From the NCBI GenBank assembly GCA_948144175.1, contig CANXME010002489.1:124001-188000 (forward strand): a stretch of 64,000 nt of DNA, written 5' to 3'. Below the pieces are notes generated by a model. The model ran no database searches, was not told where the DNA came from, and saw only the letters and a program-made list of their open reading frames with translations. The DNA comes from Closterium sp. NIES-65. Its lineage: Eukaryota > Streptophyta > Zygnematophyceae > Desmidiales > Closteriaceae. Shown here piece after piece: positions 1 through 64,000 of this stretch (the stretch's first letter is position 1; each line of letters starts with the position of its first letter). The position numbers were made by a program, and so were the translations under genes.

Positions 1-329
1 CCAGCTGCACGCATGGCTTGCATGTCTTACTGCAGCTCCAGCCACCTGTCGATTGAGTTGTGCTTGTACGCGTCAACAGCTCTCGCCCTGCATAGGAAAT
101 GTAACACAAAAGAAACATACACCCCCCCCCCCCCCCCCCCCAACTCGTACCCCCAACATACTCATGCAAACATTCTTGAGCGCTATTTACACTTATGTAC
201 ATAATTCCTCCTTCCCTCCGCCCCTCTTGACTCTGCCTCTGCTGCGACCTGCTGCTACACCCGCTGATAAACTCTTGGCGCTGTCCCGGTTGTTACGTGG
301 CCCTCCCGGCTTCGTAAAGCCGCGACAGT
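1..329. other. Left-edge spacer, no gene seen
   Basis: No gene is recognised here. The stretch holds a run of about 20 C at 121-140. Copia homology on the minus strand begins abruptly near 330, so this is either host DNA or another repeat joined to the broken end of element A. Confidence 0.4.
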
Positions 330-3300
330 CATCAGGTACATGAGGCAACCCACAAGCTCTAGGTACGGACCACTCGGCTCTACGGACTCGTCCAAAGGTG
401 GAGCTGAGAGCAAGTGGCCGGTAGACAGAGGAGTGGGCTGTGGCGAGGAGAACTGGAAGCCGAAGCGCTTGAGGACCTGGTGCACCATGTGTGACTGAGT
501 AAGGGTGATGGTGCGCCGTCCTCTATCCCCGCAGCAAGCTAAGATAGCTCCGCAACTCACCCAGGTCAGTGCAGGTGTGTCTCTCCTACAGCTCCGCCTT
601 CACTAGGGCCAGTGCCTCAGTGTCCGCAGTAGCAAAGACCAAGTCGGCGACGTACACGAGAACATAGAACGGCGGCAGGGTATTGTCGGTGCGTAGAAAC
701 AGCGATGGGTCAGCAGAGGAAGGAGAAAAACCAAGAGCTTCAAGAATTGTCCTCAGTGTATCGTGCCACTTGCCGGGCGCCTGACGAAGACCATAGACTG
801 GTCGCCGTAGGCTCCACTGGGTACCTGCAGGAAACGACTCAGTGAAGCCCTCTAGACGGTGCAGCCAGATGGCCTCACGCAGACTATTCAGCAAGAAAGC
901 TGTCGAGAAGTCGAGGGAGTGCAGCTCGTAGTCACGTTGTGCTGCAACATGCAATAACACCTGAAGAGTAGTCATCTTCGAGGTGGGGGAGAAGGTCTGG
1001 AAGAAGTTGACCTTTTGTTGCTGACTGAAACCTCAAGCAACGTAACGCGCCTTGAAGGCAGGCGGAGAACCCGGCGGCCGCTTCACCCTGAAAATCCACA
1101 TGCCACTGACGATGTTCGCCCCAGGTGGGGGGACCTCGTTGACGTAGGTGCCTGCGGACTTCCAATTAGCCATCTTTGCGTCCATGGCAGCCTGTCACTG
1201 ACAGGAGTACTCACCCAAAATCGCCTCCCTATAAGAGCGCGGGGTGGGGATGTCAAGTGCATCCGGGTCTCCCTCAGGGCAAAGCAGCATGGACGTGAAA
1301 GGAGGTAAAGCGACCGCAAGACACTCAAGCTCAGACTGCTTGTCCTCAAGGGCGTCACAGCCAAGGGCAGGCTCACCACCGACGGACGGAGGATAGACAG
1401 ACTCAGACTCAGTAACAAGACTCGCGACGTAGTCGAGACAACTCCTAGCTGCAAAGTCGACTAGCTCAGTGACCAGGGCAAACGCAGCAGTAGACTCAAA
1501 GTTAGGGTGAGTGACGACAGTAGCGAGGAGACGGGTGACAATAGGACTGGTAGCACGAGCAAGGTTAGACTCAAGGTCCGGAACGTGCGGAAAAGAGGAC
1601 GCGGGAGGCTCAGGTAGGACAACACGCTGTGGAACAGAGGAATGACGAAGTGCCATACCATGAGTGCCTGGGACAGTAGGAGGACGAGGACGGGGGACAC
1701 AACAAGCACAAACAGGTGTGGAGGCACGAGTCTCATGCTCACGACGTTCAGTCTGGGACTCAGTCACCTCAGTGTGAGGAGCAGGAGCAGGCAGCGGGGA
1801 GCCAGGCAGTAGCTGTTCCTGAGACTGGTCTGTCGGTGGACAGTGGAAGATGGGAGACTAAGAACCTGGTGAAGGATTGAATCAAGCGGCGGCAGGGACG
1901 AGTGCGGCTGCAGGTAGAAAAACAGTCGGCGAGGGGCAGAACCAGCAGCTCCAGCTCCTCCAGCACCAGCAACTCCAGCACCTCCAGCACCAGCAACTCC
2001 AATAGCACCTCCAGCATCCGCAGCACTACGAGTTCCGGCAGCGCCAGCACCTCTAGCACCAGCAGTACCTCTAGCACCTCCAGTGTCAGCGGCTCCAGTA
2101 GCACCTCTGGCACCTCCAGCACCTCCAGCACCTCCAGCACCACCTGCTCCAGCACCTCCGGCACCTCCAGTACCTCCAATACCTCCAACTTTAGCGCCTC
2201 CAGCACCAGCAGTACCTTCAGCACCTCCAGTGCCAGCAGCTCCGGTAGCTCCTCCAGCACCTCCAACACCACCTGCCCTGGCAGCTCCAACACCTCGAGT
2301 ATGAGCACCCCCAGAACCAGAAGCTCCAGCACCTCCAGTACGAGCACCTCCGGAACCGGCAGCTCCAACACCTCCAGTACTAGCACCTCCAGGACCAGCA
2401 GCTCCAGCACCTCTAGTACTAGCACCTCGAGGACCAGCAGCTCCAGCACCTCCAGCACCTCCACCTCCAGCGCCTCCATCAGCAGCAGTATCTCCAGCAC
2501 CTCCAGCGCCAGCAGCTCCAGTAGCACCTCCAGCACCTCCGCCACTAGTACTCGCAGGCGGCGACGTCAGATGAGGCGGAAAACCAGGGGGGGTTGCCCA
2601 AGCGTGGTGAGCGGCGAGTGGCCACCGTGTTGTCAGCGACTAAGTCACCCCCTTCAGCTGGGCCAGAGGATTCAGAAGAGATCTCCACACGCTCAACCAA
2701 GGGGGGTGGGCCTACTTGAGACACACGTGAGGGAGCAGGGCCCTGTAGGGGGAGGGGGTCTACCGGGGGGGGACTAGCACCAGGAAGAGAGGCGCGAGGG
2801 GGACCGGGTGGGACGCGTGCGGGTGTAGCCTGTAGAAACAAGCAGACTCGTCAAAGGTGACGTCTTGAAAGGAGAAGACTCGACGCGCACGTGGGTGGTA
2901 GAACGTGGGTGGTAGAACTGCCACGGCAGGGCGTCGGTGGGGAAGCCATAGGAAGACGTGGCGGAGAGTGCGAGGGGAGAGCTTGCTCGCGTTAGCATCG
3001 CGAACAAGAGAGAGCGTGCCCCAGACCCGAAACACCGATGCATCGCCAATCTTCCCCGTTCACCGAAGGGTGGGCGAGGTCTTTGGCTCAGAGACACGGG
3101 GCCAAAGGTTGACGTGATGCGCAACGTATCGGACCGCAAACGGCCACAGAAAATGGGGAGCAGCTGCATGGATCATGGAGGTACGAGCAGCCTCCATGAT
3201 CAAGCCAATGCGACGCTCAGCAATCCCATTCTGCTGAGGAGAGGCCGGAAGCGTGAATGTCTAACGGATGCCCTCAGCTTGAAAAAACTCCTCAAGGAGG

Positions 3301-5945
3301 CCGGAAGAGAACTCACCGCTCCTGTCAGAGTGCAGACGCATGACTGGCAAGTCCCGAAGAAACCGCTCGCGCAGCTGGTGACGAGTAGCACGGATCCAAG
3401 GGATCAAAACACCTGTAACGTCCGCCTTGCGCCGTAAGGGGAAGACAGTGGTGTAGCGTGTGTAGTCGTCAACAACCAGCATGAAGTAGCGCTCCTGGTC
3501 CGTTCCACCGACGGGGGCCGGGCCCCACATGTTCATGTGGAGAGTCTGCTGAGGAGCGGTGGTCAGAGGAAACTCGGAGGAGTGAGGAGCGGCGCGCTGC
3601 CGCCCCTCGACGCAAGGAAGGCACGGCGGTGCAAGCAAGCGCGGGAGGGAGGGCAGGGACCTGGGAAGCCCAGAGACAAGGAGACGGGAGTGCATGCTGC
3701 GGAGACGCGGCAGCGAGGGGTGACCGAGACGGTGGTGCCAGAGGTGAGTTTGGTGAGAGAGTACCTGACACGAGCAAGACGCTGCAAGCTGACCAGACGC
3801 AGACACGCGACTCGGCGCAGCCACCTGGCCTGACTCAACCACCTGTGCAGACTCAGTGGTCAGTGTGTACAGACTAGACCCAGGTCATCTAGTGAATGTC
3901 GCAAGGTGACTTCAAGTCCTGGAACAACTACAGATCGCCACATGCTGCCCTCTAGGAGTAAAGGTATCAACCCAGACATCCCAAAGAGCGGCGTTGCTCA
4001 CCAAGTTCGTCGAGAACGAGGGGAGGTGGAGGTCTGACAGAGAACCAGAGGGGACTGCTGGACATGGGAGAACAGTGGAGGCTCGTGCGGCTAGTGGGCC
4101 ACCAGAGGGTTCAGCCAGTGAGACTGGGACAGGTGCAGCTAGTGGTGTGAGTGTGGTGCAGTCACGAAAGAAGCAACGAGACGCGCCTGATTCATGTGTG
4201 AATGTGTGTAGTGCCTCCGTGGAGGCAGCTGACTCACTAGTAGCAGACTCACTAGCACCAGTGACAGCAGACACACTACCACCTAGGGCTGCAGCAGACT
4301 CACTAGCACCTGGGACATCAGACGCACTAGCACCTAGAGCTGAAGCAGACCCGCGTGTACCAAGATTAGTAGCAACGACACTAGCATCACCAGGGAGACA
4401 CAAGTAACACGCACCCTCGTTACTAAGCTCAGTCACAGACATAGCATATATAGCCTTGTTGATCTGAACAAAGTCAAGAGCATAAACATCTACTCCCATC
4501 CCCTGCAGTTTCAGCCAGTTGGGCTGGCGGCTCATCTCCGTACTCATCCACCCAGGCATCCTCACGGTGGCTGAAGCAGCGATGCTCAATATGTGGTTTC
4601 CCGCAGGCCTGACCCTTCAGCTTACCTGTGCACCTGACGTACGGGCAGCGACCAGAGCCCCCAGAAGAACCACGCTGGACAACCCACTCACGAAGCTGCT
4701 GGGGGGTGGGGTTGTCCGGGAGGCGTGGCAGCTGCTATCCACTCCCAAGGCCTCCACCGCCATATGCAGAAGCACCACGGCCTCCACCCTTGCCAACTCC
4801 ACCCTGACCTCCTCCACCGCCACCGCCGCCTCCACCACCCCAGCCGCCTCCACCATCCCCGCCGCCTCCACTACCCCCGCCACCTCCACCACCCCGTCCA
4901 CCTCCATTGCCGCCACCCCCAGAGCCGCCCCCACCTCCTCCACCCCCGCCCCTGCCACCCCCGCCACCCCCACCGCTGTTGCCACCCCCACCACCCTTGC
5001 CCCCTTTTCCCTTACTGTTGTTGCACCTTCCACTAGGAGTAGACGCAGCGCCAGCCTCCTCAGCACTAAGGAGGTCGACAGTAGCAACTGAGGGGAGGGG
5101 AGGGGAGGGAGAACATCCTTCAAAGAAGGGGGAGCGGGGAGTGCCGCAAGAGGCAGCGACAGCATTGGTGCTCTTCTCTGCCTCGAGAAGGGACTTCGCA
5201 AGCGAGTCAAGCGTGAGCTCAGTGGGGTCAAGGGCTAGGAACTAGTCCCTGACAGTGCGAAGGGAGTCAGGAAGGTGAGTGACTAGGAGGTATAGGGTGA
5301 AATGCTGCGGGGGGGGGGGGGGGGGGGTTCTTAGCGAGAAAGTCTGGCTTGAGAGCGGAGCGGAAGCGAGCCTCACTAGTGCAGAGGTGGGTAAAGAGGT
5401 CAGCGAGAGTGGTGAAGGTGGCTAGGTCGGGATGCAGGTACGGCAGCATGAGACGGCCTACGGCAGCAGTGACCGGGGAGGAGTAGCGGGCGACGAAAGC
5501 GTCATATAGGGCCTATACTGCTTTTTGGTGGCTAAAATGTGCCCGTTCAGCGATAGGAAGGTGGTTGCGAACCGCAAGGCGGGCAGTAGCATCACGAATC
5601 ATCCACTGAGTATGAGCAGCGGTCTCTATGGCAGGTGGGGTGGGGAGGGTTCCGTCGGTATGGGCTAAGAGGGGAACTCCATCCTTCGCCTCGCTCTGCA
5701 GGAACAACCAGAGGTCATCGAGCCAGATGGCAAAGTCGATCGCCCGGCCCTCAGCGTCGAAACTAAGAACGGAGACGGTACTCATACTAGCCGTAGTAGC
5801 AGCAGCAGCAGCGGCAAGGAGGAGCAGCTGCAACAAGAAGTAGCAGCAGTAGCAAGAAGGAGCAGTTACCGCAAGTAGTAGCATCAGTAGCAAGGAGGAG
5901 CAGCCGCAGCAAGAAGCAGTAGCAGCAGCAAGGAGGAGTAGCTGC

Positions 5946-6086
5946 TGTCAGTAGATCTGCACTGTGGATGCCCGATTGATCCTGGAGAGGGTTACAGGCG
6001 CGTTTGCCTGGGGGGTTATGGGCGCACTGACCCGCTACTGAAACAAGCCCTTTTATCCCAATGGTCTAGTGGTTGGGATTCTGACA
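5946..6086 (+). repeat. TRIM 5' LTR (141 bp)
   Basis: Starts TGTCAGTAG and ends ATTCTGACA. It is almost identical to the copy at 6180-6320. Confidence 0.9.
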
Positions 6087-6116
6087 TGGTATCAGAGCGG
6101 TCTCGGGTTCGATTCC
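6062..6116 (+). promoter_or_regulatory. tRNA-like A box and B box in the TRIM
   Basis: TGGTCTAGTGG at 6062-6072 matches an internal Pol III A box, and GGTTCGATTCC at 6106-6116 matches the B-box consensus exactly, with 33 bases between. Bases around 6056-6076 and 6103-6119 read like the D-arm and T-arm of a tRNA-Glu. The primer site sits where the anticodon arm would be. No acceptor stem is visible, so this is a promoter-like relic or mimic and not a tRNA gene. Confidence 0.55.
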
Positions 6117-6179
6117 CGGTGTATGCACTTGTAGGCCGGTGCAGCTGTGCTTAGTCCTGGGCCTCCCAGTGTGGGGGGG

Positions 6180-6320
6180 TGTCAGTAGATCTGCACTGTG
6201 GATGCCCGATTGATCCTGGAGAGGGTTACAGACGCGTTTGCCTGGGGGGTTATGGGCGCACTGACCCGCTACTGAAACAAGCCCTTTTATCCCAATGGTC
6301 TAGTGGTTGGGATTCTGACA
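6180..6320 (+). repeat. TRIM 3' LTR (141 bp)
   Basis: The second TRIM LTR. It follows the G-rich tract at 6171-6179 and is followed by the target duplication GCTGC. Confidence 0.9.
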
Positions 6321-7095
6321 GCTGCAGCAAGTAGCAGCAACGGCAGCAAGGAGGAGCAGCTGTAGCAAGAAGCAGCAGCAGCAGCATGGAGGAGCGGCTG
6401 CAGTAAGTAGGAGCAACTGCAACAAGGTGGAGCAGCAGCAGCAAGGAGGTGCAGCTGCAGCAAGTAGCAGCAGCAGCAGTAGCAGCAGCAGCAGCAAGAA
6501 GGAGTAGCTGCAGCAAGTAGCAGCAGCAGCAGCAAGGTGGAGCAGCTGCAGCAAGAAGCAGCAGCAAGGAGAAGCAGCTGCAGAAATGTGGAGCAGCTTC
6601 AGCATGAAGGAGCAGCTGCAGGAAGAAGGAGCAGCTGCTGCTAGCAGCAGCAGTAGCACCCAGGAGAAGGCGCACAGCAGCAGCAGCAGCAGCTCAGGCA
6701 CGGTAGCAGCTCAGGCGCAGCAGCAGCTCTGGGGCAGCAGTGCGCTAGCAGGTCGTGGGCAAGGCTAGGAGCGCGCGGGCAGCAAATGCAGCGCGCGAGC
6801 AGCAGGGGCAGCGCGCAAGCAGCGGGTGCAACGTGCGGGCTGTAGGATAGGGCGTCGCAAGGCCTGTGCAGAGGGGCGCGCGTGACTAGGCAGTAGAATC
6901 GTCTCGCGTAGGGGACGGGACGCGCCTAGGGCAGAAAAAACTGTCTCGCCTAGGGCGCGTTTCGCGAAGGGGAAAAAAAAAAAAAAAAAAAAGAACAGGA
7001 CGTTCCTAGGGGCGCGACTCGTATAGTAGATCGTTAATTTAATGGTGGGCCCGTTTAAGAATCCGGTCCTAAGGACCATTTCGCTCTTCATACCA

Positions 7096-7238
7096 TGTTT
7101 GAACTAGGAGGTGGGTTAGAATGAGTGTCGATTAGGTAAGAGAGAGGGGTACAAGACTATCGAGAGGAATGGGTTGTACCCTCTAAGGAATGACCCCTAC
7201 ACAACCTAGAGAGAAATGAATAGAAATATGTTTTGACA
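7096..7238 (-). repeat. 5' LTR of element A (143 bp)
   Basis: It begins TGTTTGAAC and ends TTTTGACA on the plus strand. It keeps the core layout of the short-LTR copia families here, with GGGTACAAG and GGGTTGTACC blocks. The primer site follows directly on the minus strand. Confidence 0.7.
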
Positions 7239-7250
7239 ATAAAAAGGCCG

Positions 7251-8211
<961 letters not shown>

Positions 8212-8243
8212 TTCCCGCCAGGTACCCCGCCAAGTGCGTCCAT
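8212..8243 (+). promoter_or_regulatory. Upstream block shared by genes 1 and 2
   Basis: A block of about 32 bases (TTCCCGCCAGGTA, then CCCGCCAA, then TGCGTCCAT) is nearly identical to 29426-29457. It lies about 350 bases before the start codon here and about 325 before that of gene 2, while the rest of the upstream DNA has diverged. It is either a retained promoter element or part of a 5' leader. Confidence 0.5.
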
Positions 8244-8563
8244 CCGAATGAAATGCCCGCAGCGCATTCCCACAGTTTCCCGCAGCGCGCAAGAAATGGA
8301 AGTAGGGAGGGACATTCGACTTGTGCGCGATGGAACCGAGTCATATCGCTCTTTCTTTCAAAACTGCACCGTACTGAACAGCTACGTAACACATGTCGAA
8401 TACTCATTCCTCTCATGTTCAAGAATTCTTGCTCAGCATAAAACGCTGCTTCATTTCTTCACTTATGCAATTGAGCATTCAAGCTCTGTTTTCCACCTCG
8501 TCAACGAACCAGTATCATTGTCCGCAGCACGACCAATTCACCAGCTAGGCGTTCCAGTCCACG

Positions 8564-10893
8564 ATGGGGTTCCAACGTTACCTTGGCGTATCGATTTTTC
8601 TCTTGATCGTCACCGAATATGTCGGTGAGTGAGGCGACTTACCTCGCATGTCCAGTCTATTTCAAGCAACAAAATCTCACGAGCTTGCTTCCATGCGCAG
8701 CGACAACCGCGGCAGCGGCCGGGAATGTGAAGACCGTTGGCGCGGGCCCGTGCCCGTTGCCCGAAAAAGCTGCGACTCTCGGAAATTTGACGGGTGAGAT
8801 AAGGAGGAGAAAATTTCGCGAATCTTGCCAAAGTGGCGCCCGTGGCGTGGTTCAAACTTCTTCCCGGCGCAGCTGCGCACAGGGACCCAGGGCCTTCCAA
8901 TTCTTCTCTTCTTGCGCCTCTGTAATCCTCGACTTTCCTATCTCTCTCCCACGTCGTTCCTCCGCTCCTCTCTTCTTCGCGCAGCTATTCTTGCCGCCCG
9001 ACTCAACGGATCTGAAACGGTTGGATCGACAGGCGACAGCGGCGCCAGCGGTCGAATCTGCCTCGCCATCTTCCAGTAAGCCCAACTGCCACCATCGTCA
9101 TGAAGGAAATGGCTCAAATTTGCATGCCGAATGTTTTCCAAAAGACTTTTCCGTTACTTTCCCGGTCGTGCCATCAGAGTGTGATACCTCATCGTCGCTT
9201 TTCATTTCAGAAACGAGCAGTTCCCGGAATTCTGAAAGTCCATCTAAGTAACGAGCTCCAGCCCATTTTTTCCTCAGTCCTAGCTGGTCGTTTGAGCGGT
9301 CACCGTTGCAGGGTGTTATTTTCTCTTGAAGCAATACAAACCCCATCCCTTGGCTCGTTTGTGCGAACCCTAAATGATTCCGTCAGGCTAAACGGAGATT
9401 ATAACGTCTTCTACCATGCGCTCGTTGCCACCTCCAAACCGGGTGCGCCGACCACCGCCTACATCGCGCGAGGCTGGGCGGGAAAGGCAGGGACCGCCTT
9501 CATCATCAAAATTGCCGGCCCCAAAGTCAAGTGGGATAATAAAACTCTTCTGCGCCAGCCTACATACAAATATGCCAAACAGGGGATGTGGCTTAAAGCA
9601 AGTACGCTCCCATCCTCGATTAAGCACGTGTCGATTAAGAAACTGCTGGACGCGATGAGGTCGGCAGCGAGCGGGTATTATGGGGCATTCACGACAGAGT
9701 CTTTTACGGCAGGAGCAGCGAGGGGGCAGTTTAATAATGATCCTCTTCCGCCGTCGCCTGGTGGGAAAGAGGGACTCGTTCTAGTTGGTAAGAAGCCTTT
9801 GGCTCTTCGACATTTTCTCGCCGCTCGCTCTCATTGATTCTGTCTCTTTTCCGCCTCAGTCTTCACCACCATCACTCTGCCATCCTCACCCACACTCCGC
9901 CATCTAACACTCCCCCGCTCTCACTCTGTCTTCCCCAACCCTCACGCTCTCCGTTGATGTCAATCCCGCGTTCGTTCAGGGGTGGTGGGGGCCAACCTTA
10001 CGGACAGAAATGTTAACCCCAGGGTCCCTGGGGACATGTACGGCATAGGCTGCGTTTCTATCGCCGCCTTCCTGTAAGGCTCTCCTCCATTCCCTCCTCC
10101 ATTCCCTTTCTCATTCTCTTCTCCCTTCTCTTGTTCTCTAGTTCTCTCAGTCGTCCCTCTTTTCGCCCCTCCACTCTTCTCACCCTCCCCCTCTCCCCTC
10201 ACTCCTCCCACCCTCCCCTTCTCCCCTAATTCTTCTCACCCTCCCCCTCTCCACCCACTCTTCTCACCCTCTATCACTTTTTTTCCCAATTTCATGGTGC
10301 AAACCACTGCCCTCCATACACACCTACTCGTCTCTGCCCAGACCTCACTCGTCCCGTCCCATCCTTGCCTTCTCCTTGCCCTCTCCTAGCCCTCTCCGTG
10401 CCCGTCCTTGCCGCCATCACTCTCAGCAACACCACCACAAACGACTATGACATTTGTTACCGCGTCAGCTTGACACTGCAACCCTCTGTCCCCTCCTTAC
10501 CCCTCCGTGCCCCTCCTTACAATCACCCCCTTTACTAGGAACACCACCACAAACGACTACGTCATTCGTTACCACGTCAGCATGAATACAAGCGACTCTG
10601 AGGGGCCAAACGAGGTTCTTGTCCTCCAAGGCTTAGACGTGCCACTCACTCTGGTCAACGGAAGCGCCACGTGGACCAATCGCACGTCCCCGGACGCTAA
10701 TGTGGTTGGCAAGTACATGTACGAAATCACCGGCACTATTCCGGGGACATACAAGCCGTTGATGAATGGAATGCTGGCTGCGCCTCAAGCGTATTCTGCT
10801 GTTCCCTTCACAAGCTATTTTGACATGGGTGCACTGAGGGGTTGGTTTGTCAATACTACACTTGCAGGAGGGAATGGTTGCGCTATAGTCTAG
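8564..10893 (+). CDS. Gene 1: secreted protein with two CHRD-like domains
   Basis: A six-exon gene predicted to encode 364 residues. Exons: 8564-8624, 8701-8793, 8985-9075, 9387-9787, 9980-10073, 10539-10893; intron phases 1,1,2,1,2, all GT-AG. Exon 1 codes for a hydrophobic signal peptide (residues 1-20). Exons 3+4 and 5+6 each form one CHRD-like unit: a short AARLNGS-type strand with a Cys, then a DYNVFY-type strand, an ARGWAGKAGTA segment resembling the family's H-G-x-A-G loop, and a closing SGYYGAFTT..AARGQF segment matching the family's Y-x-N-x-H-T..G-E-I-R-G-Q end. CHRD domains are extracellular, so a secreted or wall/matrix role is likely; the ligand is unknown. Several N-x-S/T sequons are present. 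The start was chosen because start codon, signal peptide and first donor are all conserved in gene 2. Confidence 0.75.
10427..10470 (+). pseudogene. Extra copy of the exon 6 start inside intron 5 of gene 1
   Basis: About 44 bases following a usable AG repeat the first bases of exon 6 (10539 onward) with a few differences: AACACCACCACAAACGACTA and onward. The offset to the true exon is not a multiple of three. It is probably a decaying partial exon duplication, or else an alternative acceptor. Confidence 0.6.
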
Positions 10894-11448
10894 AGGGGCG
10901 AAAAGCAGAAACGAGAACACTAAAATATGATGCATGCACCTTGAGCGTCAGATCCAGAAGCTCTTAGTGATGTGTGTGTATAGTGTGTTGGGACCCAGTG
11001 TGACCAAGTTTGTGTGTGTATTTTGTATAACTGTAACTATTCATACCATATGTACAATACTGGTACCTGTACAAAGGTTGCCATGGCACTCATTTCGCTC
11101 CACACCAGCACCAGAAACATGGTTGAGTGGTAGGACTCATGCATATGCATGCGCATCTGCACCTGCACAAGCACGCAGACACACATATGTGCATGCAAAT
11201 GTGCACACACATCCGCATGCAGATGTACATGCACATGCTATGAGTGTATACACGCAAATGCATACCATATACGCATTCACATTTTTATCGAAGTGAGTGC
11301 ATATTCCTGCAGTCTTGAGACCTCAAGGATGCACACGAGCTGGAGTTAATGCTCCTCAGCTACCCTTACGTATGTTGGCAGTACCACGACCACACACAAT
11401 TTTTAACAAGGCGGGGAAGGTGGCAACCAACCGCATCGGATGGCAAGA
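10894..11448. other. 3' flank of gene 1
   Basis: No gene is seen. The stretch holds the end of gene 1, an alternating purine-pyrimidine tract (about 11135-11270), and DNA leading to the edge of element B. No canonical polyadenylation signal stands out. Confidence 0.4.
11135..11270. repeat. Alternating purine-pyrimidine (CA/TG, GC) tract
   Basis: A degenerate run of TGCATG, CACACA, TGTGCA and ACATGC words, nearly all alternating purine and pyrimidine, typical of Z-DNA-prone sequence. Confidence 0.6.
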
Positions 11449-12828
11449 CAACTAACACCTCCTTGCCGCCGTTCTACATCCTCGTGTACGTCGACGACTT
11501 GGTCTTTGCCACTGCTGATACTGCTGGACTCGCCCACGTGAAGTCCAAGCTGCAGAAGAGACACACGTGCACAGACCTGGGTGAACTGCGCGGCTACCTT
11601 GGCTTGCAGATCACCCGGGACAGAGCACAATGCACCATTACCCTGACTCAGTTACACATGGTGCAGCAGGTCCTTCAGCGCTTAGACTTCACGTACTCCT
11701 CGCCTCAGGCCACTCCTCTGTCTACTCGCCACTCGCTCTCAGCTCTGCCTTCGGATGAGTCCGTAGAGCCGAGTGGCCCGTACCCAGAGCTTGTTGGCTG
11801 CCTCATGTACCTGATGACCTGCACACGGCCTGACCTAGTATACCCTCTTAGCATCTTGGCACGCTATGTTCCTCCTTGGAGACACCGACCAGAGCACATG
11901 GCTGCAACGAAGAGGGTGTTGCGCTACTTGTGCAGTACGTCGGGCATGGGGCTAGTGCTTGGAGGGTGACGTCCAGTGGTCCTTACAGGTCACGCAGACG
12001 CTTCTTGGGGTGACGACCAGGCTACGCAACGGTCGTCACCAGGTTACACCTTCAGCCTTGGCTCCGGCTCTGTTTCGTGGCGCTCTACCCGTTCGTCTTC
12101 TGTTCTCGGCTCCAGCTGTGAGGCTGAGATCTACGCGAGGGCCATGGCTACACAGGAGCTACGTTGGCTCACCTACCTACTGACTGACCTAGGAGAGCCG
12201 CCTCGTTCTCCTCCAGTTCTGTACGTAGACAACAAGGACATGCTGGCCTTGTGTCGGGAGCACGGACTGGAGCACAGAACAAACCACATTGCTCTTCGCT
12301 ACTTCCTTGTTCGTGAGCTGCGGCAGCGTGGTCAGCTGCGCCTTGCTTACGTGGTCTCTGAGGCCAACACTGCTGATATCTTTACCAAGGCACTTCCGCC
12401 TTGTGATCATCAGCGCTTCTGTACGATGCTAGGTCTTGTGCCTACTTCGCCTCACTTACTCACTTCTTGACTTTGCTTGTACTGTGCTCTATATATACCT
12501 GCACTTGCATGCTTACCCTTGCTAGGTTGAGATCACTGCCTTGTTTGTTCATCTTGATATATAACTCTGCATGTGAACTGGCCTTGTGGCCTTGTGCTTG
12601 TGCTCAGATTGTGTGGTGACGTTGTGATCCACCCTGAGCTTGCCTTGCTTCTCTTGACTGGCCTTGTGACCTCTTGTTCTCCCCCACTTTGCCTATGGGG
12701 GTGTGTCAAACTTATATGCTATAGTCTGTGTAGGCTGTAGTGGGGTAGCTCATATGGGGTACAACACTTTAGGGTTTCCTACTTGTACTCCTCATGCTGC
12801 TCAATGCAATCATTCCTCATTCTTCACA
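11449..12828 (+). mobile_element. Ty1/copia element B, partial
   Basis: Plus-strand copia fossil. Parts seen are the last third of reverse transcriptase (YVDD box near 11485), the RNase H region ending near 12470, an untranslated tail, a hairpin beside the polypurine tract, and the 3' LTR (12704-12828). The 5' part is absent. Its LTR is nearly the same as the right-hand LTR of element D (28348-28478), so the two belong to one subfamily. It ends exactly where element C sequence begins, which suggests that B inserted into the LTR of C. Confidence 0.85.
12704..12828 (+). repeat. 3' LTR of element B (125 bp)
   Basis: Begins TGTCAAAC after the CCCCCA...TGGGGG hairpin and ends CTTCACA. Confidence 0.8.
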
Positions 12829-13317
12829 CCACACTGTCCCCAACCACAAAGGGTCTCGAAACTACCCTTCACTAGGGCCTACACCAAGTGAAATGTTACA
12901 CTACACAAAGTAATGTAACTATCTTCAATATCTTGGGGTGTACTCTTTTTCGCGCGCTTCGCGATTACTTGAATGTTGACACCAGGGCTCGGGTTCTTCA
13001 TCACAAACTCATCCTTGAGTTCTTGATGGGTCTGATGCACACACCTGCGACACGCCAAACGTTCGACAAGCGACAAAATAGAAACCGCGCACGACAAAAT
13101 AGAAACCACGCGGGACACACAAAACGACCACGTTACACGCGACTAGCGATAATTTGCTATTGACTTGACACACACACTTGACATCATGACCCATCATTCA
13201 CACACTATTATAAGCATGAAATATATATTTATTTCATGCACTCATTCCATTCCATGCACACACGCATGCACGCACACGGACAACAAGCTGAGTGCAAACA
13301 GTAGGGTTGCACCAACA
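12829..13317 (-). repeat. 3' LTR of element C, inner part
   Basis: Matches 18066-18554 over its whole length with scattered differences. Its left edge abuts the LTR of element B. Confidence 0.85.
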
Positions 13318-16300
13318 AACTCCCCCTCGGATTGTTGGCCTTAGGATCTTGCTCTCTTAGTTCAGAGCCATCCCAACCAGCTTGCAACACTTCCAATGCT
13401 GTTGCTCCACTAGCCTCTTGGTCATCATGTCAGCCGGCTGCCCCGTGGTCTTCACGTAGCGCAACTCAACTTCACCCGCGGTCACCATGCTCCTCGTCCA
13501 ATGCCACTTCACCCTCATGTGCTTCGTGAATCCATGCAACACAGAGTTCTTAGCAAGAGCAATGGCACCCTGGCTGTCACAGTACAGTGGGGTAGGTTCT
13601 TGCTGCTCCTCCCCCAATTCAGCCATCAAATGCCGCTGCCACACAATCTCCCGTACCGCACGGAAGAGTGCCATGTACTCGGACTCCACCGAGCTCAACC
13701 TGCTTGGTCAACCTGCTTATTGCTCTCCCAAACAGTTGGGCCTCCACCAACACAGCATATGAAGCCTCCCACACTTGTCATGTCCTCTGGTTCTGATGCA
13801 TATGCAGCATCCGAGTAGGCGGTGAGGAACAAACGCCCGGGTTCAACACCATCCGCGCCCTTTTGGCGCCTTTGTGCCGCCGCCGAGTATTGCAGCCCAA
13901 CGGTCGGTGTTTGGCCAAGATACTTGGCCACCCTCATTCCAGGTGCTACCTGCTCCTCATTAGGGCATTGCACTACCCTAGCTAGCTACCCGGTAGCAAA
14001 CGCGACGTCCGGTCGGGTGTTTACCGCCGCATACATGAGGCTGCCCACCAACGAGTGAAAACGGCGCCTCTCCTCTTTACAAACGCTCTCCTCCTCTGGT
14101 CCCTTCACACACTTGAACCCTCTGGCTGCGCCATAAAAATCTCCTCCTCAAGGATGCCGTCAAGGAATGCCGTTACGATGTCCATTTGTTTTACTACCCA
14201 TCCTTTGATGGCGGCTCCCGCGAATAGGGTTTGCAGTGTCGTCGTCTTCACCACAGGGGCAAATAGCTCCTTGAAGTCCACCTTCTCCTTCTGCTGGTAC
14301 CCCTTGGCTACAAGCCTAGACTTGTAGCGCTCGATCTTGCCGTCGGCATCCGACTTGATTTTGAAGAGCCACTTGGACATTATCGCCGTACGCCCCCCCG
14401 GCAGCTCCACCAATTCAAACGTGTCGTTCTCCTCGATGCTCTTCAGCTCAGTCTCCATGGCCTTCTTCCACTCCTCAGCATCACTACTCTCCAAAGCCTT
14501 CTTGAAAGTTGCTGGTTGTCCCGGCATCTCCACCGGATAGAAGAACGCGAAGGCACACTCCTCGTAGTCACTCTCCTCGTCGTTTCCGACCATCATTGCT
14601 GCTCCGACCAGGGCTGTCTTGCCCTGCTTTCCTGGCGCATCATAGGTCAGCCTATTAGGGGGTTGAACTCTCCTCTTCCCCCTTCCTTCCTCCTCAGCTG
14701 CAGGGACTTGAAGGCCTTGGCGTTGCTGCGGTGTGGCTCGAATCCGTGGAGCACTTGTAGTGCGGAAAGGGAGTGACGGTGCACGCTCGCTCGCTTGCTG
14801 CACCTCCTCCTCTTCTTCCTCTGCATCATTGGCCTCCTCTTCCCCATTCACAAGGGAGGATTGCCTCGTGGTTGTGCTGCCGCTGCTCAGCTCCAAAGGC
14901 AGCTCCACATGCTCTAAACCGGAACTCTTCACCTCCCCAAACCGCACGCCTATCTTCGCCTCATTTCTCCGCCTTCCAATCTTTGTACAAGAAGTTCTCC
15001 ATGAACTTGCAGCCCCTGCTCACCAAGAACTTCTTGGTGAATGGGTCCCAAAGAAGCCATCCCTTGCTGTTTTGAGCCATGCCCAAGTGCACGGCCCACA
15101 CCGCCTTGGCACCAAGCTTGTTGTGCCGAAGATGCTTAGGCGGGAGCGCCATGCACATGCACCCGAACACCCGAAGCATATCCACCTTTGGCTTCCTTCC
15201 TAGCCACTCCACATAGGGCACCCATTTGTCTGCTCCCACATGAGTCAAGGCTCTGTTCTTGGCCACACACGCGCTCCGCACCGCATCAGGCCAGAAATAG
15301 TCGGGTAGCCCGGCTTCAATGAGCAGCCCGCGTGCCGCCTCCGTGATTGTGCGCTTCGCTCGCTCGGCGATGCCGTTCATTGCAGGGGAGTATGGCATGG
15401 TGAGGGAGTGCCGAATACCATTCTTCTTCAGCCACAACCCAAACTCCTTGCTTAGGAACTCTCCCCCTCGATCGGTGCGGATTGACTTGACTAGACAGTC
15501 TTGTTGCCGCTCCACCATCGGGAACCAATGTTTCAGCCACGTCGCTCTTCTTGGCCAGCACGTACACCCAAGTCATACGGGTGTAGACGTCCACAATAGT
15601 GAGGAAGCACTCAGCTCCAGCAGCTCCAAGCTTCAGGGGGCCCACCACGTCCATCACCACCTCATCAAATGGTGCCTTAGCCGTTGCCTCCGAACTAGAG
15701 AATGGGAAACGGGTGAACTTGGCTTGCATGCACGTCGGGCAGCCTAGTACCTCATCGGCCCCCCCCCTTCACATGTATGCCAGCAAACATCTCATTCTTC
15801 ACTAGCTGCTGCAAGATGTGCAGGGCCACATGCCCCATGCGCCGATGCAAGGTGAGCCAATCACACTCCCCCGTAGCCGAAGTTGGATTGGAGAATGACG
15901 CGCTCGCAATAGCGCCCCACATACTCTCTCCGTAGTCCTCCTCCGTTGCTGCCTCGGGGTTCTCCTCACCCTTTTGCTGCTCCTTGGCTGCTGCACCTCT
16001 CTCCATAGGTTCACCAAGCTTGCTGGTCCCTCCAAGATTGCACTTCTTGGACTCCTTCTCCTTAGCGCGACCGTCCGCGCAATCGCCGCTACCAACCGCT
16101 CCACCTTTGGTGCTGACGCTTGCTGCCACTTGCCTCTCCTTAGGCATTGGGACCACAGAGATGTGCCACATCTCGTTGTAGACATCTCTGTCCTCATGAA
16201 GGTCCCAAAGAATCCGATCGCCAAGCCTTGCGGTGTAGGTCTTGGCTCCCTTCGAGTTCGTGTCCATGCCGGCCTTTGCCAACTGCCGCACGGAAATCAG

Positions 16301-17722
16301 GTTGGCAGCAAGGCTGGGCACCCAAAGCACATTCTTGAGGTCCACCATCTTCCCATCAGCACCCTTAAACATGGCCTTGCCCATGCCTTTCACCTCCGCT
16401 CGCTGCCCCAAAGCCGATGTGACATGCTTCACCGTTGACGGTTCGAGTTCGGTGACCAAGTCCGGGCGAGGTGTCATGCTATAGGTAGCGCCACTATCGA
16501 TCACCCAATAGTCCAGGGGGTGTAGGGTCACCTTCCCCATAGTTGCTGGCTCCTCGAAGCCTTCATCCTTCTCTGGACCAGTCGGTACTTGCGTCGACAC
16601 GAAGTAGAATAGACCCGGGTACCAATCGTTGCTCGGGTCCTTGTCATTGTCTCCGCTCTTCATGTTTGCAGCTCCACCACCGCGACTGCCACGGCCTCCA
16701 CGGCCTCTTCCTCTCCCTCCTCCTGCTCCTCTACCCTCCTGGCCTTGAGCAGGGGTCCAACCATCAGGGAGCTTGTAGCAATCACGCCACATATGTCCGC
16801 TCTTGTGGCAATAATGGCATTCGCCGCCGAATCGGCCGCGACCGCGCCCGTAGCTCTTGTCGTCGCTGCCGTAACCGCCACTCCCTCGGCCTCCGCCAAA
16901 GTTGCTGCCACCAAACCTTCCTCCCCCTCGTCCTCCCCCTCTTCCTCGACCATATCCACGGCCGATGCTCGCTGCCCTAGCGCCATCCGCACTCGCCAAC
17001 TCACGGCGGCGGAAATCCTCTTGAAGGATAGCTCGCTTCACGTCTTCGAGCGAGAGGCGGGGCAAGTCGCGATTCAGGTTGATGATGAGCGAGGACCATG
17101 GAGTAGGGCCAGCAACTTGGTCTTCTTTTGGAGCTCAATATAGTTCAAATCTGCTCCCTCAAGCCGCGTCAACAAGTCGAAGAATTTCTGCACCCCTTCT
17201 TCAACCGCTTCATCCTCTTCAATTCGTAACGTCGCCATTTGCCGTTCCAACACCACAGCTACCGCCGCTGTTGCAGGAGCATGTACACCCTTGAGAGTAG
17301 CCCATGCCTTTGGTTCCTTCTCTGGTTCACGCTGGAAAGGCTTGATGTGACGGATTTGGCTGCTCCCCAACGCTTGCCCAAGTAGGAGGTAGCCTTGTGC
17401 GCTCTTCCGCACCCACGGGCTCTTCTCCGGGTCGTTCTTGGGACGCTTCTCCGTTCCTTCCATCACCTCCACCAGGTCATAGTGGTCAAATATGTTCTCC
17501 ATTCTGAAGGACCACTCAGCAAAGTTGTCACCATTGAACTTGTCAAGGCCAAACACTCTAGTCTCATCCCTAGATGGGCCAACACTTGGTTGCACGGGTG
17601 CCATGGCTGAGTCACGGGGTTGGCCTTGAGCTTGGGCTTCTCCTCTGCCACCAGCACCTCTGCCACCCCTTTCCTCAGGTCCAGCCATTGTCGAAACTGC
17701 TCCAAGGGGCTCTGATACCACT

Positions 17723-18554
17723 TGTTATAGCCACAGTAGGCTCCAATGTGCCTAAAGCGAAAGATAGAGTGCACTGTCGGATTTCTGCACAGCAGCTTCA
17801 AACGTTTATAGCGTTCTGGTCACAGCATTAAATTACTTGATTCAACTTGGATCTGGAGCGTCTTATTGACGCCTACACTAGGCAATTTGGATCGCACGAT
17901 TTCACCAAGTATTGACGATACAACGTCGGTTTGAACGAACGGCACTATGGCAGCCACTATAGTCTTAGAACACAAGATAGGAAGAGTTAGGCAGAGTTAC
18001 GAGCTGGGAAGGACTCCCAGCTCTTACAAACCCCAAGAGCCGAGGTACACTGATGTGGAACAGTGCCACACTGTCCCCAACCACGAAGGGTCTCGAGACT
18101 ACCCTTCACTAGGGCCTACACCAAGTGAAATGTTACACTACACAAAGTAATGTAACTATCTTCAATATCTTGGGGTGTACCCTTTTTCGCGGGCTTCGCG
18201 ATTACTTGAATGTTGACACCAGGGCTCAGGTTCTTCATCACAAACTCATCCTTGAGTTCTTGATGGGTCTCCTGCATACACTTGCGACACGCCGAACGTT
18301 CGACAAGCGACAAAATAGAAACTGCGCACGACAAAATAGAAACCACGCGGGACACACAAAACGACCACGCTACACGCGACTAGCGATAATTCGCTATTGA
18401 CTTAACCCACACACTTGACATCATGACCCATCATTCACACACTATTATAAGCATGACATATATATTTATTTCATGCACTCATTCCATTCCATGCACACAC
18501 GCATGCATGCATACGGACAACAAGCCGAGTGCAAACCGTAGGGTTGCACCAACA
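17723..18554 (-). repeat. 5' LTR of element C (832 bp)
   Basis: Bounded by TGTTATAG next to the primer site and by ACCAACA at the outer edge. Its outer 489 bases are duplicated at 12829-13317. Confidence 0.8.
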
Positions 18555-18798
18555 GCATATAGTTCTACCTCGTTATTGCTCGGTACCGTGCCAAACGATT
18601 GTGCGCCTTAAAAGCAGTGGCTACTCATTACAACACTTTGAAATTTACCCCAAACCAAAAAAATATGCAACACGCCAAATACTGCACAGGGTTACCGGAT
18701 GTGCATACTACACCATTATCACGAATGCCTTCTATGCCAATGTCCCAATGTTCCAATCTATGCAACTTTGAACATATTGCCACATCTTGTGCAACTAA
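18555..18798. other. Spacer right of element C
   Basis: AT-richer DNA with no gene or repeat seen. Base composition changes here from the GC-rich element DNA. Confidence 0.4.
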
Positions 18799-19756
18799 TC
18801 AATGATAACTATCACGCCGCACACGCCTTCTACGGTGTGTTGGCATGAGACGATCCAGAACATCCAACAGAAGCAACACTGCATCGATATTGGTGGTCCT
18901 TGAAGCATCTACCACAACGCCACAACGACAACTGGTGAGGCCTTGTGAAGCATGGGCCCCAGTAAATAACAGGACGTTGGTCACCTTCAGAATCCTCGAC
19001 ACATGTACGCCTGCGCCTCACGCGTCGGCGCCCATACTCGTGGGTACGTTGCTCCAGGCATCCTAAGCGACATGTACGCTAGGCACCGCATTTTAGTGCC
19101 AATATCGTGCAGCATGGTTCCAGAAATAGCAACACTCCGTCCATCCTACTGTATTGTAAGGTTCACACCTATCAGTGACTCCACCAGCATCGTCGGAGTA
19201 GCAGCGCTAGACACCCAATCAACCGGGGCCCCGTCTGTAGTGCTCGACTTGGCGTTGTTTGGAGAGTTGGAACCTTCCGTATCAACAGGCAAATTATTCG
19301 CGTCGCCCCTGTTGCCCCCAAGAAGAAGTCGAATAAATCATTCTCGAATGTGGAACCTGCGCGTGCATCGGTGGGGGGATCTCCAATCTCCGCACCCACG
19401 GCCATTTGCTCAACCTTTTGCGTTTCCGGACTATCATGTGCAGGGAGTTCTGCATTTACATCCCCACCGAGTAGTATCGTGGGCTTCCTATCCATCTCAG
19501 GTGCCGTGTCTGACAGTTTCGTTTCGACGACTCCATCCTCCGATTTGTCATCCGTCGAGTCTACCAGCGGTTGGCGGCCAGTTTTCGTTTGTGGCTCGGG
19601 CGTCACATTCACTATCACCATATTATCCCGACTGATCTCCGCATCTACTCTAATATCACCATACACTGGTGGTGCCTGCATACACGCACCATTCGGATCT
19701 AAAGTACCAATATGGCACTTTGCTACCTCTGTGTCGTTGCTGGTAGGTGAAGCCAT
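18799..19756 (-). CDS. Gene Y: unrecognised split gene
   Basis: I do not recognise this protein. A first exon starts at 19756 (ATGGCTTCACC, purine at -3) and reads open for about 190 codons as an acidic, Ser/Thr/Pro-rich, probably disordered region. A last exon, 19010-18799, follows a good acceptor (GCGCAG) and ends at a TGA. It codes for a hydrophobic strand-turn segment with VTNVLLFTG and GVVVDASR, then DVLDRLMPTH and a basic end RRRRVRRDSYH. The joining donor was not located. The GVVVDASR stretch loosely recalls motif V of superfamily-2 helicases, but no nucleotide-binding motif is visible, so I do not assign it. Its final motif recurs in gene Z. Confidence 0.35.
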
Positions 19757-20066
19757 TTAGGGCAGCAACCTAGGGTTTGACGGAATAGCCATACTGCGAA
19801 ATACTACTCTTATTGTAGTTCACAAACATTGAAGCCTTGTTTGAGGCCATTTCTGTCCGCGATATCGCCGCCACATATTGGAGATGTTTCTACATATACA
19901 TCCCTTACACTTTCGGTCTGTTTTGTACAAAGTAGAAACTACTGTTCATGATTGTGGAATGTCCGATACATGATCAAATTACTGTGCATATGCTTCAGCA
20001 AAACATCTATGTAAAGTTATATTTTGAATAGCAAAATCTGCAGGGCTTTCTGGCAAAGGAAATCCC
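19757..20066. other. Spacer between genes Y and X
   Basis: Likely the promoter of gene Y and the 3' flank of gene X. Nothing specific is seen. Confidence 0.35.
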
Positions 20067-21250
20067 TTACAATAATGACCACACCACCCTTGCCAGTAGG
20101 TAAAAAGCACCCGTCTATCGCTTTACATTGGACTTTACGAGACAGACATAGCCACCTTCATTATGTTTGGAGGCGGTGCTCTACATCAAAACATCATGCC
20201 TGTGCTTCGTTGATACCTTGGACCACCACAGGATCATCCCAAGCGCTCGAGTGAGATCCCCAATGCGCACTTGTTCATCCATTTTCTTCCACCCCGTGGG
20301 CCCGTGCACCTGAAATGATGCATGATCATAGTTGATCGGTGGACATGCTGGTACCACAATACCTCCAAATGAATGTGTTGACAGAATATCAATACTATCT
20401 AGGGCTTACACTATGGGAGGTGCCACCGCCCGTGTCTATGGCTTGTGGAGAAGGTGCCGAGATCTTGAACCCATCAGACCGTCGTCTCTCCTCCTGCAAG
20501 CCAGAATAACATATCCCTTCACTTATGTGTCACCGTAACACATGCACGACGACACACAAACGATCCTCACCTGATAACCCACCGCTCGCGCTTCGGCCAT
20601 TAAAACAGCCCTGAAGTCAAACAACGGTATCCCCGGCAGTATGACATCCTCGAGGCACACTGCGCTGTGGTTTACAAGTCTGTAATCCGCAATTGACGTC
20701 ATAAACCGCCGAGCTTTGGCACGTGTAAGGCTCGTCTTTGACTCATCCGGATAAGTGGCGTAAACGAGCCTCTATACATGAACCGTGTTGGTGCATCGGA
20801 TGATATGTTTAGAGACGCACATGCTTCTAAAATTGCACGGGCTCGGTGCTATCTTGGACTGCGCCTTCCATTACCCATGAATGGGTCCAGCGACCTCAGA
20901 ATGGTGGCTGCGCTAAGGGTCTCACCTCAATGAGTGAGTATGGCACCCTGCATCTGCATTATGGCGTAGGCTATCGTGGGATTTGCCCGTATGAAATAAC
21001 CCCGAGTGTTGCGGCGGCGAGGCTCTAGGACGTCGCGTGATATTGAACGCGTTGCGCTCATTCTGCCACGACCGACTACACCCTCTACTGGTCCGTTAAG
21101 CGCTAGGGTTTGAGGCGTAAATGAGAATTGCGTGGTCGTTTGTCCTATGGCAATCCGGATACGCAATTCTCGTACGATAAATATCGGTGTGGCAAGTTTT
21201 CGTGAGAGTTGGCACGCTAAATGATTATCGGGGTGGACTGAAGACAAACC
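20067..21250 (-). CDS. Gene X: unrecognised gene with small phase-0 exons
   Basis: The 3' half of a minus-strand gene I do not recognise. Best-supported exons, in transcript order: an open segment after the acceptor at 21250 (ATTTCAG) running toward 20927 with its donor unresolved, then 20771-20571 (67 codons), 20493-20410 (28 codons), 20309-20217 (31 codons) and 20114-20067 (last 15 codons and TAA). The first three of the four resolved exons are whole multiples of three, and every junction among the four is phase 0 with GT-AG ends. The peptides look like globular protein (ATYPDESK, RRFMTSIADYRLVNH and GWKKMDEQVRIGDLTRALGM). No transposase, polymerase or kinase motif is seen. The 5' end was not found. 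Confidence 0.5.
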
Positions 21251-21431
21251 CTGAAATTACAAAGCACATCGGTTTTGACCATTGATTGCTTAGAAAGGAT
21301 TGTGACATATCGGGAATCTCATTACCTATATGTCCCCAATGTAAGCAAACTCGCAACGAACATTATGATTTTCCAATGTGGTGCCTACATAACACTATGA
21401 ACGGATATTCATAACTCCATCGACATGCAAA

Positions 21432-22691
21432 CTACAGCCCATACTCAATGTCCTCATGCACGCTAGCCAGGGATGTCATAGGGGAGTGGAAGCATATCTC
21501 CTCGCTTGCCGTGGGAGACATGGACGACGGAGAAGTGTAGGAATGCCTCCGAACCTTCTTCTCATGTGTGCGCATCAGGCGATCTACAAGGTCCGTGTTC
21601 CCCAAGCGCTTTAGCATAACAACGTCATGCGGAGCAACTCCCTTCGCGCTAGCAAGCCTTGTGTGCGCATCGGATGCCATACGCATAAACATGCGGCGAG
21701 TCCTGTCGTCCCATGAGACAGGGCCGACACTGCTTGAATCATCTACCCGTCGGCTGAAAGGCTCGTGAAAGTCTTTGACCATATCACTGTCCACCTCGTC
21801 ATCCCATGTCGCGTAGTCTATTGCTTCCAGAACGAATTCAGGGTGATCCAACTTGTCCAGCTTCCTCTGCAGGCCCATGAGGCTTGCCACGAGCTGCTCC
21901 ACGATCTCGACATGCATGTCACTGCTGATCACGTGTAGCTGAGACAACCACTCGTCCGGGGCGCTCCCAGTGCGCCAAAATGTGAGCTGAATGTGGGATG
22001 TCACCACCCACCAAAGCGTCTCGTACGTCCACTGCAATGTGTTCGCGGTTGAAGGAGAGTTACTGGTCCACATCCATGCTAGAGGCACGCGCGTCATGCA
22101 CCGTGTCTGCAAGTCCACCCACATCGTGCGCCATTCAGTCTTGAAAAATGCTACAATGCCCTGCAACATTGGGTTCCCATGTCCGGTACAGTATTATGGA
22201 GTTGCACAATGCGAGTATGGGTTCGGTGGTGCACCATGAAGGGCCCATTTGTTTTCCGCTTGCCCTCTCCCCAAGTGAGCTTGTGATGACGTGAGGACAC
22301 AAGGACGACGATGTCACGATCTTCGGCGAACTTCACTGCGTTGAGACCAAGCATGAATTGTGTGAAGAGCTGCACCGTACAACAGCGACAATCACAGAGA
22401 CATTTATTAAGCAACAACTTCAGGAGTCCATACACAAGAGACATCTTCTGATGTTCTACAGATGGCCATTACCTCAGGTGTTATGCAGCCGGACCGAGTG
22501 CGGCGGACGTACACCCACTCATCGCCATTCACATCGGAGCCTAGCTGCATTGGCTCACGGTCGTGGCTCACTACAATGGGCTTGAAGCGGTGCGCGACGT
22601 CGACGGAATAGAGAAGGCCGATAGACAGCCTCTTCAGTTCATTCCCATTGCGCGCGCCAAACGGATGCACGTACAGGGAGGAGTGTAACCT
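21432..22691 (-). CDS. Gene Z: unrecognised split gene
   Basis: Minus-strand gene of unknown function. An exon at 22691-22473 (73 codons, TTTGTAG acceptor, GAG|GTAATG donor) carries SSLYVHPFGARNGNELKRL and GDEWVYVRRTRSG. The next exon starts at 22369 after GGTGCAG, in the same phase, with FTQFMLGLNAVKFAEDRD and SSRHHKLTWGEGKRK; its end is unresolved. A last exon runs from about 22160 (TTGCAG acceptor) to the stop at 21432 and is Trp-rich at first (WWVVTSHIQLTFW), then acidic and helical, ending with DLVDRLMRTH and KKVRRHSY and a Ser-rich tail. The exon 5' of 22691 is unclear, and competing frames there leave open that the gene is decaying. The DxxDRLM end is shared with gene Y. Confidence 0.45.
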
Positions 22692-22788
22692 CTACAAAGC
22701 AGTAGACGTGGCATGGGGTTGCACCGAGGCGCGTCATGAGATCCTTTAGTGCCGCCATGGAAGTAAAATAGCGTCCCAAAACCCCAAG

Positions 22789-23693
22789 CTGCATATGATA
22801 TACCCGTTAAGTGAGGAGGGTCCAACGTCCACTCTCTAGGCTACTTGAGAAAGCCCGGGTCGAGCTTCTGTTTGCATGAGCACCAGTGCACCAGGCGTGT
22901 TTTTGCCCTGCCCAACGTAGATTGACCATCTGTGACCACAGAATATACGGATTGCGTAATTACGTGGGTACATGCCATAGACTAAAAGAGTTGTGCGCGG
23001 TTATAACCACATGTGTGTGCCCAGAATGCTCATCTGTTAGTGACTTCGCAGTACCCTTTATAGTTTCATCGCGGGCGTGTTGGGTATGCTAGCATTTGTG
23101 AACATGATTTTGTATGTCAAGACGCATTCATAGTTTGTGAAAATTCCCAACATACTCCTTACTAACTGGAGCTCATTATGAAGCTACATCCAACTGCATT
23201 TTAACGTGGATATTCTTTTCTTTCACCATACCTTTGTTCGTGGAATTTTCATTTTGTCCACGTTACAAGACGAGCTCAGTCAATTTCTATCCCCATCATG
23301 GAACTGTTCGGTACAGTAACATCCTTGTTATTAGTGTTTTATTGTTTTATCGTGGGACATATGCCGTTTATAAAATATTGCACCACTGGGTACCACAATG
23401 TTGTGTTGTGTCGCAAAGTTGTATGTTGACAAGGGAGCAGTATCCTTGGAAAGTTAAAGGCACGTAACAAGTGTCAGCTTCACACGAAACTTGCTACCAA
23501 TCACGCACCGCCTTGGTGGTATCCACATTCAGAAATCGCGAGTAGTGCCTAGGTCTACATCAACTCAACCGATCCGAGAATGTTTACCGATGGTGCCTGT
23601 TTGTGCCGATAAGTGGTTTTGTAGAACCAAAGCCTAGGGGCTAAGTTCTTGCCAGGCTAGGGTTTCATCCTGTATCCCCATCTCGGAGTAGCC
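22789..23693. other. Spacer, nothing recognised
   Basis: AT-rich DNA with only short, unconvincing readings. It may hold the divergent promoters of gene Z (minus) and the plus-strand gene starting at 23694. Confidence 0.35.
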
Positions 23694-23903
23694 ATGGTGC
23701 CTCGAACCAAAGCACAGACCGCTATGCGCGGTCTCCGCATGCCTGAGGCCATGGCAACGCGTAGACAAGCAGTTGGGGCGTGGCAGGATAAAACCACTAT
23801 CCCGGAATCACAGGGCCACAAGCGAATGCGCTTGCATGAAATTCAGCAGGGGAAAACCATTCATGAGAATGCAGCTGAGGCGAGAATATCCCCATGGGGC
23901 TAG
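23694..23903 (+). CDS. Possible first exon of a small plus-strand gene
   Basis: ATG in a strong context (GCCATGG) opens 69 codons rich in Arg, Lys, Gln and Met. The end, LHEIQQGKTIHENAAEARIS, could form a helix-turn-helix like those at the start of some transposases and regulators; this is only a resemblance. It may be spliced to 24008-24054 and 24101-24290, but I could not find a donor in the right phase. Confidence 0.3.
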   Translation: MVPRTKAQTAMRGLRMPEAMATRRQAVGAWQDKTTIPESQGHKRMRLHEIQQGKTIHENAAEARISPWG

Positions 23904-24007
23904 CAGTTGGTTGGCGTAAAGGAAGAGCCTGCGTATAATGACGCTGGCCGACAATACATATTTCGGGAACGCGGTCATGGATTTCCATAACATGTACGTT
24001 TTCGCAG

Positions 24008-24290
24008 GCGGTACTCATACACGCGAACATGTCGTTAGCACGGCCTGTTGATCAGTAAGTTGCGTCATGCCTCGTCCTTTGTCCCTTCACCCCCATGCAG
24101 CCTCCTGAACATCAGGTACCCGAGATGTCCGAATGGAAAATCTTGGGTGGTCCTTGACAGCAAGGCGTATGCGTATGCCCAGATTCACAAGAAGCCCGTC
24201 GGGAGATGCACGGGCCAATCCGTATTCGACTACGATTACATCGCCAATCCAATATTTGCCGGGTACGTACGGGATCTTCTCCCGTGTTAA
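24008..24290 (+). CDS. Two 3' exons of an unrecognised plus-strand gene
   Basis: Exon 24008-24054 (47 bases) lies between TTTTCGCAG and the consensus donor GTAAGT. Exon 24101-24290 follows CCATGCAG and ends at TAA. Joined in phase they code for about 78 residues with RYPRCPNGKSWVVLDSK, CTGQSVFDYDY and a Leu-Pro-Cys end. The splice signals favour this strand over a minus-strand reading of the same DNA. The family is unknown. Confidence 0.4.
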
Positions 24291-24413
24291 ATTCGCCCAT
24301 CCAACGCGCCCGTCAAACACCAAATCGTGGATCGTGCAATAAGCACTATTCTTTGATGGTGGTCACCAACCCGAGCGGAATTGTAAGCACATCGGCATCA
24401 CCTATGGAGTTCA

Positions 24414-24541
24414 TGTCAAAGGAAACGAGAGAATGAACTATGAATGAGTTGGGTACAAGTACTAACCCTAATTGGGTTGTACCCCTTATGGGATACCCCA
24501 CTACAGCCTACACAAAATGTATAAGCTACAACATTCTGACA
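24414..24541 (-). repeat. Left LTR of element D
   Basis: Closest to the LTRs of I and K (GGGTACAAGTACTAACCC and ATTCTGACA shared). The outer edge is placed at TGTCAAAGG and is approximate. Confidence 0.65.
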
Positions 24542-27189
24542 CACCCCCATAGGCAAGGTGGGGGAGAACAAGGGGTCACAAGACCAGTCAAGCAAAGCAA
24601 AGCAAAGCAAGCTCAGGGTGGATCTCAAAGTCACCACACATTCCGAGCACAAGTTCAAGGCCACAAGGCCAGTTCACATGCAGGAGTACACATATATATA
24701 TAAAACTAGACAAGTAAGAGCAGTTATATATATGTAACAGTACAAGCAAGGTCAAGAGGTGAGCAAGTGAGGCAAGACAGGCACAAGACCCAGCTGGGTG
24801 CAGAAGCGCTGATGATCACAAGGCGCAAGTGCCTTGGTGAAGACATCAGCAGTGTTGGCCTCAGAGGCCACGTAGGCAAGCCGCAACTGACCACGCTGCT
24901 GTAGCTCATGAGCAAGGAAGTAGCGGAGAGCAATGTGCTTTGTTCTGTGCTCCAGTCTCTGCTCTCGACACAAGGCCAACATGGCCTTGTTGTCTACGTA
25001 CAGAACTGGAGGAGAACAAGGCGGCTCTCCAAGGTCAGTCAGCAGGTAGGTGAGCCAGCGAAGCTCCTGTGCAGCCATGGCCCCTGCGTAGATCTCAGCC
25101 TCACAACTGGAGCCGAGAACAGAAGATGAGCGAGTAGCCCGCCACAAAACAGAGCCGGAACCAAGGCTGAAGGTGTAACCCTGTGACGACCGCTGCGTAG
25201 CCTGGTCGTCAGCCCAAGAAGCGTCTGCATGCCCACTGAGGACCACTGGACTCCGCCCTCCAAGCACTAGCCCCATGCCCGTACGAGCAACCTCCATGAC
25301 TAAGCCAATGCGGCGCTCAGCAACCCCATTCTGCTGCGGAGAGGCCGGAAGCGTGAACGTCAAGGGGATGCCGTGCTCCTCACAGAAGGCTGCCAAGAGG
25401 TCGGAGGAAAACTCAGTCCCGACGGAGTGCAAACGCAGGATGGGAAACTCCGTCCCGAACCGCTCGCGGAGCTGGAGACGAGCAGTGCGGATCCAAGGGA
25501 TCAAAACATCAGGGACCTCACCCTTGGTGCGCAAGGGGAAGACCGTGGTGTAACGCGTGTAGTCGTCGACGACCAGTAGGAAGTACTGCTCGTGGCCCTA
25601 TCCACGGACGCGAGCTGGGCCCCACGCGTCCAGGTGGAGAGTCTGCAAGGGAGCCTCTGTGGGAGGGAACGAGGAGGAGTGAGGAGCGGTGCGCTTCCGC
25701 CCCTCGATACAGGGAGAGACAGGGAGGAGCAGGCGAGGGTGGGAGGGGAGGGAGAAACCTGGGAAGACCAGAGAGAAGGACACGGCGGTGCATGCTGCGA
25801 AGGCGCTGCACCGAGGGGTGACCAAGGCGGTGGTGCCAAAGGAGGGTCTCGTGCGACAAGGCGCGACACGAGCAGGGGGCTGACAACTGACCTGACGCAG
25901 ACGCAGACGCAGCTACTTGAGGGGACTCAATGACCAGTGTGTACAGGCCCGACCCCGGCTGCCGAGTGAAGGTAGCCAGGTAACGACCCGTCTGAGCACA
26001 CGTGCAGTGTGTCACACGCTCGTAGGCAGGGGTGAACTTGTGGACACTCGCGTCCTGGAGCACAGACCCCACCACCAAGTTTGTAGAGAACGAGGGGAGG
26101 TAAAGACCCGACAGTGTGCCAGACGAGACAGCAGAACAAGGGAGGACAGTGGAGGAGGTCGCACGGACTGGACCACCAGAGGGGTCTGCAAGGGAGACTG
26201 GAACCGGCGGACTGAGCGGTGCGAGGGTGGTGCTGTCGCGAAAGAAGGAGCGAGAAGCACCAGAGTCAAGTGTAAAGGTATAAAAGGCCGCAGCAGGCGC
26301 AGTACCAGAGAGAGCAGACTCACCAGCACCTGGAGCAGCACTCTCACCCGTACCTAGAGCAGGAGACACACTAGCCCCTAGAGCAGCAGCCTCACCAGCA
26401 CCTAGAGCAGCAGGCTTTATATCTGGGTCAGGCGATACGCACAGGTAACAGGCACGGTCAGCACTAGTAGGCAATGCATACATGGCAGTGAGGATAGCAT
26501 CATAGTCAAGAGCATATATATCTACCCTCTGTCCAAGCAGCTCCACCCAGTTGGGGAGATCAGCCTCGTCACCAAACTCGGTATGCCAGGCGTCGCTCAG
26601 ACGGGCGAAGCAGCGGGATTGTGTGTGACGAAGAGTCCCGCATGCCTGACCAGTCCAAGCACCAGTGCGAATGACGTACGGGCAGCAAACGGTACTCAGA
26701 GACCCTCTACTCTAAGCGTACCACTCACGAAGCTGCTGGGGCGTGAGAGACTCACGCGGACATCGCTGGAGCTGCATCTGGCCACTGCCAGTCGCAGCAG
26801 TAGCATTAGTAGCAGTAGTAGTAGCAGTAACAGCAGTAGCAGCGCGGCCACCCCGACAACCCCAACTAGTGTACCACTCACGAAGCTGCTGGGGCGTGAG
26901 GGACTCACGTGGACGTCGCTGGAGCTGCATCTGGCCACCGCCAGTAGCAGCAGCAATAGCAGTAGTAGTAGCCGCAACGCGTCCAGGGCAGGCGCGGCAG
27001 GCAGGCAGGCAAATAGGCAGGCGAGCAGGCAGGCAGGCAGGTAGGCAGGCGAGCAGGCAGGCAGGTAGGCAAGCATGCAGGCAGGCGGCAGCGCTCGAAC
27101 AAGGCAGGTGCTCACCAGTGGCAAGTAGGGCCAGCGCTCGGCATGGCCGCAACAGTGGCTGTATTTTAGGGCCACAGCAGTTGTAGGGT

Positions 27190-28200
27190 AGGGTCGCGTC
27201 AGCTGTAGGTCGGAGCCGCGTCAGCGTCCAGGCAGGGCCGCGTCGGCGGGAGGGCGCGGCCGCGGCAGTTGCAGGGCTGGGTCGCTCGAGCGGCAGGTCG
27301 GGGTCGCGGCAACTGCAGGGCTGGCGGGGCCGCGTCGGAGTCAGGGCGGGGCCGCGTCAGCAGCAGGGCGTGGCCGCGTCGGCGTCTGGTTGGGGCCGCG
27401 TCAGCAGCAGAGCGCGGCCTCGGGAGGTTCGGGCAGCGACCTGACGGGGCCGCGACAGCGGCAGGGCGGGGCCGCGACCTGGCGGCGCCGCGAGAGCGGC
27501 CTGACGGGGCCGCGACAGCGGCAGGGTGGGGGCGCGACTGCGGCAAGGCGGGGCCGCGACCTAACAAGACCGCGACAGCGGCAGGGCAGGGCCGCGACCG
27601 CGGCCTGACGGGGCCGCGACTTCGGCAGGGCGGGGCTGCGACCTGACGGGGCCGCGACAGCGGCAGGGCGGGGCCGCGACCGCGGCCTGACAGGGCCGCG
27701 ACTGCGGCAAGGCGGGGCCGCGATCGCGGCCTGACGGGGCCGCGACTGCGGCAAGGCGGGGCCGCGATCGCGGCCTGACGGGGCCGCGACTGCGGCAAGG
27801 CGGGGCTGCGACCGCGGCCTGACGGGGCTGCGTCAGCGACCTGGCGGGGCCGCGCTCTTGCCTGCAGAGGCTGCGGGCGGGCGGCGAGGGCCTGCAGGGG
27901 CGGCGCGCGGTCGGGCAAAGGCTGCGCGCGGGCGGCGAGGGCCTGCAGGGGCAGCGCGCCGGCCTGACGGGCCTGCAGGGGCGGCTCGCGGGTCTGAGTG
28001 ACCTGCAGGTGGTAGCTCGGGGGGCTGACGGGCCTGCAGGAGCGGCTCGGGGGCTTGACGGGCCTGTAGAGGCGGCTCGGGGGCCTGACGGGCCTGTAGA
28101 GGCGGCTCGAGGGCATGATGGGCCTCCAGGGGCGGCTCGTGGGCCCTACTAGCCTGGAGGGGCGGCGCACTGGCCTAGGGCAGCAGGAGACAGCGCGAAG
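27190..28200 (-). repeat. GC-rich leader array of element D
   Basis: Tandem units of roughly 15-35 bases built on GTCGCGGCCCCGCC (element sense), grading into GCCCCTGCAGGCC-type units near 27850-28150. Arginine/proline-rich readings through it are an artefact of the repeat. Confidence 0.85.
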
Positions 28201-28347
28201 GCTGCAGGACGGCGCGCGCATCGCAGCACGTCACTAGGCAAGGCAGGCAGGCACAGGACAACACGTGGGGTAGCGCGGTTACCGCAACGGTAGGTGGGCC
28301 CGAAGAAAAAAAAAAAACGGTCCTACGGACCTAGTGCTCTGATGCCA

Positions 28348-28478
28348 TGTTAGAATCTAGCAGTAGGAATGATTGCATTGAGCAGCATGAGGAGTACAAG
28401 TAGGAAACCCTGAAGTGTTGTACCCCATATGAGCTACCCCACTACAGCCTACACAGACTATAGCATATGAGTTTGACA
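28348..28478 (-). repeat. Right LTR of element D
   Basis: Nearly identical to the reverse complement of the LTR of element B (12704-12828), and unlike the left LTR of D. Confidence 0.75.
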
Positions 28479-29425
28479 AGTACTTCGAATGAAGCCTAGC
28501 TAGCCTGTGGATCCGGTCGAGTCACGCGGTTTGGGTGGAAGCGCGGCGAGCAACCAACAGAGAGGCGGGGTGGAAGCTGAGGAGGGAGAAACGCGTGATC
28601 TTAGCAGCGGCACGCTAGTGTATGAGAGCTTTACATGTAAAGCGGCAGCGAGAAGCTGAAATGTGGCTTGCTTGTTGGGCTTGCCTGATGGAACCCCAAC
28701 GGTCACTCCCTAGATATTGCACAGGAAACCCGGCCCTGAAATTGCTACCAATTTTGACACGTTGACGGCTTCGGCTCGGCGCGCGAAGGTGGCTGTCAGC
28801 AGCAGGTGGAGGATGATTGGTTGTGCTCTCTGAATCTGTCAGCCAATGAAGAACACCTTCGCTGTGAGCTGGATGTGAAGCGAAGTAACAGACTTCGAAA
28901 AGAGATAGCGAAGTTTTATTTGGAATCAAGTCATCCATTCTTACTAATCTAGCTTTTGTGTTCGTATCGAGGTATCCTCTGTATGGAAACGTTCGCCAAC
29001 CTCCGCTGCCCTTTCCTGCTGCGCCACCTGCGCCAACAACGGCAGTCAAGAAAGTCCTTGACCAGGTTTATTGCACATGTGGCGGGGCGGAGAACAGAAA
29101 TCGTGAGAGAAGGCGTCACGAGGTTTCACCTGAATTTCTCCTTTTGATTAGTTTCCGTGCCCTGCGGCGATTCATCCGCGGCCTTTGCAGTGTGAGGTTG
29201 CAGAATTACGGTTCGATTAGGCTGCCCGGACGATTCGAAAATATCAACATCAAAGTTATTTTTGATGTATCAGAACTCACGGAAAAACGGTTGGAAACTC
29301 TACTCCCACACTCCTCCCCTCCCCCTCCACCTTCGTTACATTTCACGCTGGCGCTTGCAGAAAAAAATTCGGCAGGTTGCCCGCTATCGTACCCTCCAAA
29401 TATGTCACTAACATTGTGGTCACCT
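28479..29425. other. Intergenic, upstream of gene 2
   Basis: Unique DNA. A minus-strand reading at about 29049-28615 (about 145 codons, with RTFPYRGYLDTNTKARLVRM) could be part of a divergent gene, but I see no supporting motif or splice pair. The rest shows nothing. Confidence 0.3.
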
Positions 29426-29457
29426 TTCCCGCCAGGTAACCCGCCAATTGCGTCCAT
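29426..29457 (+). promoter_or_regulatory. Upstream block shared with gene 1
   Basis: The gene 2 copy of the block at 8212-8243, with TTCCCGCCAGGTA, CCCGCCAA and TGCGTCCAT preserved. Confidence 0.5.
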
Positions 29458-29752
29458 GTAAATGTCGTCACGCATTCTCCTGGTTTTCCAGAGCGCATAT
29501 TGAACAGAACACCCCCAAATCATCTCCTGAAACCGATGTGTATCTCTGCGTACCGTTGCTTAAAAGTTCAGCACCATAAAGGTTTGGTTCGTAACCTCCT
29601 CATATGCGGCCTCCACCAGATCAGAATATATAGCTATCGACAGGTGATCGAGGTATCAAGTGTTTACTTCGTTAGCTATCTCATCACCCAGGCAACATTC
29701 CATTTCATTATACTCTAGAAATTGACTCACTAGCTAGGGGCTTTGGTCCGCG

Positions 29753-32700
29753 ATGGGGCTCCACCGTTACCTCGGCTTGTCGGTTTTTCTCCTAGTCGTC
29801 ACAGCATCCTTCGGTGAGTGACAATAGTAGTTCTCACTCGAATTCCATTAATACATCGAATGTCAGTAGATTCCCTTGAATTTATCACTCACCCATGCGT
29901 TCAATTCAGCTGTTGCTTTCTCATTTATTCCACGTGATTGTTTTCTTCCATCTGCTGCGCAGCGATCACGACGGCACGCCCTGTGAAGGACGGGAAGGAC
30001 AAGGGCGGGAAAAAGGGGCCCCCCGACGCGGGCCCGTGCCTGCTGCCCAAGCCGAAAGACGCCGAGGCTCTCGGGAATCTGACGGGTGAGATTTCTCCAG
30101 GGAATCTGACGGGTGAGATTCCTCCCGGGAATCTGACAGGTGATAGAATCTCGGGAACGTCTAGACGCTTGGCGGGTGGTGTGGTCTGTCCGTTCGAGGA
30201 TTTACGCGTTGAGTTGAAACACGCATCGACGAGATTCAAAAGGATTTCACAAACAAAACGCCAGCTTCTCTCCTTTTCTCGCCTCTCCTCACACCTCTAC
30301 CTTCGCGCGCTCACTGTCCTCTCCGCCCTTCTCCCACACCCTTTCGCTCCCCCGCTCCCCTCCCCTCCACGTGCCCTCCTCTCGGCGTACTCCCTCTCCG
30401 CGTCTCCGCGCAGCGATTCTCGCCGCGCGGCTGAACGGATCCGAAATGCTTGGGGCGACGGGCGACGTCAACGCCACTGGGCGAGTCTGCCTCGCCGTCT
30501 TCGAGTAAGCCACTTGATCCCACTTGCGTATGGTGCGGCCATCACACCATATGCCATCCGCCTGTGATGCGGCCACTTGTCCCTCTGAGATGCCTTCCGT
30601 CTTCAGTCTTCCTCCTGCTGACGAGTCTGCCTCGCCGTCTTCCAGTAAGTCGCTTCATCCATCCGAGTCAGATAAGTCTCGCCACTTGTCTTCCCCTTGC
30701 ACATGGTGCCTCGCCGTCTTCGAGTAAGCCCAACCGCTCGTGCTCTGTGCGCCCACCTGGACCTCTATGCTGCCTTCCCCCTTCCACCCACCCACACAAC
30801 GGTCACTTTCCGCTCGTGCTCTGTGCGCCCACCCGGACCTCTGTGCTGCCTTCCCCCTTCCACCCACCCACACAACGGTCACTTTCCGCTCGTGCTCTGT
30901 GCGCCCACCCGGACCTCTATGCTGCCTTCCCCCTTCCACCCACCCACACAACGGTCACTTTCCGCTCGTGCTCTGTGCGCCCACCCGGACCTCTGTGCTG
31001 CCTTCCCCCTTCCACCCACCCACACAACGGTCACTGTCCGCTCGTGCTCTGTGCGCCCACCCGGACCTCTATGCTGCCTTCCCCCTTCCACCCCCCTGGC
31101 CACTTTCCGCTCGTGCTCTGTGCGCCCACCCGGACCTCTATGCTGCCTTCCCCCTTCCACCCCCCTGGCCACTTTCCGCTCGTGCTCTGTGCGCCCACCC
31201 GGACCTCTATGTTGCCTTTCCCCTCCCACCCACCCAAACTCAGCGGTCGCTATCCGTTACTCCACTCACATGCGCATTTCCATCCCTCCCTTCTGCTCGC
31301 TCGTGTGAACCATGACGGAAACTGTCAGGTTAGACGGCGACTACAACGTTTTCTACAGCGTCGTCACCTCCGCCTCCGACGAAGCCGAGCCGTACGCCCC
31401 TTCGATCTATCAAGGCGCGGCGGGAGAGGCGGGAACCGCCGTTCATAATACTGTCGCGGCAGGGGAAACCGCCACGTGGGTAAATCTTACTCGTTCGCCG
31501 CCTCCCCCGCCCAAGGGCAAGAAGAACAAGGGCACACCGCCCGCCCCGCCTCCTCCGAAGTACACTTATGCCACTAACGGGACGTGGCTTAAAGCGAGTA
31601 CATTGTCCACGATCGGCGGGCAGACACTGAAGGAGCTGGTGGATGCGATTATTGCGACGCCGGACGGGTACTACGCGACATTCGCGACTACTGATTTTGA
31701 GTCGGGTGCGGCGCGGGGGCAGTTTCAGTCGGACCCGCTTCCGCCACCGCCGAAGGGCAAGAAGAGCGGGAAGGATGGAGGGAAGAAGGGTGGTGGGAAG
31801 ACTGATGGCGATCGGTTCGGCACTCTTGTGGGTAAGCGCTTAAGAAATGAAGCCTGCTTCGGCTCTCCTGCCTCGCCCATTCCTGCCTCGCCCAGGCAAA
31901 TCAACCAAGCGCCGTGCTCCCTCTGGCTCTCACGTAGCAGAGGCAGCGCGACTCACAGCTCCAATTGATATTCTCTGCATTTTTTTTCCTTCTCCGTGGT
32001 TCCGCGACTTCGTGCAGGTGCGGTCGCAGCGCGGGTCAACGGCTCAAGCGTTGACCTCCAAGCTGACGTCAACGCCACGGGCTGCGTTGACCTCGTCATC
32101 TTCTTGTAAGTTCCCCTTCTCACGTCTCTTTTTGAGGCGCCTCATAAATAGACGGGCTGCGTTCACATCGTCATCTTCTTGTAAGCTTAGCCGTCTCTCT
32201 TCCCTTTTCTCCCTTCTCCCTTCTCCCTTCTCCCTTCTCCCTTCTCCCTTCTCTCGTCTCTCGTCTCTCGACTCGTCTCATTTTCCTCAGTTCTTCAATT
32301 CACTTCTGAGTCGACTCAAAAAAACTCCTCAGTTCTTCAATACTTTTCTCCCCTCCGATCACTCCTTAATCACTCAACCTCACCGTACGTGTAGTAACAC
32401 CCGTCCCTCCCTGCCCCTCCCTGCCCCTCTCTACCAACACCCTCGGTAGAAACGCCACAACCAACGACTACGACATTTATTACCACGTCCGCGTCAATCT
32501 GAACGACTCTGGGGAGCCCACTGGTGTCATCATCAAGAAAGGCGCTGACGTGGCACTCACCGTGACCACCAGCGACGCCAAGTGGACCAATCGCACGCTC
32601 TCAGTCGCCGAGCGCGCCAAGCTGGGCAGGAAACTGTCTCCCAAGGGCAGGAAGGGCAAGCAGCCGCCTCCCCCTCCCCCTCCCCTCGGCTACAACTACG

Positions 32701-32939
32701 AAACCACCGGCACTTGGCTAAGCGTCAGTACCTTGACCGCGGATAACGGGCAGACGTACAAGGAGCTGGCGGATGCCATGCTGACTGCGCCTGACGCTTA
32801 CTCTGCTCTTGTCTACACCACGACGTACGAGAACGGTGCTGCGAGCGGAGCGTTCGCGAATGTCACCACAGGTGGTGGTGGTCGTGCTGGCAAATTGTCC
32901 GTCAAATTGGCCGTTCGGACTTACCTGAGAGGCCATTGA
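29753..32939 (+). CDS. Gene 2: secreted protein with two CHRD-like domains
   Basis: Paralogue of gene 1 with the same six-exon plan, predicted 451 residues. Exons: 29753-29813, 29963-30085, 30414-30504, 31329-31831, 32018-32105, 32450-32939; phases 1,1,2,1,2. Residues 1-20 are a signal peptide. CHRD-like unit 1 covers about residues 62-225 (AARLNGS, then DYNVFYSV, YQGAAGEAGTAV, GYYATFATTDF and AARGQF), and unit 2 about 260-440. Unlike gene 1 it has Pro/Lys inserts (about residues 146-168, 227-250 and 348-370, with P5-P7 runs and KGKK motifs) that resemble wall hydroxyproline-rich linkers. A secreted matrix or wall role is inferred. Exon 2 has three tandem candidate donors. Intron 3 holds a 76-bp minisatellite. 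Confidence 0.78.
30073..30147 (+). repeat. 27-bp tandem triplication over the exon 2 donor of gene 2
   Basis: Three copies of a GGGAATCTGACGGGTGAGAT-type unit give donor GTs at 30086, 30113 and 30140. All are in the same frame, so use of the second or third would add 9 or 18 residues, each with one more NLT glycosylation sequon. Confidence 0.8.
30623..30734 (+). repeat. Two extra copies of the exon 3 end of gene 2
   Basis: GCCTCGCCGTCTTCNAGTAAG, the last bases of exon 3 plus its donor (30490-30509), recurs at 30623-30649 (as part of a longer match) and at 30708-30734 within intron 3. Confidence 0.75.
30736..31246. repeat. 76-bp minisatellite in intron 3 of gene 2
   Basis: Seven copies of a unit starting GCTCGTGCTCTGTGCGCCCA at 30736, 30812, 30888, 30964, 31040, 31109 and 31178. 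The first four intervals are 76 bases and the last two 69. The unit has no stop in any forward frame and 76 is not a multiple of three, so three overlapping long frames appear; none is needed to explain the gene. Confidence 0.9.
32151..32185 (+). repeat. Extra copy of the exon 5 end of gene 2
   Basis: GACGGGCTGCGTT, then CATCTTCTTGTAAG, repeats the exon 5 end and donor (about 32076-32110) 75 bases downstream. Confidence 0.75.
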
Positions 32940-33847
32940 GCGAGGTCTGAGTGTATCCTTACCCTACTCAACCTCATCCAGCACCACCAGACGGGGATCA
33001 TCTACGTAATGGGAGTAAGGGTTTGGTACCCGTGTGGCCTTTGTACAAAGGCTTGGTTTAAATACTTGTTGTAGACATTGATGGTGCTGGCTTTTTGCCT
33101 TATTAGTGCATGTTACGTTACCAATCGATTATCTCACTAACAGCCTCCTTGTAAGGAATTAGAATTTCTTACTGTAGTCACTTCTTAGCGAGAACATTCC
33201 GAAGGTTACGCGACAAACCTGTTCGGCCTATTTCGTCGGCCGGTTTACCCCCAAATCCTGCTACAATCACATCCATCACCGGGCCAACCTCGCCCAACCT
33301 CCCCGCCTTGCAAGGACTCCCCCTATTTAGCGCTCGTCACTTTGTGATTTCAGTCATTCAATAATTCTCATTCTTGTTACCGTAAGCAGGGCCTCAGATT
33401 CACTTTTAGGGTCGTCGACCCATCAGGGTACCCTTATGTAGAAACCCTGATTGACAGTGTTCCTAAAAAAAAAGCCTGAAATATCAGTGTTGCCTTTGAA
33501 AAAAGGCTGATGCATCAGTGTTCAATAATATAAAAGGCTGTTATTACTAGAAATCTCTATTTTAATTAATAGGTCAGTAGCGGCCTTCCGAAACATTGCT
33601 AAGCTAACATGCCTCATGAATCATCACCAGCCGTGCTATCATCACTGCCCTTAGCCTTTGGTTTTTCTCTCTCATCCTCAGCTTGGGACACCAGTACGTG
33701 ACAGTGCTCTGCTGCAGCACACACCCCGTCTTCACTTCTGCTTGCGACACATACACGTTGAAGCTGCAGGGGCAGGGTTTGGGGGAGGAACCTGATTGAC
33801 AGGCAGGGTGAGGCAGGGAAAGAGAGAACAGGAGGGAGAGAGGAGGG
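32940..33847. other. 3' flank of gene 2 and host DNA before element E
   Basis: No gene is firmly seen. It contains about three copies of a short unit with ATCAGTGTT and AAAAAAGGCTGA at about 33455-33545. A minus-strand reading at 33853-33614 is weak. Confidence 0.4.
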
Positions 33848-33979
33848 TGTCAAACATTATATATGTTATACTTGTGTAGGCTACAGTGGGTTAGCCTATA
33901 GGGGGTACACAATTCTAGGATTTACTACTTGTACTCTTTTCACTTCTAGTTGATCCATTCCTGTTCGCTTATTCTCACA
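33848..33979 (+). repeat. 5' LTR of element E (132 bp)
   Basis: TGTCAAAC to CTCACA, about 98% identical to 40710-40841. Confidence 0.92.
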
Positions 33980-33991
33980 TGGTATAGAGCG

Positions 33992-34023
33992 GGTCCTTCT
34001 ACGGACCGTTTTTTGGGCCCACC
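33992..34023 (+). promoter_or_regulatory. Leader hairpin and GGGCCCACC box of element E
   Basis: GGTCC (33992-33996) pairs with GGACC (34003-34007) just after the primer site, followed by GGGCCCACC (34015-34023). The same layout with other stem sequences occurs in A, D and I, and without the exact box in F and G. Confidence 0.6.
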
Positions 34024-34140
34024 GAAGCGCCCCCCGAGGCGCGATCATTTTTTTTAGCGACCCCTCGGGTCGCCATTTCCCCTGCGGCCCCGCCGCCTTC
34101 ACTGACGCGGCCCCGCCGCCCTCTCTGTCGCGGCCCCGCC

Positions 34141-34611
34141 GCCTGCTCTCACGCGGCCCCGCCCCGGCTCCTTCGCGGCCCCGCCGCCTGCTCTCGCGCG
34201 GCCCCGCCCCGGCTTCTACGCGGCCCCGCCCCGGCTTTCACGCGGCCCCGCCGACGGCTTTGTCGCGGCCCCGCCCAGGCCCTTACGCGGCTCCGCCGCC
34301 TGCTCTCACGCGGCCCCGCCCCGGCTCCTTTGTGGCCCCGCCGCCTGCTCTCGCGCGGCCCCGCCCCGGCTTCTACGCGGCCCCGCCCCGGCTTTCACGC
34401 GGCCCCGCCGACGGCTTTGTCGCGGCCCCGCCCAGGCCCTTACGCGGCTCCGCCGCCTGCTCTCACGCGGCCCCGCCCCGGCTCCTTCGCGGCCCCGCCG
34501 CCTGCTCTCGCGCGGCCCCGCCCCGGCTTCTACGCGGCCCCGCCCCGGCTTTCACGCGGCCCCGCCGACGGCTCTGTCGCGGCCCCGCCCAGGCCCTTAC
34601 GCGGCCCCGCC
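34141..34611 (+). repeat. 157-bp higher-order GC-rich array in element E
   Basis: Three copies of a 157-bp unit (starts 34141, 34298, 34455), each made of shorter GCGGCCCCGCC-bearing subunits. Before and after it the same subunits continue less regularly, then GAGCCGCCGAGC-type repeats at about 34880-35110. Confidence 0.9.
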
Positions 34612-35247
34612 GCCTGCCCCCGTCGCGGCCCGGTCACCTCCTGACGGCCTCGCCGTCCCTTCGTGACGGCCCCGCCGTCCCTTCTTGACGGCTCCTGCCG
34701 TCCCCTTCTACCGGCCCCGCAACTGCACCTGCTGGCCCCGCCGCTGCACCTACCGGCCCCCCACCACCCACCCCCCCCCTTTTCCCGTCGCCTGTCGAGG
34801 CGACCTGAGGGGGCCGCTCCAGCAGAGGGGTGGCAGGTGTGTGGCCTCCCCTGCTTCTCCTCCTCCTTCCTCTCCCACTGCAGCAGCCGAGCCGCTCACC
34901 TGCAGCAGCCGAGCCGCCCCACAGCCGAGCCGTCCTGCCGCCGAGCCGCCGGGTCGCTGAGCTGCTGAGCTGCAGTTGCTGCCGAGCCGCCCTGCCGCCG
35001 AGCCGCCGAGTCACCGAGCTGCTGAGCTGCAGTTGCTGCTGAGCCGCCTTGCCGCCGAGCCGCCCGAGTCACCCGAGCCGCCGAGCCGCCGAGCTGCCGA
35101 GCCGCTGAGTCGCCGAGCCTACTCTTCCCACCACTGGTGAGCTCTTGCCCTGCTAGCACGCTGCGCGTCGCCTGCTTGCCTGCCTGCCTGCCTTTTGGCT
35201 TGCCTGGCTGCCTGCCTCCCTGCTGCTAGTCCTGCTCCTGCTTCTAC

Positions 35248-38200
35248 TTGCGGAGCCACATGCAACCCCAGCGACGCCGGCGTGAGTCCCTCACGCCCCA
35301 GCAGCTGCGTGAGTGGTACGCTGGTTGGGGCTGTAGGGGTGGCGACGCTACTCCTACTACCACTCCTGCTGCTTCTACTCGTGGTGACGGCCAGATGCAG
35401 CTCCCGCGACCCTCTCGCGTGTCTCTCACGCCTCGCCAGCTTCGTGAGTGGTACGCTCAGAGTGGAGGGTCTCTCAGTGCTGTTCGCTGCTCTTACGTGA
35501 TTCGCACTGGTACTCGGACTGGTCAGCCTTGTGGGACACGTAGTCATACACCGTCCCGCTGCTTCGCCCGTCTGAGCGACGCCTGGCGTACCGTGTTTGG
35601 CGACGAGGCTGAGCTTCCCGACTGGGTGGAGTTGCTTAGGCAGAAGGTAGATATATATGCTCTTGACTATGATGCTATTCTCACTGCCATGTATGCATTG
35701 CCTACTAGTGCTGACCGTGCCGGTCACCTGTGCAACCCGCCTGACCCAGGTATAGGACCTGCTGCTCTAGCTACTGGTGAGGCTGCTGCTCTGGGTGCTA
35801 GTGAGTCTCCTGCTCCAGGTACAGGTGTGGCTGCTGCTCTAGGTGCTAGTGAGTCTGCTTCCTCAGGTGCGGGTGAGGCTGCGCTCTCAGGTACCGCGTT
35901 GGCTTCGGCCTCCCTCACCTTTACACTTGACTCTGGGGCTTCTCGCTCCTTCTTTCGGGACCGCACCACACTCACGCCGCTTGGTCGGCCGGTTGCAGTC
36001 TCCCTGGCTGACCCCTCTGGGGGTCCTGTCCTCGCTCACTTCTCCACTGTCCTCCCGTGTCCGGCTGCCCCCTCGGGCACCCTGTCTGGCCTGTACCTCC
36101 CCTCGTTCTCGACGAACTTGGTGAGTGGTGCAGACCTACAGGATGCGGGGGTTCACCAGTTCACTCCTGCGAGTCAGCGGGTGACCCACTGCACGGACGC
36201 ACGCACAGGCCGGCACCTGGCCACGTTCTCGCGTCGGCCGGGGTCGAGCCTCTACACCCTGACCACTGAGTCTCCTCCTGTCCCCGCGTCCGGTCAGGTA
36301 GCAGCGTCGGGTCAGGTGTTTGCTGCTGCGTCCAGGTCTGGTCCTGAGTCTGCCCCCTGTACTTGTCGCCTCCTGTCTCACGAGACTCTCCTGTGGCACC
36401 ACCGTCTTGGCCACCCCTCCTTGCCCCGTCTTCGGAGCATGGCTTCCCGTGTCCTTGTCTCTGGTCTTCCCCAGTCTCTCCCTCCTCTCCCCTCCGGGCC
36501 AGGACCTTCCTGTGTCCCCTGTGTCGAGGGTCGCCTCCGGGCTACTCCTCACTCCTCCCACTTCCCCCCGACAGAGGCTCCCCTGCAGACGCTTCACATG
36601 GATGTGTGGGGCCCAGCCCCCGTCCGTGGGCAGGATTACGAGCGCTACTTCCTGTTGGTGGTTGACGACTACTCGCGTTACACCACAGTCCTCCCCTTGC
36701 GCAGCAAGGGTGAGGTCACTGAGGTGCTGATCGACTGGATCCGCGAGGCTCGTCTCCAGCTCAGGAAGAGCTTCGGCTCGGACTTTCCTGTTCTGCGTCT
36801 GCACTCGGACAGAGGCGGAGAGTTCTCCTCTGGCCTTCTGCGTGCCTACTGTCGTGCGCGAGGCATCCGCCAGTCCTTCACGCTTCCGGACTCACCACAG
36901 CAAAATGGGATTGCTGAGCGCCGCATTGGCATGGTCATGGATGTCGCTCGTACGTCCATGATGCATGCGGCTGCCCCCCATTTTCTGTGGCCGTTTGCGG
37001 TGAGGTACGCGGCGCATCAGCTCAACCTTCACCCCCGGGTCTCTCGGCCTGTGATGTCCCCAGCCTTGCTGTGGACAGGGAAGGTTGGCGATGCGTCTGT
37101 GTTCCGTGTCTGGGGATCTCGGGCGTTTGTCCGCGACTTGTCTGCGGACAAGCTGTCCCCTCGTGCTGCTCCCTGTGTCTTCCTTGGCTTCCCCACTGAC
37201 GCCCCAGGGTGGCAGTTTTACCACCCCTCCTCTCGTCGTGTTCTGTCCTCCCAGGACGTCACGTTCGATGAGTCAGTCCCCTTCTACCGTCTCTTCCCCT
37301 ACCGCACTCCTTCCCTCCCCCCTCCCCCGGACTTCCTTGTACCGGTTCCCCCCCGGGTAGACCCCCTCCCCCCTCAGGTTCCTGCCCCCTCAGGTGTGTC
37401 CCAGGTAGACGCCGTTGACCCGGTCGAGGTTACAGGTGACTCTGGTGCTGCTGCGGGTGCTGAGCCTGGGGGTGCTGACTCTGGGGGTGCTGTGCGCGGG
37501 GGTGCTGAGCCTGGGGGTGCTACTGCTGGGGGTACTGGGCCTGCGGGTGCTACTGCGGAGGGTGCGGAGCCTGGGGGTGCTGAGCCTGGGGGTGCTGCGT
37601 CGGGAGCTGCTGAGCCTGGGGTTTCTCCTGCTGCTGCGTCTCGCCGGGAGCCCCTCTCTCCACAGGAGCTTCGCGAGTGGTTCGCTCGCCGCTGGAGGCG
37701 TGCTGCTGAGTCTGGAGGTGCTGCTGGAGCTGGAGCTGGAGCTTCTTCGACCGTCGAGGGTGCGGGTGCTGCCGGTCCCGGAGCTACTGGACCTGCGGGT
37801 CCTCCTAGAGCTGGAGCTGCTGAGGGCGTTGGTGCTGAGCCTACTGCTGTTGGTCCTGCCGCTGGAGGTGTGGGTGGCGCTGGTGCTGTAGCGGAGGGTG
37901 CTGGTGCTGTCCCTGCTGCGTCTAGAGCTGCTGAGCCTGGGGTTTCTCCTGCTGCTGCGTCTCGCCGGGAGCCCCTCTCTCCACAGGAGCTGCGCGAGTG
38001 GTACACTCGCCGCTGGAGGCGTGCTGCTGAGTCTGGAGGTGCTGCTGGAGTTGGAGCTGGAGCTTCTTCGACCGTCGAGGGTGCGGGTGCTGCCGGTCCC
38101 GGAGCTGCTAGACCTGCGGGTCCTCCTGGAGCTGGAGGTGCTGAGGGCGTTGGTGCTGAGCCTACTGCTGTTGGTCCTGCCGCTGGAGGTGTGGGTGGCG

Positions 38201-40503
38201 CTGGTGCTGTCGCTGAGGGTGCTGGTGCTGTCCCTGCTGAGTCTGGAGCTGCCGCGCGGCCTCGGCCGTACTTCGTTCCGCTCCTACAGCAGGTTCTTGG
38301 TCTTTCTCCTTCGGTAGAGTGTCCACAGCCTGTCCAGTCGCAGTCACTGTTGGAGCCTTCCTCTCCTCTGCCTGCTCCCTCTCCTTACACTGGTCCTACT
38401 GGAGGTCTTGCTGAGCGTCGTGAGCCTGCGTCTCGTCCCGCGTCGCCTGTTCGTGCTGCTCGCGCTAGTGGTCGCGGTTCGCGTCAGCGTCCTCCTCCTG
38501 TCCCTGGCACGCACCGGATGTCTCTGCGTCCGTCCACTGCTCCTCTGCGTGCCCCTTTGCCTTCTCCTCCTGAGTCCTCTCTTCCTGCGCTTGCCGACCC
38601 TGAGTCGGACTCTCTTCGCGCTGCCAGTCCTACTGTCACGCGTCTGCTTGCTACTGTCGTCACTGACCCCTCTTTTGAGTCCACTGCTGCGTCTGCTCTA
38701 GTCGCTGAGCTCGTTGACTTTGCTGCTCGCTGTCGTCTCGACTACGCTGCTGGTCTTGTTGCTGAGTCTGTGTCTGTCTGTCCTCCGTCCGTCGGGGGTG
38801 AGTGTGCTCTTGGCACGGACGTCCTAGAGGACAGACAGGAGGAGTTACAGTGTCTAGCGGCTGCTTCACCTCATCTCGCGTCTGTACTGCTTGCCCCTGA
38901 GGGAGACCCGGATGCACTAGACATCCCGACTCCGCGTTCTTACGCGGAGGCCGTAGAGGGTCCCTACTCCTCTCAGTGGCAGGCAGCTATGGATGCAGAG
39001 ATGGCTTCCTGGAAGTCCACAGGCACCTACGTTGACGCAGTTCCCCCTCCTGGGGCGAACATCGTCAGTGGCATGTGGATCTTCCGGGTGAAGCGGCCGC
39101 CGGGCTCTCCACCTGTCTTCAAGGCGCGGTACGTTGCTCGTGGCTTCAGTCAGCGGCAGGGAGTTGACTACTTTCAGACCTTCTCTCCCACCCCGAAGAT
39201 GACTACTCTTCGGGTGCTGCTGCACATAGCCGCTCAGCGCGACTACGAGCTTCACTCTCTCGACTTCAGCACTGCGTTCCTGCAGGGTAGCCTGCACGAG
39301 GAGATCTGGCTGCGCCGTCCACCTGGCTTCACTGGGACTTTCCCTCCTGGCACCCAGTGGAGCCTCCGACGGCCAGTCTACGGTCTCCGCCAGGCACCGC
39401 GTGAGTGGCACGACACACTGAGGACTACGCTTGCGGCTCTTGGGTTTGCTCCTTCTACTGCTGACCCGTCGCTGTTTCTGCGCACCGACACTTCACTGCC
39501 GCCGTTCTACATCCTCGTGTACGTCGACGACTTGGTCTTTGCCACAGCGGACACTGCTGGACTCGCCTACGTGAAGTCCGAACTGCTGAAGAGACACACG
39601 TGCACAGACCTGGGTGAACTGCGCAGCTACCTTGGCTTGCAGATCACTCGGGACAGAGCACGCCGCACCATTACCTTGACTCAGTCACACATGGTGCAGC
39701 AGGTCCTTCAGCGCTTCGGCTTCACGTACTCCTCGCCTCAGGCCACTCCTCTGCCTACTCGCCACTCACTCTCAGCTCTGCCTTCGGATGAGTCCGTAGA
39801 GTCGAGTGGTCCGTATGCAGAGCTTGTTGGCTGCCTCATGTACCTGATGACCTGCACACGACCTGACCTTGCATATCCTCTGAGCATTCTTGCACGCTAT
39901 GTTGCTCCTGGGAGACACAGACCAGAGCACATGGCTGCAGCGAAGAGGGTATTGCGCTACCTGTGCAGTACGTCGGGCATGGGGCTTGTGCTTGGAGGGC
40001 GGAGTCCAGTGGTCCTTACCGGCCACGCGGACGCTTCTTGGGCTGACGACCAGGCTACGCAGCGGTCGTCACAGGGTTACACCTTCAGCCTTGGTTCCGG
40101 CTCTGTCTCGTGGCGGTCTACTCGCTCGTCTTCGGTTCTCGGCTCCAGTTGTGAGGCTGAGATCTACGCCGGGGCCATGGCTGCACAGGAGCTTCGCTGG
40201 CTCACCTACCTGCTGACTGACCTTGGAGAGCCGCCTCGTTCTCCTCCAGTGCTGTACGTAGACAACAAGGCCATGCTGGCCTTGTGTCGAGAGCAGCGCT
40301 TGGAGCACAGAACGAAGCACATTGCTCTCCGCTACTTCCTTGCTCGTGAGCTGCAGCAGCGTGGTCAGTTGCGACTTGCGTACGTGGCCTCTGAGGCCAA
40401 CACTGCTGATGTGTTCACCAAGGCACTTGCGCCTTGTGATCATCAGCGCTTTTGCACCCAGCTGGGTCTTGTGTTTGTCTTGCCTCACTTGCTCTCCTCT
40501 TGA
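35248..40503 (+). CDS. Polyprotein of element E, 1,751 codons, open
   Basis: Copia-type polyprotein. In order: a Gag-tail region with two SLTPxQLREWY modules (about residues 11-75); aspartic protease DSGAS (about 228); Gag-pre-integrase WHHRLGHPS and C-x2-C zinc motif (about 381-424); integrase core with LHMDVWG, LHSDRGGEF and QQNGIAERR for the D-D-E triad (about 450-555); a collagen-like GGAEPGG linker (about 730-790) and two copies of a segment of about 100 residues, each starting with EPLSPQELREW; reverse transcriptase (about 1240-1500) with the YVDD box; and RNase H (about 1580-1750) with YVDNKAMLAL and TADVFTKAL. It serves replication and integration of the element. The first ATG of the frame was taken as the start. 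Confidence 0.88.
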   Translation: MRSHMQPQRRRRESLTPQQLREWYAGWGCRGGDATPTTTPAASTRGDGQMQLPRPSRVSLTPRQLREWYAQSGGSLSAVRCSYVIRTGTRTGQPCGTRSHTPSRCFARLSDAWRTVFGDEAELPDWVELLRQKVDIYALDYDAILTAMYALPTSADRAGHLCNPPDPGIGPAALATGEAAALGASESPAPGTGVAAALGASESASSGAGEAALSGTALASASLTFTLDSGASRSFFRDRTTLTPLGRPVAVSLADPSGGPVLAHFSTVLPCPAAPSGTLSGLYLPSFSTNLVSGADLQDAGVHQFTPASQRVTHCTDARTGRHLATFSRRPGSSLYTLTTESPPVPASGQVAASGQVFAAASRSGPESAPCTCRLLSHETLLWHHRLGHPSLPRLRSMASRVLVSGLPQSLPPLPSGPGPSCVPCVEGRLRATPHSSHFPPTEAPLQTLHMDVWGPAPVRGQDYERYFLLVVDDYSRYTTVLPLRSKGEVTEVLIDWIREARLQLRKSFGSDFPVLRLHSDRGGEFSSGLLRAYCRARGIRQSFTLPDSPQQNGIAERRIGMVMDVARTSMMHAAAPHFLWPFAVRYAAHQLNLHPRVSRPVMSPALLWTGKVGDASVFRVWGSRAFVRDLSADKLSPRAAPCVFLGFPTDAPGWQFYHPSSRRVLSSQDVTFDESVPFYRLFPYRTPSLPPPPDFLVPVPPRVDPLPPQVPAPSGVSQVDAVDPVEVTGDSGAAAGAEPGGADSGGAVRGGAEPGGATAGGTGPAGATAEGAEPGGAEPGGAASGAAEPGVSPAAASRREPLSPQELREWFARRWRRAAESGGAAGAGAGASSTVEGAGAAGPGATGPAGPPRAGAAEGVGAEPTAVGPAAGGVGGAGAVAEGAGAVPAASRAAEPGVSPAAASRREPLSPQELREWYTRRWRRAAESGGAAGVGAGASSTVEGAGAAGPGAARPAGPPGAGGAEGVGAEPTAVGPAAGGVGGAGAVAEGAGAVPAESGAAARPRPYFVPLLQQVLGLSPSVECPQPVQSQSLLEPSSPLPAPSPYTGPTGGLAERREPASRPASPVRAARASGRGSRQRPPPVPGTHRMSLRPSTAPLRAPLPSPPESSLPALADPESDSLRAASPTVTRLLATVVTDPSFESTAASALVAELVDFAARCRLDYAAGLVAESVSVCPPSVGGECALGTDVLEDRQEELQCLAAASPHLASVLLAPEGDPDALDIPTPRSYAEAVEGPYSSQWQAAMDAEMASWKSTGTYVDAVPPPGANIVSGMWIFRVKRPPGSPPVFKARYVARGFSQRQGVDYFQTFSPTPKMTTLRVLLHIAAQRDYELHSLDFSTAFLQGSLHEEIWLRRPPGFTGTFPPGTQWSLRRPVYGLRQAPREWHDTLRTTLAALGFAPSTADPSLFLRTDTSLPPFYILVYVDDLVFATADTAGLAYVKSELLKRHTCTDLGELRSYLGLQITRDRARRTITLTQSHMVQQVLQRFGFTYSSPQATPLPTRHSLSALPSDESVESSGPYAELVGCLMYLMTCTRPDLAYPLSILARYVAPGRHRPEHMAAAKRVLRYLCSTSGMGLVLGGRSPVVLTGHADASWADDQATQRSSQGYTFSLGSGSVSWRSTRSSSVLGSSCEAEIYAGAMAAQELRWLTYLLTDLGEPPRSPPVLYVDNKAMLALCREQRLEHRTKHIALRYFLARELQQRGQLRLAYVASEANTADVFTKALAPCDHQRFCTQLGLVFVLPHLLSS

Positions 40504-40709
40504 CTTTACTTGTACTGTGACATATATATATACCTGCTCTTGCTTGTCTAGTTTTATATATATGTCTGTACTCCTGCATGTGAACTGGCCTCTGGCCCTG
40601 CTCTTGTGCTCGGACTGTGTGGTGACTTTGTGATCCACCCTGAGCTTGCTTTGCTTTGCTTGACTGGTCTTGTGACCCCTTGTTCTCCCCCACTTTGCCT
40701 ATGGGGGTG

Positions 40710-40841
40710 TGTCAAACATTATATATATTATACTTGTGTAGGCTACAGTGGGTTAGCCTATAGGGGGTACACAATTCTAGGGTTTACTACTTGTACTCTT
40801 TTCACTTCTAGTTGATCCATTCCTGTTCGCTTATTCTCACA
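40710..40841 (+). repeat. 3' LTR of element E (132 bp)
   Basis: Follows the hairpin CCCCCA...TGGGGG and GTG. Followed by the target duplication GAGGG. Confidence 0.92.
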
Positions 40842-42226
40842 GAGGGAAGACTGGCATGGTTGGGGGGGGAACGACCGGGGGAGACAGGGAGTGGACGGAG
40901 TGCGGGGTAAAGGGAGCGGGGGAATGGACGATGGGCGCGCGGGTCATGCGCGGGTCATGCCGTCGCGCAGCACGACGCTATGCGCGCCGCCCGCGACGCA
41001 GATGGCCTTTCAACCGCGGTTCGTGCTGGCAACGAGGCAGCCTTCGGTCGTCGCCATTAGCACGAAAAACCACGCGTCGTCGAGTCGTAGCGGGCCTGCG
41101 ACGCCGGCGGGCATCTCGCAGGCCCGCTACGATTCGACGACGCATGCGCTGCGGATCGCGTCGAACGGGAGCGATGTGTTCGGCGAGACTAGAGGAGGTT
41201 CGGCGGCGCTCGCGATGGGTTCGATTCCAGACAGCCCGCCGTTTCTGGTGCTGGTGGCGCCATGTAATAGTGCAGACGAGAAAGCACGAGAGGAATCTGG
41301 CTGAGAGGGAGGGAGAGAGAAACAGGAGGAAAAGAAACAAGAGAGATTAGATTGGAGGGAACGGGACCATCAGAGCTCGCCAGCACAGTCAACGGTGCAG
41401 GAACCCTCGCAGCCCTCCTGCACCACATGGTTGCCACATTCTGATTAGCCAACGCTTATGCTGCAGCGAAACTGCCCAATGGAGTGCTGGCACCGCAGGA
41501 ATCTGAGATTCCCGGTAATTGCGGGCAAATTCACACGGAACAAGTCAGAATTGCATTCAGTGGTAGTTTCATTAGAACGTTGTGGAATCAGTGTACTTGG
41601 GAAAAAAAGTCTTAAATTTCAGTGTGGCCTAACAAAAAAGGCTAAAAGATCAGTCCCACAAAAATCCCAACACTGATTTTTCAGTGTAGGTAAAAAAACG
41701 ACTGCCAAAATCAGGAATTCCAGGGCTTTTTTCCTGATATCTGAGGCCCTGGTCGAGAAGTCACGATCAGGGTACGTGTAGTAACGCGCTGTGCATTATC
41801 GAAACTGAACTTTGATGGCGAATCTGTTCTGTGAAAGGGCGAATGTGCAATGTCAGATACATTTTACTGTGATTGGTCAAGACCTTTGTGCTCTGACAGC
41901 TCAAATCTGCTGTGTCAGGGCCATTTCGCTGTGATTGGGCAAATTCGTTGCTCCGTACGGCGCGAATTCGCTTTGTCAACGCGAATTTTTAATGACGCTG
42001 GTGCTGTGACCAGTCAAGACGGGTTTGACTCACCAGTTTGACCCTCACTAGTGAACCTCGGAGGTGGGTGTATCGAAAGGAAATTTCGAGGAAGCTTCCT
42101 CTCGATAAACTTGCATGCAGGGACCACAGAACGCATACTCTGTAGTGACAGACTCCAGAAATGACTAACACTGAGGCCTATTACACTGAATCAGGGGCCA
42201 TAAAACAATAACTCTGAGGCTCTCAG
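40842..42226. other. Host DNA between elements E and F
   Basis: Contains one possible coding stretch (40891-41304) and, at about 41580-41700, a run of CAGTGT and AAAAAAGGCT units related to those at 33455-33545. The rest is unremarkable. Confidence 0.4.
40891..41304 (+). CDS. Hypothetical open frame, 137 codons
   Basis: Not recognised. It codes for a Ser/Ala/Thr-rich chain with [20 protein letters not shown] and a hydrophobic PPFLVLVAP end. The GC-rich third positions fit a host exon, but no splice partner, conserved motif or upstream support was found. Element E inserted about 50 bases upstream. Confidence 0.25.
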
Positions 42227-42356
42227 TGACAAAATTAGAAGAAAGAAAGAGGATTGAACTAGCAGAAATGGGGATACAAATAGCAAACCCTAGAAGGGTT
42301 GTACTCGCTATAGAGCACCCCACTACAGGATAGAACATAAGAATAACATTCTGACA
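42227..42356 (-). repeat. 3' LTR of element F
   Basis: TGACAAAATTAG to ATTCTGACA. Matches 43606-43736. Confidence 0.88.
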
Positions 42357-43082
42357 CACCCCCATAGCCAAAGTGGGGTGTAATCAGCAGAGCAGGCAAA
42401 GCAGTACAAGCTCAGGGTGGATCACAATGTCACCACACATTCTGAGCACAAGTTCAAGAAGAAATAGTTTAGAGTTCACAATTATGAGCAAAGCTAGTGG
42501 TGGTCACAACGGGCAGGTGAGGAGGAGGAGGGAGAGTGAAAGGAGAGGAGATAGAAGGCGGCGGCTGAAGCTGCAGACACACGGGCAACAGGAGTGGCGA
42601 GCACAGTGGCTACCGGACTAAGCGCCCGGACTACAGGAGTAACAGGCCCCGCGGCTCAAGTAGCGGCAGACGGGCAACGGACCCACAGGCGACTGGCTCA
42701 GCGACAAGCTCACTGGGCTACCGGGACAGCGCCCCGGACTACAGGTGCTGCTGACGACAAACTGGCAACCTCCGCTCATCCTCCCGCACACAGTCCCACC
42801 CCCCCTGATACACACCCACTGCTACACCGCTAGCTCTACTCCCACGCACCCCCCTTAAACCCTAAACCCAGTCTCCCACACATCCACCCCCCTCAGCGAC
42901 AGCTGCAGCAGTGGGAGACGAAGGAGGAGGAGGAGCAAAGGGAGGAAGGAACACCGGCCACCCCCATACCCGCCACCCCACAGCAAGCGGCCCCCTCAGG
43001 TCGCCTCGACAGACGACGAGAAAAGGGGGGGGGGGGGGGGGGAAGGGGGTGTGGTGAAAGGGGCCCACCACGGGCCTGGTTG

Positions 43083-43455
43083 GAGGGCGGGGCCGCGACG
43101 AGGGGCGGGGCCGCGACGGTCGGGGCGGGGCCGCGACGTAGGGCGAGGCCGTTTCGAGGGGCGGGGCCGCGACGCAGGGCGGGGCCGCGACGTAGGGCGG
43201 GGCCGCGTCGAGGGGCGGGGCCGCGACGGTCGGGGCGGGGCCGCGACGTAGGGCGGGGCCGCTTCGAGGGGCGGGGCCGCGACGCAGGGCGGGGCCGCGT
43301 CGAGGGGCGGGGCCGCGACGGTCGGGGCGGGGCCGCGACATAGGGCGGGGCCGCGACGCAGGGCGGGGCCGCGTCGAGGGGCGGGGCCGCGACGGTCGGG
43401 GCGGGGCCGCGACGAGGGGCGGGGCCGCGACGCAGGGCGGGGCCGCGACGTAGGG
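43083..43455 (-). repeat. GC-rich leader array of element F
   Basis: About twenty units of 14-20 bases carrying GTCGCGGCCCCGCCC (element sense), grouped into a higher-order pattern. It leaves long Pro/Arg/Ala frames open on both strands, none of them genes. Confidence 0.88.
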
Positions 43456-43605
43456 CAGAAGCCCGCCGCGCGCCTCGGGGCGCACAGCGGGCAAAGAACC
43501 GCCGCGCGCCTCGGGGCGCACGGCGGGAGGAAAAAGTAGCAGCGGAAGCGAGGTGGTAACCCACCCACAGGATCGATCCAAGGGGATCGACCTGCTCTGA
43601 TAGCA

Positions 43606-43736
43606 TGACAAAATTAGAAGAAAGAAAGAGGATTGAACTAGCAGAAATGGGGATACAAATAGCAAACCCTAGAAGGGTTGTACTCGCTATAGAGCACCCC
43701 AACTACAGGCTAGAACATAAGAATAACATTCTGACA
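43606..43736 (-). repeat. 5' LTR of element F
   Basis: Adjoins the primer site on its left and the target duplication CTCAG on its right. Confidence 0.88.
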
Positions 43737-43741
43737 CTCAG

Positions 43742-44566
43742 TGATGAAAATTTGACAACTCTGGAATTCCATTTTTTCACAAACTCGATGGTCAGACTAA
43801 TCAGACTATTTACTCTGATAGCGTCAGCCCTGGATCGACCGTGGCCTCTCTCCCCCCGGGCAACGGACAGCTGAAGTTGTCGCGACATTGAACGTGAGTT
43901 ATTTCCGCTGCGTTCCGACAATTTCGGAGTTGATTTTCGTGTGGCAGCTGTCCTGCGTCGGCATCTGCACGAAGATTTCGGAGTCGTCCGGTGCGGCAGT
44001 TGGCGTGGTTGTTCATCAACGTGCGCGCAAGATTTTCGAAGGTTTCTTCTGTGAAGAAAAGGGCAGCTCGAAGAACTCGCCAGGCGCAAATGGAGTTTTG
44101 CGTCAGAGGATCTCGACGGTTGGGAGAGATAGACGCTCAAGCCGCCCGAATTAAACGGGGGTTGAGTATTGTCAGAATGTAATTGTATACAAAACTATAA
44201 CTGCCTGTAGTGTAGACCTAGTGTATTTATATTGCTTTCATGTTAGGTGGTGCACCCTTTTCCTTCATTATATCTTGTACAACTTTCTATAGTGAAACCC
44301 TCATTCTCCTTCTCAAACTTGCTCGATACTTTCATTCAACTCGATCTTCTCCTACCTCACTAGCCATGGCTCCTAAGCCTCGCTAGATTCTCAACAAGTA
44401 TCATCCCGTCCGACCGGAAAGTACGGCGCTTACCGTACTGGCGGGCGAGTCGTCGACGATTTTCGGCAGAAGTGTTTGTGGACAGACGGGAACTTTGGAC
44501 CCGCCGACACTCACGGGCTGCAACAGACAACGACGTGGCTGAATCGCACTTAGCGGGAGTGGGGCG
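43742..44566. other. Spacer between elements F and G
   Basis: No gene is recognised. It carries the GACAATTTCGGAGT-type motif (43909-43925 and a variant near 43973) that recurs in other spacers. Confidence 0.4.
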
Positions 44567-44709
44567 TATCGAGATTAGGAGTAGAAAGTCTAGTTTGAAG
44601 AAAAAAGGGGGTTCACTAGAAAGCAGCAGGATACATATAGGAAACCCTAAGGGGTTGTACTCGCTATAGAGTACCCCACTGTAGGCTAGAGAACAATAAC
44701 ATTCTGACA
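44567..44709 (-). repeat. 3' LTR of element G
   Basis: TATCGAG to ATTCTGACA. Near-identical to 45878-46020. Confidence 0.87.
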
Positions 44710-45599
44710 CACCCCCATAGCCAAAGTGGGGTGTAATCAGCAGAACAAGCTCAGGGTGGATCACAATGTCACCACACATTCTGAGCACAAGTACAAGAAG
44801 CAACAGTTCAAAGTTCACAAATGTAAGCAAAGTTAGAGGCTATCGCAGAGGGCAAGCGAGGAGGAGGAGGCGAGACTGTAAGAGGAGAGGAGATAGGAGG
44901 CGACGACTGAAGCTGCAGACACACAGGCAACAGGAGTCACACTGGCACAGCGGCTACCGGAACAGCGCTCCGGACTACTGGAGTAACTGGCCCCGCGGCT
45001 AAAACTAGCGGCAGACGAGCAACGAACCCACGGGCGACTGGCACAGCTGGCTGCGACTGGGCTACCGGAGCAACTCCCCGGACTATAGGTGCTGCTGGCG
45101 ATACGACGGCAACCTCCGTTCAACCTCCCCAAACAGTCCCACCCCCCCTGACACACACCCCCTGCTTCACCCCTAGCTCCACTCCCCCTTCACCCCCCTT
45201 AGTACCACTCCGACAGCTCCAACAGGTCCAACCCCCTCAGCGGCAGCTGCAGCACTGGGAGACGGAGGAGGAGGAGGAGCAGGGGACGGCACACAGAAGC
45301 TGCACCCCCATACCCCCCACCCCAAACCCTAATGCAGGAGAACGGGCAGCAGCAGGGGTGGGGCGCCGTCAGAAGCACGGGGGACGAGGAAACAGAGCGC
45401 CCACTGGCATCGCGCAGCCCATACGAGCCGCGCGCGGGCGGCCTGAGGCGCGCCCTGGCCTGGCGCAGCCCGTACGGGCCGCGCGCAGGCTGTACGGGCC
45501 GCGCGCGGGCCCTACGCAGGTCGCGCAGGCCGCGACGGGCAACGGGGGGCGACGCGCGGGTCCCCGTCGCTCGTCGCAGCGCCTCCCGGGAGCGACGCG

Positions 45600-45765
45600 C
45601 GGAGTGACGGGGCAGAAAGCTGCCGCGCGCCTCGGGGCGCACGGCGGGCAGAAAACCGCCGCGTGCCTCGGGGCGCACGGCAGGCAGAAAACCGCCGCGC
45701 GCCTCGGGGCGCACGGCAGGCAGAAAACCGCCGCACGCTCGGAGCGTGCGGCGGGATGAAAAATA
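45600..45765 (-). repeat. About 36-bp tandem repeat in element G
   Basis: Four copies of a GCCGCGCGCCTCGGGGCGCA-type unit ending GGCAGAAAAC. Two related copies lie in element F near 43465-43530. Confidence 0.8.
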
Positions 45766-45877
45766 CGTTGCACGCCACGGGGCGCGCAACACAGAGAGTA
45801 GCAGTAGCAGCGGAAGCAGTGAGGTGGTGAGCCCACCCACAGGATCGACCCAAGGGGATCGACATGCTATGATAGCA

Positions 45878-46020
45878 TATCGAGTTTAGGAGTAGAAAGT
45901 TTAGAATGAAGAAAAAAGGGGGTTCACTAGAAAGCAGCAGGATACATATAGGAAACCCTAAGGGGTTGTACTCGCTATAGAGTACCCCACTGCAGGCTAG
46001 AGAACAATAACATTCTGACA
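45878..46020 (-). repeat. 5' LTR of element G
   Basis: Adjoins the primer site. Followed by the target duplication GGGCG. Confidence 0.87.
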
Positions 46021-46439
46021 GGGCGCAGGCGCAAGGGCATATCGGGACTGAACACCCGAAAAATACTCGTTTGTTGCTGCGTGCCTGGAGTTGCTTGCCA
46101 GCTGTTCGACAGTTTCGAGATCGGTTTCCCCGTTCAAGGAAACCGTTTTCGGGGACAGCCGCAGCAGCCCACGATTAAACGGTGTTCAAAATACTACCCC
46201 AACAATTTCGGAGTGTGGTGCAGGCCGCCGGGACACGCGAAAAGAGACTACCCAACGGCTAAGCGGGGGCTGAAGAACATCGTGGGGAGCAGATAAAAGC
46301 CGGTGGAACCGATCTGCGGCCCTACTTCGCCCGAACCTCACCATCCCCACCGTTTACTGTTCCGACTCATGTAGTCGACCTTATTCGGATGAATAACGGG
46401 GGTGAACACCAGCCTACCCTGTGCTGGTCAAAAGCATCT
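46021..46439. other. Spacer between elements G and H
   Basis: No gene is recognised. It contains CAACAATTTCGGAGTG near 46200, the spacer motif seen elsewhere. Confidence 0.4.
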
Positions 46440-49400
46440 GGTTTGGTGCCCGGGCATTAGGGCTGCTGCTCTAGGTGCTGGTGAGGCCGCTGCTCTAGGA
46501 GCCAGTGATGCTGCTGCTCTAGGTGCCAGTGAGTCTGCTGCCCCAGGTGCTGGTGAGTCTGCGCTCTCAGGTACCGCGTCGGCTCCGGCCACCCACACCT
46601 TCACCCTTGACTCGGGTGCTTCTCGCTCCTTCTTTTGAGACCGCACCACACTCACGTCGCTCAGTCGGCCAGTGGTGGTCTCCCTGGCAGACCCCTCCGG
46701 GGGTCCTGTTCTTGCCCACTTCTCTACTGTCCTACCGTGTCCGGCGGCCCCTTCTGGCACCTTGTCAGGTCTTTACCTTCCCTCGTTCTCTACGAACTTG
46801 GTGAGTGGTGCTGACCTTCAGGATGCAGGGGTTCACCAGTTCACTCCTGCGAGTCAGCGAGTGACCCACTGTACCTGCGCTCGGTCAGGCCATCACTTGG
46901 CCACGTTTACCCGTCGGCCGGGGTTGGGCCTTTACACACTGACCACTGAGTCTCCTCCAGTCGCTGAGTCTGCTCAGGTAGCCGCGTCGGGTCAGGTACT
47001 TGCTGCGGCGTCCAGGTCTGGTCCTGAGTCTGCCCCCTGCTCTTGTCGTCTCCTGTCTCACCAGACTCTCCTCTGGCACCACCGCCTTGGTCACCCCTCC
47101 CTGCCTCGTCTTCGAGGCATGGCCTCCTGTGTCCTTGTCTCTGGTCTACCCCGGTCCCTTCCTCCCCTTCCTCCGGGGCCTGCCCCTACCTGCGTTCCCT
47201 GCGTCGAGGGGCGGCAGCGCGCTGCCCCTCACTCCTCCCAGTTTCCTCCGACAGAGGCTATGCTGCAGACGCTTCACATGGACGTGTGGGGCCTAGCCCG
47301 CACCCGTGGACAGGGTCACGAGCGTTACTTTGTGCTGGTGGTTGACGACTACTCGCGTTACACCACAGTCTTCCCCTTGCGCAGCAAGGGTGAGGTCACT
47401 GGGGTGTTGATCTACTGGATCCGCGCAGCTCGTCTCCAGCTCAGAGAGAGTTTCGGCTCGGACTTTTCTGTTCTGCGTCTGCACTCAGACAGAGGCAGAG
47501 AGTTCTCCTCTGACGCTCTACGAGCCTTCTGTCGTGCACGAGGCATCCGCCAGACCTTCACGCTTCCGGACTCTCCACAGCAAAATGGGATTGCTGAGCG
47601 CCGCATCGGCATGGTCATGGACGTCGCTCGTACGTCCATGGTCCATGCGGCTGCTCCCCATTTTATGTGGCCGTTTGTGGTTCGGTATGCGGCGCATCAG
47701 CTCAACCTTCAGCGCCGGGTCTCCATGCCAGAGACCTCCCCTGCTTTGCTGTGGACGGGGAAGGTTGGCGATGCGTCTGTGTTCCGTGTCTGGGGATCTC
47801 GGGTGTTTGTCCGCGACTTGTCTGCGGACAAGCTGTCCCCTCGTGCTGTTCCCTGCGTCTTCCTTGGCTTCCCCCCTGATGCGCCAGGCTGGCAGTTCTA
47901 CCACCCCACCTCGCGCCGTGTTCTGTCCTCCCAAGACGTCACGTTTGACGAGTCGGTTCCCTACTACTGTCTCTTCCCCTACCGCACACCGTCCCTCCCT
48001 CCCCCGCCGCTCTTCCTTACGCCAGGTCCCCCTCCGGTAGACCCCCTCCCTCCTCAGGGTCCTGCCCCCTCAGGTGTGTCTCAGGTAGACGCAGTCGAGC
48101 CTGTCGAGGTAGCCGTAGACTCTGGTGCTGCTAGGGGTGCTGAGCCTGCGGGTACGGGGTTTGGGGGTGCTGAGCCTGGGGGTGCTGAGACTGGGGGTGC
48201 GGAGCCTGGGGGTGCTGAGCCTGGGGGTGCTGAGCCTGGGGGTGCGGAGCCTGAGGGTGCTGGGCCTGGAGGTTCTTCGGGTGCTTTGTCCCGGTAGGAG
48301 CCACTCTCTCCACTGGAGCTGCGTGAATGGTTTTCCCGGCGCTAGAGGCGAGCTGCTGGAGCTGGAGGTGAGCTGCTGGAGCTGGAGGTGCTGCGGGTGC
48401 TGAATGTTATGTTGCTGCTGAGGGTGCTGGTGCCGCGGGTCCCGGAGGTGCTCGTACTGGGAGTACTGGAGCTCCCGGGCCTGCGAGTGCTTCCCGTTCT
48501 GGAGCGGGTGGTGCTGTGGGCGTCGGTGCTACTGAGGGTGCTGGAGCTGCTGGACCTGCTGCATCTTCTGGTGGTCTGGCTGGGGCTGCTGAGGGTGCTG
48601 CTGGTGCTGGTGCTGGTGCCTCTGCGGGTGCTGGAGTTGGCACTACTGGAGCTGGGGGTGCTGCTGGCACTGGTGCTGTCGTTCAGAATACTGGTGCTTT
48701 CTCTTCCGGTGCTGGTGGTGCTGAGCGGCCGCGACCGTACTTCGTTCCGCTTCTTGAGCAGGTTCTTGGTCTTCCGCCCTCAGCTAGGCCAGCTCCTCCC
48801 GTAAAGTGTCCACCACCTGTCCAGTCCGAGTCATAGTTACAGCCTACCTCTCCTCTGCCTGCTCCTTCTCCCTACACTGGTCCTACTGGAGGTCTTGCTG
48901 AGCGTCGTGAGCCTGCGTCTCGTCCTGCGTTGCCTGCTCGTACTGCTCGCACTACTAGTCGTGGTTCGCGTCAGCATCCTCCCCCTATCCCCGGCACGCA
49001 CCGGATGTCTCTGCGTCCTTCCACTGCTCCACTGCGTGCCCCTTTGCCTTCTCTTCCTGAGTCCTCTCTTCCTATTCTTGCTGACCCAGAGTCAGACTCC
49101 CTTCGCGCTGCCAGTCCTACTGTCACGCGTCTCCTTGCTACTATCGTCACTGACCCTTCCTTCGAGTCCTCTGCTGCGTCGGCCTTAGTTGTTGAGCTTG
49201 TTGACTTCGCTGCTTGCTGTCATATAGACTACGCTGCTAGTCTTGTTGCTGAGTCTGAGTCTGTCTGTCCTCCGTCCGTCGGGGGTGAGTGTGCCCTTGG
49301 CACGGACGTCCTTGAGGACAGGCAGGAGGAGTTCCAGTGTCTTGCGGCTGTTTCACCCCATCTCGTGTCCATGCTACTAGCCCCTGAGGGAGACCCGGAT

Positions 49401-51330
49401 GCACCAGACATCCCGACTCCGCGCTCCTACGCGGAGGCGATAGAGGGTCCCTACTCCTCTCAGTGGCAGGCAGCCATGGACGCAGAGATGGCTTCCTGGA
49501 AGTCCACAGGCACCTACGTTGACGAGGTTCCCCCGCCTGGGGCGAATATCATCAGTGGCATGTGGATTTTCAGGGTGAAGCGGCCGCCGGGTTCTCCGCC
49601 TGTCTTCAAGGCGCGGTACGTGGCTCATGGCTTCAGTCAGCGGTAGGAAGTTGACTACTTTCAGACCTTCTCTCCCACCCCGAAGATGACCACTCTTCGG
49701 GTACTGCTGCACATAGCCGCTCACCGTGACTACGAGCTTCACTCTCTTGACTTCAGCACTGGTTTCTTGAAGGGCAGCCTTCACGAGGAGATCTGGCTGC
49801 GTCGCCCACTTGGCTACACTGGGACTTTCCCTCCTGGCACCCAGTGGAGCCTCTGGCGGCCAGTCTACGGTCTCCGCTAGGCACCTCGTGAGTGGCACGA
49901 CACACTGAGGACTACACTTGCGGCTCTTGGGTTTGGTCCTGCTACTGCTGACCCGTCGCTGTTTCTGCGCACCGACACTTCTTTGACGCCGTTCTACATC
50001 CTCGTGTACGTCGACGACTTGGTCTTTGCCACAGCTGACACTGATGGACTCGCCTAAGTGAAGTCCAAGCTGCAGAAGAGACACACGTGCACAGACCTGG
50101 GTGAACAGCGCAGCTACCTTGGCTTGCAGATCACCCGAGACCGAGCACAGCGCACCATTACCCTGACTCAGTCACACATGGTGCAGCAGGTCCTTCAGCG
50201 CTTCGGCTTCACGTACTCCTCGCCTCAGGCCACTCCTCTGTTTACTCACCACTCGCTCTCAGCTTTGCCTTCGGATGAGTCCGTAGAGTCGAGTGGCCCG
50301 TACCCAGAGCTTGTTGGCTACCTCATGTACCTCATGACCTGCACTCGACCTGACCTTGCATACCTTCTTAGCATTCTGGCACGCTATGTTGCTCCTGGGA
50401 GACACAGACCAGAGCACATGGCTGCAGTGAAGAGGGTGTTGCGCTACTTGTGCAGTATGTCGGGCAAAGGGCTAGTGCTTGGAGGGCGGAGTCCAGTGGT
50501 CCTCACTGGTCACGCAGATGCTTCTTGGGCTTACGACCAGAATACGCAGCGGTTGTCACAGGGTTACACCTTCAGTCTTGGTTCCGGCTTTGTTTCGTGG
50601 CGGTCTACCCGCTCGTCTTCTGTTCTCGGCTCCAGTTGTGAGGCTGAGATCTACGCAGGGGCCATGGCTGCACAGGAGCTACGCTGGCTCACCTACCTGC
50701 TGACTGACCTGGGAGCGCTGCCTTGTTCTCCTCCAGTTCTGTACGTAGACAACAAGGCCATGCTGGCCTTGTGTCGGGAGCACAGACTGGAGCACAAAAC
50801 GAAGCACATTGCTCTGCGCTACTTCCTTGCTCGTGAGCTACAGCAGCGTGGTCAGCTGTGCCTTGCTTACGTGGCCTCTGAGCCCAACAATGCTGATATC
50901 TTCACCAAGGCACTCGCGCCTTGTGATCATCAGCGCTTTTGTACTCTGTTAGGTCTTGTGCCTACCTTGCCTCACTTGCTCACTTCTTGACCTTGCTTGT
51001 ACTGTTACATATATATATATATATACCTGCTCTTGCTTGTTTAGCGTTATATATATGTAACCCTGCATGTGAAGTGGCCTTGTGGCCTTGAACTTGTGCT
51101 CAGAATATGTGGTGACCTTGTGATCCACCCTGAGCTTGCTTTGCTTTGCTTTGCTTTGCTTGACTGGTCTTGTGACCCCTTGTTCTCCCCCACTTTGCAT
51201 ATGGGGGTGTGTCAGATATATATGACTTAGTGTTTGTAGGCTCTAGTAGGGTTGACACGAAGGGGTATAGGTTTCATATTTGTATCATTCTCCCTCATAG
51301 TTCACACCATTCTCGTTCTAACGTTTCACA
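46440..51330 (+). mobile_element. Ty1/copia element H, broken
   Basis: Plus-strand copia fossil closely related to element E. Parts: protease (DSGAS near 46610), Gag-pre-integrase and integrase (about 47060-47900), a GGAEPGG linker (about 48120-48280), reverse transcriptase (about 49470-50400), RNase H (about 50700-50990), tail, and 3' LTR 51210-51330. The 5' LTR and leader are not present. About five breaks. It is older than E but still highly similar to it. Confidence 0.87.
51210..51330 (+). repeat. 3' LTR of element H (121 bp)
   Basis: TGTCAGATAT to GTTTCACA, preceded by the C-rich hairpin and the polypurine tract. Confidence 0.78.
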
Positions 51331-51860
51331 ATACGCACACCTCGGGAAATTCATCGGAAAAAAGGGAGCGTGGGAGCAGTCGTAGCTTCGGGAAATTATC
51401 GACCGGCGACGAGTGATGCAGTGAAACATCTGCAAAGCGCTAGTGGGTGAAACGTGGTATTTTGTTAAGCAACATCGGCGGGAGCAGTAGCGACGACGGG
51501 GTCAACGGCGTTGATGCCACTAGGTTTCGTGAAATTCGGTCTCAGAATAACCTAGGGGCGGTCTCCGGTTCTCGCTTGAACCCACATGCTAGGGTCGGGT
51601 AACCGACGGAAACTGATGGTGACCGAGTGGGCGGCTATAGTACGTCCGATATTTTTCGGAGGCGAACTGCAACTGCAACTTCGGATTTACAGGGTTTGAT
51701 CCGAGCGACAATTTCGGAGTGTTTACATGGAGACTTACCGGTTTTACGGCAAGGAGCGCCAACAATTTCAGAGGAGAATTCTGCGTTGGGTTAAATGCGC
51801 GCGACATTTTTCGTGGTGCAACACTGCGGAAACTACACGGAGTTTTCAAGGGGTACGAAC
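51331..51860. other. Host spacer left of element I
   Basis: Continuous with 59305 onward before element I inserted. It holds GACAATTTCGGAGTG near 51709 and CAACAATTTCAGAG near 51761. No gene is seen. Confidence 0.4.
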
Positions 51861-51992
51861 TGAGAATATATGAACGAGAATGAATGCAGTATGAAAGAAG
51901 AGAGTACAAGTACTAACCCTAATTGGGTTGTACCTCCTATGGGATGCCCCACTATAGCCTACACAAAATGTATAAGCTACAATATTCTGACA
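51861..51992 (-). repeat. 3' LTR of element I (132 bp)
   Basis: TGAGAATATATG to TATTCTGACA. About one difference from 59173-59304. Confidence 0.92.
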
Positions 51993-54900
51993 CACCCCCA
52001 TAGGCGAAGTGGGGGAGAACAAGGGGTCACAAGACCAGTCAAGCAAAGCAAAGCAAAGCAAGCTCAGGGTGGATCACAACGTCACCACACAGTCCGAGCA
52101 CAAGTTCAGGGCCACAGGGCCAGTTCATATGCAGGAGTATAGATATATAAAAGCTAGACAAGCAAGAGCAGGTATAAATATAGGCAACAGTACAAGCAGC
52201 ATCAAGAGGTGAGCAAGTAAGGCAAGACAGGCACAAGACCCAGCTGAGTACAGAAGCGCTGATGATCACAAGGCGCAAGTGCCTTGGTGAAGACATCAGC
52301 AGTGATGGCCTTAGAGGCCACGTAGGCAAGCCGCAACTCACCACGCTGCTATAGCTCACGAGCAAGGAAGTAGCGAAGAGCAATGTGCTTTGTTCTGTGC
52401 TCCAGTCTCTGCTCTCGACACAAGGCCAGCATGGCCTTGTTGTCTACGTACAGGACTGGAGGAGAACGAGGCTGCTCTCCAAGGTCAGTCAGCAGGTAGG
52501 TGAGCCAGTGAAGCTCCTGTGCAGCCATGGCCCCTGCGTAGATCTCATCCTCACAACTGGAGCCGAGAACAGAAGACGAGCGAGTAGCCCGCCACGAAAC
52601 TGAGCCAGAACCAAGGCTGAAGGTGTAACCCTGTGACGACCGCTGTGTAGCCTGGTCGTCAGCCCAAGAAGCGTCCGCGTGCCCACTGAGGACCACTGGA
52701 CTCCGCCCTCCAAGCACTAGCCCCATGCCCGACATACTGCACAAGTAGTGCAACACCCTCTTCGCTGCAGCCATGTGCTCTGGTCGGTGTCTCACAGGAG
52801 CAACATAGCATGCGAGAATGCTAAGAGGGTATGCAAGGTCAGGTCGTGTGCAGGTCATCAGGTACATGAGGCAGCCAACAAGCTCTGGGTACGGGCCACT
52901 CGACTCTACGGACTCATCCGAAGGCAGAGCTGAGAGCGAGTGGCGAGTAGGCAGAGGAGTGGCCTGAGGCGAGGAGTACATGAAGCCGAAGCGCTGAAGG
53001 ACCTGCTGCACCATGTGTGACTGAGTCAGGGTAATGGTGCGGCGTGCTCTGTCCCGGGTGATCTGCAAGCCAAGGTAGCTGCGCAGTTCACCCAGGTCTG
53101 TACACGTGTGTCTCTTACGCAGCTCGGACTTCACGTGGGCGAGTCCAGCAGTGTCAGCTGTGGCAAAGACCAAGTCGTCGATGTACACGAGGATGTAGAA
53201 CGGCGGCAGAGAGGTGTCGGTGCGCAGAAACAGCGACGGGTCGGCAGTAGAAGGAGCAAACCCAAGAGCCGCAAGCGTAGTCCTCAGTGTCTCGTGCCAC
53301 TCACGTGGCGCCTGGCGGAGACCGTAGACTGGACGCCGGAGACTCCACTGGGTACCAGGAGGGAAAGACCCAGTGAAGCAAGGTGGGCGGCGCAGCCAGA
53401 TCTCCTCGTGCAGGCTGCCCTGCAAGAAAGCAGTGCTGAAGTCGAGAGAGTGCAGCTCGTAGTCACGGTGAGCAGCAACGTGCAGCAGTACCCGAAGAGT
53501 GGTCATCTTCGGGGTGGGGGAGAAGGTCTGAAAGTAGTCAACTCCCTGTCGCTGACTGAAGCGACGAGCCATGTAACGCGCCTTGAAGACAGGCGGAGAA
53601 CCCGGCGGCCGCTTCACCCTGAAGATCCACATGCCACTGACGATGTTCGCCCAGGAGGGGGGACAGCGTCAACGTAGGTGCCTGTGGACTTCCAGGAAGC
53701 CATCTCTGCATCCATAGCTGCCTGCCACTGAGAAGAGTAGGGACCCTCTATCGCCTCCGTGTAAGAGCGCGGAGTCGGGATGTCAAGTGCATCCGGGTCT
53801 CCCTCAGGGGTAAGCAGTACGGACACGAGATGAGGTGAAGCAGCTGCCAGACATTGGAATTCCTCCTGTCTGTCCTCAAGGACGTCCGTGCTAAGAGCAC
53901 ACTCACCCCGGACGGACGGAAGACAGACAGACTCAGACTCAACGACAAGACTAGCAGCGTAGTCTAGACGACAGCGAGCAGCAAAGTCGACGAGCTCAGC
54001 AACTAGGGCAGACGCAGCAGTGGACTCAAAGGAAGGATCAGTGACAACAGTAGCAAGGAGACGCGTGACAGTAGGACTGGCAGTACGAAGAGAGTCTGAC
54101 TCTGGGTCGGCAAGAGCAGGAAGAGAGGACTCAGGAGGAGAAGGCAAAGGGGCACGCAGAGGAGCAGTGGACGGACGCAGAGACATCCGGTGCGTGCTTG
54201 GGACACGAGGAAGACGCTGACGCGAACCACGACCACTAGTGCGATCAGCACGGACGGGTGACGTAGGGCGAGACGCAGGCTCACGACGCTCAGCAAGACC
54301 TCCAGTAGGACCAGTGTAGGGAGAAGGAGCAGGCAGTGGGGAGGTAGGCTGTAACTACAACTGTGACGGGAGAGGCTGAGGACACTCTAAGGGAGGAGGA
54401 GGACCAGTAGAAGGCGGAAGACCAAGAACCTGCTGCAGGAGCGGAACGAAGTACGGCCGAGGCCGCGCGGCGACTCTAGACACAGCAGGGACAGCAACAC
54501 TACCCTCAGCAGCAGCACTAGCACCAGCAGCACCTCCAGCTCTAGTACCTCCAGCAGCACCAAGAACACCCCCGGCGGGACCGCCAGCAGTAGTCTCCGC
54601 GCCAACACCTTCAGCAGCACCAGCTCTAGTGAAACTCGCAGGCCCAGCAGCTCCAGTACGCCTAGTACGAGCACCTCCGGGACCCGCGTCAGCAGCACCC
54701 TCAGTAGTCAAAGAAACTCCAGCTCCAGCAGCACGCCTCCAGCGCCTGGAAAACCACTCGCGCAGCTCCTGTGGAGAGTGTGGCTCCCGCAGAGACGAAG
54801 CACCCGGAGAACCTCTAGGCGTAGCACCCGCAGGCACAGCACCCCCAGGCGTAGCACCCCCAGGCTCAGCACCCCCAAGCTCAGCACCCCCAGTCTCAGC

Positions 54901-57900
54901 ACCCCCAGGCTAAGCATCCCCAGGCTCAGCACCCCCAGTCTCAGCACCCCCAGGCTCAGCACCCCCAGTCTCAGGACCCCCAGGCTCAGCACCCTCAGCA
55001 GCACCAGAGTCACCAGTAACCTCGACAGGCTCGACTGCGTCTACCTGGGACACACCTGAAGGGGCAGGACCCTGAGGGGGGAGGGGGTCAACTGGGGGGG
55101 GACCTGATACAAGGAAGAGCGGGGGGGGGGGGGGGAGGGACGGAGTGCGGTAGGGGAAGAGGCGGTAGTAGGGAACCGACTTGTCAAACGTGACGTCCTG
55201 GGAGGACAGAACACGGCGAGAGGTGGGGTGGTAGAACAGCCACCCAGGCGCGTCAGGGGGGAACCCCAGGAAGACGCAAGGAACAGCACGAGGGGACAGC
55301 TTGTCCGCAGATAAGTCGCGGACAAACGCCCGAGATCCCTAGAACCGGAACGCCGACGCATCGCCAACCTTCCCCGTCCACAGCAAGGCTGGGGAGTTCT
55401 CCGGCCTTGAGACCCTGGGGTGGAGGTTGATCTGATGCGCCGCGTACCTCACCGCAAACGGCCACAGAAAACGGGGGGCAGCCGCATGCATCATAGACGT
55501 ACGAGCGGCGTCCATGACCATGCCAATGCGGCGCTCAGCAATCCCATTTTGCTGCGGGGAGTCCGGAAGCGTGAAGGTCTGACAAATGCCTCGCGCGCAA
55601 CAGTTAGCTCTCAGAAGGCCAGAGGAGAACTCTCCGCCTCTGTCCGAGTGCAGACGCAGAACAGGAAAGTCGGAGCCAAAGCTCTGCCTGAGCTGGAGAC
55701 GAGCTGCGCGGATCTAGTCGATCAGCACCTCAGTGACATCACCCTTGGTGCGCAAGGGGAAGACTGCGGTGTAACGCGAGTAGTCGTCAACAACGAGCAG
55801 GAAGTAGCGCTCGTGACCCTGTTCCCGGACGCGGGCTGGGCCCCACACGTCCATGTGAAGCTTCTGTAGCGGGGCCTCTGTCGGAGGAAATTGGGAGGAG
55901 TGAGTGGCAGCCCGCTGGCGCCCCTCGACACAGGGGACACAGGTAGGGCCAGGGCCCTGAGGAAGGGGAGGGAGGGGCCGGGGAAGACCAGAAACAAGAA
56001 GACGGGAGGCCATGCCTTTGAGCCGAAGCAGAGAGGGGTGACCAAGGCGGTGGTGCCAGAGGAGAGTCTCGTGAGACAGGAAACGACACGAACAGGGGGC
56101 AGACTCAGGACCAGACCTGGACGCTGCAGCAAACACCTGACCCGACGCAGCTACCCTACCAGACTCAGCAACTGGAGGAGACGCAGTGGTCAGTGTGTAC
56201 AGGATCGACCCCGGCTGACGGGTAAACGTAGCCAGGTGTCGGCCTGTGCTAGCCTCTGTGCAGTGCGTCATCGCTAACGCGCAGGAGTGAACTGGTGTAC
56301 TCCCCCATCCTGTAGGGCAGCACCACTCACTAGGTTCGTAGAGAACGAGGGGAGGTAGAGACTAGACAGGGTGCCAGAGGGAGCCGCCGGACACGGGAGG
56401 ACTGTGGAGAAGTGAGACAGGACATGACCCCCAGAGGGGTAAGTTAGAGACACCGCAACCGGCCGACAAAGTGGCGTGAGGGTGGTGCGGTCACAAAAGA
56501 AGGAGCGAGAAGCCCCAGAGTCAAGGGTGAAGGTGAGGGAGTCCGAAGCCGACGTAGTACCTGAGAGCGCAGACTCACCAGTACCTGAGGACGCAGACGC
56601 ACTAGCACCTAGAGCAGCAGCCTCGCAAGCACCTAGGGCAGCAGCCACACCAGCACCTAGAGCAGCAGTCTCAATGCCCGGATCGGGCAGCAAACACCGG
56701 TAACAGTCACCCTCATCACTAATAGACACAGCATACATGGCAGAGAGAATAGCATCAAAATCAAGATCATAGATGGCAACACCCGCCTTAGACAGCTCGC
56801 CCCAGCGAGGGATCTCTGTGGCCTCCGAGAACTGGTGACGCCACGCGTCCGTCAGGCGGCCAAAGCAGCGCTGGGTGGGGTGCGCACCCCCACACTGCTC
56901 ACCCGCACGGTCGCCGGTGCGCAGGACGTAGGTGCACAGATCAAAACCCCCACCCCGCTGGCGTGCAGTGTACCACTCACGGAGCTGCTGAGGGGACAGG
57001 GTCTCACGACCGCGCTGCTGCTGCTGGCGCGGACCACCACCGGAGCCACTCCTCTGCGTAGACCCGCGACCAGCTCCATCACCACCCCCGCCGCCTCCTC
57101 CGCCTCCGCCGCCTCCGCTACTACCGCCGCCTCCGCCACCTCCTCCACCGCCGCCACCTCCGCCACCTCCGCTCCCACCGCCACCGCCGCCGCCACCTCC
57201 GCCTCCACTGCTGCCACCGACACCTCCACCCCCACCTCCACTCCCACCACCACCCCCACTCCCCCCGCCGCCTCCACCTCCACCTCCACCGCCCCCGCTC
57301 GCTCCTCCAGCGCCCCTGCCCCCCTTGCCCTTGCCAGAGCGGCGTCTCCCGCTAGGGGCAGACGCCGCACCGACCGACTCAAGACCAAGGAGGTCGGCCG
57401 CAAGCAGAGGCAACAGAGGGCAGAAGGGGGGAGGGGGAACACCCCTCAAAGATGGGGGTGCGCGGGTCACCACGAGAGGCCCCTACAGTGACTATGCTCT
57501 TCTCAGCCGCTAGGAGGGACTTCTCGAGGAGGTCTACAGTGAGAGTGGTGGGACAGACTGAGAGGAAGTGGTCCCTGACTACACGAAGGGAGTCACGGAG
57601 ACGAGTGACTATGTAGTAGAGAGTGATGTACATGGGGGGGGGGGTTATTGGCGCAGAAGTCAGCAGGAAGCGCAGCGCGGTAGCGAGTGTCACTAGTGCG
57701 GAGGTGCGTAATGAGGTCAGCAACTGTCGGAAAGGCAGCAAGGTCAGGGAAGAGGTACGGTAGCATGAGACGGCTCAATGCAGCAGTGGCAGGGGAGGAG
57801 TAGCGTGCAACTACAGCGTCGTACAAGGTCTGAGCACTCTTGTACTGACCAAAGTGTGCACGCTCAGAGGTAGGGAGGTGGCGACGCACAGCAAGACGTG

Positions 57901-58239
57901 CAGCAACATCGCGCGTGGCCCACTGTGAGCGAACAGTGGCGTCAGCATCAGCAGCAGGAGCAGGAGAGGCACCAGAGGTGAGGTCAAAGAGGGAGAGACC
58001 GTCTGCCCTATCGCACTGTAAGAACAGCTGCAGGTCATCTAACCAGACGTCAAAGTCAATGGCTCGACCCTCGGCGTAAAAAACGAGGACACTAGGAGTA
58101 GCCATGACAGCAGTAGACTAACAGTGCGAACTGTAGAGCAGTGGCAGCGGCGCTGCGCTCACCAGAGAGGGCGGGTCGGGCAGCTCGGGCAGCTCGGCAG
58201 TAACTGCGGCTCGGCAGCACCCGCGGCTCGGCTCCTCAG

Positions 58240-58760
58240 CTACTCAGGCGGCCTCAGCGGCTCGGGCGGCTCGGGTGGCTCGGGCGGCTTGGGCGGCTCG
58301 GGCGGCTCGGGCTGTTGAGCGGCGTGGGCGGCTCGGTTGGGGCCGTAGGTAGGGCGTCGGGGCCGGAGCTGGGGCGCAGTTAGGGCGACGAGGCCGGGTC
58401 GAAGGTAGGGCGACGGGGCCGGGGCCGGGCCGTAGATAGGGCGACGGGGCCGGGTCGACGGTAGGGCGACGGGGCCGGTGCGCAGGTAGGGCGACGGGGC
58501 CGGGGCCGGAGCCGCAGGTAGGGCGACGGGGCCGGGGCCGGAGCTGCAGGTAGGGCGACGGGGCTGGGTCGACGGTAGGGCGACGGGGCCAGTGCGCAGG
58601 GAGGGCGACGGGGCCGGGGCCGGAGCCGCAGGTAGGGCAACGGGGCCGGGGTCGCGGGTAGGGCGACGGGGCCGGGGCCGCAGGTAGGGTGACGGGGCCG
58701 GGGTCGCAGGTAGGGTGACGGGGCCGACGCGTAGGCAGGGCGACGGGGCCGACGCGTAGG
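58240..58760 (-). repeat. GC-rich leader array of element I
   Basis: Units of 15-40 bases carrying GGGCGACGGGGCCGG (plus strand), with a longer repeat of about 120 bases visible between about 58440 and 58680. Confidence 0.85.
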
Positions 58761-59172
58761 CAGGGCGACGGACACCCCCAAAACCACCACCCCCACACCC
58801 TAAGTGTGCGGTAAGCGCGCTCAGGTGTGTGCGAAGCGTGCACTAGCCTGCGGGAAGCGAACTCGGGTGTGCGGAAAGTGAACTCAGGTGGGCGGGAAGG
58901 GGGGGCCGCAGGGCGACGCGCGGGTCGGCGGGGACGAGCGCACGGGTCCTCAAGGGCGGCGCGCGGGTCGACGAGGCCGCCGCGAAGAGCGACGAAGAGC
59001 CGCGCGCGGGTCGACGGGGCCGCCACGAAGGGCGACGGGGAGCCGCTAGGGCGACTCGAAGAAGTAAGTGAAGGGAGCGCGACTCAGGGAGAGCGCGCTC
59101 CGGGCAGTAAAACAAATGTTCGAATTGGTGGGCCCTAGGCACAGTTCCCTCTAGGGAACCTGCTCGATACCA

Positions 59173-59304
59173 TGAGAATATATGAACGAGAATGAATGCA
59201 GTATGAAAGAAGAGAGTACAAGTACTAACCCTAATTGGGTTGTACCCCCTATGGGATGCCCCACTATAGCCTACACAAAATGTATAAGCTACAATATTCT
59301 GACA
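59173..59304 (-). repeat. 5' LTR of element I (132 bp)
   Basis: Adjoins the primer site at 59161-59172. Followed by the target duplication CGAAC. Confidence 0.92.
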
Positions 59305-60178
59305 CGAACGACTTATGACGAACGGAAGGAGGCGACATCAACAGTGAAGGGGTGGGAGAGATAGCTGCGATTTTTCATCTCTGCCCAGGAGCCCTCGGCG
59401 CATTACGACAATTTCTCGGCGAGTCTGGACAAAGCCGCTGAAGGTGCTGACATCATCTGACACTAGATCGCGTTCGACAATTTCGACCGGAGTGATATTC
59501 GATTTCGGTTACATCTGCGACGACCATCGTCGAATCTCGTTTTTGCCTTCACCTTTAATCGTATTCATCGCCGACAATTTCGTATACCCCTGATTTAACG
59601 GCCAGAGGATTTCAGGATGGTTCCATTCCGACTCTACTAGCGACAAAACCATCCACTCGACCCGCCCACAACAAACGATTCGATTTCAATTGCTCCCAAC
59701 TGCAACTGCTGAAGATATCGCCTGATTTCCGGCGATGTGAAGAGAAAATTATTCAGTTCGAGGAACATGGATTTTCCGCCGCGGTTTTCGGTCTACATCT
59801 ACGGGTTCGCCCTCGAAGATTTTTGCGGCACGTAACACCCGGTTTCGTCATTGAAATTTCCACAGCGACGCAATCTCATCTGGTTTTCTACGCTCGACGC
59901 TCTTCTTCGTGGGACTTAACACCTGGATTTTTTGTTGGTTTTCATCTCGGCGCAGCTATGAAACATTTTCTGGTGTGCTTTCTTGGAGGGGGGGGAGAAG
60001 TGCGCTCCACTGTTCTTTCCTTGGCGTTTTCCTCGGTCCTTTCTGGCTTTGTCAGGTTGCGTCAGCACGACGTACGATCGCGATCACACCGACACAATCT
60101 ACGGTCCCTGCTCAATCGCGTTTCAATTCGAGTCAGCAAGTTCCCTCCCTTTTCACGTCAGTCCTCGACCGTCAAATC
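59305..60178. other. Host spacer right of element I
   Basis: No gene is recognised. The motif CGACAATTTC occurs near 59408, 59470 and 59572. The right end runs into the LTR of J. Confidence 0.4.
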
Positions 60179-60333
60179 TGTCAAACTATATACATGCCAT
60201 ATATGTTTAGGCTGTAGTGGGGTAGCCAATATGGGGTACAGCCCCTTCTAGGGTTTCATATTTGTACCCAACTCTTTCATAGTTCATTCATTCCTGTCTA
60301 GTATTCTGATATGGTTTCAAAGCAGGAGGTCAC
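60179..60333 (+). mobile_element. LTR plus primer site of copia element J
   Basis: A plus-strand LTR of about 133 bp (60179-60311, TGTCAAAC to TCTGATA) followed by a primer-site-like TGGTTTCAAAGC (60312-60323). Element K begins about ten bases later on the opposite strand. Only this 5' end of J is seen, so K may have inserted just behind the primer site of J, or the two may be joined by rearrangement. Confidence 0.65.
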
Positions 60334-60464
60334 TGAGAAAACTGAAACGAGAATGAATGAACTATGAAACAGTTGGGTACAAGTACTAACCCTAATTGGG
60401 TTGAACCCCATATGGGCTACCCCACTACAGCCTATACAAAAGCATAAGCTATAATGTTCTGACA
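60334..60464 (-). repeat. 3' LTR of element K (131 bp)
   Basis: TGAGAAAACTG to GTTCTGACA. The same subfamily as the LTRs of I and the left LTR of D. Confidence 0.82.
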
Positions 60465-63400
60465 CACCCCCATAGGCAAAGTGGGGGAGAACAAGGGGTC
60501 ACAAGACCAGTCAAGCAAAGCAAAGCAAAGCAAAGCAAGCTCAGGGTGGATCACAAAGTCACCACACATTCCGAGCACAAGTTCAAGGCCACAAGGCCAG
60601 TTCACATGCAGGAGTACACAAACACACATATATATATATATATAAGGCTAGACAAGCAAGAGCAGGTGTATATATATGTAAGAGTACAAGCAAGGTCAAG
60701 AGGTGAGCAAGTGAGGCAAGACAGGCACAAGACCAAGCTGAGTACAGAAGCGCTGATGATCACAAGGCGCAAGTGCCTTGGCGAAGATATCAGCAGTGTT
60801 GGCCTCAGAGGCCACGTACGCAAGACGCAGCTGACCACGCTGCTGCAGCTCACGAGCAAGGAAGTAGCGAAGAGCAATGTGCTTCGTTCTGTGCTCCAGT
60901 CTCTGCTCTCGACATAAGGCCAGCATGGCCTTGTTGTCTACGTACAGCATTGGAGGAGAACGAGGCGGCTCTCCAAGGTCAGTCAGCAGGTAGGTGAGCC
61001 AGCGTAGCTCCTGTGCAGCCATGGCCCCGGCGTAGATCTCAGCCTCACAACTGGAGCCGAGAACAGAAGACGAGCGGGTAGCCCGCCACGAAACAGAGCC
61101 GGAACCAAGGCTGAAGGTGTAACCCTGTGACAACCGCTGCGTAGCCTGGTCGTCCGCCCAAGAAGCGTCTGCGTGACCAGTGAGGACCACTGGACTCCGC
61201 CCTCCAAGCACAAGCCCCATGCCCGACGTACTACACAAGTAGCGCAACACCCTCTTCGCTGCAGCCATGTGCTCCAGTCTGTGTCTCCCAGGAGCAACAT
61301 AGCGTGCGAGAATGCTAAGAGGGTATGCAAGGTCAGGTCGAATGCAGGTCATCAGGTACATGAGGCAGCCAACAAGCTCTGGGTACGGGCCACTCGACTC
61401 TACGGACTCATCCGAAGGCAGAGCTGAGAGCGAGTGGCGAGTAGGCAGAGGAGTGGCCTGAGGCGAGGAGTACGTGAAGCCGAAGCGCTGAAGGACCTGC
61501 TGCACCATGTGTGACTGAGTCAGGGTAATGGTGCGGCGTGCTCTGTCCCGGGTGATCTGCAACCCAAGGTAGCTGCGCAGTTCACCCAGGTCTGTGCACG
61601 TGTGTCTCTTGTGCAGCTCGGACTTCACGTGGGCGAGTCCAGCAGTGTCAGCTGTGGCAAAGACCAAGTCGTCGACGTACACGAGGATGTAGAACGGCGG
61701 CAAAGAAGTGTCGGTGCGCAGAAACAGCGACGGGTCGGCAGTAGAGGGAGCAAACCCAAGAGCCGCAAGCGTAGTCCTCAGTGTGTTGTGCCACTCACGT
61801 GGTGCCTGGCGGAGACCGTAGACTCGCCGCCGGAGGCTCCACTGGGTGCCAGGAGGAAAAGTCCCAGTGAAGCCAAGTGGGTGGCGCAGCCACATCTCCT
61901 CGTGCAGGCTACCCTGCAAGAAAGCAGTGCTGAAGTCGAGAGAGAGAAGCTCGTAGTCGCGCTGAGCGGCTATTTGCAGCAGCACCCGAAGAGTGGTCAT
62001 CTTCGGGGTGGGAGAGAAGGTCTGAAAGTAGTCAACTCCCTGCCGCTGACTGAAGCCACGAGCCACGTACCGCGCCTTGAAGACAGGCGGAGAACCCGGC
62101 GGCCGCTTCACCCTAAAAATCCACATGCCACTGACTTTCTTCGCCCCAGGTGGGGGAACCTCGTCAACGTAGGTGCCTGTGGACTTCCAGGAAGCCATCT
62201 GTACGTCCATAGCTGCCTGCCACTGAGAGGAGTAGGGACCCTCTATCGCCTCCGCGTAAGAGCGCGGAGTCGGGATGTCAAGTGCATCCGGGTCTCCCTC
62301 ACGGGTAAGCAGTACAGACACGAGATGAGGTGAAGCAGCAGCCAGACACTGGAACTCCTCCTGCCTGTCCTCAAGGACGTCCGTGCCAAGGGCACACTCA
62401 CCCCCGACGGACGGAGGACAGACAGACTCAGACTCAGGGACAACACTATCAGCGTAGTCTAGACGACAGCGAGCAGCAAAGTCGACGAGCTCAGCAACTA
62501 GGGCAAACGCAGCAGTGGACTCAAAGGAAGGGTCAGTGATGATAGTAGCAAGGAGACGTGTGACATTAGGACTGGCAGAACGAAGAGAGTCCAACTCAGG
62601 GTCGGCAAGAGCAGGAAGAGAGGACTCAGGAGGAGAGGGCAAAGGGGCACGCAGAGGCGCAGTGGACGGACGCAGAGACATCTAGTGCATGCCAGGGACA
62701 AGAGGAGGAAGCTGACGCGAACCGCGACCACTAGTGCGAGCAGCACGGACAGGCGACGCAGGGCGAGACGCAGGCTCACGACGCTCAGCAAGACCTCCAG
62801 TAGGACCAGTGTAGGGAGAAGGAGCAGGCAGTGGGGAGGCGGGCTGTAAGTGTAACTGTGACAGGACAGGCTGTGGACACTCTAAGGGAGGAGGAGGACT
62901 AGTAGAAGGCGAGAGACCAAGAACCTGCAGAAGGAGCGGAACGAAGTACGGCCGAGGCCGCGCAGCGACTCAAGAGACAACAGGGACAGCACCAGCAGCC
63001 CCAGCGGCAGCACCCGCGCCAGCAGCACCTCCAGCTCCAGTACCGCCAGTAACACCGCCGAAAGGACCGACAGCAGAAGTCTCAGCGCCAACACCCTTAG
63101 CAGCTCCAGCTCCAGACGCAGCCGCCGGCCCAGCAGCTCCAGTACCTCCACTACGAGCACCTCCGGGACCCGCGGCACCAGCACCCTCAGTACCCGAAGA
63201 ACCTCCAGCAATAGCAGTACACCGGGCAAACCACTCGCGCAGCTACTGTGGAGAGAGTGGCGCCCGCCGAGACGAAGCACCCGGAGAACCTCCAGACGCC
63301 TCACAAGCAGGCCCAACTCCCTCAGGCTCCACACCCCCAGGCTCAGCACCTCCAGACGTAGCACCCCCAGACTCAGTACCCCCAGGCGTAGCACCCCCAG

Positions 63401-64000
63401 GCTCAACACCTCCAGACGTAGCACCCCCAGGCGCAGCACCCCCAGGCGTAGCACCCCCAGGCTCAGCACCCCCAGGCTCAACACCCCCAGGCTCAGCACC
63501 CCCAGGAGCAGCACCCCCAGTCTCAGCACCCCCAGGCTCAGCACGCACACGCTCAGCACCCTCAGAGTCAGCACCCCCAGGCTCAGCACCCTAAGCAGCA
63601 CCAGAGTCACCAGTGACCTCGACAGGCTCGAATGCGTCTACCTGGGACACACCTGAAGGGGCTGGACCCTGAGGGGAGAGGGGGTGTACCTGGGGGGGAC
63701 CTGGTACAAGGAAGAGCGGCTGCGGGGGGAGGGACGGAGTGCGCTAGTGGAAGAGACGGTAGTAGGGGACCGACTTGTCAAACGTGACGTCCTGGGAGGA
63801 CGAGAGGTGGGGTGGTAGAACTGCCACCCTGGCGCGTTAGGGGGGAAACCCAGGAAGACGCAGGGAGCAGCACGAGGGGACAGCTTGTTCGCAGACAAGT
63901 CGCGAACAAACGCAACCTTCCCCGTCCACAGCAAGGCTGGGGAGGTCTCCGGCCGGGAGACCCTGGGGTGGAGGTTGATCTGATGCGCCGCGTACCTGAC
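60334..64000 (-). mobile_element. Ty1/copia element K, runs off the window
   Basis: Minus-strand copia element related to E and I. From the left: 3' LTR 60334-60464, C-rich hairpin, tail, RNase H and reverse transcriptase in a long open stretch (60696-62681), a linker with the collagen-like GGAEPGG repeat (about 63560-63300) and a SPQ-type module (about 63240), then the integrase C-terminal part toward 64000. A few breaks are visible in the part seen. The 5' half lies beyond the window. Confidence 0.88.

Follow-up and report, generated by a model that had tools for sequence, protein, structure and literature searches.

The two ends of an LTR element need different behaviour from identical LTRs, and the short element at positions 5946-6320 of the DNA analyzed here raises the question of whether a promoter lying only partly in the LTR could provide it. 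The window, meaning the whole stretch analyzed, comprises 64,000 nucleotides of Closterium sp. NIES-65 (assembly GCA_948144175.1, contig CANXME010002489.1, positions 124,001 to 188,000). The original prediction described the element as a perfect TRIM that may use a tRNA-Glu-like RNA polymerase III (Pol III) promoter, with the A box in the LTR and the B box in the interior. A split tRNA-type promoter would solve the problem of the two ends for Pol III, since only the 5' LTR followed by the interior would fire, and with such a promoter a single TTTT would also end the RNA in the 3' LTR.

Anatomy of the element

The element is 375 bp long and consists of two 141-bp LTRs and a 93-bp interior without coding capacity (Table 1). 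It is shorter than 1000 bp, carries a primer site (PBS) and a polypurine tract (PPT) at the two interior ends, and is dispersed at 2,723 places genome-wide, with identical 5-bp flanks in 35 of 40 copies. Because every TRIM feature tested was found, the element was classed as a TRIM. The LTRs differ at a single site (LTR position 53, G/A), so that the word "perfect" was slightly too strong, while the predicted LTR length and GCTGC duplication held; GCTGC is by itself weak evidence of duplication because the flank is rich in CAG/CTG. The predicted coordinates of the TRIM and of both boxes were exact, as was the gap of 33 bases between the boxes, a stretch that consists of the LTR end and the PBS. 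The 3' LTR repeats the A box without a B box, in agreement with the claim that only the 5' LTR context is complete. BLAST found no second copy of the element in the window, and both TATA and AATAAA are absent from it.

Table 1. Positions of the TRIM and its features in the window
Feature	Position	Strand	Remark
5' LTR, TGTC...GACA, 141 bp	5946-6086	+	differs from 3' LTR at 1 of 141 positions
3' LTR, 141 bp	6180-6320	+	A box at 6296-6306, then no B box
Target duplication GCTGC, left	5941-5945		5 bp
Target duplication GCTGC, right	6321-6325		5 bp
TTTT immediately 5' of the A box	6051-6054	+	at or just before predicted start
Hairpin ATCCCAA (6055-6061) / TTGGGAT (6073-6079), A box as loop	6055-6079	+	fold; paired changes
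A box TGGTCTAGTGG, tRNA-Glu-like D arm, LTR 3' end	6062-6072	+	exact consensus
Possible 5-bp stem with 7-nt loop, TCTGA-CATGGTA-TCAGA, at the place of an anticodon arm	6080-6096	+	fold; spans LTR-PBS junction
Primer site TGGTATCAGAGC, opens the interior	6087-6098	+	complementary to initiator-Met tRNA 3' end
T-arm-like hairpin CGGG-TTCGATT-CCCG	6104-6118	+	fold
B box GGTTCGATTCC, interior, 20 bases past the LTR end	6106-6116	+	exact consensus
Polypurine tract GTGGGGGGG, G-run 6173-6179	6171-6179	+	directly 5' of 3' LTR
TTTT, first one past the 5' A box, in the 3' LTR	6285-6288	+	predicted Pol III terminator

The box pair and its likeness to tRNA-Glu

Both strands of the window were scanned with the A-box and B-box consensus sequences, and the boxes at 6062 and 6106 were the sole A..B pair lying 28-70 nt apart. 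When the 234-bp LTR plus interior was shuffled by dinucleotides, a pair of this kind appeared in 1 of 20,000 cases if a loose B box was accepted and in 0 of 20,000 if a strict one was required, and 100 shuffles of the whole window yielded 4 loose pairs and 0 strict pairs in total. No B box was found within 68-100 bases after four other PBS-like contexts of the window (17720-, 28347-, 43605- and 33980+). The presence of A and B boxes split over the junction is confirmed as a real observation. Both boxes are degenerate, and by itself the loose A box has 79 matches in the window (33 on the + and 46 on the - strand), which would be in favour of a chance resemblance of degenerate motifs; the shuffles speak against this, as do an alignment to tRNA-Glu far above its own shuffles and the joint occurrence of strict A box, PBS and strict B box at 2,565 places in the genome, compared with 0 for the reversed pattern. 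Chance is strongly disfavoured and we regard it as extremely unlikely.

Host initiator-Met and tRNA-Glu sequences look plant-type. A pattern search of the genome gave 64 places, by our own count 37 host tRNA-Glu(CTC)-type sequences and 27 copies of the element. The span that begins with GTCTAGT and closes with the B box measures 53 nt in the host tRNA-Glu(CTC)-type rows and in the main subfamily of the element, and 56 nt in a subfamily with GAA after the PBS. Global alignment of the element with host tRNA-Glu scored 12, against a mean of -8.7 and a maximum of 4 in 1,000 shuffles, the element segment being begun one base late here and in the initiator-Met pairing test described below. The tRNA-Glu likeness proposed for this site was borne out by both the geometry and the alignment.

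The element is nevertheless not a tRNA gene, a possibility ruled out by 0 calls of ARAGORN at default settings for element and window and by the lack of a match to Rfam or to the tRNA model. Relaxed ARAGORN settings gave poor, mispaired calls only, no Rfam family was found above cut-off in the window (neither 5S nor tRNA), and covariance-model scoring, a check named by the original prediction, did not score the region as a tRNA. The acceptor stem of a complete cloverleaf is missing from the element. The best tRNA matches in the assembly were many equal-scoring copies, repeated on several contigs (C113, C155, C241, C643, C1956 and others), which are probably plastid-derived.

Copies in the genome and conservation of the boxes

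The genome searched was the 874-Mb assembly of 2,400 contigs. Copy numbers from DNA similarity searches are understated because very common words were skipped; the pattern-match counts (2,565, 2,706, 2,723 and those for tRNA-Glu and initiator-Met) are whole, with no such skipping. A pattern of U3, PBS and an interior word, which left the T-run and the A and B boxes free, accounts for the 2,723 places (reversed control 0), and by eye count the TTTT was kept in 90 and missing in 10 of the 100 matches listed. The pattern CCTTTTA plus PBS plus interior word, by which neither box was selected, gave 2,706 matches (reversed control 0). The boxes were tallied in 100 matches listed of these 2,706, in contig order and with 74 distinct: the A-box consensus was present in 87, the B-box consensus in 81 and both in 71, at an A-to-B start distance of 44 nt (42 matches), 47 nt (28) or 46 nt (1). 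One or both consensus boxes were missing in 29 of the 100 matches listed, mostly through point changes, as expected of dead copies, and in some through an A box shortened by one base. A pattern that required a B box was left out of this evidence, since its hits are mute on B-box conservation when the B box was part of the search. Conservation of both boxes and their spacing, a check that had been suggested, was found in 71 of 100 matches listed as well as in the strict counts, although these numbers are not independent because the copies are related by descent, and much of the box conservation may be recent descent.

Forty copies, out of 451 candidates, were scored in full, each covering at least 373 of the 375 bases, with an identity of 98-100% according to the similarity search and of 97.6-100% when realigned. 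In 35 of them the 5-bp flanks are identical; as three flank pairs occur more than once, these copies represent about 29 distinct sites, and scored copies with the same flanks are probably segmental duplicates. The exact A box was present in both LTRs of 37 copies, and the B box was letter-identical in 31, with 7 of the 9 departures at a consensus-free position. The LTR pair was identical in 16 of the 40 close copies, indicating recent mobility of the family. The copies fall into two spacer subfamilies, distinguished by the presence or absence of GAA after the PBS, and both keep the boxes; the interior was only about 60 bp in several fetched loci.

These data bear on the reading that the promoter is a relic, derived from tRNA-Glu as a former Pol III promoter (for example of a SINE or tRNA gene) and now merely inherited by copies that are transcribed by Pol II or silent. 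Loss of the acceptor stem and the shortened A box of some copies would be in line with a relic. On the other hand, both spacer subfamilies retain the boxes, the identical LTR pairs point to recent mobility, and B-box variation is concentrated at the free position, so that this reading is improbable. Since the element is both abundant and recently mobile, the prediction of a split promoter is directly testable.

Some variants were seen among the copies. Many of the GAA subfamily end their LTR in GAGA instead of GACA (GATTCTGAGA before the PBS), a departure from the usual terminal CA. Tandem LTR-interior arrays with units about 205-237 bp apart were present at L048, G000:C105:580793-581333 and C10:183891-184206, the C105 array being mixed in subfamilies. 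At L135, a sequence also contained in L126 and L129, the PBS is followed by CAAAGGTCTCCGGTTCGAGTCC and the LTR end has no consensus A box; this type is either a diverged relative or a separate family.

RNA folding and primer pairing

The A box forms the loop of a 7-bp stem (ATCCCAA/TTGGGAT). Stems were compared in a table of 113 rows, made up of the 100 matches listed (of 2,706) and 13 of 20 fetched loci, some of them in both sets; the other 7 fetched loci were left out as unparsed. There were 14 distinct stems. Pair 7 was A-T in 94 rows, G-C in 13, G-T in 3 and unpaired in 3, and C-G to T-A double changes were seen at pairs 4 and 5 in one locus each (the pair-5 locus entered twice), while a few rows break a stem pair. 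The stem may be maintained; given its paired changes, part of the conservation of the A box may have a structural reason. Maintenance of the A-box stem does not explain the B box.

Twenty-six host initiator-Met genes were found, all ending in GCTCTGAT. With A73 and CCA, the initiator-Met end is complementary to 12 of the 12 PBS bases. The stretch after the PBS could then be an RNA signal, either extended primer pairing or a packaging/dimerisation hairpin that the helper uses, with its likeness to a B box incidental and the element transcribed by Pol II as other TRIMs are. A hairpin-like inverted repeat also follows the primer site at 28347-, 43605- and 33980+, GGTC lies 3' of the primer site in the TRIM and in those elements alike, and the paired changes in the A-box stem would fit such a signal, as would an initiator-Met isoform that in the GAA subfamily can add a few pairs to the 12 nt. 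Pairing of initiator-Met past the PBS was, however, no better than in shuffles, of which 183-225 of 300 were at least as strong, so that extended primer pairing was rejected as the source of the B box. The hairpin loop is moreover the sense tRNA T-loop and not its complement, A and B boxes occur together at host tRNA-Glu spacing, and TATA is absent from the element. We also rejected a structured RNA spanning the full predicted transcript (z +1.03, with 169 of 200 shuffles folding at least as well). We consider an RNA signal with incidental B-box likeness unlikely, and the interpretation as a tRNA-Glu-like split Pol III promoter is supported by the available sequence tests.

Proposed transcription cycle

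On the basis of the observed anatomy, thousands of copies, tRNA-Glu geometry, TTTT placement, 5-bp duplications and recent copies, the TRIM is likely to be transcribed by Pol III from a tRNA-Glu-like promoter split over the LTR/primer-site junction. We infer from these features TFIIIC binding, Pol III transcription, the start and stop sites, the length of R and the identity of the helper. TFIIIC would contact the element at two points, the A box in the 3' end of the 5' LTR and the B box just beyond the primer site. Pol III usually starts about 10-18 nt upstream of an A box, which would place the start at about 6044-6052, and the stop would lie at the next TTTT, at the equivalent place in the 3' LTR. 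The + strand of the element has TTTT, the minimal Pol III terminator of four T, only at 6051-6054 and 6285-6288, that is, just before the A box of each LTR, and an RNA begun in the 5' LTR should for this reason end in the 3' LTR. The predicted RNA of about 235-245 nt would have the order R-U5-PBS-interior-PPT-U3-R, one 234-nt period plus a few shared end bases; its R would be short, at only about 4-10 nt. Reverse transcriptase and integrase would come from a Copia-class helper. Since reverse transcription would rebuild both LTRs, the A box would be doubled and the B box would stay single; with one B box per insertion there would be one complete promoter, at the 5' end; neither a 3' LTR nor a solo LTR would have one.

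We lean towards regarding such elements as a class of LTR element, in which a type-2 Pol III promoter would exist only at the LTR/interior junction and one TTTT position would mark both start and stop. If so, geometry alone would set two identical LTRs apart in their behaviour, the structure of a solo LTR would keep it silent, and in a tandem array each unit would recover one promoter.

A genomic footprint of the transcript ends, in the form of SINE-like copies, was not found. Two places with an LTR breaking off after the TTTT were rejected as footprints of Pol III RNA ends: at L138 the LTR and flank are apparently deleted, and L139 has only the upstream part of an LTR. L128 was rejected as a copy truncated at the TTTT since its sequence reads as a nested, reversed Copia-type LTR, and inspection of the partial junction matches L051 and L052 showed a copy with an interruption of about 750 bp and a duplication of 14 bp (L051). 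At L137 (475-704) there is a diverged copy (70%) whose start is near the PBS and whose end coincides exactly with the T-run of the downstream LTR; this single case might have the shape of a copied Pol III RNA.

Relation to known elements

In tRNA-derived SINEs, A and B boxes are expected to drive a short non-coding RNA that is copied by the enzymes of another element. The TRIM resembles them in its A and B boxes for a predicted short non-coding RNA and in the presumed use of another element's enzymes. Unlike SINEs, it has LTRs, PBS, PPT and 5-bp duplications, which point to reverse transcription and integration of the LTR type.

The closest known elements, as judged by sequence features, are the Helenus (tRNA) and Cassandra (5S) TRIMs, "TRIMp3". 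Helenus elements are TRIMs with tRNA-derived sequence in their LTRs, described from fungi, animals and Selaginella, and the name TRIMp3 was proposed for Helenus, Ajax and Cassandra as TRIMs with an RNA polymerase III promoter (Kojima 2024, PMC10886601). The TRIM analyzed here shares with Helenus the short noncoding LTR form with PBS and PPT, tRNA-derived A and B boxes, 5-bp duplications (found in the plant and fungal Helenus families), presumed Pol III transcription and helper dependence, and compared by size it is similar to Helenus-1_SMo of Selaginella (LTR 120, interior 85; PMC10886601). Boxes A and B of Helenus are shown in the LTR (PMC10886601), whereas in the present element A is in the LTR and B in the interior. 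As its B box lies 20 bases beyond the LTR, the element lacks the feature that defines Helenus, boxes A and B inside the LTRs. The Helenus paper itself states that promoter function is without experimental demonstration, and its screen sought tRNA sequence within LTRs (PMC10886601). If the split promoter is true, a Pol III TRIM need not hold a whole small-RNA promoter inside its LTR, and LTR-only screens, as for Helenus, could miss such families.

With Cassandra the TRIM shares a putative Pol III promoter and terminator and the TGGTATCAGAGC primer site (PMC7215508), as well as a predicted RNA from 5' LTR to 3' LTR with short end repeats, and tandem arrays (PMC7215508; PMC10886601). In the account of PMC7215508 the 5S rRNA promoter of Cassandra is whole in each LTR, whereas the promoter proposed here is tRNA-type and split between LTR and interior. 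No 5S rRNA-derived LTR sequence of the Cassandra kind was found, there being no Rfam match above cut-off. Ordinary plant TRIMs and SMARTs are similar in size, LTRs, PBS, PPT and 5-bp duplication (PMC4717578; for SMARTs PMC10886601), but the main text of PMC4717578 describes no Pol III promoter for ordinary plant TRIMs, and the terms "Pol III", "polymerase III" and "promoter" do not appear in it. No description of A and B boxes split over an LTR/PBS junction was found in searches of the open-licence PMC literature. With respect to its promoter-like boxes and their spacing the element would work like a TRIMp3, as far as its sequence can show.

Candidate helpers and related elements

Scans of the viral collection gave 0, 0 and 1 match (L009). 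The window itself contains, at 33848-40841 (+), a 7-kb Copia element bounded by 132-bp LTRs and a GAGGG duplication. Its 1757-aa open frame has RVT_2, integrase core and gag-pre-integrase domains, and its primer site is TGGTATAGAGC, one base short. In the other LTR elements at 28347-, 33980+ and 43605- a short inverted repeat (such as GGTCCTTCTACGGACC) stands directly 3' of the primer site, in the position of the T-arm-like hairpin of the TRIM.

Two chimeric loci were observed. At L134 (PBS at 535, PBS orientation) a 131-bp Copia-type LTR is joined exactly to the TRIM PBS and interior, followed by the TRIM 3' LTR; this LTR is 88.6-90.9% identical to LTR-like stretches of the window at 59304-59173, 51992-51861, 60464-60334 and 24541-24424. 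This single case suggests recombination with a Copia helper. At L133 (PBS at 555), a locus inside Copia coding sequence, a different LTR-like stretch of 137 bp is exactly joined to the PBS and to a TRIM interior of the short form, and the remnant of the 3' LTR is TGTC only.
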